A stretch of 46,657 nt of DNA from Actinomycetes bacterium (GTDB taxonomy: Bacteria > Actinomycetota > Acidimicrobiia > Acidimicrobiales > Ilumatobacteraceae): the NCBI GenBank assembly GCA_014190235.1, contig BJGC01000018.1:1-46657 (forward strand), read 5' to 3'. Positions 1-46,657 of the stretch are shown piece after piece. The notes under the pieces are model-generated. The model worked only from the letters and a program-made list of their open reading frames with translations. It was not told the DNA's origin and did not search any database. The translations under genes were made by a program, and so were the position numbers. The first letter of the stretch is position 1. Each line of letters starts with the position of its first letter.

Positions 1-1
1 G

Positions 2-127
2 GATCTCTTCCACATGGTTGATGGGCAAGAACAAAAAGATCGCGACATGATTTTCTCTATAAGCCCACCGGGAATGTCAATTCTCGACTGGGTGTACGAA
101 TACGACGCTCTTACTGTCGCTGTCTAG
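2..127 (+). CDS. 3' end of an unidentified gene (partial)
   Basis: An open frame runs from the window edge to a TAG at 125-127, giving the last 41 residues of a protein whose start lies outside the window. The tail is acidic with several aromatic residues (it includes DWVYEYDAL) and shows no motif I recognise. It is convergent with the next gene, with only 6 bases between stops, which fits a real gene end. The function cannot be told from this fragment. Confidence 0.5.
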   Translation, partial: DLFHMVDGQEQKDRDMIFSISPPGMSILDWVYEYDALTVAV

Positions 128-133
128 AGACAG

Positions 134-535
134 CTAGGGGGCGGGAATGAGTTGAGAGAGCTCGACTAAACGGCTATCAAGAAGTGCGGCATGACGTACC
201 TTTGAAATTTCGCGGTACTTCGCGTTATCGAGTTTGTCAATAAAATGCTGGCGAGTGGGGTAGCGCACAAGAATTGCTAAGTCCCAGTCTTCGTCTCCGA
301 TCACGGTGTTCTTTGCGAGCCCCATCCAAATAGGGTCGCCTCCAAATTTCACGTCCTCAGCATCGTTCAGTTCGCCATATCGACGAAACGCCTGGCCGCC
401 GGTCATGCCATCGACACCAAAACCCTCAAGGGCTATGTCTCGAAACTTCAACAAGTTCAACATGATGATGGACTCAGTGGGGTCAAGTGCGCGCATCGCG
501 TCAATGGCTGCATCGTTCGCTTCAATATGTTGCAC
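134..535 (-). CDS. DUF1330-like small protein
   Basis: This 133-residue protein looks like the DUF1330 family, small dimeric ferredoxin-like alpha+beta proteins of unknown function. Visible family features are the early strand MLNLLKF, the region GGQAFRRYG, a GGDPIW segment where family members often have GG, the strand WDLAILVRYPTRQHF, and the ending YREISKVRHAALLDSRLVEL. The start is GTG at 535. A TATACA box at 544-549 on the minus strand lies 8 bases upstream, which suggests a leaderless transcript. The promoter sits against the end of a decayed membrane-protein gene. The biochemical role is unknown; some relatives occur near catabolic genes. Family assignment is from pattern memory. Confidence 0.7.
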   Translation of the reverse strand: MQHIEANDAAIDAMRALDPTESIIMLNLLKFRDIALEGFGVDGMTGGQAFRRYGELNDAEDVKFGGDPIWMGLAKNTVIGDEDWDLAILVRYPTRQHFIDKLDNAKYREISKVRHAALLDSRLVELSQLIPAP

Positions 536-543
536 TTGGCAAC

Positions 544-549
544 TGTATA
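544..549 (-). promoter_or_regulatory. -10-like box for the DUF1330-like gene
   Basis: TATACA on the minus strand ends 8 bases before the GTG start at 535. No Shine-Dalgarno sequence is present between them, so transcription may start at or next to the start codon. Confidence 0.4.
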
Positions 550-550
550 G

Positions 551-955
551 CTAAAAGATTGCTCCGCGCACGCACAGGATACCGACAATGAGGATGGCGA
601 CACCAAGAAGTTTTGAGACTGTAGTAGATCGCCATTCTTTACTAACACGTACGAATCAATCGCCGTAACGATTGTTGACCACAATCCTCACCACAACGCG
701 ACAAACAACATCGTCACCACGCGCAAAAGATTTCGCGGCAGGTATCGATGCACAAGAGCCAAATTCGGAAAGTGCTCAGTGAACTGGCCGATAACTTTCG
801 GAGTGAAGTACATCGCGCCACCAACCCAGAGTGTCCAGTTGTTGCCGATGAACGGTGCAGCGACGAATAGAAACATGACGCGACAGCAGAAGATATGGCG
901 CACGCTTTGAGCGCTTTGGTTTTTCAGGCCTAATACAGGGATGCGAGAAATGGGC
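551..955 (-). pseudogene. Decayed multi-pass membrane protein gene
   Basis: This stretch has no intact gene, but a membrane protein can be read through two lesions on the minus strand. From about 955 to 688 the frame encodes hydrophobic segments such as VMFLFVAAPFIG and TLWVGGAMYF, then LLRVVTMLFVALW, and stops at a TGA at 688-690. Reading past this TGA gives GLWSTIVTAIDSYV. A one-base shift near 645 then gives KEWRSTTVSKLLGVAILIVG and ends with CVRGAIF and TAG at 551-553. The result has about three to four membrane helices and a natural C-terminus. The upstream end is unclear because an in-frame TAG precedes about 955. I do not recognise the family. Sequencing error is the alternative to true decay. 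Confidence 0.5.
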
Positions 956-1022
956 TAGTTGAAGGATGGTCACCTATCAGTGGTCAATACACGCACACAT
1001 CCGATGCCATGCCTCAGGTTCA

Positions 1023-1028
1023 CATAAT
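1023..1028 (+). promoter_or_regulatory. -10-like box for the exonuclease gene
   Basis: CATAAT lies 8 bases before the ATG at 1037 and there is no Shine-Dalgarno sequence between them. This matches the leaderless spacing seen at other first genes in the window. Confidence 0.4.
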
Positions 1029-1036
1029 GTGCATCT

Positions 1037-1708
1037 ATGACCTTTGACCGCATGATCGCTCTCGACTTTGAAACCACAGGGCTCAACCCTGGGTATCGGC
1101 CACTAGAAATTGCCTGGGTGGAATTCGACAGCAACTTCAATGAAGTTGAGCAGGTGAACTCACTCATCAATCCGCACATTCCCATTGAGTCTGGTGCGCA
1201 ACGAACACATGGCATCTCGGCTGAAATGCTAGTGAATGAACCTTCACTTGACGACTTCCTCAAGAAAACACATGCTGGCAAGTTTGCTAACGAACACGTG
1301 CTTGTTGTTGCGCACAATGCGTCGTACGACGTTCCCATGTTCCTGCCGTATTGCAAGAAAATCACTGCACTGTGCACTATGCGCCTTGGCCAGGCGCTCT
1401 ACCCCGACGCAGAAAACCACAAGTTGAAAACGCTTGCTGCATTGCTCAATGTGGACATAGAACCAACCCACCGCGCACTTGACGATGCACTGACCAGTTT
1501 TTACCTCATGAAGAACATCGCTACTGCACGCAGTATGTCGATAGGTGAAATGCTCTTGCTCATTCTGAGTGCATCACTCGACAGCCCCATGCCTTTTGGC
1601 AAACACAAGGGAACAAAACTCAAAGACTTGCCTTCCGATTACGTGAGATGGCTGTTAGAGAACCTCGACCCTGATGGCTGGATAGTCGAAGCACTCTCGG
1701 GGCGGTAA
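1037..1708 (+). CDS. DEDD (DnaQ-like) 3'-5' exonuclease with C-terminal DUF3820-like module
   Basis: The 223-residue protein has an N-terminal DEDDh exonuclease fold of the DNA polymerase III epsilon type. ExoI is IALDFETTGL near residues 7-16, with the DxE metal ligands. ExoII is the region AHNASYD near 93-99. ExoIII is HRALDDA near 145-151, with the histidine and aspartate of the DEDDh type. After residue 185 comes MPFGKHKGTKLKDLPSDYVRWL, a short module like DUF3820, which is often found attached to such exonucleases. It probably trims 3' ends of DNA or RNA during repair or turnover rather than serving as the replicative proofreader, since it is separate from any polymerase gene. It lies 243 bases before recC in the same direction. 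Confidence 0.85.
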   Translation: MTFDRMIALDFETTGLNPGYRPLEIAWVEFDSNFNEVEQVNSLINPHIPIESGAQRTHGISAEMLVNEPSLDDFLKKTHAGKFANEHVLVVAHNASYDVPMFLPYCKKITALCTMRLGQALYPDAENHKLKTLAALLNVDIEPTHRALDDALTSFYLMKNIATARSMSIGEMLLLILSASLDSPMPFGKHKGTKLKDLPSDYVRWLLENLDPDGWIVEALSGR

Positions 1709-1799
1709 GGAAAAGATCATGCGCCATTACTTGTAGAAATTGATGTTTAACTCTCGGACATCTTCACCTGAAATCCCTGATATGCCCATGTTGTAGTAT

Positions 1800-1934
1800 T
1801 TTAAAATCGTTTTGCACTTATTTCACAGTCCTCGCGTTGAGCCCCTACTCAAGCAATTAGCGCGGCGCCCCTCTTCACCACTTACCGACCCTTTTGCCTC
1901 GAACTTGTGCTGGTTTAAAATAGTTTTCTGCTTA
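1800..1934 (+). repeat. Imperfect direct repeat of a promoter-like element
   Basis: The 21-base stretch at 1800-1820 (TTTAAAATCGTTTTGCACTTA without its last base fits the unit) recurs at 1914-1934, matching at 17 of 21 positions without gaps, with 114 bases between starts. Both share TTTAAAAT, GTTTT and CTTA. The downstream copy contains the proposed recC -10 box. The rest of the 1709-1951 gap shows no gene. Confidence 0.35.
1894..1921 (+). promoter_or_regulatory. Promoter of the recCBD operon
   Basis: TTGCCT (1894-1899) and TAAAAT (1916-1921) are separated by 16 bases and match the housekeeping sigma consensus at 4 of 6 and 5 of 6 positions. A strong AGGAGG Shine-Dalgarno follows at 1943-1948, 3 bases before the recC ATG. 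This gene therefore appears to have a short led transcript, unlike many other first genes here. Confidence 0.55.
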
Positions 1935-1951
1935 CACCCGCCAGGAGGTTT

Positions 1952-4900
1952 ATGAGTCTGAAAGTTGAATATGTCAGCCGACTATCGGATGTGCTTGCCC
2001 CTGCGGTTGAGTATCTTCGCCAGCCTGTTGAGATATTTGCCAAGCAGCATATTGTCGTGCCAACTGCCGGCGTCAAAGCTTGGCTCATGTCTGAGGTGGC
2101 AAAACAACTTGGCACAAGCAGTCCAAATTCGCAAGATGGCATTATTGCCAATGTTGAAGTTGATTTTCCTGGTTCGCTTACAAAGTTTCTAAAGCCACAG
2201 GTAATGGGTGAGCGAGATCCATGGTTGATTGAAAACCTCATGTTTTATGTACTCGATGTCATCTCCGCCGATGCCCAGTACAAACCAATCATCAAGCGAT
2301 CAGGCGGCCCACTTATCGCGGCTCGTTCGATCGCTGATCGCTTCGATCGCTACCACGTGCGCCGACCAGCAATGATTCGTTTATGGGAGCAAGATAAGGC
2401 AACGGTCAGTCCCACCGCTCACAATCCAAATGTCAAGCAACTCAATGCCACCGATATGTGGCAGTTCGAATTGTGGAGTGCAGTCCGAAAACGAATTGGC
2501 CAGCCAAGCCCTGCTGCACGCAAACCAGAGCTCTCGGTCAAAACCCCAAAACAGATTTTGGTCATCGGGTTTCAATCGCTGAGTCCAGGTCAGATTGATG
2601 CATTGTTGCAACTAAAAGATCATTTGGAAGTACATGTGGTGTTGGTGCACCCATCGTCAGCCATTTCACAAAAGTGGAATGTATCTACCGGTTCTTCAGT
2701 TGGGTTGATCCCCGAGCGCAGTCCTTCTCCGGTGTTGCCCGCCGACATAGACCCATTGGTTAACTCGTGGTTGCAGGGTTCACATGAGTTGGAAACATTG
2801 CTCACATCTCAAGACATCAATGCGACACATAGAGCAAGTAGCAATACTCAGGCTAAAACGCTTCTTGGTCGAATGCAAGCAACGGTTACTCACGATTTGT
2901 TGGCTAGTGAAGCATCAATCAGGAATGACGATCGCTCGCTCGTAATCCACAGATGTCACAACTTGGGCCGACAGGTTGAAGTGCTACATGATGCATTACT
3001 GCATGCGTTTACCGATCTTGATAATTTGCAACCACACGAGATTGTGGTGATCTGTCCAAATATTGAAGCCACCGCACCGTATCTAGAGGCAACATTTGCG
3101 CGAGTCCTCAAAGTTGCCGGCCGCACAATCAAACTGCCGCTTGTAGTCGCAGACCGCGGTATTCGTCAGGTCAATGAAGGTGCCGAACTGATGGCACGAC
3201 TGATTGATTTAGTGCAGTCGCGTTGTTCGGTAGATGGGGTACTTTCTGTTGCTACATCACCATTGGTTCTCAAAAATCTTGGTGTTAACTCTGAAGGTGT
3301 CGAACATTGGTATCGCTACACCAGTAATGCCAATGTACGTTGGGGTCTCACCATTGAGCACCGCAAGCGCAATGGTCTAGATGCGCCAGAGTTGAGTGCT
3401 CACACATGGCGCAATGCGTTAGAGCAAATGTTGTTGGGCGCATTGGTTCCTGATGCTACAAAGACGTTTGATGCCCTCGGTGTTGATGCTCTAGATGATG
3501 TTGATTTGTCAGATATTGATGAAATCTCGGCGCTCATAAAAGTTTTTAATGTCGTGTTAACCCTCTCTGATCTGAGCAATCAGAACCGCACGGTAGAAGA
3601 GTGGTGCGCTGCACTTGAGGCCGCCGTTGTGGGGCTGTGTGGTGAAAACTGCGACGAGCTAGCAATACCGCTTGAGCAAATTGGTGCGCTGCGTGCTTCA
3701 GCCAGTGGAAACACTGTTGTTGTTCCCTACAGCGATGTTGCGAGCCAACTGAGCGACATGCTCAGCGAAGTTCCTGGCAGACAGCCATTGCGTACTGGTG
3801 CGATCACTGCTACATCAATGATCCCTCTTCGGGGAGTTCCATTTCGTGTTGTCTGCGTCGTTGGATTTGACGAGGAGTCATTGTCTTCAAGTGAGGGCGA
3901 AGGTGACGACCTGGTCGAACGACAACGACTGATCGGCGACCAGGATTCTCGACTGGATGTTCGCCGTTCGTTACTTGACGCAACTCTCTGCGCACAAGAT
4001 CGTCTGATCATCACGTGCACTGGGCAGAGCATCAAAAACAACCAACGTCTACCACTTGCTACGCCACTCGCCGAGTTTGTCGACTTTGCCCGCCGACTTG
4101 GGGTAGGGAAGCACCCAACCAACAAGCACCTCAGCGCTATTGAAGTTGAGCACCCGCGTCACACCACAAGCGTGCGCAACTTTTTTAAAGATTTGGTTCA
4201 ACCTGGCGTCATCTGGTCGCACGACGACGTAGCCCGCCAGGCCGCCACAACTTTGGGTGATCCCATCGCCACGTATCCCCTTACAGCAGTGACCGTGGGT
4301 GGTCCAATCGTGCTCACGCCTGATCTGTTGGAAACGATTTTCAACGAACCTCTCGAGGTGTATTTACGTCAGACACTTGAAATGTTTACATATCGAAAAA
4401 TTGAACAAGAGGTTCCTGCAACCATCCCGCTAGGTATAGACAAAAAAGAATCGGCCCGACTAGCCAAAGATCTATTGTTTTTTAATGCGACGCATCCATC
4501 TCAGGTTGCCATTGATGCTTGGGATGCTGAAGTCCTCCGCTCAGGTGTCGTACCTCCTGCTCGGTTTGGGGATGATGCAATCCAAGAGGTTCATGAATTA
4601 GTACAAGCGATGCAGGAAAAGCTCGCAGCGATGTCTATTGACGTGGCTGAGCTTGCCTCGGTGGATGTCGATATTGATGTTGCACCAGGAATCAAACTTA
4701 TTGGCGCAATCCCAATGTGCACGCAAGAAAAAGACATGATTGCAGTTGCAATCTATTTCAAGGCTGGGTCAAAAGAGTACGAATACCGACCAGCGCTGAG
4801 CCGTTTGGCTATTCGCTTGCTTATTGCGCGTGCCGCTGGACTCTCGATTAAAAAAGGCTACGTGCTTGCTCGTCATGAGGACTGGCCCAAGAAACAAAAC

Positions 4901-5248
4901 CATATTGTGCGCGAACAGACCGTCATTCTGGATCCTTTGGTAACACAAATAATAGCTCAAGAGCGATTGGCCGCACTATGTGACATGGCCCGCACTGCAC
5001 TGGTTTCGCCATGTGCCAGTTTTGGCAAGACAGCCAGCGCTGATGATCAAGAGATGCTCAATGAGTTTGATCTATTTGTATCGCGTGATGACTTTCACGA
5101 ATCCCAAGAGTTCATCATTTTTGGTGGAGAGCCTGAGTATGGGGATATTTTCCACGCAAAAAGCCCCATTCTTGGTTTTTGGAAGGAACATAAAAAACTG
5201 TTCACTTTTCCAAAAAGAGATTCCGCAAAGGAGTACCTGGTCTCATGA
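1952..5248 (+). CDS. recC: Exodeoxyribonuclease V subunit gamma (RecC)
   Basis: The 1098-residue product has the size of RecC (about 1100 residues), the subunit of the RecBCD helicase-nuclease that splits the duplex and scans the 3' strand for the Chi recombination signal. RecC is an inactivated SF1 helicase, so no intact Walker A is expected and none is seen. The N-terminus has the RecC-like strand HIVVPTAGVKAWLM near residues 32-45, and the middle has IPLRGVPFRVVCVVGFDEESLS near 624-645, the family's counterpart of a helicase core region (typical RecC has MVPLRSIPFRVV). The start is fixed by AGGAGG at 1943-1948. The end overlaps recB by four bases (ATGA), showing translational coupling. The order recC-recB-recD is the usual actinobacterial one. 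Confidence 0.93.
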   Translation: MSLKVEYVSRLSDVLAPAVEYLRQPVEIFAKQHIVVPTAGVKAWLMSEVAKQLGTSSPNSQDGIIANVEVDFPGSLTKFLKPQVMGERDPWLIENLMFYVLDVISADAQYKPIIKRSGGPLIAARSIADRFDRYHVRRPAMIRLWEQDKATVSPTAHNPNVKQLNATDMWQFELWSAVRKRIGQPSPAARKPELSVKTPKQILVIGFQSLSPGQIDALLQLKDHLEVHVVLVHPSSAISQKWNVSTGSSVGLIPERSPSPVLPADIDPLVNSWLQGSHELETLLTSQDINATHRASSNTQAKTLLGRMQATVTHDLLASEASIRNDDRSLVIHRCHNLGRQVEVLHDALLHAFTDLDNLQPHEIVVICPNIEATAPYLEATFARVLKVAGRTIKLPLVVADRGIRQVNEGAELMARLIDLVQSRCSVDGVLSVATSPLVLKNLGVNSEGVEHWYRYTSNANVRWGLTIEHRKRNGLDAPELSAHTWRNALEQMLLGALVPDATKTFDALGVDALDDVDLSDIDEISALIKVFNVVLTLSDLSNQNRTVEEWCAALEAAVVGLCGENCDELAIPLEQIGALRASASGNTVVVPYSDVASQLSDMLSEVPGRQPLRTGAITATSMIPLRGVPFRVVCVVGFDEESLSSSEGEGDDLVERQRLIGDQDSRLDVRRSLLDATLCAQDRLIITCTGQSIKNNQRLPLATPLAEFVDFARRLGVGKHPTNKHLSAIEVEHPRHTTSVRNFFKDLVQPGVIWSHDDVARQAATTLGDPIATYPLTAVTVGGPIVLTPDLLETIFNEPLEVYLRQTLEMFTYRKIEQEVPATIPLGIDKKESARLAKDLLFFNATHPSQVAIDAWDAEVLRSGVVPPARFGDDAIQEVHELVQAMQEKLAAMSIDVAELASVDVDIDVAPGIKLIGAIPMCTQEKDMIAVAIYFKAGSKEYEYRPALSRLAIRLLIARAAGLSIKKGYVLARHEDWPKKQNHIVREQTVILDPLVTQIIAQERLAALCDMARTALVSPCASFGKTASADDQEMLNEFDLFVSRDDFHESQEFIIFGGEPEYGDIFHAKSPILGFWKEHKKLFTFPKRDSAKEYLVS

Positions 5249-8200
5249 GCAATATTGAACTTGACCTCGCACGGCAACCGATCCTCAACGGCATGGTCAC
5301 TGAGGCTAGTGCTGGTACCGGAAAGACGTACTCGGTTGCTGCTTTGTTGGTACGCGAACTTGCAACAGATGAAAACTTGCGTATTAGTGAAGTATTGGTC
5401 ACTACTTTTACCCGTACCGCTGCAGCTGAACTACGTGATCGTATTCGTGGTGCCGCCATCAGCACTTGTGACCAGTTGCGCAGCAATAAAGCAAATGCGG
5501 ACGATGTCATGGCAACTCATTTGTTGCAGACCTATCCGCACGATATTGGTGCGATGATCCATCGGCTCGAGCGTGCACTAGTCGAGTTTGACAGTGCCAC
5601 CATCTCCACGATTCATAGTGTCTGTACCAAGGTTTTACACCTGGCCGGTGTCAGTCTGGGCAATGTTGGCGAGGACGACATCACGAGTCGGGTCATCGCC
5701 GAGGTGGTCAATGATGCAATAGTGTCACGCACTGTTGCCGGCATAGACGTTTCACGCTTGAATGCAGGTCGCATGGCAGAGGTTGTGGCCAAGTTGTTGT
5801 CTGATCCATTTACTGAACCGTGGATGGATCCAACCCAAAATCCATTTATGACGGAGGCACAACCGATCTCTGTGGATGATCAGAATTTTTTGGATGAGTA
5901 CCTCGAGATGCTTGAGAAGTGTAAGGCTCGTGTTCAAGATGCGACGCTCAATCACCCGAGTTTTAATGATCTCTTAAAGCGGGCTCATGATGTAGTCACA
6001 GATAAATCGCGTGGTGCCTTGATTAACGACATTCGATCACGCTTTAAATTAGCCATTGTCGACGAGGCCCAAGACACTGACAAGTTGCAGTGGGAGTTTT
6101 TTGACGCACTTTTCCCCCCGGATCAAATCGATCGTGCGCTTATCGCCGTGGGTGATCCGAAGCAAGCAATATATGGTTTTCGTGGTGCTGATGTACGCGC
6201 ATTTGTGCTTCGTATAGATCCTGCGAAGAAGCGAACTCTTACCACTAACCATCGATCAGATAAGCCTGTGCTTGACCAACTCAACACTGCGCTATCCGGC
6301 GCGTTGTTTGGCGATCAGATTCCGTATGTCAATGTCAAAGCAAGTCCCAAGAACCCTGTGTCACGATTCGGTCCGATAAACCCAGTTGAGTTTGTTGATG
6401 TGGGCAAGATCACGAACCAAAATCGACTTGACAAACCAACTGCCCAAGTGGTGCACGAATTGTTGACAGTGGGCAAACTCACCATTGATGGAGTGCAGCG
6501 AGACATTGAGCCTCGAGATATCTGCGTGCTCGTGCGCACCAAAGCCACGGGTCGGGCAATCGAACGCAAACTCAAGCAGTTCAAGATTCCTGCAGTCAGC
6601 AATGGCACTGAATCGGTCATGGAAGGTGCGATGGCGAGTCATGTTCGGTCGATGCTTGAATTGATGGAACGTATTACGGATGTCGGTCGTACTCGCCGAG
6701 TGGCCAGCACGCCATTCTTTGGTCTGTCAATTCGCCACGAACACGATATTTCAGATCTAGATCTGCAACGAATCCAAAATCGCGTCAGCGATTTGCGTTC
6801 AGTTTTACAATCTGGTGGCGTTGCCACGCTTGCTGGAGCCATCAATTCGGATGATCAGTTCATGACTCGTCTCACCAAAGGTTCCTCTGGCGAGCGCCAC
6901 ATCACCGACTTTGCGCACGTGATGGATGTTCTGCATGTTGCTACCGATGGCAAGCCGTGCACGCCAACCCACCTTCTTGAAGTATTTATGTCGCTCATCG
7001 ACGCCGATGAAACAAGCGAATTGGTAAGTAGGCGAGTAGAGAGCGACGTTGATGCTGTACAGATCATGACCATACACAGCGCTAAGGGTCTGCAGTTTCC
7101 GTGTGTCGTTGTAGCCGACCTTTGGAAGCCGGCTACTGCGCCTCGTGGAGCACCAGTTTTCTATAACCAAAACCAACGTGTTGTCGACATTGTTCACGGA
7201 TTGGAAAGCCCGACTGAGTCCTCACGGGTTGCGTCAAAAGAAGCTGTGAAGGATGCCGCAAATGCCGAAATGAGTCGAGTCATGTATGTGGCTCTCACGC
7301 GCACGATGTATCACCTCTCGGTACTTGTTACTGATGACGCACAAAGCCGCTTGCCAACAATGGTGCCGCACATACCCGATAAGCGAGCCCTCGCAAGTGT
7401 GGCCAAGCTAAAGAGTTATAAGATCAAAAACGCTAAGCCAGATGCGAGTAAATTCTCCTGCGCAAAATCCACCGCTTCCACTTCTCAGTCCTATCGCCGT
7501 ACATCGTTCTCGGGCATTATGGATATTCACAAAAAGTCCCATCGCCGTGATTATTTTGAACGACCTGGTCATGGCAATGATGAGTTCGGCAATGATGATA
7601 ATCAATTTTCAAATCAAGAACCGAGCGAGTTATCAGATCTGCTCAAATCAATCACGATTCCGGTTGTTCCTTCAAGTAAACACGTCGGTGATCAGATCCA
7701 CGAGATTCTGGAGTTCGTTGACATGTCGGCTCGACCGTTGCGCGATGAGGTGGGTCGAGCAGTAGGGCAAGTAGCAACTTCAAGTTTGTTGCGCAGATAT
7801 CACCAGCCACTGATCACAATGCTCACTCGTGCTCTGGAAACTCCATTTGGTGGGGCATTCGGCGACGTCTCGTTTGCCGATATTGATCCGAGCGATCGTC
7901 TTGCCGAAATGGATTTCGAAATGTCAGTCGCCTTATCCGATGCAAATATCATGGTGAGCGACATTGGTCGAGTCCTGCTATCCGTGTTAAGCCCAACTGA
8001 TGTGCTTTGCAACTATGCAACATCACTTACTGATTCATCTTTTGACATTTCAATCGCCGGTCTGATTAATGGATCGCTTGACGCATTGCTTCGCTTGCCG
8101 GGTAGCACTCCAGATCAGCCGCTGCTGGCCATTACCGACTACAAGAGCAACAAGATGCATCAAGATGATGACGAGTCGCCAATGTCTGGATATTCGCCAC

Positions 8201-8475
8201 AACATGTACAGGCAAAGATGGAAGAGGCGCACTACATACTGCAAGCACTTATTTATGGAACGAGTATTTATCGCATGTTGCGTTGGCGACTTCCCAAAGC
8301 CAATCACGATGCGTGCATTAAGGGTATTGCTTACGGCTTTTTGCGCGGAATGGTTGGGCCTGAAACGCCGGTTGATGCAAACGGTCATCGGTATGGAGTA
8401 TTTACGTGGCAAGCCCCAGTCGGTTTGTGGTCGGCTCTGAGTGACTTATTTGCAGGAAAGAAGCCAACTCAATGA
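5245..8475 (+). CDS. recB: Exodeoxyribonuclease V subunit beta (RecB)
   Basis: RecB is the 3'-5' helicase and nuclease subunit of RecBCD. UvrD-type SF1 motifs are visible: Walker A in EASAGTGKTYS near residue 20-30, Walker B DEAQD near 273, motif III GDPKQAIYGFRG near 303, motif V with HSAKGLQFP near 611, and motif VI with YVALTRT near 681. The C-terminal nuclease domain retains SLDALL and then DYKSN near 966, followed by YILQALIYG, matching the RecB nuclease motif with its metal-binding aspartates and catalytic lysine. The protein is 1076 residues, a little shorter than the roughly 1180 of the E. coli subunit. Its start overlaps recC by four bases and its end overlaps recD by four bases, so all three subunits are probably made in fixed proportion. 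Both helicase and nuclease look active. Confidence 0.95.
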   Translation: MSNIELDLARQPILNGMVTEASAGTGKTYSVAALLVRELATDENLRISEVLVTTFTRTAAAELRDRIRGAAISTCDQLRSNKANADDVMATHLLQTYPHDIGAMIHRLERALVEFDSATISTIHSVCTKVLHLAGVSLGNVGEDDITSRVIAEVVNDAIVSRTVAGIDVSRLNAGRMAEVVAKLLSDPFTEPWMDPTQNPFMTEAQPISVDDQNFLDEYLEMLEKCKARVQDATLNHPSFNDLLKRAHDVVTDKSRGALINDIRSRFKLAIVDEAQDTDKLQWEFFDALFPPDQIDRALIAVGDPKQAIYGFRGADVRAFVLRIDPAKKRTLTTNHRSDKPVLDQLNTALSGALFGDQIPYVNVKASPKNPVSRFGPINPVEFVDVGKITNQNRLDKPTAQVVHELLTVGKLTIDGVQRDIEPRDICVLVRTKATGRAIERKLKQFKIPAVSNGTESVMEGAMASHVRSMLELMERITDVGRTRRVASTPFFGLSIRHEHDISDLDLQRIQNRVSDLRSVLQSGGVATLAGAINSDDQFMTRLTKGSSGERHITDFAHVMDVLHVATDGKPCTPTHLLEVFMSLIDADETSELVSRRVESDVDAVQIMTIHSAKGLQFPCVVVADLWKPATAPRGAPVFYNQNQRVVDIVHGLESPTESSRVASKEAVKDAANAEMSRVMYVALTRTMYHLSVLVTDDAQSRLPTMVPHIPDKRALASVAKLKSYKIKNAKPDASKFSCAKSTASTSQSYRRTSFSGIMDIHKKSHRRDYFERPGHGNDEFGNDDNQFSNQEPSELSDLLKSITIPVVPSSKHVGDQIHEILEFVDMSARPLRDEVGRAVGQVATSSLLRRYHQPLITMLTRALETPFGGAFGDVSFADIDPSDRLAEMDFEMSVALSDANIMVSDIGRVLLSVLSPTDVLCNYATSLTDSSFDISIAGLINGSLDALLRLPGSTPDQPLLAITDYKSNKMHQDDDESPMSGYSPQHVQAKMEEAHYILQALIYGTSIYRMLRWRLPKANHDACIKGIAYGFLRGMVGPETPVDANGHRYGVFTWQAPVGLWSALSDLFAGKKPTQ

Positions 8476-10166
8476 ACGTTAATTTGACTCCGTACGTAAA
8501 GGCAAATGTGCTTGCAGATTGCGATGTCGCTGCAGCCAAGACTCTTATTGGGTTAGTTGAGCGTAAAGGTGATGCAGTCCCTGATCTTTTGGGCACCCTG
8601 CTATTGTGTCTAGCATTACGTGGGCCTCGGGACCGACATACATGCATTGATCTTGATCACATTTCTGATTGGCTCACACCTGAGGGTATTAAAGCGCAAC
8701 TCGAATGGCCAACTGATTCAGCAACATGGCTCGCTGCAACTAAGACGTGCCCTTTAATGTTTGGTGATCCAGGCGCTGTGACGCCACTCATTGTTGATGG
8801 TGGTCGCGTATATCTCAGTCGGTCATACGCCGAAGAAGGTGCAATTGCGGCAGTCCTTACACGCAATAATGCTCAGCATGTACACATCATTCTTGGTGGT
8901 CCAGGTACCGGAAAAACGCGCGAAGTAGCGATGAAGTTTATTGATCACTTTAGAAAGGGAGAACGTGACATCAGAATTGCACTGGCGGCACCAACTGGTA
9001 AGGCCGCTGCTCGTATGCGCGAGGTGCTATTGCGCCAGTGTGATGAAATCAAGAAATTACCAGAAGGTAAAGATGTTGATTGGGACGCAGTGAATGCAGC
9101 AATAAGTGCAGCGTTTTCGGGCACTGTGCATTCGCTGCTCGGGTTTGGCCCATCTCGTGATACGCGTTACAAATATAATGCCAATAATTTTTTGCCTTTT
9201 GACTGGGTGGTGGTTGACGAGGTATCCATGCTTCCTTCGTCGATGATGTATCGACTCGTAGACGCTTTAGATCCATCAACGGCGCTGCTCATTGTGGGTG
9301 ATCCTGATCAACTCGCAAGCGTGGATGCTGGTTCGGTTCTGGGCGACATCGCCAAGGTTGCGACAAAAAAGGGTTCCATCCTATTTCCGCAAACAAAAGT
9401 TATGCACGAACAACATCGTCTTCCAAAAGAGATCGATGGGCTTGCGCGTCTGTTGCGCCTAGAAGCCCCAGTCGATGGCCAGGTACTTGGCGACTCTCGG
9501 CATGTTGATGCAGTTATCGACTATCTGCGGACGAACAAAACTCTGATTTCGTGGATCAATCCCAATATCGATAGTGATCAACTTGCCGTGGTGCGCAACA
9601 AAGTTGTCCAACATGCTCGAGAATTGCACACAGTAGCGATGAGCAAAGATTACCAGGCTGCGCTCGACAAGCGTCAAGAGTTGCAATTGCTCTGTGCACA
9701 CCGTGAGGGCAAAACAGGGGTGAGTTATTGGAACGGGTTCGTTGATAGTCAACTCGGGCCTTACACAGAAACTCGTTGGTATTTTGGCCGCCCAGTTATG
9801 GTGACGAGCAACAACAGGTCTGTAGATCTCTATAACGGTGATGTGGGAATCATCGTGCCCGACGAAGATGGCCAGCCAGTCGGCGCATTCAGCGATGGCG
9901 GCACATTCCGCCTTGTGCCGACAATGCGCCTCGAAGACATAGACACCGTCCATGCCCTCACGATCCACAAGAGCCAAGGTTCCGAATATGACGAGGTGAT
10001 AGTCGATCTGCCAAATGAGTCGAGTCGGATTCTTACACGCGAGCTCTTTTACACTGGCATCACCCGCACTAAGCAACGACTCACAATCATTGGGTCAGAA
10101 GGGGTATTACGAAGTGCCGTGTCTCAAGCTATTCACCGCACGTCCGGCCTCGCCGTCCGAATTTGA
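8472..10166 (+). CDS. recD: Exodeoxyribonuclease V subunit alpha (RecD)
   Basis: RecD is the 5'-3' helicase subunit of RecBCD. The 564-residue protein has an N-terminal alpha-helical region that should contact RecC, then SF1B motifs: Walker A in GGPGTGKT near residues 142-149, motif Ia with AAPTGKAAARM, Walker B DEVSM near 249, motif III GDPDQLASVDAGSVLGD near 277, motif V with TIHKSQGSEYDEV near 497, and motif VI YTGITRTK near 526. Length is close to the family's usual 600. The ATG overlaps the recB stop in ATGA, confirming an operon. All helicase residues I can check are present, so the protein should be a working motor. Confidence 0.94.
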   Translation: MNVNLTPYVKANVLADCDVAAAKTLIGLVERKGDAVPDLLGTLLLCLALRGPRDRHTCIDLDHISDWLTPEGIKAQLEWPTDSATWLAATKTCPLMFGDPGAVTPLIVDGGRVYLSRSYAEEGAIAAVLTRNNAQHVHIILGGPGTGKTREVAMKFIDHFRKGERDIRIALAAPTGKAAARMREVLLRQCDEIKKLPEGKDVDWDAVNAAISAAFSGTVHSLLGFGPSRDTRYKYNANNFLPFDWVVVDEVSMLPSSMMYRLVDALDPSTALLIVGDPDQLASVDAGSVLGDIAKVATKKGSILFPQTKVMHEQHRLPKEIDGLARLLRLEAPVDGQVLGDSRHVDAVIDYLRTNKTLISWINPNIDSDQLAVVRNKVVQHARELHTVAMSKDYQAALDKRQELQLLCAHREGKTGVSYWNGFVDSQLGPYTETRWYFGRPVMVTSNNRSVDLYNGDVGIIVPDEDGQPVGAFSDGGTFRLVPTMRLEDIDTVHALTIHKSQGSEYDEVIVDLPNESSRILTRELFYTGITRTKQRLTIIGSEGVLRSAVSQAIHRTSGLAVRI

Positions 10167-10184
10167 TGTGGCGTGATAGTTTTT

Positions 10185-10215
10185 ATTTGAAGTTTTGTTG
10201 GTTTTTTCAAATAAT
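10185..10215 (+). promoter_or_regulatory. Promoter with embedded inverted repeat, possible operator
   Basis: A perfect 7-base inverted repeat, ATTTGAA at 10185-10191 and TTCAAAT at 10206-10212, has a 14-base spacer. It overlaps a possible promoter: TTGAAG at 10187-10192 and AATAAT at 10210-10215 with 17 bases between. Each arm touches one promoter box, the geometry expected of a repressor site. The -10 box ends 5 bases before the ATG at 10221. It separates the unknown pair from recD. Confidence 0.4.
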
Positions 10216-10220
10216 GAGGG

Positions 10221-10529
10221 ATGCAAGTGGCTCAAAAGAAAACAAGAAAAGTGCTTGATGTTGCCAAGAAAGTTGGCAAAAAGGCAGGCAAGAAGAGTAT
10301 TGAAGTTGCAGGGAAAGCTGCCAAAGAAGTGCGTAAAGGCACAGGCAAAGGAATCAGTGTTGTAACTGGCGCCGAGAGTTATCTAAAAAAGGCTGCATTG
10401 GTAAATGCCGAGTTGGATGTTGCAATTGCAAAGTTGGAAGATGCCTTGAAACGACGTGATCTGGATATAGAACGATTGACTCAACGTATTTCAGAACTGG
10501 AATCAACTCGCAATACCGACAAGGATTGA
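10221..10529 (+). CDS. Lys-rich histone-H1-like protein with C-terminal coiled coil, unknown function
   Basis: The 102-residue product has two parts. The first 50 residues are very basic, with runs such as AKKVGKKAGKK and about 13 lysines, and resemble the Lys/Ala repeats of histone-H1-like bacterial nucleoid proteins, so DNA or RNA binding is likely. From about residue 55 to 95 there is a heptad-like amphipathic segment (AELDVAIAKLEDALK, then IERLTQRISELES) that should form a coiled coil, giving dimers or a partner contact. Start choice is open: ATG 10221 follows a -10-like box by 5 bases, while an in-frame GTG at 10227 has GAGGG at 10216-10220 as a possible ribosome site. It begins 54 bases after recD and ends 2 bases before the next gene's ATG, so it is probably co-transcribed with that gene. 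I do not recognise a named family. Confidence 0.75.
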   Translation: MQVAQKKTRKVLDVAKKVGKKAGKKSIEVAGKAAKEVRKGTGKGISVVTGAESYLKKAALVNAELDVAIAKLEDALKRRDLDIERLTQRISELESTRNTDKD

Positions 10530-10531
10530 CG

Positions 10532-11593
10532 ATGGTAAGAACCAAAGCACTCAGAGTCGGTCAAGATATCGAAGAGTCCATTTTGAACGATCGCTTGTCA
10601 CTAGCCAGTCGACTGACTGCACTTGCTGACAGTGCTTCGGGCTATAGGTCCGCAAAGTCACCTCTATGGGATGGAACCGTGCCAATCGCTGTGGCTGGCG
10701 TTATGGATGCACTTCGTTTCAGCAAAGTTGATGTATCGCTGGGTGGAAGTGATGTAACCCACCAAGAGTTTGTTGATGCTCTGAATAGAACTCACGTTGA
10801 CCCTCAAACCTTGCAAGATCATGTGGTCGAACGAGCCAGAGGTGGTTTCATTGCCGTTCGAGGAGCCTATTTTGAAAACCACTTAGTCGAAGGAATTCGA
10901 AATAGGACGATTCCTCTGCCCAAAGGGGTGGATCATGTGCAATTGAATTCGTTTACTCATCCTGGAAGCGATTTAACGATGTTCGGCGACCACGGCCAAG
11001 TGATTGTTGAGGCAAACGCAAAGGCAGCATCATCAGCCGCAGTGATACTCGAACACTTTGAGCGTTATCCTGACGTGCCGGTGGTGTATGCGACAACAGA
11101 AGCAGCGCAGGATGCTGCTCGTCATGGAATTCGCGTAATCGGATCTGGGACAAAATCTTTCATTCTCGATGGTCATCCAACTGTCATTGATATTGGTGAA
11201 ACTGCGGCATCATACGATCAGCAACTACATGCACTTGCATCTGGTCATCATGAATCATTTCTGCATTTCTTTGGTACGCATGATCTATTAAGTCATATTC
11301 CATGGATAAGCGGTGGAGTGATTGCATTTCGAATGTTTAGGCGTTATCAAGCGGGGATGGAGCGTGCAGATAATCTTCAGCAATTAGGCCGTGAGAGCGC
11401 ACGCTCAGCATCTGCATTGGCAGTTGGAGGTATATTGCAACACGCAGGAGTGCCTATTCCGGTCACAGTTATCGGCACATTGTGTGCTGCGTCAGCTGCT
11501 CAAGGCGCATTTGATGTTCGCGATAGTTGGAGCATGCTGTCAGCACAAGAGACTCTTATTTCTCAAAGAGCCCAGTCTCTTTTGCTGCTGTAA
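10532..11593 (+). CDS. Unknown protein with possible PD-(D/E)XK-like core and hydrophobic C-terminal region
   Basis: I do not recognise this 353-residue protein. ATG 10532 is preferred over TTG 10526 because AAGGA at 10521-10525 sits 6 bases before it. The middle has an arrangement reminiscent of a PD-(D/E)XK nuclease core: a helix with FENHLVEGI (Glu115), then LNSFTHPGSDLTMFG (Asp147), then QVIVEANAK (Glu160, Lys164), then a helix and the strand PDVPVVYATTE. The usual ExK or QxK is spaced as ExxxK, so activity is doubtful. Residues 253-270 and about 294-325 are hydrophobic and rich in Gly and Ala (SALAVGGILQ, VTVIGTLCAASAAQGA), suggesting membrane contact. It is coupled to the Lys-rich coiled-coil gene just upstream and lies directly after recBCD. 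The nuclease-like fold is inference only. Confidence 0.75.
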   Translation: MVRTKALRVGQDIEESILNDRLSLASRLTALADSASGYRSAKSPLWDGTVPIAVAGVMDALRFSKVDVSLGGSDVTHQEFVDALNRTHVDPQTLQDHVVERARGGFIAVRGAYFENHLVEGIRNRTIPLPKGVDHVQLNSFTHPGSDLTMFGDHGQVIVEANAKAASSAAVILEHFERYPDVPVVYATTEAAQDAARHGIRVIGSGTKSFILDGHPTVIDIGETAASYDQQLHALASGHHESFLHFFGTHDLLSHIPWISGGVIAFRMFRRYQAGMERADNLQQLGRESARSASALAVGGILQHAGVPIPVTVIGTLCAASAAQGAFDVRDSWSMLSAQETLISQRAQSLLLL

Positions 11594-11628
11594 AAGTTAA
11601 AAGTTTGGGCTCTTTGTTCCCATTTTGA

Positions 11629-11986
11629 TCAGTCGTCACGAATGCTGAAATACTTGAAGTAGTGCAGGGAGTCCTGTTGGCTGTGGCCCGCACTGGTCAT
11701 CTCATCGCACTAAAGTTGTTATCGGTGGCGCCTGCACGGGAAACAGATGCTATAGGCTTGAGAAATCTTGCCACTATCGCCACGCAAGACGAGTAGAACC
11801 TGGCAAGCGAGGCAATCGTACAAATCCAAGGACGTGCTTTTGTCAGGGGACGTCGACTTGACGCTGAATTACTCACACTTCGCAATGCCATGCTCTGAAG
11901 CAAAGATTCACACCATCTTTGAGGGCACCTCAGAGATCCAGCAGCTGGTGATTGCCCGTGCAATCTCTGGCCTGCGCATCGAGTAA
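11629..11986 (+). pseudogene. Acyl-CoA dehydrogenase 3' relic
   Basis: The end of this stretch (to the TAA at 11984-11986) encodes SEAKIHTIFEGTSEIQQLVI and then ARAISGLRIE, a clear acyl-CoA dehydrogenase C-terminus. Just upstream, in another frame, EAIVQIQGRAFVRG matches the preceding conserved segment (usually AVQIhGGyGf.rE), so at least one frameshift lies near 11890. That second frame has an in-frame TAG at 11794-11796, and upstream of it a hydrophobic run (ILEVVQGVLLAVARTG) of doubtful origin. The catalytic and FAD-binding parts are missing. The rest of the gap up to 12126 (11987-12126) holds nothing I can identify. The relic is unrelated in position to the intact acyl-CoA dehydrogenase at 29843. 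Confidence 0.7.
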
Positions 11987-12126
11987 AATAACCAATGAAA
12001 ATGTGCTTTTTTGCACTTCGTTGATGAAAGAGCTGATCGGTGGCTCGAAAGGGCCGTAGGATAGATCTGATTTTAGCCCCCCAGCATGTATCGAATTAAT
12101 AGTGCTTACGCATGGCCGACAAGCCG

Positions 12127-12273
12127 TTACCGGGCTGATTGGCGGCAGCGGTCACTGCAATAGCGAACATTTTCCCAATCCCGCGCCCATTTCTTTCTCC
12201 ACTCAAACTCTTTTGCGCATCCGATGCAGACTTTTGGAGCGAATCCATTCTTTATTCGTGGCACACGAGACAT
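12127..12273 (-). CDS. DUF2256 zinc-ribbon-like small protein
   Basis: The 48-residue product contains [18 protein letters not shown], then YCSDRCR, the hallmark of DUF2256, a short protein with four cysteines (CxxC ... CxxxC) that probably bind a metal. DUF2256 genes are often beside or fused to FeS-type photolyase/cryptochrome genes, and here the gene is divergent from one, with 48 bases between starts. Its biochemical role is unknown; a link to photolyase assembly or light response is inferred from that association. ATG 12273 is preferred because the family begins close to this point; an in-frame GTG lies three codons upstream. No good Shine-Dalgarno is visible. Confidence 0.8.
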
Positions 12274-12321
12274 ACTTAGCACAATATTCACATCTGAGAC
12301 AGATGCCCATACTATGAGGCA

Positions 12322-13818
12322 GTGAATTTGCACACAGTTTGGGTTTTTGGTGATCAGCTGAATCGAAAAATAGGTGCACTGGGCCAAGCCAAGCCGAGCA
12401 CTCATCGTGTGCTGATGATCGAGTCACGCGCCAAGATCACATCGCGGCGATGGCACGTGCAGCGAGCACATTTTATCGTCACGTCGATGCGGCGTTTCGC
12501 CGGTGAGTTGCGAGATGCTGGTTTTGAAGTTGATTACCGTTTTGCTGATTCAATGCGAGAGGGTGTGCAGTTACATATTGATGAATTTACTCCACAGCAA
12601 ATTTTGACAACAGAACCGAATAGTTTTGCTGCACGCACACTTGTATCAAAATTGGGTGTGCAGTCAGTAAAATCAAATCAGTTTCTCTGCCATCCTGAGT
12701 TGTATCAAAGTTTCCTGAACTCGCGTAAGACAATCAAGATGGAAGATTTTTACCGCTGGCAACGACGGAGACTTGACGTCTTAATGGATGGCGACGAACC
12801 TGTTGGCGGGCGTTGGAATTTTGATGATGAGAATCGTCAAGGTCCTCCGAAGACCGAACGTGATCGTTGGCCAAAACCAGAACCGGTTGTGCTGGATGCG
12901 TTAGATGCTCAAGTTCTTGCTGATGTGTCCGCTAATTCGTGGGGCGCTTTACCAACCGGTCAGTGGGCGACGTCGCGAGCGGGTGCACTACGTCGAATGA
13001 AGTATTTTATGAAAAATATTTTGCCGATGTTTGGCGAACATGAAGATGCAATGCTTGCATCAAATTGGCATCTCGCACATTCGTTGCTTTCGCCGTATCT
13101 CAATATTGGTCTGCTACTGCCTGAAGAAGTTTTGGATGCTGCAGTAAAAGAATTCGAGTTAGGAAGTGTGCCAATCAATAGCGCAGAAGGTTTTATCCGC
13201 CAAATCATTGGCTGGCGTGAATATATCTGGAATTGTTATTGGCAGTGGATGCCTGACTATGCAGAGTTGAACTCGCTAAATGCATCCCGCGACTTGCCCA
13301 AACTATTCACAAAACGTGATGCGACTTCAATGAACTGTATGAAGTCCGTATTGGATGGCGTCTATCAACGGTCATATGCCCATCACATTGAGCGTTTGAT
13401 GATTCTTGGCAATTTTGCTCTGATCGCAGGAATCAATCCACAGCAATTGACACAATGGATGTGGAACAGTTTCATAGATGCAGCAGAGTGGGTGATGGTG
13501 CCCAACGTGGTGGGTATGTCTCAGTACGCCGACGGTGGCTTGTTGGCGACGAAGCCCTATGCGAGCGGTGGGGCCTACATCGATCGGATGAGTGATCATT
13601 GCAAGGGTTGTGCCTACGACCGCAAGAAACGGGTCGGTGAGAATGCATGCCCGTTCACAGTTCTGTATTGGGACTTTTTCCTTCGCCACGAGCAACGATT
13701 CGTGAAAAACCCACGTGTGGCTCGTCAGGTACGCGCAGCCCAACAATTAGCCGATCGGGAAGAGGTTCGTGCTACGGCTGTCACAATTGTGACACGACTA
13801 GAGCGCGGCGATTTATAA
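12322..13818 (+). CDS. phrB: FeS-type (FeS-BCP, PhrB-like) DNA photolyase / cryptochrome
   Basis: The 498-residue product belongs to the deoxyribodipyrimidine photolyase-related group (FeS-BCP), flavoproteins with a [4Fe-4S] cluster that repair (6-4) photoproducts in the studied Agrobacterium PhrB. The N-terminus WVFGDQLN is typical. Cys339, Cys427, Cys430 and Cys443 are spaced 88, 3 and 13 residues apart, the same spacing as the cluster ligands of Agrobacterium PhrB (350, 438, 441, 454). The FAD-binding region contains [13 protein letters not shown], which carries the conserved His-His. Length is typical. The GTG start at 12322 has GAGG four bases upstream. It is divergent from a DUF2256 gene. 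A photolyase role is very likely, and the substrate (6-4) is inferred from family. Confidence 0.93.
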
Positions 13819-13865
13819 TTTTGGAGCAAAACAAGACGCCTCCAGAGAAGCCTGTTATTGTGGCG

Positions 13866-13891
13866 TTGGTCGACTCAACAGTGTCGACAAA
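13866..13891 (+). promoter_or_regulatory. Inverted repeat before small membrane protein gene
   Basis: TTGGTCGAC (13866-13874) and GTCGACAAA (13883-13891) form an inverted repeat with 8 of 9 arm positions matching and an 8-base spacer. It lies just upstream of the AAAGGA ribosome site (13894-13899). It could be an operator or an RNA hairpin in the leader that affects translation of the gene at 13904. Confidence 0.45.
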
Positions 13892-13903
13892 CGAAAGGAC
13901 ATC

Positions 13904-14125
13904 ATGTTACGCAAACTTAAGGCACTCGGATTTAGTGCCAATCTCTCGTATGCACTTGGCTTTTTATCAGTAATTATGAGCATCATCGTCTGGTTCACTC
14001 AGGGTGGAACAGATGCCGGCGAAGCAGGCGCTGCAGGTGAACGATTTGGCATTTTTGTTGGCCTCTGGGCTCCAACATTCATGGCAATCGGTAATGGAAT
14101 CGATAACTTGCCAGAAAACAAGTAA
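13904..14125 (+). CDS. Small membrane protein, unknown function
   Basis: This 73-residue protein has two predicted membrane helices: about residues 15-32 (LSYALGFLSVIMSIIVWF) and about 48-64 (FGIFVGLWAPTFMAIGNGI), joined by a Gly/Ala-rich acidic loop (GGTDAGEAGAAGE). A basic N-terminus (MLRKLK) suggests it starts inside the cell. The ribosome site AAAGGA at 13894-13899 supports ATG 13904. It lies 85 bases after the photolyase gene and may be on a separate transcript because an inverted repeat precedes it. I know no named family; similar small two-helix proteins occur in actinobacteria. Confidence 0.75.
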   Translation: MLRKLKALGFSANLSYALGFLSVIMSIIVWFTQGGTDAGEAGAAGERFGIFVGLWAPTFMAIGNGIDNLPENK

Positions 14126-14129
14126 TTCG

Positions 14130-14150
14130 AACTCGAAAAATTCTCGAGTT
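14130..14150. terminator. Possible transcription-ending hairpin
   Basis: AACTCGA (14130-14136) and TCGAGTT (14144-14150) form a 7-base stem with a 7-base loop just after the small membrane protein gene. There is no T-run downstream on the plus strand, so it would be a weak intrinsic terminator or an RNA-stabilising hairpin. It also overlaps the stop of the small minus-strand ORF. Confidence 0.35.
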
Positions 14151-14235
14151 ACAAACGCAATAGGCTCGCGATAAAAACCGTGAGCACAATAATGGCGGTG
14201 GCTAAAGGTGCAACGTATCGCTCAAGTTGTCTCAT
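14149..14235 (-). CDS. Candidate 28-residue single-helix membrane peptide
   Basis: A minus-strand ORF from ATG 14235 to TAA encodes a 28-residue peptide with a charged N-terminus (MRQLERY) and a hydrophobic segment PLATAIIVLTVFIASLLRL that would span a membrane. An in-frame stop lies four codons upstream, so ATG 14235 is the only likely start. No good Shine-Dalgarno is close; AGGAG lies more than 15 bases upstream. It is convergent with the small membrane protein gene. It may be a real small peptide, but chance cannot be excluded at this length. Confidence 0.3.
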   Translation of the reverse strand: MRQLERYVAPLATAIIVLTVFIASLLRL

Positions 14236-14312
14236 GCCTGAAAACTAACAGATTTCTCCTGGGAGTCTGAGATTGTCCACTTTTTATTGAGATCAGGTGC
14301 AGTCAATGTCGC

Positions 14313-15398
14313 TCAGAATGATGAGAGATCGTATTCAGATATCAGGACAGGTCGCCGCTCATCAATTGATTTGTGTGCAGCGGCCCCAATGACGACAGAC
14401 CACAGACCATCCGCCACAGTAACTTCTGGTGCTTTGTTGCGTAAGACTGCATCCACGAAACGTTTGCATTCGATGTAGCTTGCTCCAAAGTGAAAACCCA
14501 TATGCGTCACGTCAGAGTCGACGGGAACTTCAATTTCGTGGACAGAATGCGAGGCCCTTTGGCCAAGAAAAATTTTGCCGTTTCCGGGAATGAAGGCCTC
14601 AATTTTTCCGGTATCCCCGACGACAGTGATTTCTTGTTCATGCTGCCCACCTTCTGCGAACATCGAGAGATCAAGCATGGTTCGCACTCCGTTGGCATAT
14701 TCGGTAATGACATAGGCGTTGTCAAGAATGTCGCTCGGTCCTGCGTCGTAGATCTCGTCAAGGTGGTTGACGTCTTGACCACCGCTTGCCAACACACGCA
14801 CGGGACGGGAGCCGACTGCAAGATTCATCAAGTCAAAAAAATGGCAGCATTTTTCAACGAGTGTGCCCCCCGTGTTTTTTGAGAAGCGATTCCAATTATC
14901 AACTTTGACGAGAAAAGGGAATCGGTGCTCACGGATAGACATCATTTTCAGATTGCCAACTGCTCCACTGCGGAGTTGATGTAATAAGCCCGCAACTGGA
15001 GCCATATAACGATATTCAAGCCCAACCCAGGTGATAGCAGAACGTTTTTCTTGGGCGTGAACAATCGAGATGCAGTCAGCCACTGTGGTGCACATTGGTT
15101 TTTCTACCATCACCGGAATATCGGTCTCAAAAATGTCGTCGAGGAGTGCCTTATGTGTGAAGTTGGGAGTCGCCACAAGAACGGCATCAATAAGTCCACT
15201 GTTGAGTAAATCTTGGTGGTCAGCGAATGTCGTAACAGGTGAGGCAGAGTCTTTGAGCGTGTGCTGGGCCCACTCGCGTTGTTGTTCGTGTATGTCGCTG
15301 ATTGCCGTAATTGTGACTTCAGGGATCCCGATGAGGTTGCGAAGGTGCTCGCAACCCATCATCCCGGTTCCGATGACCCCGACGCGCAACTGTGACAT
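14313..15398 (-). CDS. Gfo/Idh/MocA family oxidoreductase
   Basis: The 361-residue product has an N-terminal Rossmann fold with VGVIGTGMMG at residues 6-15 and then the EKPM motif that is the hallmark of this family, followed by the GFO/IDH/MocA C-terminal beta-sheet domain. These enzymes use NAD(P) to oxidise or reduce sugars, inositols, cyclitols or other polyols. The substrate cannot be told from sequence. The gene begins 10 bases after an alpha/beta hydrolase gene on the same strand, so the two are probably co-transcribed. No strong ribosome site is visible before the ATG. Confidence 0.88.
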   Translation of the reverse strand: MSQLRVGVIGTGMMGCEHLRNLIGIPEVTITAISDIHEQQREWAQHTLKDSASPVTTFADHQDLLNSGLIDAVLVATPNFTHKALLDDIFETDIPVMVEKPMCTTVADCISIVHAQEKRSAITWVGLEYRYMAPVAGLLHQLRSGAVGNLKMMSIREHRFPFLVKVDNWNRFSKNTGGTLVEKCCHFFDLMNLAVGSRPVRVLASGGQDVNHLDEIYDAGPSDILDNAYVITEYANGVRTMLDLSMFAEGGQHEQEITVVGDTGKIEAFIPGNGKIFLGQRASHSVHEIEVPVDSDVTHMGFHFGASYIECKRFVDAVLRNKAPEVTVADGLWSVVIGAAAHKSIDERRPVLISEYDLSSF

Positions 15399-15408
15399 AT
15401 ATAAGAGG

Positions 15409-16152
15409 TTACGCCACGGGCGTTGTTGATTCGTTGCGAGCGAGCGATTCTAAAATGTCAGCAGTACGAGAAACCATTGAGACAAACGGTGAGTGATCAG
15501 TGTCGAGCACGATGACTGAGTCACAATTGGCAGATAAGACCTTTTGCAGTTGGGGGTGGACGGCGTTGTCGCGCAGACACATCACATATGTTGACGAGAT
15601 CTGGGACTGACGAACACCAATAATTTCTTGAAAGAAATTATTATTTGGTTGTGGAGACAGACGAGCCACCGCTGCATCAGCGACTGCATCGGTGCAGCAA
15701 CCATAGAAAGCATCTTTGGCAAGTTCTGGAATGATGAGAAGATTTCCGTCGTCAGTCGGAGTAATAGCCGCGCCAAGTGCTGTCTTGTTGGTATCAAGAG
15801 TCATCTGAGACATGACGCTTTGTCCAGTTTGTGGAACGAACGCGGCGATGTAGACCAAGTGAGAAACTAAAGAGTTATGCACGACAGCCTGAGCAATGAC
15901 GGCACCACCATAACTATGACCAACGAGCACTACTTGATCTATGCCGCGAGAGCGCAAAACATCAAGAGTGTCAATCACGCACTGAGCGTCACCGTATAAA
16001 TCTGTGAGTGGCGCAGTGGATGCACCGTGACCCGGCAAGTCAATAGCAGTACTTGACACTCCGCGTTGGTCGAGTTCGCGTTGCAGCGATGCAAAGCACC
16101 ATGCCCCGTGCCATGCCCCGTGAACCAAGACGATGTGTCGGGCGGAGGTCAT
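15409..16152 (-). CDS. Alpha/beta hydrolase (esterase family)
   Basis: The 247-residue protein has IVLVHGAWHGAWCF near residues 7-20 (oxyanion-hole region), nucleophile elbow GHSYGG near residue 79-84, and a late catalytic histidine in DTDHSPFV near 224. The HGAWHGAW start is typical of the methylesterase/EstC-type group (plant methyl esterase-like and pyrethroid-hydrolase relatives). It should hydrolyse a small ester in the cytoplasm; the substrate is unknown. It shares a divergent region of about 166 bases with the BVMO-esterase gene and sits upstream of the Gfo/Idh/MocA gene in the same operon. Confidence 0.87.
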   Translation of the reverse strand: MTSARHIVLVHGAWHGAWCFASLQRELDQRGVSSTAIDLPGHGASTAPLTDLYGDAQCVIDTLDVLRSRGIDQVVLVGHSYGGAVIAQAVVHNSLVSHLVYIAAFVPQTGQSVMSQMTLDTNKTALGAAITPTDDGNLLIIPELAKDAFYGCCTDAVADAAVARLSPQPNNNFFQEIIGVRQSQISSTYVMCLRDNAVHPQLQKVLSANCDSVIVLDTDHSPFVSMVSRTADILESLARNESTTPVA

Positions 16153-16318
16153 GCCACATCATGACGGAGGGGCTTTGACGTTGACGAGTCGGGAAATGCA
16201 GCACATAGCCACTCGTTTTGGCACGATGGTGTGATCCGACATGGCAGATTCTGGGTAGACCTGAGATACTGGTAAAGAAGGATAAAAAGAAATAACCGAA
16301 GGATTGGGGAGCGGGGCG

Positions 16319-18883
16319 ATGCCAAAGTCGGATGTTGATGTAGTTGTCGTGGGTGCCGGATTCGCTGGCATGTATCTGTTGCATGAGTTGCGCGAGATGG
16401 GATTCAGTTCACGCGTCTTGGAGGCCGGAGACGATGTGGGCGGCACATGGTACTGGAACAGATATCCAGGCGCACGTTGCGATATTGCTACAACTGATTA
16501 TCAATACACATGGGATCCAGAATTGCATACGCAATGGACATGGTCCGAGAAGCACGCAGCACAACCAGAAATTCTTCGCTACGCGCAACTTGTCGCAAAA
16601 AAACACGATCTGTATTCTGGAATTGACTTCAACGTACGCGCCGAGGAAGCGACATGGGACGACAAGGCAAAAAAATGGAGTATTCGTACGTCAACAGGCG
16701 AAACAATCGTGTCTCGTCACTATGTGATGGCGACTGGGTGTTTATCTGTTCCAAAAGATCCTGACATCAAAGGAACAGATCGTTTTGGCGGAGAAGTTTA
16801 TGTAACCGGACGTTGGCCCCACGAAGGTGTCGATTTCACGGGCAAGCGCGTTGCCGTGATCGGAACAGGCTCTTCAGGAATTCAATCAATTCCCATCATT
16901 GCCGAGCAAGCAAAAGAACTCGTCGTGTTTCAGCGCACGCCAAACTTTTCGATGCCAGCGTACAACGGACCACCTCCGCAGGACCGCGTTGATCGACTCA
17001 ACGCAGACCGCGCAGCCTATGTGCAAGAAGCGCGGTTGTCCGGAACAGGTGTGCCGCTTGAGATGTCCACGGTGTCAGCGCTTTCGGTGCCCAAAGAAGT
17101 TGCGTTTGAGATGTTAGAAGAGTCGCGACAAAAAGGCGAGTTGCTGGCAATTGGTAACACGTTTACTGACTCCGGAATAAATCGTCAGGCCAACGAAGTA
17201 ATTGGTGAGTTCATGCGCAGCAAAGTGCGCTCAGTAGTAAAAGATCCAAAAGTTGCAGAGTTGCTGAGTCCTTACAAGCACGGATACGGAACAAAGCGTC
17301 CATGTATGGACACCGGATATTTCGAGACGTTTAATAAGCCCCATGTTCGTCTAGTGGATCTGGGGGCTGATCCGATTCATACCATTACTGAGACAGGCAT
17401 TGATTTTGGTGCTGAAACAAAAGAGTTTGATGCCATTGTGTATGCGACTGGTTTTGATGCGATGACCGGCGCAATTGTGGGTGTCAATATCACAGGCAAA
17501 GATGGCGTGACACTGAAAAAGAAATGGGAAGCGGGCCCGTTGACATATTTGGGTCTCACATCGGTTGGTTTTCCGAATCTCTTTATGATCACCGGCCCCG
17601 GAAGTCCATCAGTGTTATCTAACATGATGGTGTCAATTGAGCAGCACGTGGAGTGGATCCGCGACACGCTTGTAGCGATGCGCGAGCAGGGCTTTGACAC
17701 GATTGAACCAACTCCGCTTGCAGAAGATGGATGGCGCGTTCACTGCACCGATTGCGCAGACATCACAATTTTTCAAGATGCCAATTCGTGGTACATGGGT
17801 GCAAACGTGCCAGGAAAACCCAGAGTGATGTTTCCATACATTGGTGGTGTGGGGCGTTATCGCCAAGCGTGTGATGAGGCGGTGAGTCGTGGGTATCTTG
17901 GTTTCGAACTTAATGGCGTCGGAAAAAAGCAGTGCAACGACGGACTCGTGCGACAAGTACAACCTGACATCGACATGGTGCTCGAAATGATGGGCACGCT
18001 AAATCTGCCTGCAATGGAATCAATGAGTGCTGCAGATGCACGACTATTTTTTGATGCTTCGTCTGCAGTGCGTCCACCAGGGCCAGAGGTGGGAGAGATC
18101 GTTGACGCCACACTGCCCGGTGCTGCTGGCAATCTGGAGTATCGCCTGTATCGCCCAGCAACGGTTGGCCCGCATCCCGTGATGGTGTATTTCCATGGTG
18201 GCGGTTGGGTATGCGGAAGTCAAGTTGCCGATGATCCGTTGTGTCGTGATCTGTGTGCGCAATCAAACACGCTGATTGTGTCGGTGAATTATCGACATGC
18301 ACCAGAAGCACGTTTTCCAGCCGCAGCGCACGATGGTTTTGCTGCGCTCAAGTGGGTGCACGAAAATGTTGCATCGCTTGGTGGTATCTCCGGAAAACTC
18401 GCGGTTGGTGGCTGGAGTGCTGGCGGCAACGTTGCTGCAGTTGTTGCTCAGATGTCACGCGACGACGGAGGACCTGCACTCAGTGGACAGTTGCTGTTGT
18501 GCCCCGTGACAGATGGTTCGCGCCAGCATCAGTCCTATATCGACAACGGTGATGGGTATCTCCTCACGAAGTCGTTGATGGAATGGTTCTGGAATCACTA
18601 TGCCGATGAGAGTGATCGCAAAAATCCACAGGCGTCGCCGCTTTTGGCTAAGAGTTTGAGTGGTCTACCACCCGCAATGGTGGTGACATGTCAGTTTGAC
18701 CCACTTCGCGACGAAGGTGATGCGTACGCTCAGGCACTTCGTGCTGCAGGTGTGCAAGTTGATCATGTACAAGCGCGAGGACACGTTCATACTTCGATCA
18801 CTATGGTTGACATGCTGCCGTCGGGTGCGCCATATCGCCGTCAAATGGCTCAAGGACTGCAAACATTCTTTCATCACACATAA
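16319..18883 (+). CDS. Baeyer-Villiger monooxygenase fused to HSL-type esterase
   Basis: The 854-residue protein joins two enzymes. Residues about 1-540 form a flavin monooxygenase of the cyclohexanone-monooxygenase type: FAD site GAGFAG at 12-17, second Rossmann GTGSSG near 182, and the fingerprint region FGGEVYVTGRWP at 156-167. Residues about 610-854 form an HSL-family hydrolase with HGGGW (626-630), nucleophile Ser700 in GWSAGG, Asp794 in FDPLRDE and His824 in GHVHT. The combination would convert a ketone to an ester or lactone and then cleave it. In the fingerprint FxGxxxHxxxWP the conserved histidine is Val162. ATG 16319 is preferred over TTG 16304, with GGGGA about 9 bases upstream. 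It is divergent from an esterase gene and precedes other catabolic genes. The substrate is unknown. Confidence 0.92.
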   Translation: MPKSDVDVVVVGAGFAGMYLLHELREMGFSSRVLEAGDDVGGTWYWNRYPGARCDIATTDYQYTWDPELHTQWTWSEKHAAQPEILRYAQLVAKKHDLYSGIDFNVRAEEATWDDKAKKWSIRTSTGETIVSRHYVMATGCLSVPKDPDIKGTDRFGGEVYVTGRWPHEGVDFTGKRVAVIGTGSSGIQSIPIIAEQAKELVVFQRTPNFSMPAYNGPPPQDRVDRLNADRAAYVQEARLSGTGVPLEMSTVSALSVPKEVAFEMLEESRQKGELLAIGNTFTDSGINRQANEVIGEFMRSKVRSVVKDPKVAELLSPYKHGYGTKRPCMDTGYFETFNKPHVRLVDLGADPIHTITETGIDFGAETKEFDAIVYATGFDAMTGAIVGVNITGKDGVTLKKKWEAGPLTYLGLTSVGFPNLFMITGPGSPSVLSNMMVSIEQHVEWIRDTLVAMREQGFDTIEPTPLAEDGWRVHCTDCADITIFQDANSWYMGANVPGKPRVMFPYIGGVGRYRQACDEAVSRGYLGFELNGVGKKQCNDGLVRQVQPDIDMVLEMMGTLNLPAMESMSAADARLFFDASSAVRPPGPEVGEIVDATLPGAAGNLEYRLYRPATVGPHPVMVYFHGGGWVCGSQVADDPLCRDLCAQSNTLIVSVNYRHAPEARFPAAAHDGFAALKWVHENVASLGGISGKLAVGGWSAGGNVAAVVAQMSRDDGGPALSGQLLLCPVTDGSRQHQSYIDNGDGYLLTKSLMEWFWNHYADESDRKNPQASPLLAKSLSGLPPAMVVTCQFDPLRDEGDAYAQALRAAGVQVDHVQARGHVHTSITMVDMLPSGAPYRRQMAQGLQTFFHHT

Positions 18884-18903
18884 GTTCAGCGCGAATTGGG
18901 CTC

Positions 18904-18909
18904 TAGCCT
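18904..18909 (+). promoter_or_regulatory. -10-like box for FKBP lipoprotein gene
   Basis: TAGCCT ends 6 bases before the ATG at 18916, with no Shine-Dalgarno between. The same hexamer precedes engB at 31192-31197. Confidence 0.4.
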
Positions 18910-18915
18910 TGTCGA

Positions 18916-19812
18916 ATGACATCTCACCGTAATCACAAGGTTTTTGCATTTTCAGCAGTACTTTTTTTGGCTGGCATTGGACTTGTCGCATGTAGCGATA
19001 GCGGCACATCGTCAGACACCACTCAATTAGCCAGCTCACCAGACACCTCTCAACCTGCGGGAGCAGTTGCTGAACCTAAAGTCGTGCTACCAAAAGAAGC
19101 GCCAACAAAATTGGTGATCACTGATATCACTAAAGGAACCGGCGAAGGCGCGGTGGCTGGCGACACGTTGGCAGTTTTTTATGTCGGAGTCTTAAGCGCA
19201 GATGGTACAAAATTTGATGGCAATTTCGGTGGCTCATCGTTCAACTTCACGCTCGGTGCGGGCGGTGTCATTAAAGGTTGGGATGAAGGATTGGTCGGAC
19301 TCAAAGTTGGTGGTCGCCGACAACTAGATATTCCATCCGATCTGGCCTACGCAGAAAAAGGTGCAGGAGACATCATCAAGCCAAACTCCGCACTGTCGTT
19401 TATCATCGACTTGCGTTCAATCATTCCGGTATCAAAACTCGAAGATGCACCCAAGGTCACAATCAAAGGTGCGCCTGCACGCCTTGACTTAAAGACTGAA
19501 GATCTCAAAAAGGGAAGTGGAGCCACCGTCAAGGAAGGCCAAGATCTCGCACTTCATATTGTTGCATTTCGCGGAGACACTGGTGTTGAGCTTTTGAATT
19601 CATGGACAAATCTGGTTCCGATCATGCTTTCATTGAAAAAAGAAGAATCTATGCAAGGTCTTTTTGAAGGTTTAGTTGGAATGAAGGTGGGTGGCCGACG
19701 TCAACTAACGATTCCGTTTGCGAGTGCATTTGGTGAAGATGGCAGTACGGAAATGGGATTGCCAGCAAAAACCGATCTTGTTCTTGTCGTTGATGTTCTT
19801 GCAATTATGTAA
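18916..19812 (+). CDS. Lipoprotein with two FKBP-type peptidyl-prolyl isomerase domains
   Basis: The 298-residue protein has a lipoprotein signal: a charged N-terminus, hydrophobic FAFSAVLFLAGIGLV and lipobox LVAC, with the cysteine near residue 26, followed by a Ser/Thr-rich linker. Two FKBP domains follow. Domain one (about 70-185) has GDTLAVFYVGVLSADGTKFD and VIKGWDEGLVGLKVGGRR. Domain two (about 195-298) has the parallel segment GLFEGLVGMKVGGRR. FKBPs speed cis-trans isomerisation of prolyl bonds and help fold exported proteins. The second domain lacks several usual active-site aromatics and may serve as a chaperone only. The protein would be anchored in the cytoplasmic membrane by lipidation, using lgt elsewhere in the window. 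Confidence 0.92.
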   Translation: MTSHRNHKVFAFSAVLFLAGIGLVACSDSGTSSDTTQLASSPDTSQPAGAVAEPKVVLPKEAPTKLVITDITKGTGEGAVAGDTLAVFYVGVLSADGTKFDGNFGGSSFNFTLGAGGVIKGWDEGLVGLKVGGRRQLDIPSDLAYAEKGAGDIIKPNSALSFIIDLRSIIPVSKLEDAPKVTIKGAPARLDLKTEDLKKGSGATVKEGQDLALHIVAFRGDTGVELLNSWTNLVPIMLSLKKEESMQGLFEGLVGMKVGGRRQLTIPFASAFGEDGSTEMGLPAKTDLVLVVDVLAIM

Positions 19813-19848
19813 GGGCTCCAAAACAACCCGTGTCTCACAGGATGAGTT

Positions 19849-21276
19849 TTAGAATTGCATTGATTTAATTTCGCAGAACTCTTCTAGACCAAAGACTCCT
19901 GCTTCACGTCCGACTCCGCTTTGCTTGTATCCACCAAACGGCGCCTGGATATTAAATGAGCCTCCGTTCACTTCTACTTGACCAGCCTGAAGTCGACGAC
20001 CAACTGCCTTGGCGTGTTCGAGGTCTGCACCCCATACTCCTGCTGCGAGCCCGTAGACCGTGTCGTTAGCAATTCGAATGGCGTCTTCTTCGGTGTCATA
20101 CGGCATGATCGACAACACTGGTCCAAAGATTTCTTCTCGGGCGATTGTCATCTCTGGAGTCACACCTGAAAAAACTGTTGGCTGAACATAGAAACCAACA
20201 TCAAGGCCTGCTGGTGCATCAGTGCCACCGATCACGAGTGTGGCGCCTTCATCAATGCCGGTTTGAATGAATCCGCGAACGCGGTCGCGTTGAACAGCCG
20301 ACACAAGTGGTCCGAGTCGATTAGCAGCATCAAACGGATCACCTGTTGAATGTTTTGCAGCGGCAGCGGCAGCAATTTGCTCTGCCTCAGCTAAGCGTGC
20401 ACGCGGAACCAACATTCTCGTCAACGCACTACATGTTTGACCAGAGTTTGAGAAGCATTTACCAACACCTGCGCCGACCGCTTTTGCAAAGCCAGCCTCA
20501 TCAAGGTCATTAAGAATCAGATTGGGGCTTTTGCCGCCAAGTTCGAGTGAGACCTTTTTGACATTTTCTGCTGCAACAACAGCGACTCGTTTTCCGGCAC
20601 GAGTTGACCCCGTGAAACTCACCATGTCAACGCCGGGATGCGCGGCAATCGCTTCACCAACAACTGGACCAACGCCTGTGACCAAGTTAAAGACTCCGGC
20701 CGGTAATCCGATGTCATGAATGATCTCAGCCAAGATGAACGCATTAATCGGCGCAACTTCTGATGGCTTGACAACGACAGTGTTTCCGGCAGCCAACGCA
20801 GGTGCAACTTTGAGAGCAATTTGGTGCAACGGATAGTTCCATGGCGTGATGCAGCCAACGACACCGAGTGGTTCGCGAACAACGGTTGAGTTTCCGATTT
20901 GTTGTTCGAATTCATAGGTGGACAAGAGACCTGCGGTAATTGCAAAGTTTCCCTTGGGGAGTCCTACTTGGATCATTGTCGACAAGGCCACTGGCATGCC
21001 GACTTCGCGGGCGATGGCCTCGGCAATTTCTTGTGTACGAGCCTCAAGCCCTGCGTGAATTTTCATCAACCACTCGGCGCGAACTTCTTTGGGCAAACTA
21101 CTCCAGCCCGCAAAGGCGGCACGTGCGGCGGCGACTGCTTTATCGACATCCCCTGTTGTGCCGTCTGGGATAGTTGCAATGATTTCTTCTGTGGCGGAGT
21201 TCGTTACTTCTAGAACGCCTTTGCCCTCGGATGAAACCCACGAACCGTTGATATATACCTTGTCATATGTGATCAT
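19849..21276 (-). CDS. Aldehyde dehydrogenase (NAD(P)-dependent)
   Basis: The 475-residue product matches the ALDH superfamily: TPWNYP (oxyanion Asn) near residue 144-149, FTGSTRAGK in the cofactor site, Glu in LELGG near 245, and catalytic Cys282 in GQTCSA. The enzyme oxidises an aldehyde to the acid. ATG 21276 is preferred over an upstream start at 21420 because family proteins begin close to [11 protein letters not shown] and a TACGAT box at 21283-21288 lies 6 bases upstream. A divergent VOC gene starts 130 bases away. It is convergent with the FKBP gene. The aldehyde is unknown, though the surrounding monooxygenase and SDR genes suggest a role in breakdown of alicyclic or terpene-like compounds. 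Confidence 0.92.
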
Positions 21277-21392
21277 TCCCACATCGTAGACGAGGTCAAT
21301 CAACGCTCTCTCAGTGGGGGAGGGATTGACAATGCCAAGAATCCGTGAACGGTCTTGCGCGTCGGAAGCGATGGCACCCAACCACCGTTGGT

Positions 21393-21398
21393 TAGGAT
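21393..21398 (+). promoter_or_regulatory. -10-like box for the VOC gene
   Basis: TAGGAT ends 7 bases before the ATG at 21406. The same bases include AGGA, which could instead act as a weak ribosome site, so the interpretation is open. Confidence 0.3.
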
Positions 21399-21405
21399 CA
21401 ATTTC

Positions 21406-21810
21406 ATGACAACAGCGCAAATAACAAAAGACTCAATTGATCTTGGCATCGTGGTGAGCGATACCCAAAAGTCTCTGGCCTTTTATCGAGATCTCCTGGG
21501 ATTTGAATTCAAGGGTGAGATGCAGATGCCAGGGGGCGGAACCATGAATCGTTTGCTCTGTGGAACAACTTTGATCAAGCTTGTCAGCGCTCCAGCGACG
21601 GCTGTCACAGCAGCGGGGGGCGGTATCACTGGAGCCTGCGGATATCGGTATTTCACAATTACTGTGAGCAATCTTGTCGAAATCACTGAAGCAGTTGCGG
21701 CTGCTGGCTACAAAGTGACCGTATCGCCCCGAGAACTTCGGCCCGGCATCAGCATCTCAATCGTTGAGGATCCAGACGCAAACCTCGTGGAGTTCTTGCA
21801 ACTCGGCTAA
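21406..21810 (+). CDS. VOC superfamily (glyoxalase/dioxygenase-like) protein
   Basis: The 134-residue protein has the paired beta-alpha-beta-beta-beta pattern of the vicinal oxygen chelate superfamily: [25 protein letters not shown] in the first half and [22 protein letters not shown] in the second, ending with [11 protein letters not shown]. The final Glu in DPDANLVEF is a usual metal ligand. Members include glyoxalases, extradiol dioxygenases and epimerases; the function here is not known. ATG 21406 is chosen over an upstream start because the fold begins directly after it. The gene diverges from aldehyde dehydrogenase, so the two may be controlled together. Confidence 0.88.
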
Positions 21811-21881
21811 TACCACGCAAGTAGACAGCCGTTGTGGCGCGAATCCTCCTAAATAGGCGGGTCAGATTGGGTGACGGGGCG

Positions 21882-21887
21882 TAGTCT
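21882..21887 (+). promoter_or_regulatory. -10-like box for alaA
   Basis: TAGTCT ends 8 bases before the ATG at 21896, with no Shine-Dalgarno between, again fitting the leaderless spacing. Confidence 0.4.
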
Positions 21888-21895
21888 AGTTTCTC

Positions 21896-23134
21896 ATGGA
21901 GATTATGCAGTCGCGCAAACTAGCCAATGTCTTGTACGACATTCGCGGGCCAGTGCTCGACGAAGCAAAGCGCCTAGAAGCCCAAGGTCAGCGAATCATC
22001 AAACTTAATATCGGCAATCCTGCGCCGTTTGGGTTTGAGACGCCTCCAGAAATTTTAGTAGAAGTAGTGCGCAATCTGCCGAGCTCGCAAGGGTATTCCG
22101 ATTCACAGGGAATCTTGTCTGCGCGCACAGCAATCGTGCAGCACTATCAAGAACGCGGCATTGATATCACGGATGTTGATGATGTTTGGCTCGGCAATGG
22201 AGTCAGCGAACTCATTCAAGTGGCACTCAATGCGCTACTCAATGAAGGCGATGAAGTTCTGATACCGGCGCCTGATTATCCGTTGTGGACTGCCGCAACA
22301 AGTCTGTCCGGAGGCACGCCGGTTCATTATTTGTGCGATGAATCAAACGGCTGGATGCCCGACATTGAAGACATGCGAAGCAAGATCACAGACCGCACGC
22401 GGGCAATAGTGGTGATTAATCCAAACAATCCAACGGGTGCCGTGTACACCGGAGAGATTTTGCGCGAGATTGCAGATATCGCGGCAGAACGTGGGCTCAT
22501 CGTGATGGCCGACGAGATTTACGACAAGATTTTGTATGACGATGCTGTGCACACCACATTTGCTGCAATCGCGCCAGATGTTTTCACGTTGACATTTAAT
22601 GGTTTATCTAAGGCGTATCGCTTGTCTGGTTTTAGATCCGGCTGGATGGTGATGACTGGTCCGCGTCATCATGCAAGCAGTTACATCGAAGGCATCAACA
22701 TGCTCACCAATATGAGGTTGTGTGCCAATGTTCCGGCGCAGCACGCTATTCAAACTGCACTTGGCGGACGCCAAAGTATTCGCGAATTAGTGTTGCCACA
22801 TGGGCGCTTGCTTGAGCAACGAGATGCAGCAGTTGCCGCACTTGAAAGTATTCCCGGAGTGACATGCGTGAAACCAAAAGGCGCGTTGTATGTATTTCCG
22901 CGACTTGATCCCGAGATGTATGAGATTGCCGATGACCGCCGTTTTGTCTTAGATTTTTTGCGTGCTGAGCATGTGCTCGTTGTGCAAGGGACCGGATTCA
23001 ATTGGCCCAATACCGACCATTTACGAATCGTCACCTTGCCATGGGCTGTTGACCTCACCGAAGCGATTGGTCGACTCGGCAATTTCTTATCAACCTATAA
23101 ACCACCAGTGGTTACAGGTTCAGCGCGCGGCTGA
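21896..23134 (+). CDS. alaA: Alanine aminotransferase (AlaA-like)
   Basis: The 412-residue class I/II PLP aminotransferase follows E. coli AlaA closely along its whole length: YDIRGPVLDEAKRLEAQG, LNIGNPAPFGFETP, PAPDYPLWTAATSLSGG, INPNNPTGAVY, ADEIYDKILYDD, and PLP-binding Lys239 in TFNGLSKAYRLSGFRSGW. It should transfer the amino group between glutamate and pyruvate to make alanine, in the cytoplasm. ATG 21896 is used; an in-frame ATG three codons later is also possible. The end overlaps the 3' end of the thrH gene on the other strand by 23 bases, so the two messages are complementary there. The match to AlaA is from memory. Confidence 0.92.
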   Translation: MEIMQSRKLANVLYDIRGPVLDEAKRLEAQGQRIIKLNIGNPAPFGFETPPEILVEVVRNLPSSQGYSDSQGILSARTAIVQHYQERGIDITDVDDVWLGNGVSELIQVALNALLNEGDEVLIPAPDYPLWTAATSLSGGTPVHYLCDESNGWMPDIEDMRSKITDRTRAIVVINPNNPTGAVYTGEILREIADIAAERGLIVMADEIYDKILYDDAVHTTFAAIAPDVFTLTFNGLSKAYRLSGFRSGWMVMTGPRHHASSYIEGINMLTNMRLCANVPAQHAIQTALGGRQSIRELVLPHGRLLEQRDAAVAALESIPGVTCVKPKGALYVFPRLDPEMYEIADDRRFVLDFLRAEHVLVVQGTGFNWPNTDHLRIVTLPWAVDLTEAIGRLGNFLSTYKPPVVTGSARG

Positions 23135-23738
23135 GATGCTGTAGTAAGTCGTCGTACGACTCAAGTGCGACAAACTGCGTGAACTCTTTTTTTACGTTGT
23201 CGGGTGCACGGAAAAGAAATCCGGTATCAGCCGCTGCGAGCATGGCGGTGTCGTTATATGAGTCTCCTGCGGCAACAACTCGGTAGTTCAAATTTTTAAA
23301 AGCGTTCACTGCGTGACGCTTTTGGTCTTCCTGACGGAGTTCAAAATCAACAATGTGATCATCTTGGATGATGAGTCGATGACAAAGAAGCGTCGGCCAA
23401 TTCAGGAGACGCATGAAAGGTCGACCAAATTGTTCAAAAGTGTCCGAAAGGATGACAACTTGTGTCCGTTCACGTAAGGCATCAAGAAACTCAAGCGCGC
23501 CAGGTAATGGCGTGAGACCAGCAATGATCTGAGTGATTCGGCTCATCGTGAGATCGTGTTGGTTGAGTATCTCGATGCGACCCCGCATTAAGAGGTCGTA
23601 GTTTGGTTCATCGCGCGTGGTGCGACGCAATTCGGGAATACCTGTGCTCTCGGCTACAGCGATCCAGATTTCAGGAACCAGAACGCCTTCAAGGTCGAGA
23701 GCGACAATGCCCTGATGAGGAGTCTGCGCAACTGCCAT
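23112..23738 (-). CDS. thrH: ThrH-like phosphoserine phosphatase / phosphotransferase
   Basis: The 208-residue HAD-family protein resembles Pseudomonas ThrH closely: ALDLEGVLVPEIWIAVAEST near residue 13 (nucleophile Asp15, with Glu17 in place of the usual second Asp), TTRDEPNYDLLM, VVILSDTFEQFG (motif II), WPTLLCHRL and GDSYNDTAML (motif IV). In Pseudomonas, ThrH dephosphorylates phosphoserine and can pass the phosphate to homoserine. The start is ATG 23738, near a GAGAAT box 6 bases upstream. It is convergent with alaA and overlaps it by 23 bases. Because alanine and serine metabolism are both amino-acid related, a functional link is possible but not shown. ThrH is better known from gamma-proteobacteria. 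Confidence 0.9.
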   Translation of the reverse strand: MAVAQTPHQGIVALDLEGVLVPEIWIAVAESTGIPELRRTTRDEPNYDLLMRGRIEILNQHDLTMSRITQIIAGLTPLPGALEFLDALRERTQVVILSDTFEQFGRPFMRLLNWPTLLCHRLIIQDDHIVDFELRQEDQKRHAVNAFKNLNYRVVAAGDSYNDTAMLAAADTGFLFRAPDNVKKEFTQFVALESYDDLLQHLSRALNL

Positions 23739-23886
23739 GTCTCTATTCTCGCTGATGGTGCCCCAAAAAACAGAGTTATTAGATTTTTGTGCTGAGACTG
23801 TGCCGGAGTCCGACTGAACGCGTCATGGGGTGGGTTGTCTAGATTGTGAACTACTCCTATGGCGGAGCGTGAAAGCGAGAAAATGT

Positions 23887-24858
23887 ATGTCGAGCAGATT
23901 TGAAGCCGGATTCAACGGGCGTGTTGCAGTGGTGACAGGTGGCGGAACAGGAATGGGTCGAGAACTCGTGCGTCAGCTCACGGCCGACGGCTGTGATGTC
24001 GCGACCTGTGACGTGATTGCAGAAAACCTTGCGGAGACAGCCGAACTCTGCAGCGCAGACGGCAACCGCGGCCAGGTATTCACTGCCATCGCCGATGTGT
24101 CTGATGAGCAACAGGTCTTAAAATTTCGTGACGAAGTTGCATCGTGGCGTCCACACGTGAACTTGCTTTTCAATAATGCGGGTATTGGCGGGGGCGGAAG
24201 CATCGTCGAAAGTACTCGCGCAGAATGGGATAAAACTTTCGGAGTTTGTTGGTTTGGCGTGTATTACAACACACGTGCATTTCTGCCACTATTACTGAAG
24301 TCCGATGTTGGGCATGTTGTGAACACGAGTTCTGTCAATGGTTTTTGGGCTTCGCTTGGACCCGATGTCACTCACACTGCATACAGTGCTGCGAAGTTCG
24401 CGGTGAAAGGGTTTACTGAGGCGTTGATTACGGATTTCGCATTGAGTGCGCCGCATTTGCATGCATCAGTTGTGATGCCTGGTCATATTGGCACATCAAT
24501 CGTCATTAACTCGGGAAAAATTCTAGGTCGCGATCCAAAAGAGATGTCAGAAGATCAACTTGCCGACGTGCGTGAGCGAATTGGTCGTCGCGGTCTAGAC
24601 ATGAGCGCGGTGAGCGACGAAGACCTTCGCGTGGGCATGCAAGCCCAGGCTGAATCGTTTCGCGATGATGCACCCGTGTCGTCAGCGGAGGCGGCGACCG
24701 TGATTCTGGAGGCCATCAAACGAGATGAGTGGCGAATTCTTATTGGGGCTGATGCCGTTGCTCTTGACACGATGGTTCGATCAGAACCTGAGAATGCGTA
24801 CACCTCAGATTTTTTTACACGACTGCGCGCCGGCGGAGTGTTTGGTTTTACAGGTTAA
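23887..24858 (+). CDS. SDR family oxidoreductase (classical)
   Basis: The 323-residue product is a classical short-chain dehydrogenase: cofactor motif TGGGTGMG near residues 16-23, NNAG near 98, and the catalytic triad region with TSS followed by YSAAK (Ser, Tyr, Lys). Length is somewhat over the usual 250 because of a C-terminal extension after VMPGHIGTSI. ATG 23887 is chosen from an open frame reaching back to 23830 because the family starts just before FNGRVAVVTG. The gene is alone on the plus strand between two minus-strand genes, and 19 bases separate its end from the next SDR, convergently. The substrate is unknown. It probably interconverts an alcohol and ketone in the catabolic region. 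Confidence 0.88.
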   Translation: MSSRFEAGFNGRVAVVTGGGTGMGRELVRQLTADGCDVATCDVIAENLAETAELCSADGNRGQVFTAIADVSDEQQVLKFRDEVASWRPHVNLLFNNAGIGGGGSIVESTRAEWDKTFGVCWFGVYYNTRAFLPLLLKSDVGHVVNTSSVNGFWASLGPDVTHTAYSAAKFAVKGFTEALITDFALSAPHLHASVVMPGHIGTSIVINSGKILGRDPKEMSEDQLADVRERIGRRGLDMSAVSDEDLRVGMQAQAESFRDDAPVSSAEAATVILEAIKRDEWRILIGADAVALDTMVRSEPENAYTSDFFTRLRAGGVFGFTG

Positions 24859-24877
24859 GTCGCGTTAGTCGAGCGTT

Positions 24878-25678
24878 TTAAGAAACCAGTGATCCACCAT
24901 CGCAAGAAATCACTTCGCCAACCGTAAATGCACCAGCACGCGAACTGAGAAAAATAGCAAGACCGGCGATGTCTTCTGGTGTTCCGACACGTCGTCGTGG
25001 ATTAGTGCGAGCAACTGCATCCCAGTCAGTGTTGTCGACGTCACCGCCGCCACCAACGCCAGTACTCAACATCCATGTCGGAAAAGGTCCGGGTGCAATT
25101 GCATTCACGATGATTTTACGCTTCACCAAAGTAGCCGCCATCTGGCGAGTCAGCGAGTGAACTGCGGCCTTCGATGGGCCATACGAGTGCGTGCTGAAGA
25201 CAGGCGTTTGGATTCCGTCGATCGAGCCAATATTTATGACGCGAGATGGATCATCAGCAGTGGCATTTTTCTCGAGCAAGCCAAGAAGTCGTTGTGTCGT
25301 GAAAAAGACTCCTTTGACGTTGGTGTCAAATACTTTGTCCCAGCCTGCTTCTGGGTAATCCTCAAGGGGTGCACCCCACGAGACGCCTGCGTTGTTTACC
25401 AAAATATCGAGATGGTCTTCGTACTTGCTGAGTTGGGCAACTAACTGATCGATGCCAGCGACGTCGGCGCAGTCGGCTGGAATAGAGATGCACTCAGCGT
25501 TGTATTGCTCTGAGAGTCGCTTGGCGGTTGCATCGCAAGCAACTTTTTTGCGTGAACTGATATAGACCTTGGCACCATTTGCTAAGAATCCAGCGGCAAT
25601 CATTTCGCCAATGCCACGTGAGCCGCCAGTAATGAGTGCCACTTTTCCTTTAATAGAAAAAAGAGATTCGATATTCAT
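24878..25678 (-). CDS. SDR family oxidoreductase (RhlG-like)
   Basis: The 266-residue protein carries TGGSRGIG (cofactor), NNAG, SIDGIQ with catalytic Ser, YGPSK with Tyr and Lys, and a C-terminal GEVISCDGG typical of classical SDRs. Overall it looks like the group that includes Pseudomonas RhlG and 3-oxoacyl-ACP-reductase-like enzymes, probably NADP-linked. A ribosome site AAGGA lies about 10 bases before ATG 25678, so it is translated from an internal site of a longer transcript. Its start is 45 bases after the end of the amidohydrolase gene, so the two probably form an operon. The substrate is unknown. Confidence 0.88.
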   Translation of the reverse strand: MNIESLFSIKGKVALITGGSRGIGEMIAAGFLANGAKVYISSRKKVACDATAKRLSEQYNAECISIPADCADVAGIDQLVAQLSKYEDHLDILVNNAGVSWGAPLEDYPEAGWDKVFDTNVKGVFFTTQRLLGLLEKNATADDPSRVINIGSIDGIQTPVFSTHSYGPSKAAVHSLTRQMAATLVKRKIIVNAIAPGPFPTWMLSTGVGGGGDVDNTDWDAVARTNPRRRVGTPEDIAGLAIFLSSRAGAFTVGEVISCDGGSLVS

Positions 25679-25723
25679 ATAGCGTGATTCCTTTTATATA
25701 GGGGCAGTATGAACTGCGGTGTT

Positions 25724-27406
25724 TTAGTTACGTGCAAACTTGCGAAGCACGCGCCCTGGTCGGTCTCCGGTGTGGTGTCCTTGCTCGGTAACAACTGTGC
25801 CGTTGACGATGGTTGCGGCATACCCACGAGCCTTGATGATGAAGCGACCCTTGCCGTTAGGAAAATCATTGACATAGGTTGGGTATTCGGTTTGAAGTTC
25901 TTGAGGATTGAAAATGTTGATGTCAGCAAAATTGCCAACACTCAAGGTGCCACGCTCAATGAGTCCGAGCACGGCAGCAGGTTTAGCAGTGAGTTGATGA
26001 ACAGCCTTTTCAAGAGAAACGCGCTTGCGATCGCGGTACCAGTGTGACAAATAGTGTGTTGGCGCGTCGGCATCACAGATCTGTCCAGCGTGTGCACCAG
26101 CATCGCCGAGCCCTGGGCACACATTTTCAAGTTGCAAAAACTCATTCATTGATTCTGTGTTGCGATTAAAGAACCATGTGTTGTAGAGCTCTCGTCCTTC
26201 GCTTTCGATGAGTCTGTCAACGATAAGTTCGACGGGCGTTTTGCCGGTGCGTGTTGCGAGTGTGGCAAGCGACACTGGGTTGACTTCGTTGTAGTCGGGG
26301 AGATCTCCAAGTCCGAGTGGATGAATAAATGCAGGGTCATACCAGGTTCCCTTTTTGTTGCCTTCTTCGAGTAATTCTGCACGTCGTGTGTTGTCGCGCA
26401 AGACAGCAACACGTTCTTCAACAGAGGGAAGTGCCATCATCTTTGTCCATGCTCCGCCCACTACTGGGGGAGTTTGAACGAGTCCAGTCAAAGTGCCACC
26501 GGGGCGAGTCATCGTGACAGTTGAGATAGGTCCGATGTTTTGGCTTGTGTCGGTAAGAAACTTGTTCCAGCGCGACACACTTTCGAGGTCTCCGTCTCCC
26601 GCACCGCCAGAGAACAACACGCCAGAACCTTTTTGCGCCATCGTGCGCAGGAGGTCGAACTCGTATTTTGGTTTTGTTGTGAAATCATTCACGGCTTGAA
26701 ACAATCCACCGCCAGCACGATTCATTCCCTCAGCAATCGCGGTGTATTCCTCGGTCATTGAATATGTTCCTGGAACACAGCGGCCATCTGGCACCGTGTG
26801 CAGCAATAGACGAGACGTTGAGTATCCGACAGCACCACCGGCGACAGACTCTTGGGCAATTTCTGCCATGCGAGCAAGTTCTTCTGGAGTCGGGATTTCA
26901 TCGGTGAGAGAACGTTCTCCCATCACTTGATATCGCACTGCACAGTGACCTACTAACCCAACAACATTTAATGCAGGTCGCATTCTTTCGACGGAATCTA
27001 AATATTCTGGGTATGTCTCCCAGTCCCACGGCAGTCCTTCAAGAATTGCTTGACGAGGGATGTCTTCGACGCTCTCCATCATTTCGGCTAGATAGGCACG
27101 ATCTTTTTCGATGACAGGGGCAAACGTGACTCCACAATTTCCCATTAACACGGTTGTGACTCCGTGCCACGAACTTGATGTCATAAACGGATCCCAGCCG
27201 ATCTGTGCATCAAGGTGAGTATGCAGATCGACGAATCCAGGTGACACAGTGAGTCCGGTTGCATCAATCTCTCGCGTGGCTGTGCTGTCAGACAAGTTTC
27301 CGATTGCAGCAATGCGATCACCCGTGATGGCGACATCTGCCCGTATCGATGCGTTTCCAGTGCCGTCAACCACTGTGCCATTGCGAATGATGATGTCGTA
27401 GTTCAT
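25724..27406 (-). CDS. D-aminoacylase-type amidohydrolase
   Basis: The 560-residue metal-dependent hydrolase has DLHTHLDAQIGWDP with the HxH metal ligands near residue 65, GNCGVTFAP, GHCAVR, and a late GDAGAHAGQ aspartate. These match the amidohydrolase group that includes N-acyl-D-amino-acid deacylases and dihydroorotase-like proteins. It probably hydrolyses a cyclic or acyl amide; the substrate is unknown. ATG 27406 has GAAGG just upstream and is preferred over TTG at 27433. It starts an operon with the downstream SDR, and the TIM-barrel isomerase gene 78 bases upstream is on the same strand and may share the transcript. Confidence 0.87.
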   Translation of the reverse strand: MNYDIIIRNGTVVDGTGNASIRADVAITGDRIAAIGNLSDSTATREIDATGLTVSPGFVDLHTHLDAQIGWDPFMTSSSWHGVTTVLMGNCGVTFAPVIEKDRAYLAEMMESVEDIPRQAILEGLPWDWETYPEYLDSVERMRPALNVVGLVGHCAVRYQVMGERSLTDEIPTPEELARMAEIAQESVAGGAVGYSTSRLLLHTVPDGRCVPGTYSMTEEYTAIAEGMNRAGGGLFQAVNDFTTKPKYEFDLLRTMAQKGSGVLFSGGAGDGDLESVSRWNKFLTDTSQNIGPISTVTMTRPGGTLTGLVQTPPVVGGAWTKMMALPSVEERVAVLRDNTRRAELLEEGNKKGTWYDPAFIHPLGLGDLPDYNEVNPVSLATLATRTGKTPVELIVDRLIESEGRELYNTWFFNRNTESMNEFLQLENVCPGLGDAGAHAGQICDADAPTHYLSHWYRDRKRVSLEKAVHQLTAKPAAVLGLIERGTLSVGNFADINIFNPQELQTEYPTYVNDFPNGKGRFIIKARGYAATIVNGTVVTEQGHHTGDRPGRVLRKFARN

Positions 27407-27484
27407 GAGCCCTTCCGAAGATTCGTTGCTCAATAATTATACGGCAATTCCGCTCACACTTCCGAGTTCAAGCCAGTTCTGAGG

Positions 27485-28318
27485 TTAGCGATGTGCCAAA
27501 AGGCGCTGCAGGGATGATGCCTGAAGTTGAGCACGCTCGAAAGCGGGAATCAGATCAAGATCGTCGTCGATGATCTCGACACTGATAGGAGCGTTGGGCG
27601 GCGTGTGCTCAAAGAATTGTTTGAGATCAAATTCTCCTGCACCGAGGAGTTCGCGATTGTGGATGCAATCCTGAATGTAGTCGTCCATGCTCGGTTTCAT
27701 TGTGCCGTCATCAACTTGAATATTCTTGACGAGCGAATAATCAAGGTCTGCAAGCGATGACACACCAGCACCGCGAAAGACATGCCACGTATCAACACAG
27801 AGACCAACATTTGGATGCCCACTTCGGCGAACAAAATTCTGCGCGGTTGCAATGTCAGGGATCCTTGTCGGCGGCAAAAACTCAAGGGCATAATGCACAT
27901 CTGCATCAGCAGTGCGTTTTGCTAAGGCCCCGAGCCATTGCGCAGCAACATCAAGGTCAACATCTTTGTTCGCACCAAATGGAGCAATGACCTGTATGCG
28001 CTCTGCTCCAAATGTTCTGGCCATGTGTTCAAAGTCAAGCGCTGAATTGTCGTCGAGTAGTCGAAGAGCTTCAAGTTCAAGAATGCGAATGTTGTGTTGA
28101 GACAACGTCCGTTTGAGGTCGTCGTCGCTTGTTCCGCCGGCACGCAGTTGTAAGTATTCGTTCAGGCCGAATCCGATGCCATCAAATCCAGCGGCTGATG
28201 CGGCTGCTGCTCGTTGGGCAAACTCCACGCCGCGCATGCTGAAGTACGCCAATATTGTCTGACGAGAGCCAACGCCAGTGATACCGCCAGACCCAACTCC
28301 GTACGCATGATGTGTCAC
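27485..28318 (-). CDS. Sugar phosphate isomerase/epimerase-like TIM barrel protein
   Basis: The 277-residue protein belongs to the AP-endonuclease-2/xylose-isomerase-like TIM-barrel family. Visible segments are GFDGIGFGLNEYLQL, QVIAPFGANKD, YALEFLPP with a metal-binding Glu, GLCVDTWHVFRGAG with Asp and His ligands, and SVEIIDDD with a late metal-binding Glu. Members isomerise or epimerise sugars, hydroxypyruvate or cyclitols. The reaction here cannot be named. The GTG at 28318 is preceded by GGGGGA 4 bases upstream. It is divergent from the Rieske oxygenase gene, 60 bases apart, and is probably the first gene of the minus-strand operon with the amidohydrolase and SDR. Confidence 0.83.
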   Translation of the reverse strand: MTHHAYGVGSGGITGVGSRQTILAYFSMRGVEFAQRAAAASAAGFDGIGFGLNEYLQLRAGGTSDDDLKRTLSQHNIRILELEALRLLDDNSALDFEHMARTFGAERIQVIAPFGANKDVDLDVAAQWLGALAKRTADADVHYALEFLPPTRIPDIATAQNFVRRSGHPNVGLCVDTWHVFRGAGVSSLADLDYSLVKNIQVDDGTMKPSMDDYIQDCIHNRELLGAGEFDLKQFFEHTPPNAPISVEIIDDDLDLIPAFERAQLQASSLQRLLAHR

Positions 28319-28366
28319 GTTTCCCCCAGCAGAATAGATTTTTTAGAACTCTAGTGCGAAGCGAGA

Positions 28367-28372
28367 TACCCT
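28367..28372 (+). promoter_or_regulatory. -10-like box for Rieske oxygenase gene
   Basis: TACCCT ends 6 bases before the GTG at 28379. No Shine-Dalgarno sequence lies between, so a leaderless start is likely. Confidence 0.4.
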
Positions 28373-28378
28373 TGCACT

Positions 28379-29776
28379 GTGACAACGGTGGGGGAACCAA
28401 CAGAAATGGCAGCGGGGGATCAACGTTGCCCAGGGCCGAGCTATCGCGACATTGTCTTGCGCGATATTGGTGGGGTTCCGCCACAAATGCTTGAGAGCGA
28501 GTATGAGTTTCGCGGTGATGAGCCAATTGGCTTTGATCGGTACACATCAGGGGAGTTCTTAAAGTTGGAGTTCGAGCGAGTGTGGTCACGAACATGGCAG
28601 TGGGCGTGTCGCGAAGAACATATTCCCAACGAAGGCGACTTTCATGTCTATGACATCGGAGATCGCTCGATCTTGATTGTTCGTTCCCCTGACATGAAAA
28701 TCCGTGCGTTCAATAACTTTTGTCTACACAGAGGAACTCAACTCAAGCCTTCGAATACAACAGGGAATGCAAACCGCTTCACGTGTCCTTTTCATGGATG
28801 GGCGTGGTCGACCTCTGGCAAATTAGCGTCGATTCCGTGTCGCTGGGATTTCCCGCACGTCAAAGACGAAAACTTCGAGTTACCTGAGATCCAAGTCGAC
28901 ACATGGGGTGGCTTTGTTTTTGTGAATTTTGATCCAGACGCTAAGTCACTGCACGAATATCTCGGGGTCATGACAACGCACTTCACTGGCACCTGGGATC
29001 TCTCACAGCGATATATCGAAATCCATGTTCGCAAGCGATTGCCCGCAAACTGGAAAGCGGCGATGGAGGCTTTTCTCGAGGCATATCACGTGTTTAAGAC
29101 ACACTCAGAAGCGTTGCGCGCAACCGGAGATGCCAATGCGCAGTACGACGTATTTGGTGAGCATGTCTCGCGGTTTATGCACACATCTGGGTCACAGAGT
29201 CCCCACATTGCACAACAACAAACAGAACAAGAGATTCTCAACTTTATGATCGGTCGCAAGTTTGCGGGCGGCGTCGATATTCCTCAGGTTCCAGAGGGTC
29301 ACACTGCGCGCGACGTGTATTCGGTGTTTGTGCAACAGCAGTTGAAAGAAAAATATGGCCACGATTTTTCTGACTTTAAAGTGAGCGAGACAATCGACTC
29401 GATCGAATACTTTGTTTTTCCTAACGGATTCTTTTTTCCTGGTGCGCACAAGCCGATGGTGTACCGCTTTCTTCCGCATCCAACCAACCCAGACGAGTGC
29501 ACATTCGACTTGTTGTTTTTGCGATTCCCCCCTGACGGCCAAGCTCCTCCGCCTCCCGCACAGCCCTACGACATCGACGTCCATGAGAGTTACACGTCAG
29601 CGCCTGGCATCGACCAAGGCCTTGGCTATGTCTATGACCAAGACACGGACAATATGGCCGCCCAGACCCGTGGTTTTAAGGGCAGCATGAGGGGTGCGCA
29701 GGTCTCAGGCAACTATCAAGAGATTCGTGCCAGACATTTGCAACAAACGGTTGACGCATACCTCGCACGACCCTGA
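28379..29776 (+). CDS. Rieske non-heme iron oxygenase, alpha subunit
   Basis: The 465-residue product has an N-terminal Rieske [2Fe-2S] domain with Cys115, His117, Cys136 and His139 (CLH and CPFH), and a C-terminal catalytic domain with the mononuclear iron site: two histidines in EAFLEAYHVFKTH and a later Asp near DTDNMAAQ. Such enzymes hydroxylate or demethylate aromatic or other ring compounds, taking electrons from a reductase. No beta subunit or reductase is adjacent, so it may be a homomeric enzyme, using electron partners coded elsewhere. A GTG start is inferred; a later in-frame ATG at 28406 is possible. It is followed by an acyl-CoA dehydrogenase on the same strand. The substrate is unknown. 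Confidence 0.92.
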   Translation: MTTVGEPTEMAAGDQRCPGPSYRDIVLRDIGGVPPQMLESEYEFRGDEPIGFDRYTSGEFLKLEFERVWSRTWQWACREEHIPNEGDFHVYDIGDRSILIVRSPDMKIRAFNNFCLHRGTQLKPSNTTGNANRFTCPFHGWAWSTSGKLASIPCRWDFPHVKDENFELPEIQVDTWGGFVFVNFDPDAKSLHEYLGVMTTHFTGTWDLSQRYIEIHVRKRLPANWKAAMEAFLEAYHVFKTHSEALRATGDANAQYDVFGEHVSRFMHTSGSQSPHIAQQQTEQEILNFMIGRKFAGGVDIPQVPEGHTARDVYSVFVQQQLKEKYGHDFSDFKVSETIDSIEYFVFPNGFFFPGAHKPMVYRFLPHPTNPDECTFDLLFLRFPPDGQAPPPPAQPYDIDVHESYTSAPGIDQGLGYVYDQDTDNMAAQTRGFKGSMRGAQVSGNYQEIRARHLQQTVDAYLARP

Positions 29777-29842
29777 AAAGGGTTTCTAGCGACGAGTGAG
29801 TTGGCTGATACAACGAGTCGATTGAGCAAGTACTCTGACAGC

Positions 29843-31162
29843 ATGCCTAAAACTGGAATGCACTCTGGAATAACAACTGACGATGCAATGAACTTGGCGA
29901 TGTCTGAACACGCCGTTCCTTTGTATGAAGCCGTGAAGGCTTTTATCAAAAACGAGATTGATCCAATCACCGAGGAATATTTTCGGTTGGGAGAAAATCG
30001 CGCCGACCACTGGGGCTACGGCGAGGGACAACAAGAGCTGATGGATTCAGTAAAGGCCAAAGCAAAGGCAAACGGTCTCTGGAACTTTTTCTTGCCAAAT
30101 GCTGAGACAGGCGAAGGTCTCTCCAATCTCGACTACGCATATATTGCTAATGAGTTGGGACGTAATCCCATCGCCTCGGAATGTTTTAATTGCAGTGCTC
30201 CAGACACGGGCAACATGGAGGTTCTTGAGCGAGTCGGAACACCAGAACAAAAAAAGCAATGGCTTGAGCCTCTGCTTGCTGGCGAGATTCGGTCGGCATA
30301 TGCCATGACAGAGCCCGATGTTGCGTCGTCCGATGCAAAGAACATCGCATGTCGTGCAGTTCTAGACGGTGACGAATGGTTGATCAACGGAGAGAAGTTT
30401 TACATCTCTGGTGCCGGTGACCCCCGTTGCAAAATTATGATTTGTATGTTGCAGACAAGTCCTGACGGACCACCGCATCGCCGTCACTCACAGATCTTGG
30501 TGCCGATGAATACTCCTGGTGTAGAAATTCTTGGAGCGATGCATGTATTTGGTGAAGACGATGCGCCACACGGACACATGCATTTGCGATTCACCGATGT
30601 GCGCGTACCAAAAGCGAATATGTTGCTGGGCGAAGGTCGTGGTTTTGAGATCTCACAAGTTCGTCTTGGACCGGGACGCATCCACCACTGCATGCGATCA
30701 ATTGGTTCAGCAGAGCGAGCACTCGAACTCATGGTGCGACGCGGCTTGAGTCGCGAAGCATTCGGCAAGCCAATTGCCCGACTCGGCAAAAACACCGAAG
30801 TCATCGCCAAGGCCAGAATCGAAATAGAGGCAATGCGCCTGATGGTTCTTCGTGCTGCAAAAGCGATGGACACAATGGGCAATGCAGAGGCACGAGTGTG
30901 GGTGAGTGCGGTCAAAGCAATGGTTCCAGAGCGTGTATGTCAAATTATTGATGAGGCGATTCAGATGCACGGAGCGACTGGAGTCTCACAATGGACGCCA
31001 TTGTCGCGGATGTACGCAGGTCAGCGCACGTTGCGTTTGGCCGATGGCCCGGATGAAGTTCACTGGCACGTCGTTGGTCGCGCTGAAATTGCGCGATACG
31101 AGGGAGAAAGCGATCCGTTGCCGCCAAGTAATCGCGGGGGAATGTCCTCGGGTCCTGCCTGA
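29843..31162 (+). CDS. Acyl-CoA dehydrogenase
   Basis: The FAD-dependent dehydrogenase (439 residues from ATG 29843) matches the acyl-CoA dehydrogenase family. FAD and substrate-binding segments YAMTEPDVASSDAKNI and WLINGEKFYISGAG appear near residues 160-200, RLGPGRIHHCMRSIG near 280, and QMHGATGVSQWTPL near 375. The C-terminus with LADGPDEVHWHVVGR carries the region that is usually EGtsEI; here it is GPDEV, as in the ACAD10/11-like group. It introduces the first double bond in beta-oxidation of an acyl-CoA. TTG 29801 is an alternative, longer start; ATG 29843 is preferred because TACTCT lies 6 bases before it. It follows the Rieske gene closely and is probably part of the same catabolic route. 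Confidence 0.9.
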   Translation: MPKTGMHSGITTDDAMNLAMSEHAVPLYEAVKAFIKNEIDPITEEYFRLGENRADHWGYGEGQQELMDSVKAKAKANGLWNFFLPNAETGEGLSNLDYAYIANELGRNPIASECFNCSAPDTGNMEVLERVGTPEQKKQWLEPLLAGEIRSAYAMTEPDVASSDAKNIACRAVLDGDEWLINGEKFYISGAGDPRCKIMICMLQTSPDGPPHRRHSQILVPMNTPGVEILGAMHVFGEDDAPHGHMHLRFTDVRVPKANMLLGEGRGFEISQVRLGPGRIHHCMRSIGSAERALELMVRRGLSREAFGKPIARLGKNTEVIAKARIEIEAMRLMVLRAAKAMDTMGNAEARVWVSAVKAMVPERVCQIIDEAIQMHGATGVSQWTPLSRMYAGQRTLRLADGPDEVHWHVVGRAEIARYEGESDPLPPSNRGGMSSGPA

Positions 31163-31191
31163 GATTCAGAATGCTTGGCTTTTTTGCGCCG

Positions 31192-31197
31192 TAGCCT
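31192..31197 (+). promoter_or_regulatory. -10-like box for engB
   Basis: TAGCCT ends 7 bases before the GTG at 31205. The hexamer is identical to the one before the FKBP gene, and it supports the GTG start over the upstream TTG. Confidence 0.4.
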
Positions 31198-31204
31198 GAA
31201 CGGC

Positions 31205-31819
31205 GTGACAAAACCTCTCCAGATCTCTTTTGTTCAGTCAGCGACTGACGTGGCTGACTTGCCGCCGTCTCCGGTTGAGGTTGCTTTTGTCGGACGCTCA
31301 AATGTTGGCAAGTCTGCACTGATTAATGCGCTAGCGCATCGCAAACAACTCGCCAGAGTCTCAAACACCCCTGGCCGCACGCAACTCATCAACTTGTTCG
31401 AAACACCCACTAAGGCGACACTCGTGGACCTGCCTGGATACGGATACGCAGCAGTGCCCGGTCGCATTAAAAAAGGCTGGGAGAAAATGATCGTGGGTTA
31501 TTTGCTCGGACGCAAAGAACTAGCCATGGTGTATGTGCTCGTAGACGGAGAAATCGGCCCAACTAAATTAGATGTTCAAATGCTTGATCACCTGCGTGCA
31601 AACCTTGTGGCCCACACTGTTGTTGCTACCAAACAAGACAAAGTGAAATCACTCAGGCGCGATGCCAGAAAGAAAGAACTTGCTGCTGGCTGCCAACTAG
31701 ATCCCAATGATGTGGTGTGGGTGAGTGCAACGAGTGGTGTCGGAATCGATGATCTGCGAACAATCGTCAATACTCATCTAAAAATTGTCTCAAACAAGCA
31801 AGGATCTGCAAAAGCTTAA
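31205..31819 (+). CDS. engB: Ribosome-biogenesis GTPase EngB (YsxC/YihA)
   Basis: The 204-residue TrmE-Era-like GTPase has the G1 motif GRSNVGKSALINAL near residues 28-41, G2 with NTPGRTQ, G3 DLPGYGYA, G4 TKQDK, and G5 VSATSGVG. EngB helps large ribosomal subunit assembly and is often essential. GTG 31205 is preferred over TTG 31175 because it begins close to the family's usual N-terminus and follows a -10-like box by 7 bases. The gene lies 42 bases after the acyl-CoA dehydrogenase, probably as its own transcript, and 16 bases before the SRPBCC gene. Confidence 0.93.
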   Translation: MTKPLQISFVQSATDVADLPPSPVEVAFVGRSNVGKSALINALAHRKQLARVSNTPGRTQLINLFETPTKATLVDLPGYGYAAVPGRIKKGWEKMIVGYLLGRKELAMVYVLVDGEIGPTKLDVQMLDHLRANLVAHTVVATKQDKVKSLRRDARKKELAAGCQLDPNDVVWVSATSGVGIDDLRTIVNTHLKIVSNKQGSAKA

Positions 31820-31835
31820 GTGCTAGAAAGAAAGT

Positions 31836-32321
31836 ATGAAATCACAACGACCCGACAAAGCCCCAGTCTCTGTCACGCAAGAAATTGCCGCAGCACCAGA
31901 ACGCATCTGGGCTCTGGTGACAGATCTTCCGCGCATGAACGAATGGTCGCCAGAGAACAACGGCGGAGAGTGGTCTGAAGGTGCAACTGGGCCAGCACTC
32001 GGCGCGCGTTTCAAGGGAAAAAACAGCAATAAGAATCGCAACTGGAGCACAACAGTAGAAGTAATTGCTTTTGATGCGCCGACTAAGTTCGCCTTTGCAC
32101 TGCGGGTGGGCAAGGCGCATTGGTGCGACTGGGTGTACGAGATTGAGCCAACAGCGACTGGTTCGCGAGTGACGCACTCGTGGATAGATCGCCGTGGCAA
32201 GTTCACTGACTGGCTTGGTGGCATTATCAGCAAAGTTGATAACCGTGCCGAACACAACGGAAAAAATATGGCAATCACGCTTGCTGCACTAGCGACGACT
32301 GCGGTGTCAGAGGCTCACTAG
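31836..32321 (+). CDS. SRPBCC family protein (polyketide cyclase/START-like)
   Basis: The 161-residue product has the helix-grip fold pattern of SRPBCC proteins: APVSVTQEIAAAPERIWALVTDLPRMNEWSPE near the N-terminus, GARFKGKN and then TTVEVIAFDAPTKFAFAL, and a C-terminal long helix with KNMAITLAALA. These proteins bind hydrophobic ligands in a central cavity. No catalytic function can be assigned. TAGAAA at 31824-31829 lies 6 bases before the ATG, so it may have its own leaderless promoter even though it follows engB by 16 bases. Confidence 0.85.
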   Translation: MKSQRPDKAPVSVTQEIAAAPERIWALVTDLPRMNEWSPENNGGEWSEGATGPALGARFKGKNSNKNRNWSTTVEVIAFDAPTKFAFALRVGKAHWCDWVYEIEPTATGSRVTHSWIDRRGKFTDWLGGIISKVDNRAEHNGKNMAITLAALATTAVSEAH

Positions 32322-32334
32322 GCGACTAAGACTC

Positions 32335-33138
32335 CTAATCTGTGTCGGTTGTGTAGACAAATCGCAGAGTGCGTTCGAGCGGTTGTGCTGGTGACACAAG
32401 TATCTGGTTCGGATGTGTGTCGTCTAATGAATTAGGTGGACCAGACATTGGCTCGATGCAAAAAGCATGCTCCGGCTGGGTGTAGATCATCCAATGCGAG
32501 CAATCACTCTGCAGCGTGAGTCGGTTGCGCCCATTGCTGAGAGTCGGCGCAGATCGCGCATGCATAAAGCAATCATCCCAGGGTTGTTGGCTAGGCGGCA
32601 TCGCGATTGTGCCCACGATGTTGTCTGGGTCACGGCGCAACATGGTGTCAAAGTCGGTCTGCAGTTTCCATGTTTTTAAGAACCACGGATGCCAACCCAA
32701 CAGCGCAGGCCACGTACCGTTGCTGCTGTTCACGGAGAGCGTGCAGGTTATTTCATGTTGGTCAACACTGATGGTGTGTTCGCACCAGCCGTCAAATGGC
32801 CAAGGGGACTCGAAGTCATATCGCAACGTAATGGACGCAGTGGAATGCTCGCCAACAGACCATGCATCACTAAATGCCAGACCATGAATAGCGTGCGGAG
32901 AATCATTAGCCACAAATACGTGCTCATTATTGTGATGAGTAAAAGTTGCATTGCGCATCCGACCAGCCCACGGCGCCATGACGTAGTTGCCCCATGCTGT
33001 CGGAGCGTCTGATTCTCTAGAGGAACTTTCAACGAGTAGCGGATGTCCATGTACTTCTGCTCGTGTCATGCGACCACCATGTTGCGGTGACACCCAGACT
33101 GAAAAAATTGGAGAAGAAATATTAAGGTCAGGTGACAC
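32335..33138 (-). CDS. Aldose 1-epimerase-like (galactose mutarotase-like) protein
   Basis: The 267-residue protein looks like the galactose mutarotase-like superfamily: VSPQHGGRMTRAEVHGHPLLVE near the N-terminus, WGNYVMAPWAGRMRNATF, NDSPHAIHGLAFSDAWSV with the conserved His, LGWHPWFL with another, and CIEPMSGPPNSLD with the catalytic Glu region. It should interconvert alpha and beta anomers of a hexose. The GTG start at 33138 overlaps the lnt stop by 11 bases. The position at the end of a heme and lipoprotein operon is unusual, though the window also has GH36 and galT. The catalytic Glu and His look present. The sugar is inferred, not shown. Confidence 0.85.
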   Translation of the reverse strand: MSPDLNISSPIFSVWVSPQHGGRMTRAEVHGHPLLVESSSRESDAPTAWGNYVMAPWAGRMRNATFTHHNNEHVFVANDSPHAIHGLAFSDAWSVGEHSTASITLRYDFESPWPFDGWCEHTISVDQHEITCTLSVNSSNGTWPALLGWHPWFLKTWKLQTDFDTMLRRDPDNIVGTIAMPPSQQPWDDCFMHARSAPTLSNGRNRLTLQSDCSHWMIYTQPEHAFCIEPMSGPPNSLDDTHPNQILVSPAQPLERTLRFVYTTDTD

Positions 33139-34567
33139 GGGAGGACTCTTTGCGCGTTGTTCGACGCCACACCCAAGCCAGCATAAAAGCAAGGAGCAAA
33201 ATATAGGGAGAGTTTCCGAGACGCGAGTACAACGTGCGTCCGTGACGCAGGTCAATACTGCCAATAATCACATGCTGTTCAGAAACTTTTGTGCGATGCA
33301 ATACTTTTCCGGTAGGTGAAATAAACGCACTAAAACCAGTCGGAGACACTTGTGCGACCCATCGATCTTGTTCCAATGCTCGCAAGCGAGAAGACGCAAT
33401 CTGTTGCGTCTGAAGAACAGTCCATGTGTAACTTGATCCGTTTGTCGGGTTCATGATGAACGATGCATCACGAGCAACGCCTTCATTGGCGCGACCACCA
33501 AAAAATACTTCCCACGAAATAACTACTGCGGCGCGCGTCATTCCGAGATCCAAGATTGCTGGGTCTTTTCCGGCGACGGCATCGCGAGGGACGAGATCTG
33601 TCGGAGCACCAAGAGTTTCAAGCAACGATCGCATCGGCATGAATTCACCAAAAGGCACACGACGTTTTTTGTCGTAGCGACTTGTAATCGCGCCGTCAGG
33701 CATGACCACAACTTGGGCATTTGTGAAAGCCTGCGAACCTGCGTCTTCCGTGATACCGACAGAGATTGGCACGGCGAGACGCTTTGCTTGTTCGACCACG
33801 AGGGTGAGTTCTTGGCTGTTGGCAAATGTAGGCACGTTGATGACATTCTCGGGCCAGATCACGAGTTCGACTCTGTCATCGACAGAAATGGCGGCAGTGG
33901 CAGCAAGATGTTTGTCAAAGACTTCTCGAGGATCTGAATCGACTGCATGGGTGCCTTGTTCGCCACCACCTTGCACAAGGGCAACCTTGAGTTGTGTGCC
34001 AGTTGACGACACGGGCGAATAAACAACACCGATCACAATCAGCAAGGCGATGAAGGCTGCGATTCGCAGACGATGTCGTCCGAACCCTAAACGAAACACG
34101 CAAAAAGTGATGAGAATTACTCCACCAAGCGGCGCAAGATGTGCCAACGGACTCGACGCTTGTGAAATGCCAAGTGAAGCAAGTGGCACGCCTCCGAACG
34201 GAAACGAAAAACGTAAGACTTCTGCGAGTGTGTGAGTGCAAGACAATGCAAATGCACGATGCGTGGATGAATTTTTGCCGATAACACCGCCAATGACTGC
34301 TGCTAGTCCATGAAGTAACGAAAAAACAACAACAGCAATCGGATACCCAGGCGCAGTCAGAAACCACATCCACACCCAACCCAGTGACAGCCAACCAACT
34401 CCAAAGATCCATCCCGTAAAGAAGCGTTTGCGCGTTGACATTGTGTCGTGAATAACTAACGGTGCGTAGATCGCAATACCAATGAACGCAAGTGGCCACC
34501 AGCCCCATGGCGGCATAGAGAGAGCAACAAGAAGTCCAGCGACTAATGGCCTGATGCGGCTTTTCAT
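33128..34567 (-). CDS. lnt: Apolipoprotein N-acyltransferase-like protein, catalytic Cys replaced by Ser
   Basis: The 479-residue protein has an N-terminal membrane region with several helices (beginning PLVAGLLVALSMPPWGWWPL) and a C-terminal nitrilase-like domain, as in Lnt, which adds the third acyl chain to lipoproteins. By position, the triad would be Glu240 (IWPENVI), Lys300 (YDKKRRVPFGEF) and residue 351. In E. coli these are Glu267, Lys335 and Cys387, with intervals of 68 and 52; here they are 60 and 51. Residue 351 is Ser (VVISWEVFFGG), codon TCG at 33515-33517 on the minus strand. So the nucleophile is lost or changed. ATG 34567 overlaps the hemY stop by four bases. The gene is in the heme operon. 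Confidence 0.9.
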   Translation of the reverse strand: MKSRIRPLVAGLLVALSMPPWGWWPLAFIGIAIYAPLVIHDTMSTRKRFFTGWIFGVGWLSLGWVWMWFLTAPGYPIAVVVFSLLHGLAAVIGGVIGKNSSTHRAFALSCTHTLAEVLRFSFPFGGVPLASLGISQASSPLAHLAPLGGVILITFCVFRLGFGRHRLRIAAFIALLIVIGVVYSPVSSTGTQLKVALVQGGGEQGTHAVDSDPREVFDKHLAATAAISVDDRVELVIWPENVINVPTFANSQELTLVVEQAKRLAVPISVGITEDAGSQAFTNAQVVVMPDGAITSRYDKKRRVPFGEFMPMRSLLETLGAPTDLVPRDAVAGKDPAILDLGMTRAAVVISWEVFFGGRANEGVARDASFIMNPTNGSSYTWTVLQTQQIASSRLRALEQDRWVAQVSPTGFSAFISPTGKVLHRTKVSEQHVIIGSIDLRHGRTLYSRLGNSPYILLLAFMLAWVWRRTTRKESSRVT

Positions 34568-35940
34568 GACTGAAGTATTTTTAGTGCAGTTGCGTGCGCC
34601 TGTTGAACGCATGCCGGGATGCCGATGCCTCGATAACTTGCGCCTGCAAGATGCACATGCGGAGCGGTGAGGGCGAGTGAGGCTTCGATTTCGGCAAGAC
34701 GCGCAAAATGATAGGGGCGATATTGCGGAAAAGATTCAGGCCACCGAGTGATGCGAGTTTCTTGAGCAACAACATCAATATCAAGATGATGCTTGAGGTC
34801 TGCCAGTGTGAGATTGATGATGACGTCGTCAGTGAGTGATTGGGTGTCGACTCCGTCACGGCCAACTGATGCGCGCACGATCATTGCATCATCGGGCGTT
34901 TTCCAGTGCGCCCACTTATTTGAGCCAAACGAAACAGCAGTCACCCATCGTTGATCGGGCTTTGGCACGAGATAGCCAGCACTCGTGAGTGAGTGTTTCC
35001 ATTGCGATCGGGGGACAGCCAGTGTCAACATGACGACCGATGCGTGAGACCACTGCGATAAATGTTGTGAGGCAATTGGATCGAGTTGCGACAGCAATGG
35101 CGCAGTATGTCGAGCAGGACTCGCCAGCACGATCGCATCGGCTGAGTGTGTGCCGTTGGTGCAGTGCACCACATAAGCAGAGTCCTCGGATTTTTCGATC
35201 TGCGTGACCGCAGAGTCAAGAATAACCCGCGCACCAAGTTCTTGTATTCGTTTGGCGACAGCCGTGATGAGGGATTCCATGCCGCCGATTGGAGATTCAA
35301 AGATGGGTCCAGTTGATGGAGTTTTTGAGCGCGCAGTACGTGCAGCAAGCAACATGCTGCGTTGGTTCATCAACGCAGAAATTTGGGGGACAGATTCGAG
35401 ACTAAAGTTGTCCGTGTCTGCTGCATAAATACTTCCGACAAGGGGATCAACGAGTAATTCTTGGACTTCTCGTCCGAATCGCTTGCGCACCACATAGCCG
35501 ATGCAGTCTTTTGTGTCGGTTGTGCGAGGAAGAAGTGGTTCAAGAGCAGCGCGCGCTTTGCCGCGAGATGAAAACAAACCACTTGTTGCAAAAGATTTTA
35601 TATTGGCCGGAACTCCGAGCATGAGGTCGGTCGGGATGGGATGCAAGCCGTTATGCCATACATGAGCACCAACGGCGCGTGGAGAAGTGAGTGATGCTGC
35701 GAGCCCGACGTCGCGAGCAAGCGTGCTAGCCCACGGAACACGTGAAAGAAATGCATCTGCACCTTCGTCGACTGCGTTGAGTCCTCCAAATGGAGAAGTA
35801 CGAATAACACCACCAATGCGTGAACTCGATTCAAGAACGACAACATCAATGGGTTGCGTTGTTGTCGTTAAAAGAATGTAAGCCGTAGCGAGCCCAGTGA
35901 TTCCGGCTCCCACAACGACGATTCGCTGTGGAGCAATCAT
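34564..35940 (-). CDS. hemY: Protoporphyrinogen/coproporphyrinogen oxidase (HemY/HemG type)
   Basis: The 458-residue FAD enzyme has the N-terminal nucleotide-binding motif VVVGAGITGLATAY (residues 8-21), SRIGGVIRT, DEGADAFLSR, LVDPLVGSIYAADT near residue 165, and the C-terminal VHLAGASYRGIGIP typical of the oxygen-dependent oxidase. It oxidises porphyrinogen to porphyrin. In actinobacteria this enzyme usually acts on coproporphyrinogen in the coproporphyrin-dependent heme pathway, but its companion ChdC is not in this window. The start overlaps the ferrochelatase stop by four bases and the stop overlaps lnt by four bases, giving strong translational coupling. Confidence 0.93.
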   Translation of the reverse strand: MIAPQRIVVVGAGITGLATAYILLTTTTQPIDVVVLESSSRIGGVIRTSPFGGLNAVDEGADAFLSRVPWASTLARDVGLAASLTSPRAVGAHVWHNGLHPIPTDLMLGVPANIKSFATSGLFSSRGKARAALEPLLPRTTDTKDCIGYVVRKRFGREVQELLVDPLVGSIYAADTDNFSLESVPQISALMNQRSMLLAARTARSKTPSTGPIFESPIGGMESLITAVAKRIQELGARVILDSAVTQIEKSEDSAYVVHCTNGTHSADAIVLASPARHTAPLLSQLDPIASQHLSQWSHASVVMLTLAVPRSQWKHSLTSAGYLVPKPDQRWVTAVSFGSNKWAHWKTPDDAMIVRASVGRDGVDTQSLTDDVIINLTLADLKHHLDIDVVAQETRITRWPESFPQYRPYHFARLAEIEASLALTAPHVHLAGASYRGIGIPACVQQAHATALKILQS

Positions 35941-36869
35941 GCGTCGATGACTCGTTGAGCGAGTGCAGACATCACCGCAGAGTCATCATTGACACATGCG
36001 GTGCGGGTGAATTTCAGCCCGAGTGATTGCGCTGCGTGTTCTGCCTCTATATCTAAGTCATACAGAACTTCTAGATGATCTGCGACAAAACCACATGCAC
36101 AGATAAGCACGCCATCTACTGGTTCGTCTGTTGAACGCGTCGCTCCGAGATCTTGAATAACTGCCAAAATATCAGGACCAATCCATGGTTCGGGAGTGCG
36201 ACCAGCAGACTGCCACGCAATAGACCATTGCGACCATTGTGATAATCCAACTGCAGATGCAACAGCCACAGCGGTAGCACGTAATTCTTCTGGGTACGGA
36301 TCTCCGGCGTCGATGATTCGCTGAGGCAACGAGTGTGCAGTGAAAAGAACTTTTGTTCGTTGGGGCATATTCGACAGCTTGAACCGCATGTCAGTTGCTA
36401 AGAAATCAATGAAGGCAGGTTCTGTTGCCCACGATGTGATGGCTTTGACACTTATTCCATGAGGTCGTGCCGCTTCTTCTGCGCGGCCCACATATTGACC
36501 AATCGAGAAAGAAGAAAAATGGGGTGCAAGCACGAGCGCGGTGATATGCGTGAATCCCTTCGCAGCAATGCCTGCAACTGCTTCTTCGATAAATGGTGTG
36601 GCGTGTTTGAGTCCTAAAAATACGGTGTACGTATCAGGGCTTTGAGCGTCGAGGGCACGTTGCAGCGCAGTTTGTTGTGCCTCGGTGAGTTGTTTCAACG
36701 GAGACAAACCACCGATTGCCTCATAGCGATTAGAGAGATCTTGTAGTTGTTCGTCCGTTGGCGCACGACCGCGCCGAATGTCTGTGTAGTACGGCAGGAT
36801 TTCTTCTTTGCTGCGCGGGGTTCCGTACGCCATCAATAACACAGCAGTTTTTTGCGAAGGCGCTGTCAT
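35937..36869 (-). CDS. hemH: Ferrochelatase (coproporphyrin ferrochelatase type)
   Basis: The 310-residue product has LLMAYGTPRSKEEILPYYTDIRRGR near the N-terminus, GLKHATPFIEEAV, catalytic His in FTAHSLPQRI near residue 171, and the conserved late Glu in DHLEVLYDLDIEA near 257. The enzyme inserts ferrous iron into a porphyrin. In actinobacteria the substrate is usually coproporphyrin III. It is soluble or peripherally bound. It overlaps both neighbours by four bases, hemE upstream and hemY downstream, in the order hemE-hemH-hemY. Confidence 0.94.
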   Translation of the reverse strand: MTAPSQKTAVLLMAYGTPRSKEEILPYYTDIRRGRAPTDEQLQDLSNRYEAIGGLSPLKQLTEAQQTALQRALDAQSPDTYTVFLGLKHATPFIEEAVAGIAAKGFTHITALVLAPHFSSFSIGQYVGRAEEAARPHGISVKAITSWATEPAFIDFLATDMRFKLSNMPQRTKVLFTAHSLPQRIIDAGDPYPEELRATAVAVASAVGLSQWSQWSIAWQSAGRTPEPWIGPDILAVIQDLGATRSTDEPVDGVLICACGFVADHLEVLYDLDIEAEHAAQSLGLKFTRTACVNDDSAVMSALAQRVIDA

Positions 36870-37927
36870 CGCGAAGTTCTTTCGTGTACTCGCTGCACGA
36901 CGGACTCAAGAATGGCCGGATCTGTGTTGGGCTGCACACCATGTCCCAGATTAAAAATATGTCCGAGAGCACCTGCGTTATCTGCCAACACAGCATCAAC
37001 GCCAGCGCATGCGATGTCGGGTGTCGACAACACCAAAGCAGGATCGAGGTTGCCCTGCACGAGGGTGTTTGCACCGAGACGTTGACGCGCACTTGCGATG
37101 CTTGTTCGCCAATCAAGTCCGATGATGGAGTTGCCCACGGAGTTCATTGACTCAAGCAAGTGATCGCAACCAATTCCAAAATGAATTCCCGGAGTGCCCG
37201 GGTGTCGGGCCGATAATTGCGAGAACACTTCAGCAGTGTGCGGACGCACAAAGGTGTCGTAGTCGGAGCGAGACAACGCACCGGCCCATGAGTCAAACAA
37301 CTGAAATGCCTCAGCGCCCGCAGACACCTGAGCAGAGATAAAAGTAACTGAGTGCTGTGTGAGGCGTTCCATTATTTCGTGCCACAACATGGTGTCAGTT
37401 CGCATTAATGCTTTGGTGTGCTCGTATGTGCGACTTGGTTTGCCTTCTATGAGGTAACTCGCCACAGTAAAAGGTGCTCCAGCAAACGCCAACAACGGGA
37501 CGTCGAGTTCTTTTGTGAGCATGAGTACGGTATCGGTGACATAAGAAATGTCATCAAGCACGAGTGCTCGTAGTCGTGCCAGATCAGCAGAACTGCGAAG
37601 CGGCCACTGGGCCACTGGTCCGGTGCCCGGTGCAACATCGATTCCAAAACCAACGGCATGTGCTGGTACGACTATGTCACTAAACAAGACGGCAGCATCG
37701 ACGCCATATCGCTCGACGGGCTGCAGAGTAATGCGCGCAGCCAACTCTGGGTTTTTGATTGCATCTAAAATACTGCCGTCACCGCGGATAGCGCGATACT
37801 CAGGCAAACTGCGTCCTGCTTGGCGCATAAACCACACAGGTGTATGTGCAGGCTGAATGCCGCGGGCGGCACAGAGAAATGGATCGTTATCGCGACTTGT
37901 CACAGGTACACGAACGCTATCGGACAC
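36866..37927 (-). CDS. hemE: Uroporphyrinogen decarboxylase
   Basis: The 353-residue TIM-barrel enzyme has WFMRQAGRSLPEYR near residues 32-45, with the substrate-binding arginines, then AVLFSDIVVPAHAVG with the key Asp, GAPFTVASYLIEG, and HFGIGCDHLL. It removes four acetate carboxyl groups from uroporphyrinogen III to give coproporphyrinogen III. The ATG 37927 lies three bases after the M48 peptidase stop, and its end overlaps hemH by four bases. It is therefore translationally linked to the heme operon. Confidence 0.95.
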   Translation of the reverse strand: MSDSVRVPVTSRDNDPFLCAARGIQPAHTPVWFMRQAGRSLPEYRAIRGDGSILDAIKNPELAARITLQPVERYGVDAAVLFSDIVVPAHAVGFGIDVAPGTGPVAQWPLRSSADLARLRALVLDDISYVTDTVLMLTKELDVPLLAFAGAPFTVASYLIEGKPSRTYEHTKALMRTDTMLWHEIMERLTQHSVTFISAQVSAGAEAFQLFDSWAGALSRSDYDTFVRPHTAEVFSQLSARHPGTPGIHFGIGCDHLLESMNSVGNSIIGLDWRTSIASARQRLGANTLVQGNLDPALVLSTPDIACAGVDAVLADNAGALGHIFNLGHGVQPNTDPAILESVVQRVHERTSR

Positions 37928-37930
37928 CTC

Positions 37931-38851
37931 TCAATGTTGGCGGGGTGAGCGAGAAGTCCGTTGCCGAATTTGAGCGTCGATTCGTGCCACGCGAGTACGT
38001 GCTGGCGGATGTGATGACACGATGCGATCACGCCAATTACTGGGTCTTTCGCCACCGCCCTGCTCGATCACTTTGCGCAATGCGGACGACAACTCGCGGC
38101 CGAATCCCATCTCAACGGCGTGAGCATCAGCGACAAATTCAGCACCTTTCCCGACAAAATTTCCGACGGACTGAGCAAGACGCAAGTCAGCGATAAAGAG
38201 CCACGCAATAATTGTGATTATTCCGGTAGAGATACGACCGAGCAGATTAAGTGCAGAAGAACTCGGCGTCAGAGATTCGGTGGCAGCTTGCGCAACGTTT
38301 TGAAAAAAGAATCCAATATGCGCAAGCAAGATGATAGGAATGCTTAACCACTGGCCAACAGTCAACGCAATTGTGTGTGATCCGATATGGTGTCGTAATT
38401 CATGTGCAAGGACCCCAGTGAGTTCTTCGTGCGTGAGTTCGGCAACTGCAAAACTTGAGACGACAACGAGGTGTCCTCCGCATGCAAATGCATTGAGGTC
38501 GTCGGCGTCAATCACTGCAAGAACAAACTTGTTCGGAGCAATGTGGTGTGCTTGCGCTACTACTAACCATGCACGCTGAAGATCATCACGTTCTTCGCGA
38601 TTGGGTTTTCGTGCACCCAGAAGTCGGCGCAAAAATAAAAGTTGTGTTGGCTTCCAGAACAACACGACACACAGCAATAACCACACGCCTGCAAAAGTCA
38701 GATACGAAATCTGATGGAATAACGATGTCACCCACCAAAAAACACCAACAGCGATCGCCCACGCAGGCAAAAGGGCAATCACAGGCATGACCGCCGTAAT
38801 GGCCACCCTGTCGATGGTGCGTGTTCGAGAGGATCCAGGCACACGAGGCAT
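37931..38851 (-). CDS. M48 family metallopeptidase (HtpX-like), membrane-bound
   Basis: The 306-residue protein has two N-terminal membrane helices (ITAVMPVIALLPAWAIAVGVF and a second at LTFAGVWLLLCVVLF), then the zinc motif HELRHH near residue 148 (HExxH) and a later membrane region (GRISTGIITIIAWLFI). The third zinc ligand is the Glu in GAEFVADAHAVEMG. M48 peptidases degrade misfolded or damaged membrane proteins. Its gene is first in the heme operon, three bases before hemE. It may act on membrane protein quality control or be linked to heme synthesis, a point not shown by sequence. Confidence 0.88.
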   Translation of the reverse strand: MPRVPGSSRTRTIDRVAITAVMPVIALLPAWAIAVGVFWWVTSLFHQISYLTFAGVWLLLCVVLFWKPTQLLFLRRLLGARKPNREERDDLQRAWLVVAQAHHIAPNKFVLAVIDADDLNAFACGGHLVVVSSFAVAELTHEELTGVLAHELRHHIGSHTIALTVGQWLSIPIILLAHIGFFFQNVAQAATESLTPSSSALNLLGRISTGIITIIAWLFIADLRLAQSVGNFVGKGAEFVADAHAVEMGFGRELSSALRKVIEQGGGERPSNWRDRIVSSHPPARTRVARIDAQIRQRTSRSPRQH

Positions 38852-38919
38852 GATGACAAGTAGACCAGCACTGAGGCTCTAGGTCAATGACCGTATTCAA
38901 GTTTTGTTTTACCTTCATC

Positions 38920-38925
38920 TACACT
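38920..38925 (+). promoter_or_regulatory. -10-like box for the ferredoxin gene
   Basis: TACACT ends 7 bases before the ATG at 38933, with no Shine-Dalgarno sequence between. The divergent M48 operon starts 82 bases away. Confidence 0.4.
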
Positions 38926-38932
38926 TGAGCCC

Positions 38933-39244
38933 ATGGGTGCAACGCGGGCAGAACGCATTGAACTGCGGCAACGCAATCCGAAGTGGAAGAACCCGCCTCT
39001 GTTTATTGATATGTCGATCTGTATTAACTGTGATGCGTGCTTGCGACACTGCCCGGAGCAGTTGGGTGCCATCTTTAACCACGGCATTGACGTGGTGATC
39101 GTTCCTGAACTTTGCAGCGGCTGTGACAAGTGCTTGCCTGTGTGTCCAGTCGACTGCATTCACCCTTTCCCTGACTGGGAAAAGACCGGCTATCCCATTG
39201 ATTGGTGGGAAGAGCCAGGCAGTAGCAACGATCCATATCAATAG
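38933..39244 (+). CDS. Two [4Fe-4S] ferredoxin
   Basis: The 103-residue protein has two ferredoxin motifs, CINCDACLRHCP near residues 31-42 and CSGCDKCLPVCP near 62-73, each with CxxCxxCxxxCP, so it should bind two [4Fe-4S] clusters. It has an N-terminal basic extension and a C-terminal tail with WW and acidic residues. It is probably a soluble electron carrier; possible partners in the window include the Rieske oxygenase and the photolyase, but neither link is shown. The next gene starts 40 bases later and has its own ribosome site, so the two may be co-transcribed. Confidence 0.9.
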   Translation: MGATRAERIELRQRNPKWKNPPLFIDMSICINCDACLRHCPEQLGAIFNHGIDVVIVPELCSGCDKCLPVCPVDCIHPFPDWEKTGYPIDWWEEPGSSNDPYQ

Positions 39245-39284
39245 GAATACAGTCAGGGACGAACAAGACGAGGAGATATCTGAC

Positions 39285-40043
39285 ATGACAGCACCAACAA
39301 TTCCAGGAACAGAGCCAATGTCACATGTGGCAACTGGGTCGATAGGCGTGCTCGTAGTGCACGGCTTTACGGGCAATCCCGGAAGCATGCGCGGATTAGC
39401 AAATGCGTTTGTCGCAGCAGGGTTTCATGTCGAGATGCCTCAACTTGCAGGTCATGGCACAGCAGTCGAAGACATGGTGCCCACGCGATGGGCTGACTGG
39501 ACACGCGATGCAGATGCGGCGTATGAGCGGTTGGCACAACGCGCGAGCAAGATTGTGGTGGCAGGTTTGTCAATGGGTGGTTCTCTTACATTATGGCTCG
39601 CAACGCAACATCCTGAGTTGTGCGGAATCATCTGCGTCAACCCAGCAACAATGCCCCTGCCAACGGCGCTTGTAGATGCAGTGCAGGGAATGCTTGATTC
39701 CGGTGAAGTACAGATTGAAGCAATCGGCAGTGACATTGCTGATCCTGATGTTGTGGAGAAGGCGTATCAAGCAACACCATTAGCGCCACTGATGTCGTTC
39801 CAAAAAGATGGACTTGTGCCGTTGTCGCAACGCTATGGAGATATTGCGATGTCGTTGTTGTTGTTCACGTCCACGCAAGATCATGTTGTGTCACCATCTG
39901 ATAGCGATGCACTCGCTGCAACATATGGTGGGGCAGTAGAGCGAGTCATCCTTGAGCGTAGTTATCACGTAGCAACTCAGGACTATGACCGCGAAATTAT
40001 TTTTGAAAAGTCTGTTGATTTTGTTCGCAAGATGACGGCGTAA
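39285..40043 (+). CDS. Alpha/beta hydrolase, carboxylesterase/monoacylglycerol-lipase-like
   Basis: The 252-residue protein has LVVHGFTGNPGSMRGLA near residues 25-41, the nucleophile elbow GLSMGG, a catalytic Asp in STQDHVVSPSD near the end, and His in LERSYHVATQDYD. It resembles the Est30 carboxylesterase/serine-aminopeptidase-like (Hydrolase_4) group acting on short to medium acyl esters. AGGAG at 39271-39275 lies 9 bases before ATG 39285, which sets the start; the open frame extends upstream into the ferredoxin gene but does not look used. Lgt begins 4 bases after its stop. Confidence 0.88.
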   Translation: MTAPTIPGTEPMSHVATGSIGVLVVHGFTGNPGSMRGLANAFVAAGFHVEMPQLAGHGTAVEDMVPTRWADWTRDADAAYERLAQRASKIVVAGLSMGGSLTLWLATQHPELCGIICVNPATMPLPTALVDAVQGMLDSGEVQIEAIGSDIADPDVVEKAYQATPLAPLMSFQKDGLVPLSQRYGDIAMSLLLFTSTQDHVVSPSDSDALAATYGGAVERVILERSYHVATQDYDREIIFEKSVDFVRKMTA

Positions 40044-40047
40044 GCAG

Positions 40048-40905
40048 TTGCTGAATTCGTTCGTCGCTTCTCTTCCGAGTCCATCATCAGGCGTACTCAA
40101 TATTGGACCGCTACACCTCAACGCGTACGGACTCATGATCGCGCTCGGCGTGATCGCAGCAGTACGGTTGGCGAGTAAGCGTCTTGAAGCTCAAGGTGTT
40201 GGATCGCGAGATGACATGTCATCGATTGCGATGTGGGCTGTGCCAGCCGGAGTCGTTGGATCGCGTTTGTATCACGTCATCACCGACTGGAGCCGTTTTG
40301 ATGGTGACGTTGTTGAGATGGCCAAGATCTGGAAAGGCGGACTCGGAATCTGGGGTGGCATTGCCCTGGGCGTGCCTGTTGGCTTGTACGTGGCGCATCG
40401 TCGTGGCTTATCTACCGGGCCGGCATTGACGTGTGTGGTGCCTGCGTTGCCGTTGGCGCAGGCGATTGGTCGGTGGGGCAATTGGTGGAATCAAGAATTA
40501 TTTGGGCGTGCCACAACATTGCCGTGGGGTCTTGAAATATCGCCAGACAAGACAATGGCTGCCGGTTTTCCGGTTGGCACCGTTTTTCATCCGACATTTT
40601 TATATGAATCAATTGCATGTGTCGTGATATGTATTGGGTTACTTGCGCTAGATCGACGAATGCCGATGCGACCAGGACGTTTGTTTTTTGTGTACACCGC
40701 CAGCTATACGGCGTTTCGATTTTTCATCGAAGGAATCCGTATTGATCCCGCCCACCACGTGGGTGGATTACGCATCAACCAGTGGGTGTCATTGGTGATA
40801 TTTAGTCTCTCAGTACTCGTTTTAGCGACTGATCGCTGGCGTGGGGGCACTGTCCAACTAGAGCAACCCGAGGATGCAGGCTCTACGGTAGACACCTATG
40901 AGTGA
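40048..40905 (+). CDS. lgt: Prolipoprotein diacylglyceryl transferase
   Basis: The 285-residue integral membrane protein has several helices and Lgt hallmarks: YGLMIALGVIAAV near residue 27, GSRLYHVITDW near 72, GGLGIWGGIALG near 90, and the signature GRWGNWWNQELFGR near 141 (GRxGNFxNxE type). The enzyme moves diacylglycerol from a phospholipid to the cysteine of a prolipoprotein. It would act on the FKBP lipoprotein of this window. TTG 40048 is the only in-frame start near the family start. It overlaps the enoyl-CoA hydratase gene by 8 bases. Confidence 0.92.
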   Translation: MLNSFVASLPSPSSGVLNIGPLHLNAYGLMIALGVIAAVRLASKRLEAQGVGSRDDMSSIAMWAVPAGVVGSRLYHVITDWSRFDGDVVEMAKIWKGGLGIWGGIALGVPVGLYVAHRRGLSTGPALTCVVPALPLAQAIGRWGNWWNQELFGRATTLPWGLEISPDKTMAAGFPVGTVFHPTFLYESIACVVICIGLLALDRRMPMRPGRLFFVYTASYTAFRFFIEGIRIDPAHHVGGLRINQWVSLVIFSLSVLVLATDRWRGGTVQLEQPEDAGSTVDTYE

Positions 40906-41701
40906 CCCAGTACTGTACGAATTTCACGAACCAGGTGTTGGTGTCATCACCTTTAATCGCCCCGAGCGCATGAACGCATGGACTCCAGAAATGGGGACAA
41001 TGTATTTCAACTACATCGATCAATGCGTTGCCGATCCTAAGGTGCGCGTAATTGTGGTGACGGGTGCAGGTCGCGGATACTGCGCAGGTGCGGATATGGA
41101 TTCGTTGCAACAAATTGAATCATCATCGGGTGCTGATCGCGATCCAAGTCGTGCTGCTGGTAGTCGCGTGCAGATTGAGATCACCACAATTCCAAAACCA
41201 GTGATTGCAGCAGTTAATGGTGCATGCGCTGGACTCGGACTTGTGCAGGCGTTGATGTGCGACATTCGCTTTGCTGCGGCAGGGGCCAAATTCACGACGG
41301 CGTTTGCTAAACGAGGGTTGATTGCTGAATACGGCGTGTCATGGATCTTGCCTCGACTCGTTGGTCCCGCGCGCGCAATGGACCTGTTGTTCTCGAGCAG
41401 AATCGTGTTGGCAGAAGAAGCCCAAGAAATGGGCATGGTCAATACAGTCGTGCCCGCAGATCAACTCATGGAATACACAATGGCGTACGCCGCAGACATT
41501 GCTCGCGATGTTTCTCCGACATCAATCTCAATCATGAAGCGTCAGGTCTATGGCGATTACAACCAAAATCTTGATACCGCCGGTAAAACCGCAGTGGAAC
41601 TGATGATCGAGTCATTTGGTCGACCAGACTTTGCCGAAGGCGTTTCTAGTTTTGTGCAGAAACGACAGGCTGAGTTTCCGTCTGTTAATCCAAACGCGTA
41701 A
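40898..41701 (+). CDS. Enoyl-CoA hydratase/isomerase family protein
   Basis: The 267-residue crotonase-family protein has FNRPERMNAWTPEM near residue 16, GRGYCAGADMDSL with the oxyanion-hole Gly, and VNGACAGLGLVQALMCDIRFA; the catalytic Glu is near AKRGLIAEYGVSWIL. It hydrates or isomerises an enoyl-CoA in beta-oxidation. The start overlaps lgt by 8 bases, suggesting translational coupling, and the end overlaps galT on the other strand by 17 bases. Substrate chain length is unknown. A link with the acyl-CoA dehydrogenase elsewhere in the window is plausible. Confidence 0.92.
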   Translation: MSDPVLYEFHEPGVGVITFNRPERMNAWTPEMGTMYFNYIDQCVADPKVRVIVVTGAGRGYCAGADMDSLQQIESSSGADRDPSRAAGSRVQIEITTIPKPVIAAVNGACAGLGLVQALMCDIRFAAAGAKFTTAFAKRGLIAEYGVSWILPRLVGPARAMDLLFSSRIVLAEEAQEMGMVNTVVPADQLMEYTMAYAADIARDVSPTSISIMKRQVYGDYNQNLDTAGKTAVELMIESFGRPDFAEGVSSFVQKRQAEFPSVNPNA

Positions 41702-42542
41702 ACAACTCTCGCAAAGTAGCAGCAAGTTCTTCCGGAACAACTGGAGTAAAATACTCACCTGTTGACACTTCTGCTGCCGCGATATAGCGCATCACACCCG
41801 CAGCCCGCCACGGTGACACGATTTCAATGTTCATGTGCGCAGACGTATCGGTACTGCTGAAATCACGCTGATTGATCCACATCATGTAGGGCAGTGGTTG
41901 CTGATACATCGCGTCAAGAGCACGCACTGTGCGTTGCAAGACTCGTGCGAGGTCTTCAAGTTGTGCTGTTGACAATGATGGCAGGTCACTGACAGCTGTT
42001 GTCGGCCAGATCTCGAGTGCCACCGGATATTCAGAGGCAAAAGCAACAGCCACGTTCCACTCACTGCTTTGGTCCACTACGAGATCGGGCTGTGACTGCG
42101 GGGTCCATCGGAGTCGTTGCTGCGAGCGTTGGGGCACATGATCAAAGGCATACAACTGTCCGTGTGGATGATCAATGGTGGCACCAACAGCAGCACCACG
42201 ATTTTCAAAAATCAAGACAGTGGCAACATCGGCTCGCGCACTGTGATGCTTTGTTCGTTCAACCCACATATCAATCAGTGTGCGGATTGCCCTGATTGAG
42301 AGTGTCGCTAGTGATGCATCGTGCTGCGATGAATACAACAAAACCTCACAGCGGTCATCAGCTAATGCAGGCCAACGATTAACAAACCACTTGGTGTCAT
42401 AGGGCTCTGGGGTCTCACGTCCGCCCACGCAAAACGGACATGCTGGATCGATGTCGGTTGCGGTGTTGGGGCGAGTTTGGCGCGACTGCACCACATGTAC
42501 GCGTGTGTGGTGGGTGGGATGAACGCGGTCGGTCGGTTGCAC
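41685..42542 (-). CDS. galT: Galactose-1-phosphate uridylyltransferase
   Basis: The 285-residue protein has CPFC (zinc ligands) near residue 35, KWFVNRWPAL, FENRGAAVG, and the active-site HPHGQLYAF with the nucleophilic His, followed by LEIWP. GalT moves UMP between UDP-glucose and galactose-1-phosphate in the Leloir pathway. It is shorter than the roughly 350-residue E. coli enzyme, as in several actinobacterial forms. The GTG start lies 38 bases from the start of a divergent alpha-galactosidase gene. Galactokinase and epimerase genes are not in the window. Confidence 0.9.
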   Translation of the reverse strand: MQPTDRVHPTHHTRVHVVQSRQTRPNTATDIDPACPFCVGGRETPEPYDTKWFVNRWPALADDRCEVLLYSSQHDASLATLSIRAIRTLIDMWVERTKHHSARADVATVLIFENRGAAVGATIDHPHGQLYAFDHVPQRSQQRLRWTPQSQPDLVVDQSSEWNVAVAFASEYPVALEIWPTTAVSDLPSLSTAQLEDLARVLQRTVRALDAMYQQPLPYMMWINQRDFSSTDTSAHMNIEIVSPWRAAGVMRYIAAAEVSTGEYFTPVVPEELAATLRELFTRLD

Positions 42543-42567
42543 GGTGCCTAGTCTGACACTTTGCGAG

Positions 42568-42573
42568 TACCGT
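42568..42573 (+). promoter_or_regulatory. -10-like box for alpha-galactosidase gene
   Basis: TACCGT ends 7 bases before GTG 42581. The opposing galT start is at 42542, so both promoters must overlap within the 38-base gap and neighbouring coding sequence. Confidence 0.35.
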
Positions 42574-42580
42574 AACTGCA

Positions 42581-44695
42581 GTGACGCAGCGAGTACACAT
42601 CCCTGGTCCGAATTGTTCGGTCATCATTGAGGTTGGCAACGCCATGCCTTTTATCGCGTATTGGGGTGCACCCATTGTTGATATCGATGACGAGGCCGTC
42701 ATAGATGAGGCACTGAGAGAATTCATGCCACGTGGCGCACTGCCGGGCGGTCTTGATCAGGAGTGTGCGATTGGTCTTGTACCAATGCATGGTGACGGTT
42801 GGATGGGACGACCCGGCTTGTTGGGGCATCGGCGCGGAGGCACGGCATGGGCGCCACGATTTAAAGATGCACGCGTGTCGCCACTTGGCGGCGGAGGTGC
42901 TGGATGCCTGATCACTGTTCGAGATGATGTGGCCGAACTAGAACTTGTTTTGCGAGTGGAGTTGTGCACGAGTGGTGCACTTGGCATGCAGGCGACAGTG
43001 CGCAATCTTGGGCGTGATCGGTATTCGCTTGATGCGTTGACGATTACATTTCCGATGCCGAGGCGTGCAACACATCTTGGGACATTTCATGGTCGCTGGT
43101 GCAAAGAAATGCAGCGAGACAGAAGTGAATGGAAAGTCGGAGCATGGACAGCGGAAAATCGTCGTGGACGCACTAGTCATGAGCATCCACCACTACTACT
43201 GGCACACACCACGACAGCATCTGCAGTTGATGGAGAAGCGTGGGCCTTGCACACTGCGTGGAGCGGCAATCATGTGAGTTTTGCCGAGCGCTTGGCTGAC
43301 GGGCGCCGGTATATGCAAATGGGCGAGTTACTGCACAGTGGTGAGATCTGTCTCGAGGCCGGAGAAACATATACAACGCCACGCATTGTTGGAGCGTATT
43401 CGTCAGTTGGTGACTGCGGGATCGCAAATATTATGCAAGCAGAGGTTCGGGCAATGCGTAATCCGATGTCACCACGACCAGTGACGCTCAATACATGGGA
43501 AGCAGTCTATTTCAATCACGATATTGACACTCTGCAGCAACTCGCTCATGCGGCAGCCGATGTCGGAGTTGAACGTTTCGTATTAGATGATGGATGGTTT
43601 TTAGGGCGCCGAAATGATTCGGCTGGTTTAGGTGATTGGTATGTCGACCCTGTTGTGTATCCGCGAGGTCTCACGCCATTAATTGACACGGTGAAATCCC
43701 GCGGCATGCAGTTTGGATTATGGCTCGAACCAGAGATGGTGAATCCTGATAGCAATCTGTATCGCGCGCAGCCCGATTGGGTGCTTGAACATTCTGGATA
43801 CTCTCATGTTTTAGCGCGTCACCAGCTTGTGCTGGATCTAACTCTTCCCGAAGCGTATGAGTACATCTTGCAGCGCATTGATGCGTTGCTCACTGAATAC
43901 GACATTTCGTATTTAAAGTGGGACATGAATAGACCCCATGTCGGCGCTGCTGACGCTCGCGGAACCGCTGCAACACATATCCAAACGCAAGCGTTGTATA
44001 TGTTGCTTGACGAGATCAGATTTTTACATCCGGATGTCGAGATCGAGTCGTGTGCGTCTGGTGGCGGTCGCATCGATCATGAAATCCTGCGCCGCACTGA
44101 TCGGGTGTGGACAAGCGATACCAATGACCCGCTGTTGCGCCAAACAATTCAACATCACACATCACTGCTTGTTCCGCCCGAAATGATGGGATGCCACATC
44201 GGAGCGCCAACTGCTCACACCACGAACAAAACATCGTCGCTTACTTTCCGCGCGATCACGGCCATGTTTGGGCACCTTGGCATTGAATGGAATCTTTTGC
44301 ACGCCACGCCGACTGAACTTGAAGAATTGCGGGCTGTCGTTGCACTGCACAAAGAACTGCGCCCTGTCTTGCACACGGGACACGTCATCTTCACCACCAT
44401 GCTGTCTGATTCGCACGGAGAGTATTTAGCCCATGGAGTGGTTTCGCCAGATCTTGGTCGTGCGGTGGTGGCGGTCTCTCGACTAGTAGACCAAAGCGTC
44501 GGCGCGCCACCAAAGTTGCATATTGTCGGGCTAGATCATCGCCGCCGATACACGGTGTCTTGTGTGCTTGGGCAACCACATGGCGGTGACTATGTCATCA
44601 GTCACCACTCCGGATACGACCTTGAGCACAATGGTCTTGAGATTTTGCCAATGCATCCTGAATCGGCTGTGTTGCTCACGCTTGAATCCTCGTAG
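42581..44695 (+). CDS. GH36 alpha-galactosidase
   Basis: The 704-residue product belongs to glycoside hydrolase family 36. Hallmarks are LNTWEAVYFNHD, FVLDDGWFLGRRNDSAGLGDW, YLKWDMNRPH with nucleophile Asp448, ESCASGGGRID, and WTSDTNDP with acid/base Asp513; the 65-residue interval agrees with known GH36 enzymes. It cleaves terminal alpha-galactose from raffinose-type sugars or galactolipids. There is no signal peptide, so it should be cytoplasmic and need imported substrate. Its position divergent from galT indicates a role in galactose use. The start is GTG 42581. Length is typical (about 700 residues). Confidence 0.93.
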   Translation: MTQRVHIPGPNCSVIIEVGNAMPFIAYWGAPIVDIDDEAVIDEALREFMPRGALPGGLDQECAIGLVPMHGDGWMGRPGLLGHRRGGTAWAPRFKDARVSPLGGGGAGCLITVRDDVAELELVLRVELCTSGALGMQATVRNLGRDRYSLDALTITFPMPRRATHLGTFHGRWCKEMQRDRSEWKVGAWTAENRRGRTSHEHPPLLLAHTTTASAVDGEAWALHTAWSGNHVSFAERLADGRRYMQMGELLHSGEICLEAGETYTTPRIVGAYSSVGDCGIANIMQAEVRAMRNPMSPRPVTLNTWEAVYFNHDIDTLQQLAHAAADVGVERFVLDDGWFLGRRNDSAGLGDWYVDPVVYPRGLTPLIDTVKSRGMQFGLWLEPEMVNPDSNLYRAQPDWVLEHSGYSHVLARHQLVLDLTLPEAYEYILQRIDALLTEYDISYLKWDMNRPHVGAADARGTAATHIQTQALYMLLDEIRFLHPDVEIESCASGGGRIDHEILRRTDRVWTSDTNDPLLRQTIQHHTSLLVPPEMMGCHIGAPTAHTTNKTSSLTFRAITAMFGHLGIEWNLLHATPTELEELRAVVALHKELRPVLHTGHVIFTTMLSDSHGEYLAHGVVSPDLGRAVVAVSRLVDQSVGAPPKLHIVGLDHRRRYTVSCVLGQPHGGDYVISHHSGYDLEHNGLEILPMHPESAVLLTLESS

Positions 44696-44698
44696 AAT
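44693..44698 (+). promoter_or_regulatory. -10-like box for gatC
   Basis: TAGAAT overlaps the alpha-galactosidase stop codon and ends 7 bases before GTG 44706. TTGCTC at 44672-44677 is a weak candidate -35 box with a 15-base spacer. Confidence 0.35.
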
Positions 44699-44705
44699 TG
44701 ACTCC

Positions 44706-45020
44706 GTGACTTCTCCTACTTCTAGTTCTTCAATTTCAGCGGCTGACGTCATCAAGGTGGCCCGGCTAGCGCGACTCGACATTGACGATGCCCAGGTGGA
44801 GCATTTCACTCAACAACTCGCCAAGGTGCTCGAGCATTTCACCGACGTAGATGCCCTTGATCTTTCTGATGTCCAGCCAATGACTCAGGCGTACCCTCTG
44901 GCAAATGTGTTACGCCAAGATGTTGAGCAACCATGTCTAGACCGCGACGAAGTATTGGCTGCGGCACCACAAGCCCAAGACGGTCGGTTCCGCGTACCAA
45001 CGATTAACGGTGAGGCATAG
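44706..45020 (+). CDS. gatC: Aspartyl/glutamyl-tRNA amidotransferase subunit C
   Basis: The 104-residue protein is GatC, the small helper subunit of GatCAB, with [24 protein letters not shown] near the N-terminus and [20 protein letters not shown] in the middle, both typical. It stabilises GatA-GatB. GTG 44706 is chosen because the frame reads further upstream into the alpha-galactosidase gene, while a -10-like box lies 7 bases before this codon. It ends 2 bases before gatA. An N-terminal Ser/Thr-rich tail of about 12 residues precedes the family core. Confidence 0.92.
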
Positions 45021-45022
45021 CA

Positions 45023-46462
45023 GTGGCATCTCTCCCCACCACGGCTGCTGATATTGCTGCTGCTGTTTCTTCTGGAACGGTCACGGCATCTGAAGTCTTA
45101 GAACAACATCTTGCTGCCATTGCCGCGCGCGAACCAGATGTGCATGCTTTCAACCTGATCACAACAGATGCTGCGCGCCAACACGCTGCGCGTATCGATG
45201 CTGACATTGCCGACGGAAAACCAGTTGGTGCGCTTGCCGGAGTTCCGTTGGCGCTCAAAGACAATATGTGCACACGTGGTATCCAAACCACATGTTCGTC
45301 GCGGATACTCGAAGGCTGGAAGCCTCCGTACGACGCGACTGTTGTGCAACGTCTTCGAGACGCAGGCGCCATCATGGTGGGTAAAACTAATTTGGACGAG
45401 TTTGCAATGGGTTCGAGTACCGAGAACAGTGCGTTTGGTCCAACAAAAAATCCACTCGATCTCTCGCGTGTACCTGGTGGAAGTAGTGGTGGTAGTGCAG
45501 CAGCAGTTGCAGCAGGGTTTAGTGCAGTGAGTTTGGGCAGTGATACTGGTGGCAGTATTCGTCAACCTGCAGCATTGTGTGGTGTTGTCGGTGTCAAGCC
45601 CACCTATGGATTAGTGAGTCGTTACGGGCTTGTCGCATTTGCAAGCAGCCTTGATCAGATTGGTCCCTTTGCAACAACAGTGCACGACGCCGCTCTCGTG
45701 ACCGAGGTGATTGCCGGACACGACCCGATGGACTCCACTTCTATTCCGCAGCCTGCGCCTAAATTGCGTTCTGCAGTTGGACAGGGTGTTGCGCGCATGC
45801 GCATCGGTCGCGTCACAGACCTGCCAGGTGGAGCAGAGCCAGAAGTTATGAAACGTCTTGACGCTGCATTTGAGGCACTCGCTGCTGCTGGTGCCGAAAT
45901 AGTTGATGTGACTTTGCCTTCGATCGAATATGCGTTGACTGCCTATTACTTAATTGCACCTGCAGAAGCAAGCAGCAACTTGGCTCGCTATGACGGTGTG
46001 CGATACGGCCTTCGTGCCCCAGCATCTGAAGTGAATGCAATGTACGGCGCAACTCGTGCAGCCGGATTTGGCGACGAAGTCAAACGTCGCATCATGCTCG
46101 GCACATATGCGTTGTCTGCCGGATACTTTGACGCGTATTACGGCAAAGCGCTCAAAGTTCGTCGACTGATTGCCGATGACTTTGATCGCGCATACACACA
46201 AGTTGACGCAATTATTACCCCAACTTCGCCAATGGTCGCATTTGCGTTTGGCGACAAAGTCGAAGATCCAATGGCGATGTATTTGTGCGATGTCTACACA
46301 ATTCCGAGCAACTTGGCTGGACACCCCGCAATGAGCGTCCCCTTCGGAACCGGTGCTCACAAGTTGCCTGTCGGAATACAGATCATGGCACCAGCACTTG
46401 GCGAGGTTCCTATGTTTCGAGTGGCGGGCGCGCTTGAGTCTGCGGCGCGAGGTCTGAAATGA
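45023..46462 (+). CDS. gatA: Aspartyl/glutamyl-tRNA amidotransferase subunit A
   Basis: The 479-residue amidase subunit has the amidase signature: Lys79 in LALKDNM, Ser154 in GGSSGGSA and Ser178 in [10 protein letters not shown], matching the Ser-cisSer-Lys triad positions (79, 154, 178) of the S. aureus enzyme as I recall them. It releases ammonia from glutamine for transfer to Glu-tRNA-Gln or Asp-tRNA-Asn by GatB. The start is GTG 45023, two bases after gatC, and the end overlaps gatB by four bases. The catalytic residues are intact. Its presence implies indirect Gln-tRNA (and perhaps Asn-tRNA) formation. Confidence 0.95.
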
Positions 46463-46657
46463 GCGACATGTTGTTACATAATGGCTGGGAACTTGTCGTT
46501 GGCCTTGAAGTTCATGTCGAGCTTGCAACGAAAACAAAGTTGTTCAGTGGCTCACCCAATCGTTTTGGTGATGAGCCCAATACCAACATCGATCCAGTCA
46601 CTCTCGGACTGCCTGGTGCGCTCCCTGTGCTCAATCAACACGCAGTCGAACTCGCGA
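46459..46657 (+). CDS. gatB: Aspartyl/glutamyl-tRNA amidotransferase subunit B (5' part)
   Basis: Only the first 66 residues are present before the window ends. They contain [20 protein letters not shown] followed by [15 protein letters not shown], a clear GatB N-terminus. GatB phosphorylates and amidates the mischarged tRNA. The ATG overlaps the gatA stop in ATGA, giving translational coupling of the three gat genes. Confidence 0.93.

Follow-up and report, generated by a model that had tools for sequence, protein, structure and literature searches.

A conserved gene pair behind recBCD in an Ilumatobacteraceae genome may form a membrane-tethered, nuclease-fold defence unit

Two genes follow recBCD in a genome of the family Ilumatobacteraceae (GCA_014190235.1, contig BJGC01000018.1). 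Their position raises the question of whether they belong to RecBCD or form a unit of their own, and what such a unit may do. The present study analyzed the whole stretch of 46,657 nucleotides that contains them (the window) and their relatives in other genomes.

The gene pair and its flanking signals

Gene A spans positions 10221-10529 (+) and encodes 102 aa; gene B spans 10532-11593 (+) and encodes 353 aa from ATG 10532. A gap of 2 bases separates them, and 54 bases lie between the end of recD at 10166 and gene A. A first-pass annotation of the window had described this arrangement, and its coordinates are borne out. The features are as follows.

1952..10166 (+), recC, recB and recD, confirmed by profiles; the recB nuclease motif is intact by eye
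10183..10214 (+), perfect 9-nt inverted repeat between recD and gene A, arms 10183-10191 and 10206-10214 with 14 nt between them
10221..10529 (+), gene A, amphipathic basic N-terminus and C-terminal coiled coil, likely start GTG 10227
10245..10343 (+), residues 9-41 of A, amphipathic helix by hydrophobic moment, best angle 97 degrees (11/3 type)
10377..10502 (+), residues 53-94 of A, coiled coil common to the A proteins of relatives, by shuffle-tested comparisons
10532..11593 (+), gene B, nuclease-fold domain and hydrophobic C-terminal region
10841..11209 (+), residues 104-226 of B, PDC-M72B-like, PD-(D/E)XK-like core (E115, D147, N162-x-K164) by profile comparisons
11444..11500 (+), residues 305-323 of B, hydrophobic segment (Kyte-Doolittle 1.62 at residue 305), the single hydrophobic stretch at the C-terminus
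11564..11616 (+), strong hairpin across the stop of B (-24.8 kcal/mol, z -5.75)

GTG 10227 is the better start for gene A, with GAGGG 6 nt upstream of it. Gene B has AGGA 6 bases before its start, lying over the end of A. Since homologous pairs occur in five other genomes, A and B are real genes and more than chance open reading frames.

The pair had been credited with a promoter-like repeat. The inverted repeat is real and rarer than expected by chance, with 0 of 1000 shuffles as good and at least 9 nt reached in 3 of 1865 window tiles. However, the promoter match on it (9 of 12) was not above chance, with 4 sites in 2.5 kb against an expected 2.7 +/- 2.0, and the repeat is absent upstream of the pair in five relatives, among which G269 has a different 7-nt repeat. 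Shared regulation was rejected because the repeat is not conserved; in the window, it is possibly an operator or promoter region. The hairpin possibly marks the transcript end of the pair; it has no clear U-run, and a terminator scan did not pick it up. Directly after the pair, positions 11768-11986 (+) encode a short remnant, the C-terminal part of an acyl-CoA dehydrogenase (phmmer E 0.0038 to 3nf4), which suggests an old rearrangement breakpoint.

Distribution of the pair

Whole-genome searches found B in 3 of 199 relatives and in 4 of the 397 genomes searched from the order. At the level of the phylum, 2 of 396 genomes carried it, as did 1 of 66 in the class to which G572 belongs. These sets overlap, and their union is six genomes including that of the window (G000, G016, G163, G269, G410, and G572). 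An A-type coiled-coil gene stands upstream of B at all six B loci found in the phylum, and at five of them it overlaps B (G016, G163, and G410) or lies within 34 bases of it (2 bases in the window and 34 in G572). The A-type gene of G269 is approximately 0.4-0.6 kb from B, the start of which is uncertain and the end of which is cut by the contig. We concluded that A and B are a conserved two-gene unit; whether the pair stays together had been a check proposed by the first-pass annotation, and it does.

Window B is 33% identical to the B of a genus-mate, versus 76% for a protein that we take to be GatA-like. In a tree, window B was no nearer to the genus-mate's B than to that of G410, with branching that was not well supported. 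Therefore, the distribution of the pair is patchy, and the pair either changes fast or has moved between genomes. The PDC-M72B profile (see below) alone matched in 1 of the 397 genomes of the order, namely, the window's own.

Distant relatives of B occur in an Acetobacteraceae MAG (L004, genome G866), on plasmids of Paracoccus, Yoonia, and Sulfitobacter, in 4 of 289 genomes of the class of G866, and on one contig of a viral collection (L056). A mobile-element origin of the window pair was tried as an explanation, and B had no matches in plasmids, phages, or viral contigs. The viral contigs also had no match for the B of G016, L004, L035, or L037; they held one relative, L056, of the Sulfitobacter protein. 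L056 encodes a transmembrane partner and a nuclease-fold protein at 4271-5729, the latter being 76% identical to the Sulfitobacter plasmid protein. A further pattern match, L039, was judged from its reading frames to be a chance match.

Relationship to RecBCD

The nuclease motif of RecB, which we take to be D..DYK, is present in the window, and a RecB without its nuclease was thereby ruled out. A gene for a DnaQ-type exonuclease lies directly upstream of recC at 1037-1708 (+) (RNase_T E 1.5e-24).

Of the six genomes, that of the window and G572 have the pair beside recBCD, in the latter approximately 2.2 kb behind recD. The recD search covered six genomes, G866 among them. Two of the five other phylum genomes with the pair have recD (G410 and G572), and the genes are adjacent only in G572; recD of G410 is on another contig than the pair. 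No recD was detectable in G016 (an 80% complete genome), G163, or G269. Hence, the idea that the pair stays beside recBCD did not hold.

Within the genus, 12 of 32 genomes, including that of the window, gave a recD match, and the eleven others are 35-46% identical to that of the window, compared with 76% for the GatA-like protein of G016. None of ten other recD loci of the genus is followed by the pair (eight with at least 0.9 kb of 3' flank and two with approximately 0.2 kb), and B was not found at all in the genomes of these loci, several of which carry what is presumably leuD in place of the pair. recBCD is patchy in the genus and may behave like an accessory locus (L006-L016). A and B did not match the RecB, RecC, or RecD profiles. 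We concluded that the pair is not a RecBCD part because three pair-bearing genomes have no detectable recD. A function common to the pair and RecBCD is possible and not required.

Fold and predicted active site of protein B

B matched no Pfam or NCBIfam family above the cut-off and no PHROG below E 0.02, and searches of solved structures gave chance-level matches only. The core of B is homologous to a candidate defence family: PADLOC PDC-M72B matched it with E 2.4e-7 and 28.9 bits (positions 40-152 of 193 of the profile), the tool giving no curated cut-off. Window B also touches PDC-M09B at E 0.038. PDC-M72B (PDLC04784/PDLC04785) is an unvalidated phage-defence candidate, and matches relatives of B with a QxK motif (Q-type) at up to E 2.1e-33. 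In contrast, window B has NxK, not QxK, as well as an extra N-terminal region and the hydrophobic tail. PDC systems were proposed by 'guilt-by-embedding', mostly without experimental support (PMC12988326, PMC10855318, PMC12409345), and one of these sources reports that no activity was found for two other PDCs (PMC12409345). Our literature search found no paper on PDC-M72 or PDC-M09. A has no PADLOC match, and no PDC-M72A, a profile whose existence we infer from the system name, was among the matches listed for the scanned neighbours.

A PD-(D/E)XK core had been proposed from the motifs FENHLVEGI, PGSDLTMFG, and QVIVEANAK. All three are present in B, and E115, D147, and an xxK at 162-164 stand in the expected order. 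However, no direct match to a PD-(D/E)XK profile above controls was obtained, and the fold is reached through relatives only. We built an N-type profile from four window-type cores, a Q-type profile from seven distant relatives (six with QxK and G1027), and an Mrr profile from ten Mrr_cat domains found in 10 of 61 genomes. The N-type profile matched the Q-type profile strongly (E 3.4e-13, probability 98%, score 78.8 versus at most 20.6 in 150 shuffles). Between the Q-type and Mrr_cat profiles, hhalign gave a score of 29.4 and E 3.1e-4 for one comparison, with a probability of only 39%; the best of 150 column shuffles scored 12.5 (0 of 150 reached the score) and the reversed control 13.0. In this alignment, the conserved E, D, and QxK of the Q-type relatives fall on the E, D, and QxK of the Mrr_cat (PF04471) branch of PD-(D/E)XK. 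Compared directly with Mrr, the N-type profile was not above its controls (score 15.2, with 2 of 150 shuffles as high and 18.0 for the reversed profile). The fold assignment is thus a two-step chain, of which the first step is strong and the second is good against shuffles and modest in probability. B likely has an Mrr-like PD-(D/E)XK fold. Window B departs from Mrr_cat by an N in place of Q/E, a hydrophobic tail, and a small partner gene, and the Pfam Mrr_cat family matched 0 of 13 B family members scanned. A PDDEXK_5 match in 1 of the 13 (E 0.0045) was set aside because unrelated families score alike.

AlphaFold2 models, with alignment rows taken from the window, L004, and L056, were of low confidence for both B (two rows, pLDDT 33) and the Q-type core (three rows, pLDDT 44). 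The order of secondary structure in these low-confidence models is compatible with an alpha-beta-beta-beta-alpha-beta core. Foldseek and VIA-align with the Q-type core model yielded nothing useful (best E 0.029, best Z 5.3).

The predicted active site is D..NxK in the window, G016, G410, and G572, with N162 at the usual place of E/Q; the catalytic D...(D/E/Q)xK is therefore not found in window B, which has D147 and K164. E115, D147, N162, and K164 are four of the 33 invariant positions among 317 columns in these four proteins. The site lysine is lost in G163 and G269. The first-pass annotation had already regarded the site as non-standard, which agrees with these results. Mrr-like domains are typically PD-QXK (PMC3874165). 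In the present study, the distant relatives have a D...QxK core, except for G1027 with NxK. In a midpoint-rooted tree of the core (13 rows), a branch with support 96/94 separates the six phylum proteins from the others, and G163 and G269 are joined at 100/100. One relative in the class of G866, beside type III restriction genes (L036 4869-6479), has NxK and groups with the QxK proteins. Therefore, the change from Q to N seems to have happened more than once.

Membrane features of the pair

A matched no Pfam or NCBIfam family above the cut-off, no PHROG below E 0.02, and 0 PADLOC families at E up to 1. Residues 9-41 have a hydrophobic moment of 0.594, a value reached by 4 of 2000 shuffles (0.366 +/- 0.068). 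An 11/3 helix turns by 98.2 degrees, which is typical of lipid-binding amphipathic segments. Peaks at 97-98.5 degrees were also found for the A proteins of G163 (27 of 2000 shuffles as strong), G269 (21 of 2000), and G410 (57 of 2000); the periodicity was not significant in G016 (337 of 2000 shuffles as high). Thus, four of the five testable A proteins (window, G163, G269, and G410) have an 11/3 amphipathic N-terminus. The corresponding region of G572 is strongly hydrophobic (Kyte-Doolittle 2.91), with two membrane-length segments by eye, and is not amphipathic. Net charge varies: the first 53 residues of window A carry +11, versus only +3 in G163 and +5 in G016. The simplest property common to these N-termini would be membrane attachment.

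The coiled coil of window A resembles those of G016 and G410 (0 of 500 shuffles as high in each comparison) and G572 (6 of 500). The links between the window and G163 (53 of 500), G016 and G572 (29 of 500), and G410 and G572 (298 of 500) are weak; G269 was left out of this comparison.

Residues 305-323 of B possibly insert into the membrane. The B homologue of G410 has hydrophobicity peaks of 2.6-2.8 further on than this segment. The first-pass annotation had linked the pair to the membrane, a link supported by the amphipathic or hydrophobic N-terminus of A and the hydrophobic stretch of B. Judging from these features, membrane anchoring of the pair is likely.

Genomic neighbourhoods of relatives

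In G572, recD (by profile) and recB (by eye) precede the pair; the opposite strand in between carries a NERD-UvrD helicase, and PDC-M26A/B follow the pair. The neighbours in G410 are a DrmC-like PLD protein and a Mokosh-like helicase, those of G964 a cytosine methyltransferase and a NERD helicase, and those of G1027 a type III restriction pair. The Acetobacteraceae relative (L004 7102-13751) is beside DpdA (E 1.3e-159) and genes that we take to be QueE-like and DGQHR-like; this is probably a 7-deazaguanine DNA-modification island. An annotated DUF262 gene lies near the Sulfitobacter relative. No defence gene was recognised by eye beside the pair in G163, the neighbours of which were not scanned against PADLOC. 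Defence genes stand beside several relatives, in line with the defence context proposed earlier. Since the scanned neighbours were hand-picked without a random-locus baseline, and the flanks of G917, G1095, Paracoccus, Yoonia, and L056 were outside the PADLOC scan, this is a lead and not a measured enrichment.

Only 2 bases separate the end of B in G016 from the start of an SF1-helicase-like gene (UvrD E 8.4e-6), and no neighbour in this genome has a strong PADLOC match. The pair sits there in a same-strand cluster (L017 784-7483 (-)) with two coiled-coil-like proteins, a 156-aa protein, and the 1093-aa SF1-helicase-like protein; PADLOC matches in the cluster are weak, for example to the ZorA and JetC coiled coils. 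A gene that is presumably a D-aminoacylase lies beside the pair in G016 and G163. It was dropped as a shared surrounding because such a gene is unlinked to the pair in the window (25724-27433).

In the distant relatives, the place of A is taken by a transmembrane partner or by a domain fused to the N-terminus. The partner or fused domain matches PDC-M09A in L041, L056, and L040, and not in L004, L024, L035, or L036. In contrast, the window partner is a small amphipathic coiled-coil protein without a PDC-M09A match.

Discussion

The best reading of the pair, judged from sequence comparisons, is a membrane-tethered form of an unvalidated kind of defence candidate. We give roughly an even chance to a unit in which A anchors B and B acts on DNA near the membrane. 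A would bind the inner membrane face via its amphipathic N-terminus (hydrophobic in one relative) and hold B through the coiled coil. B would combine an Mrr-like PD-(D/E)XK-fold domain with a hydrophobic tail, and would most likely cut or grip incoming foreign DNA. The binding of A to B, the membrane location, DNA cutting, and the anti-phage role are what we infer from the features described above. A bolder and distinctly improbable version would have an alpha-synuclein-like anchor hold an Mrr-fold D..NxK nuclease at the membrane, where it would cut injected DNA and feed the ends to helicase-nucleases such as RecBCD. The nuclease fold would be kept, whereas the anchor could be exchanged among an amphipathic helix, a hydrophobic hairpin, and a PDC-M09A-like membrane domain, either separate or fused.

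B may instead be a dead nuclease fold, a membrane-held sensor or scaffold that binds DNA or nucleotides with A as its anchor. The N in place of E/Q in four proteins and the lysine lost in G163 and G269 are in its favor. However, E115, D147, N162, and K164 are invariant in four proteins in which only 10% of columns are, and a drifting dead site is not expected to keep these residues; we consider a dead fold unlikely, while taking it seriously. The pair is quite improbable as a RecBCD accessory that works on DNA ends or protects them. It directly adjoins recD in the window and is near it in G572, beyond an opposite-strand NERD helicase; however, it also occurs in three genomes without detectable recD and away from recD in G410, and is missing from the ten other recD loci of the genus and from their genomes.

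The first-pass annotation had A as a histone-like DNA binder guiding B, to which the charge of +11 lends weight. Histone H1-like nucleoid proteins have a basic, low-complexity DNA-binding tail without amphipathic periodicity. In contrast, the basic region of A is an 11/3 amphipathic helix in most testable orthologues, is hydrophobic in G572, and carries little net charge in G163 and G016. We find this model very improbable. A toxin-antitoxin pair, in which the small upstream A neutralises B, would account for the patchy spread and for a tight small-plus-large operon that overlaps in three relatives. However, none of the alphaproteobacterial B relatives whose upstream flank was read was seen with an A-type partner; these relatives instead have a transmembrane partner or carry a fused N-terminal domain, and we rate a toxin-antitoxin pair as the least probable of these explanations.

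The present study gives a nameless pair beside recBCD, whose partner A matches nothing in the libraries searched, a testable identity as a candidate membrane-tethered, nuclease-fold unit. It also raises the question of whether a PD-(D/E)XK site can work with Asn in the place of Glu/Gln. If the pair is active, the PDC-M72 and PDC-M09 candidates would have one effector fold in common, with exchangeable membrane anchors.
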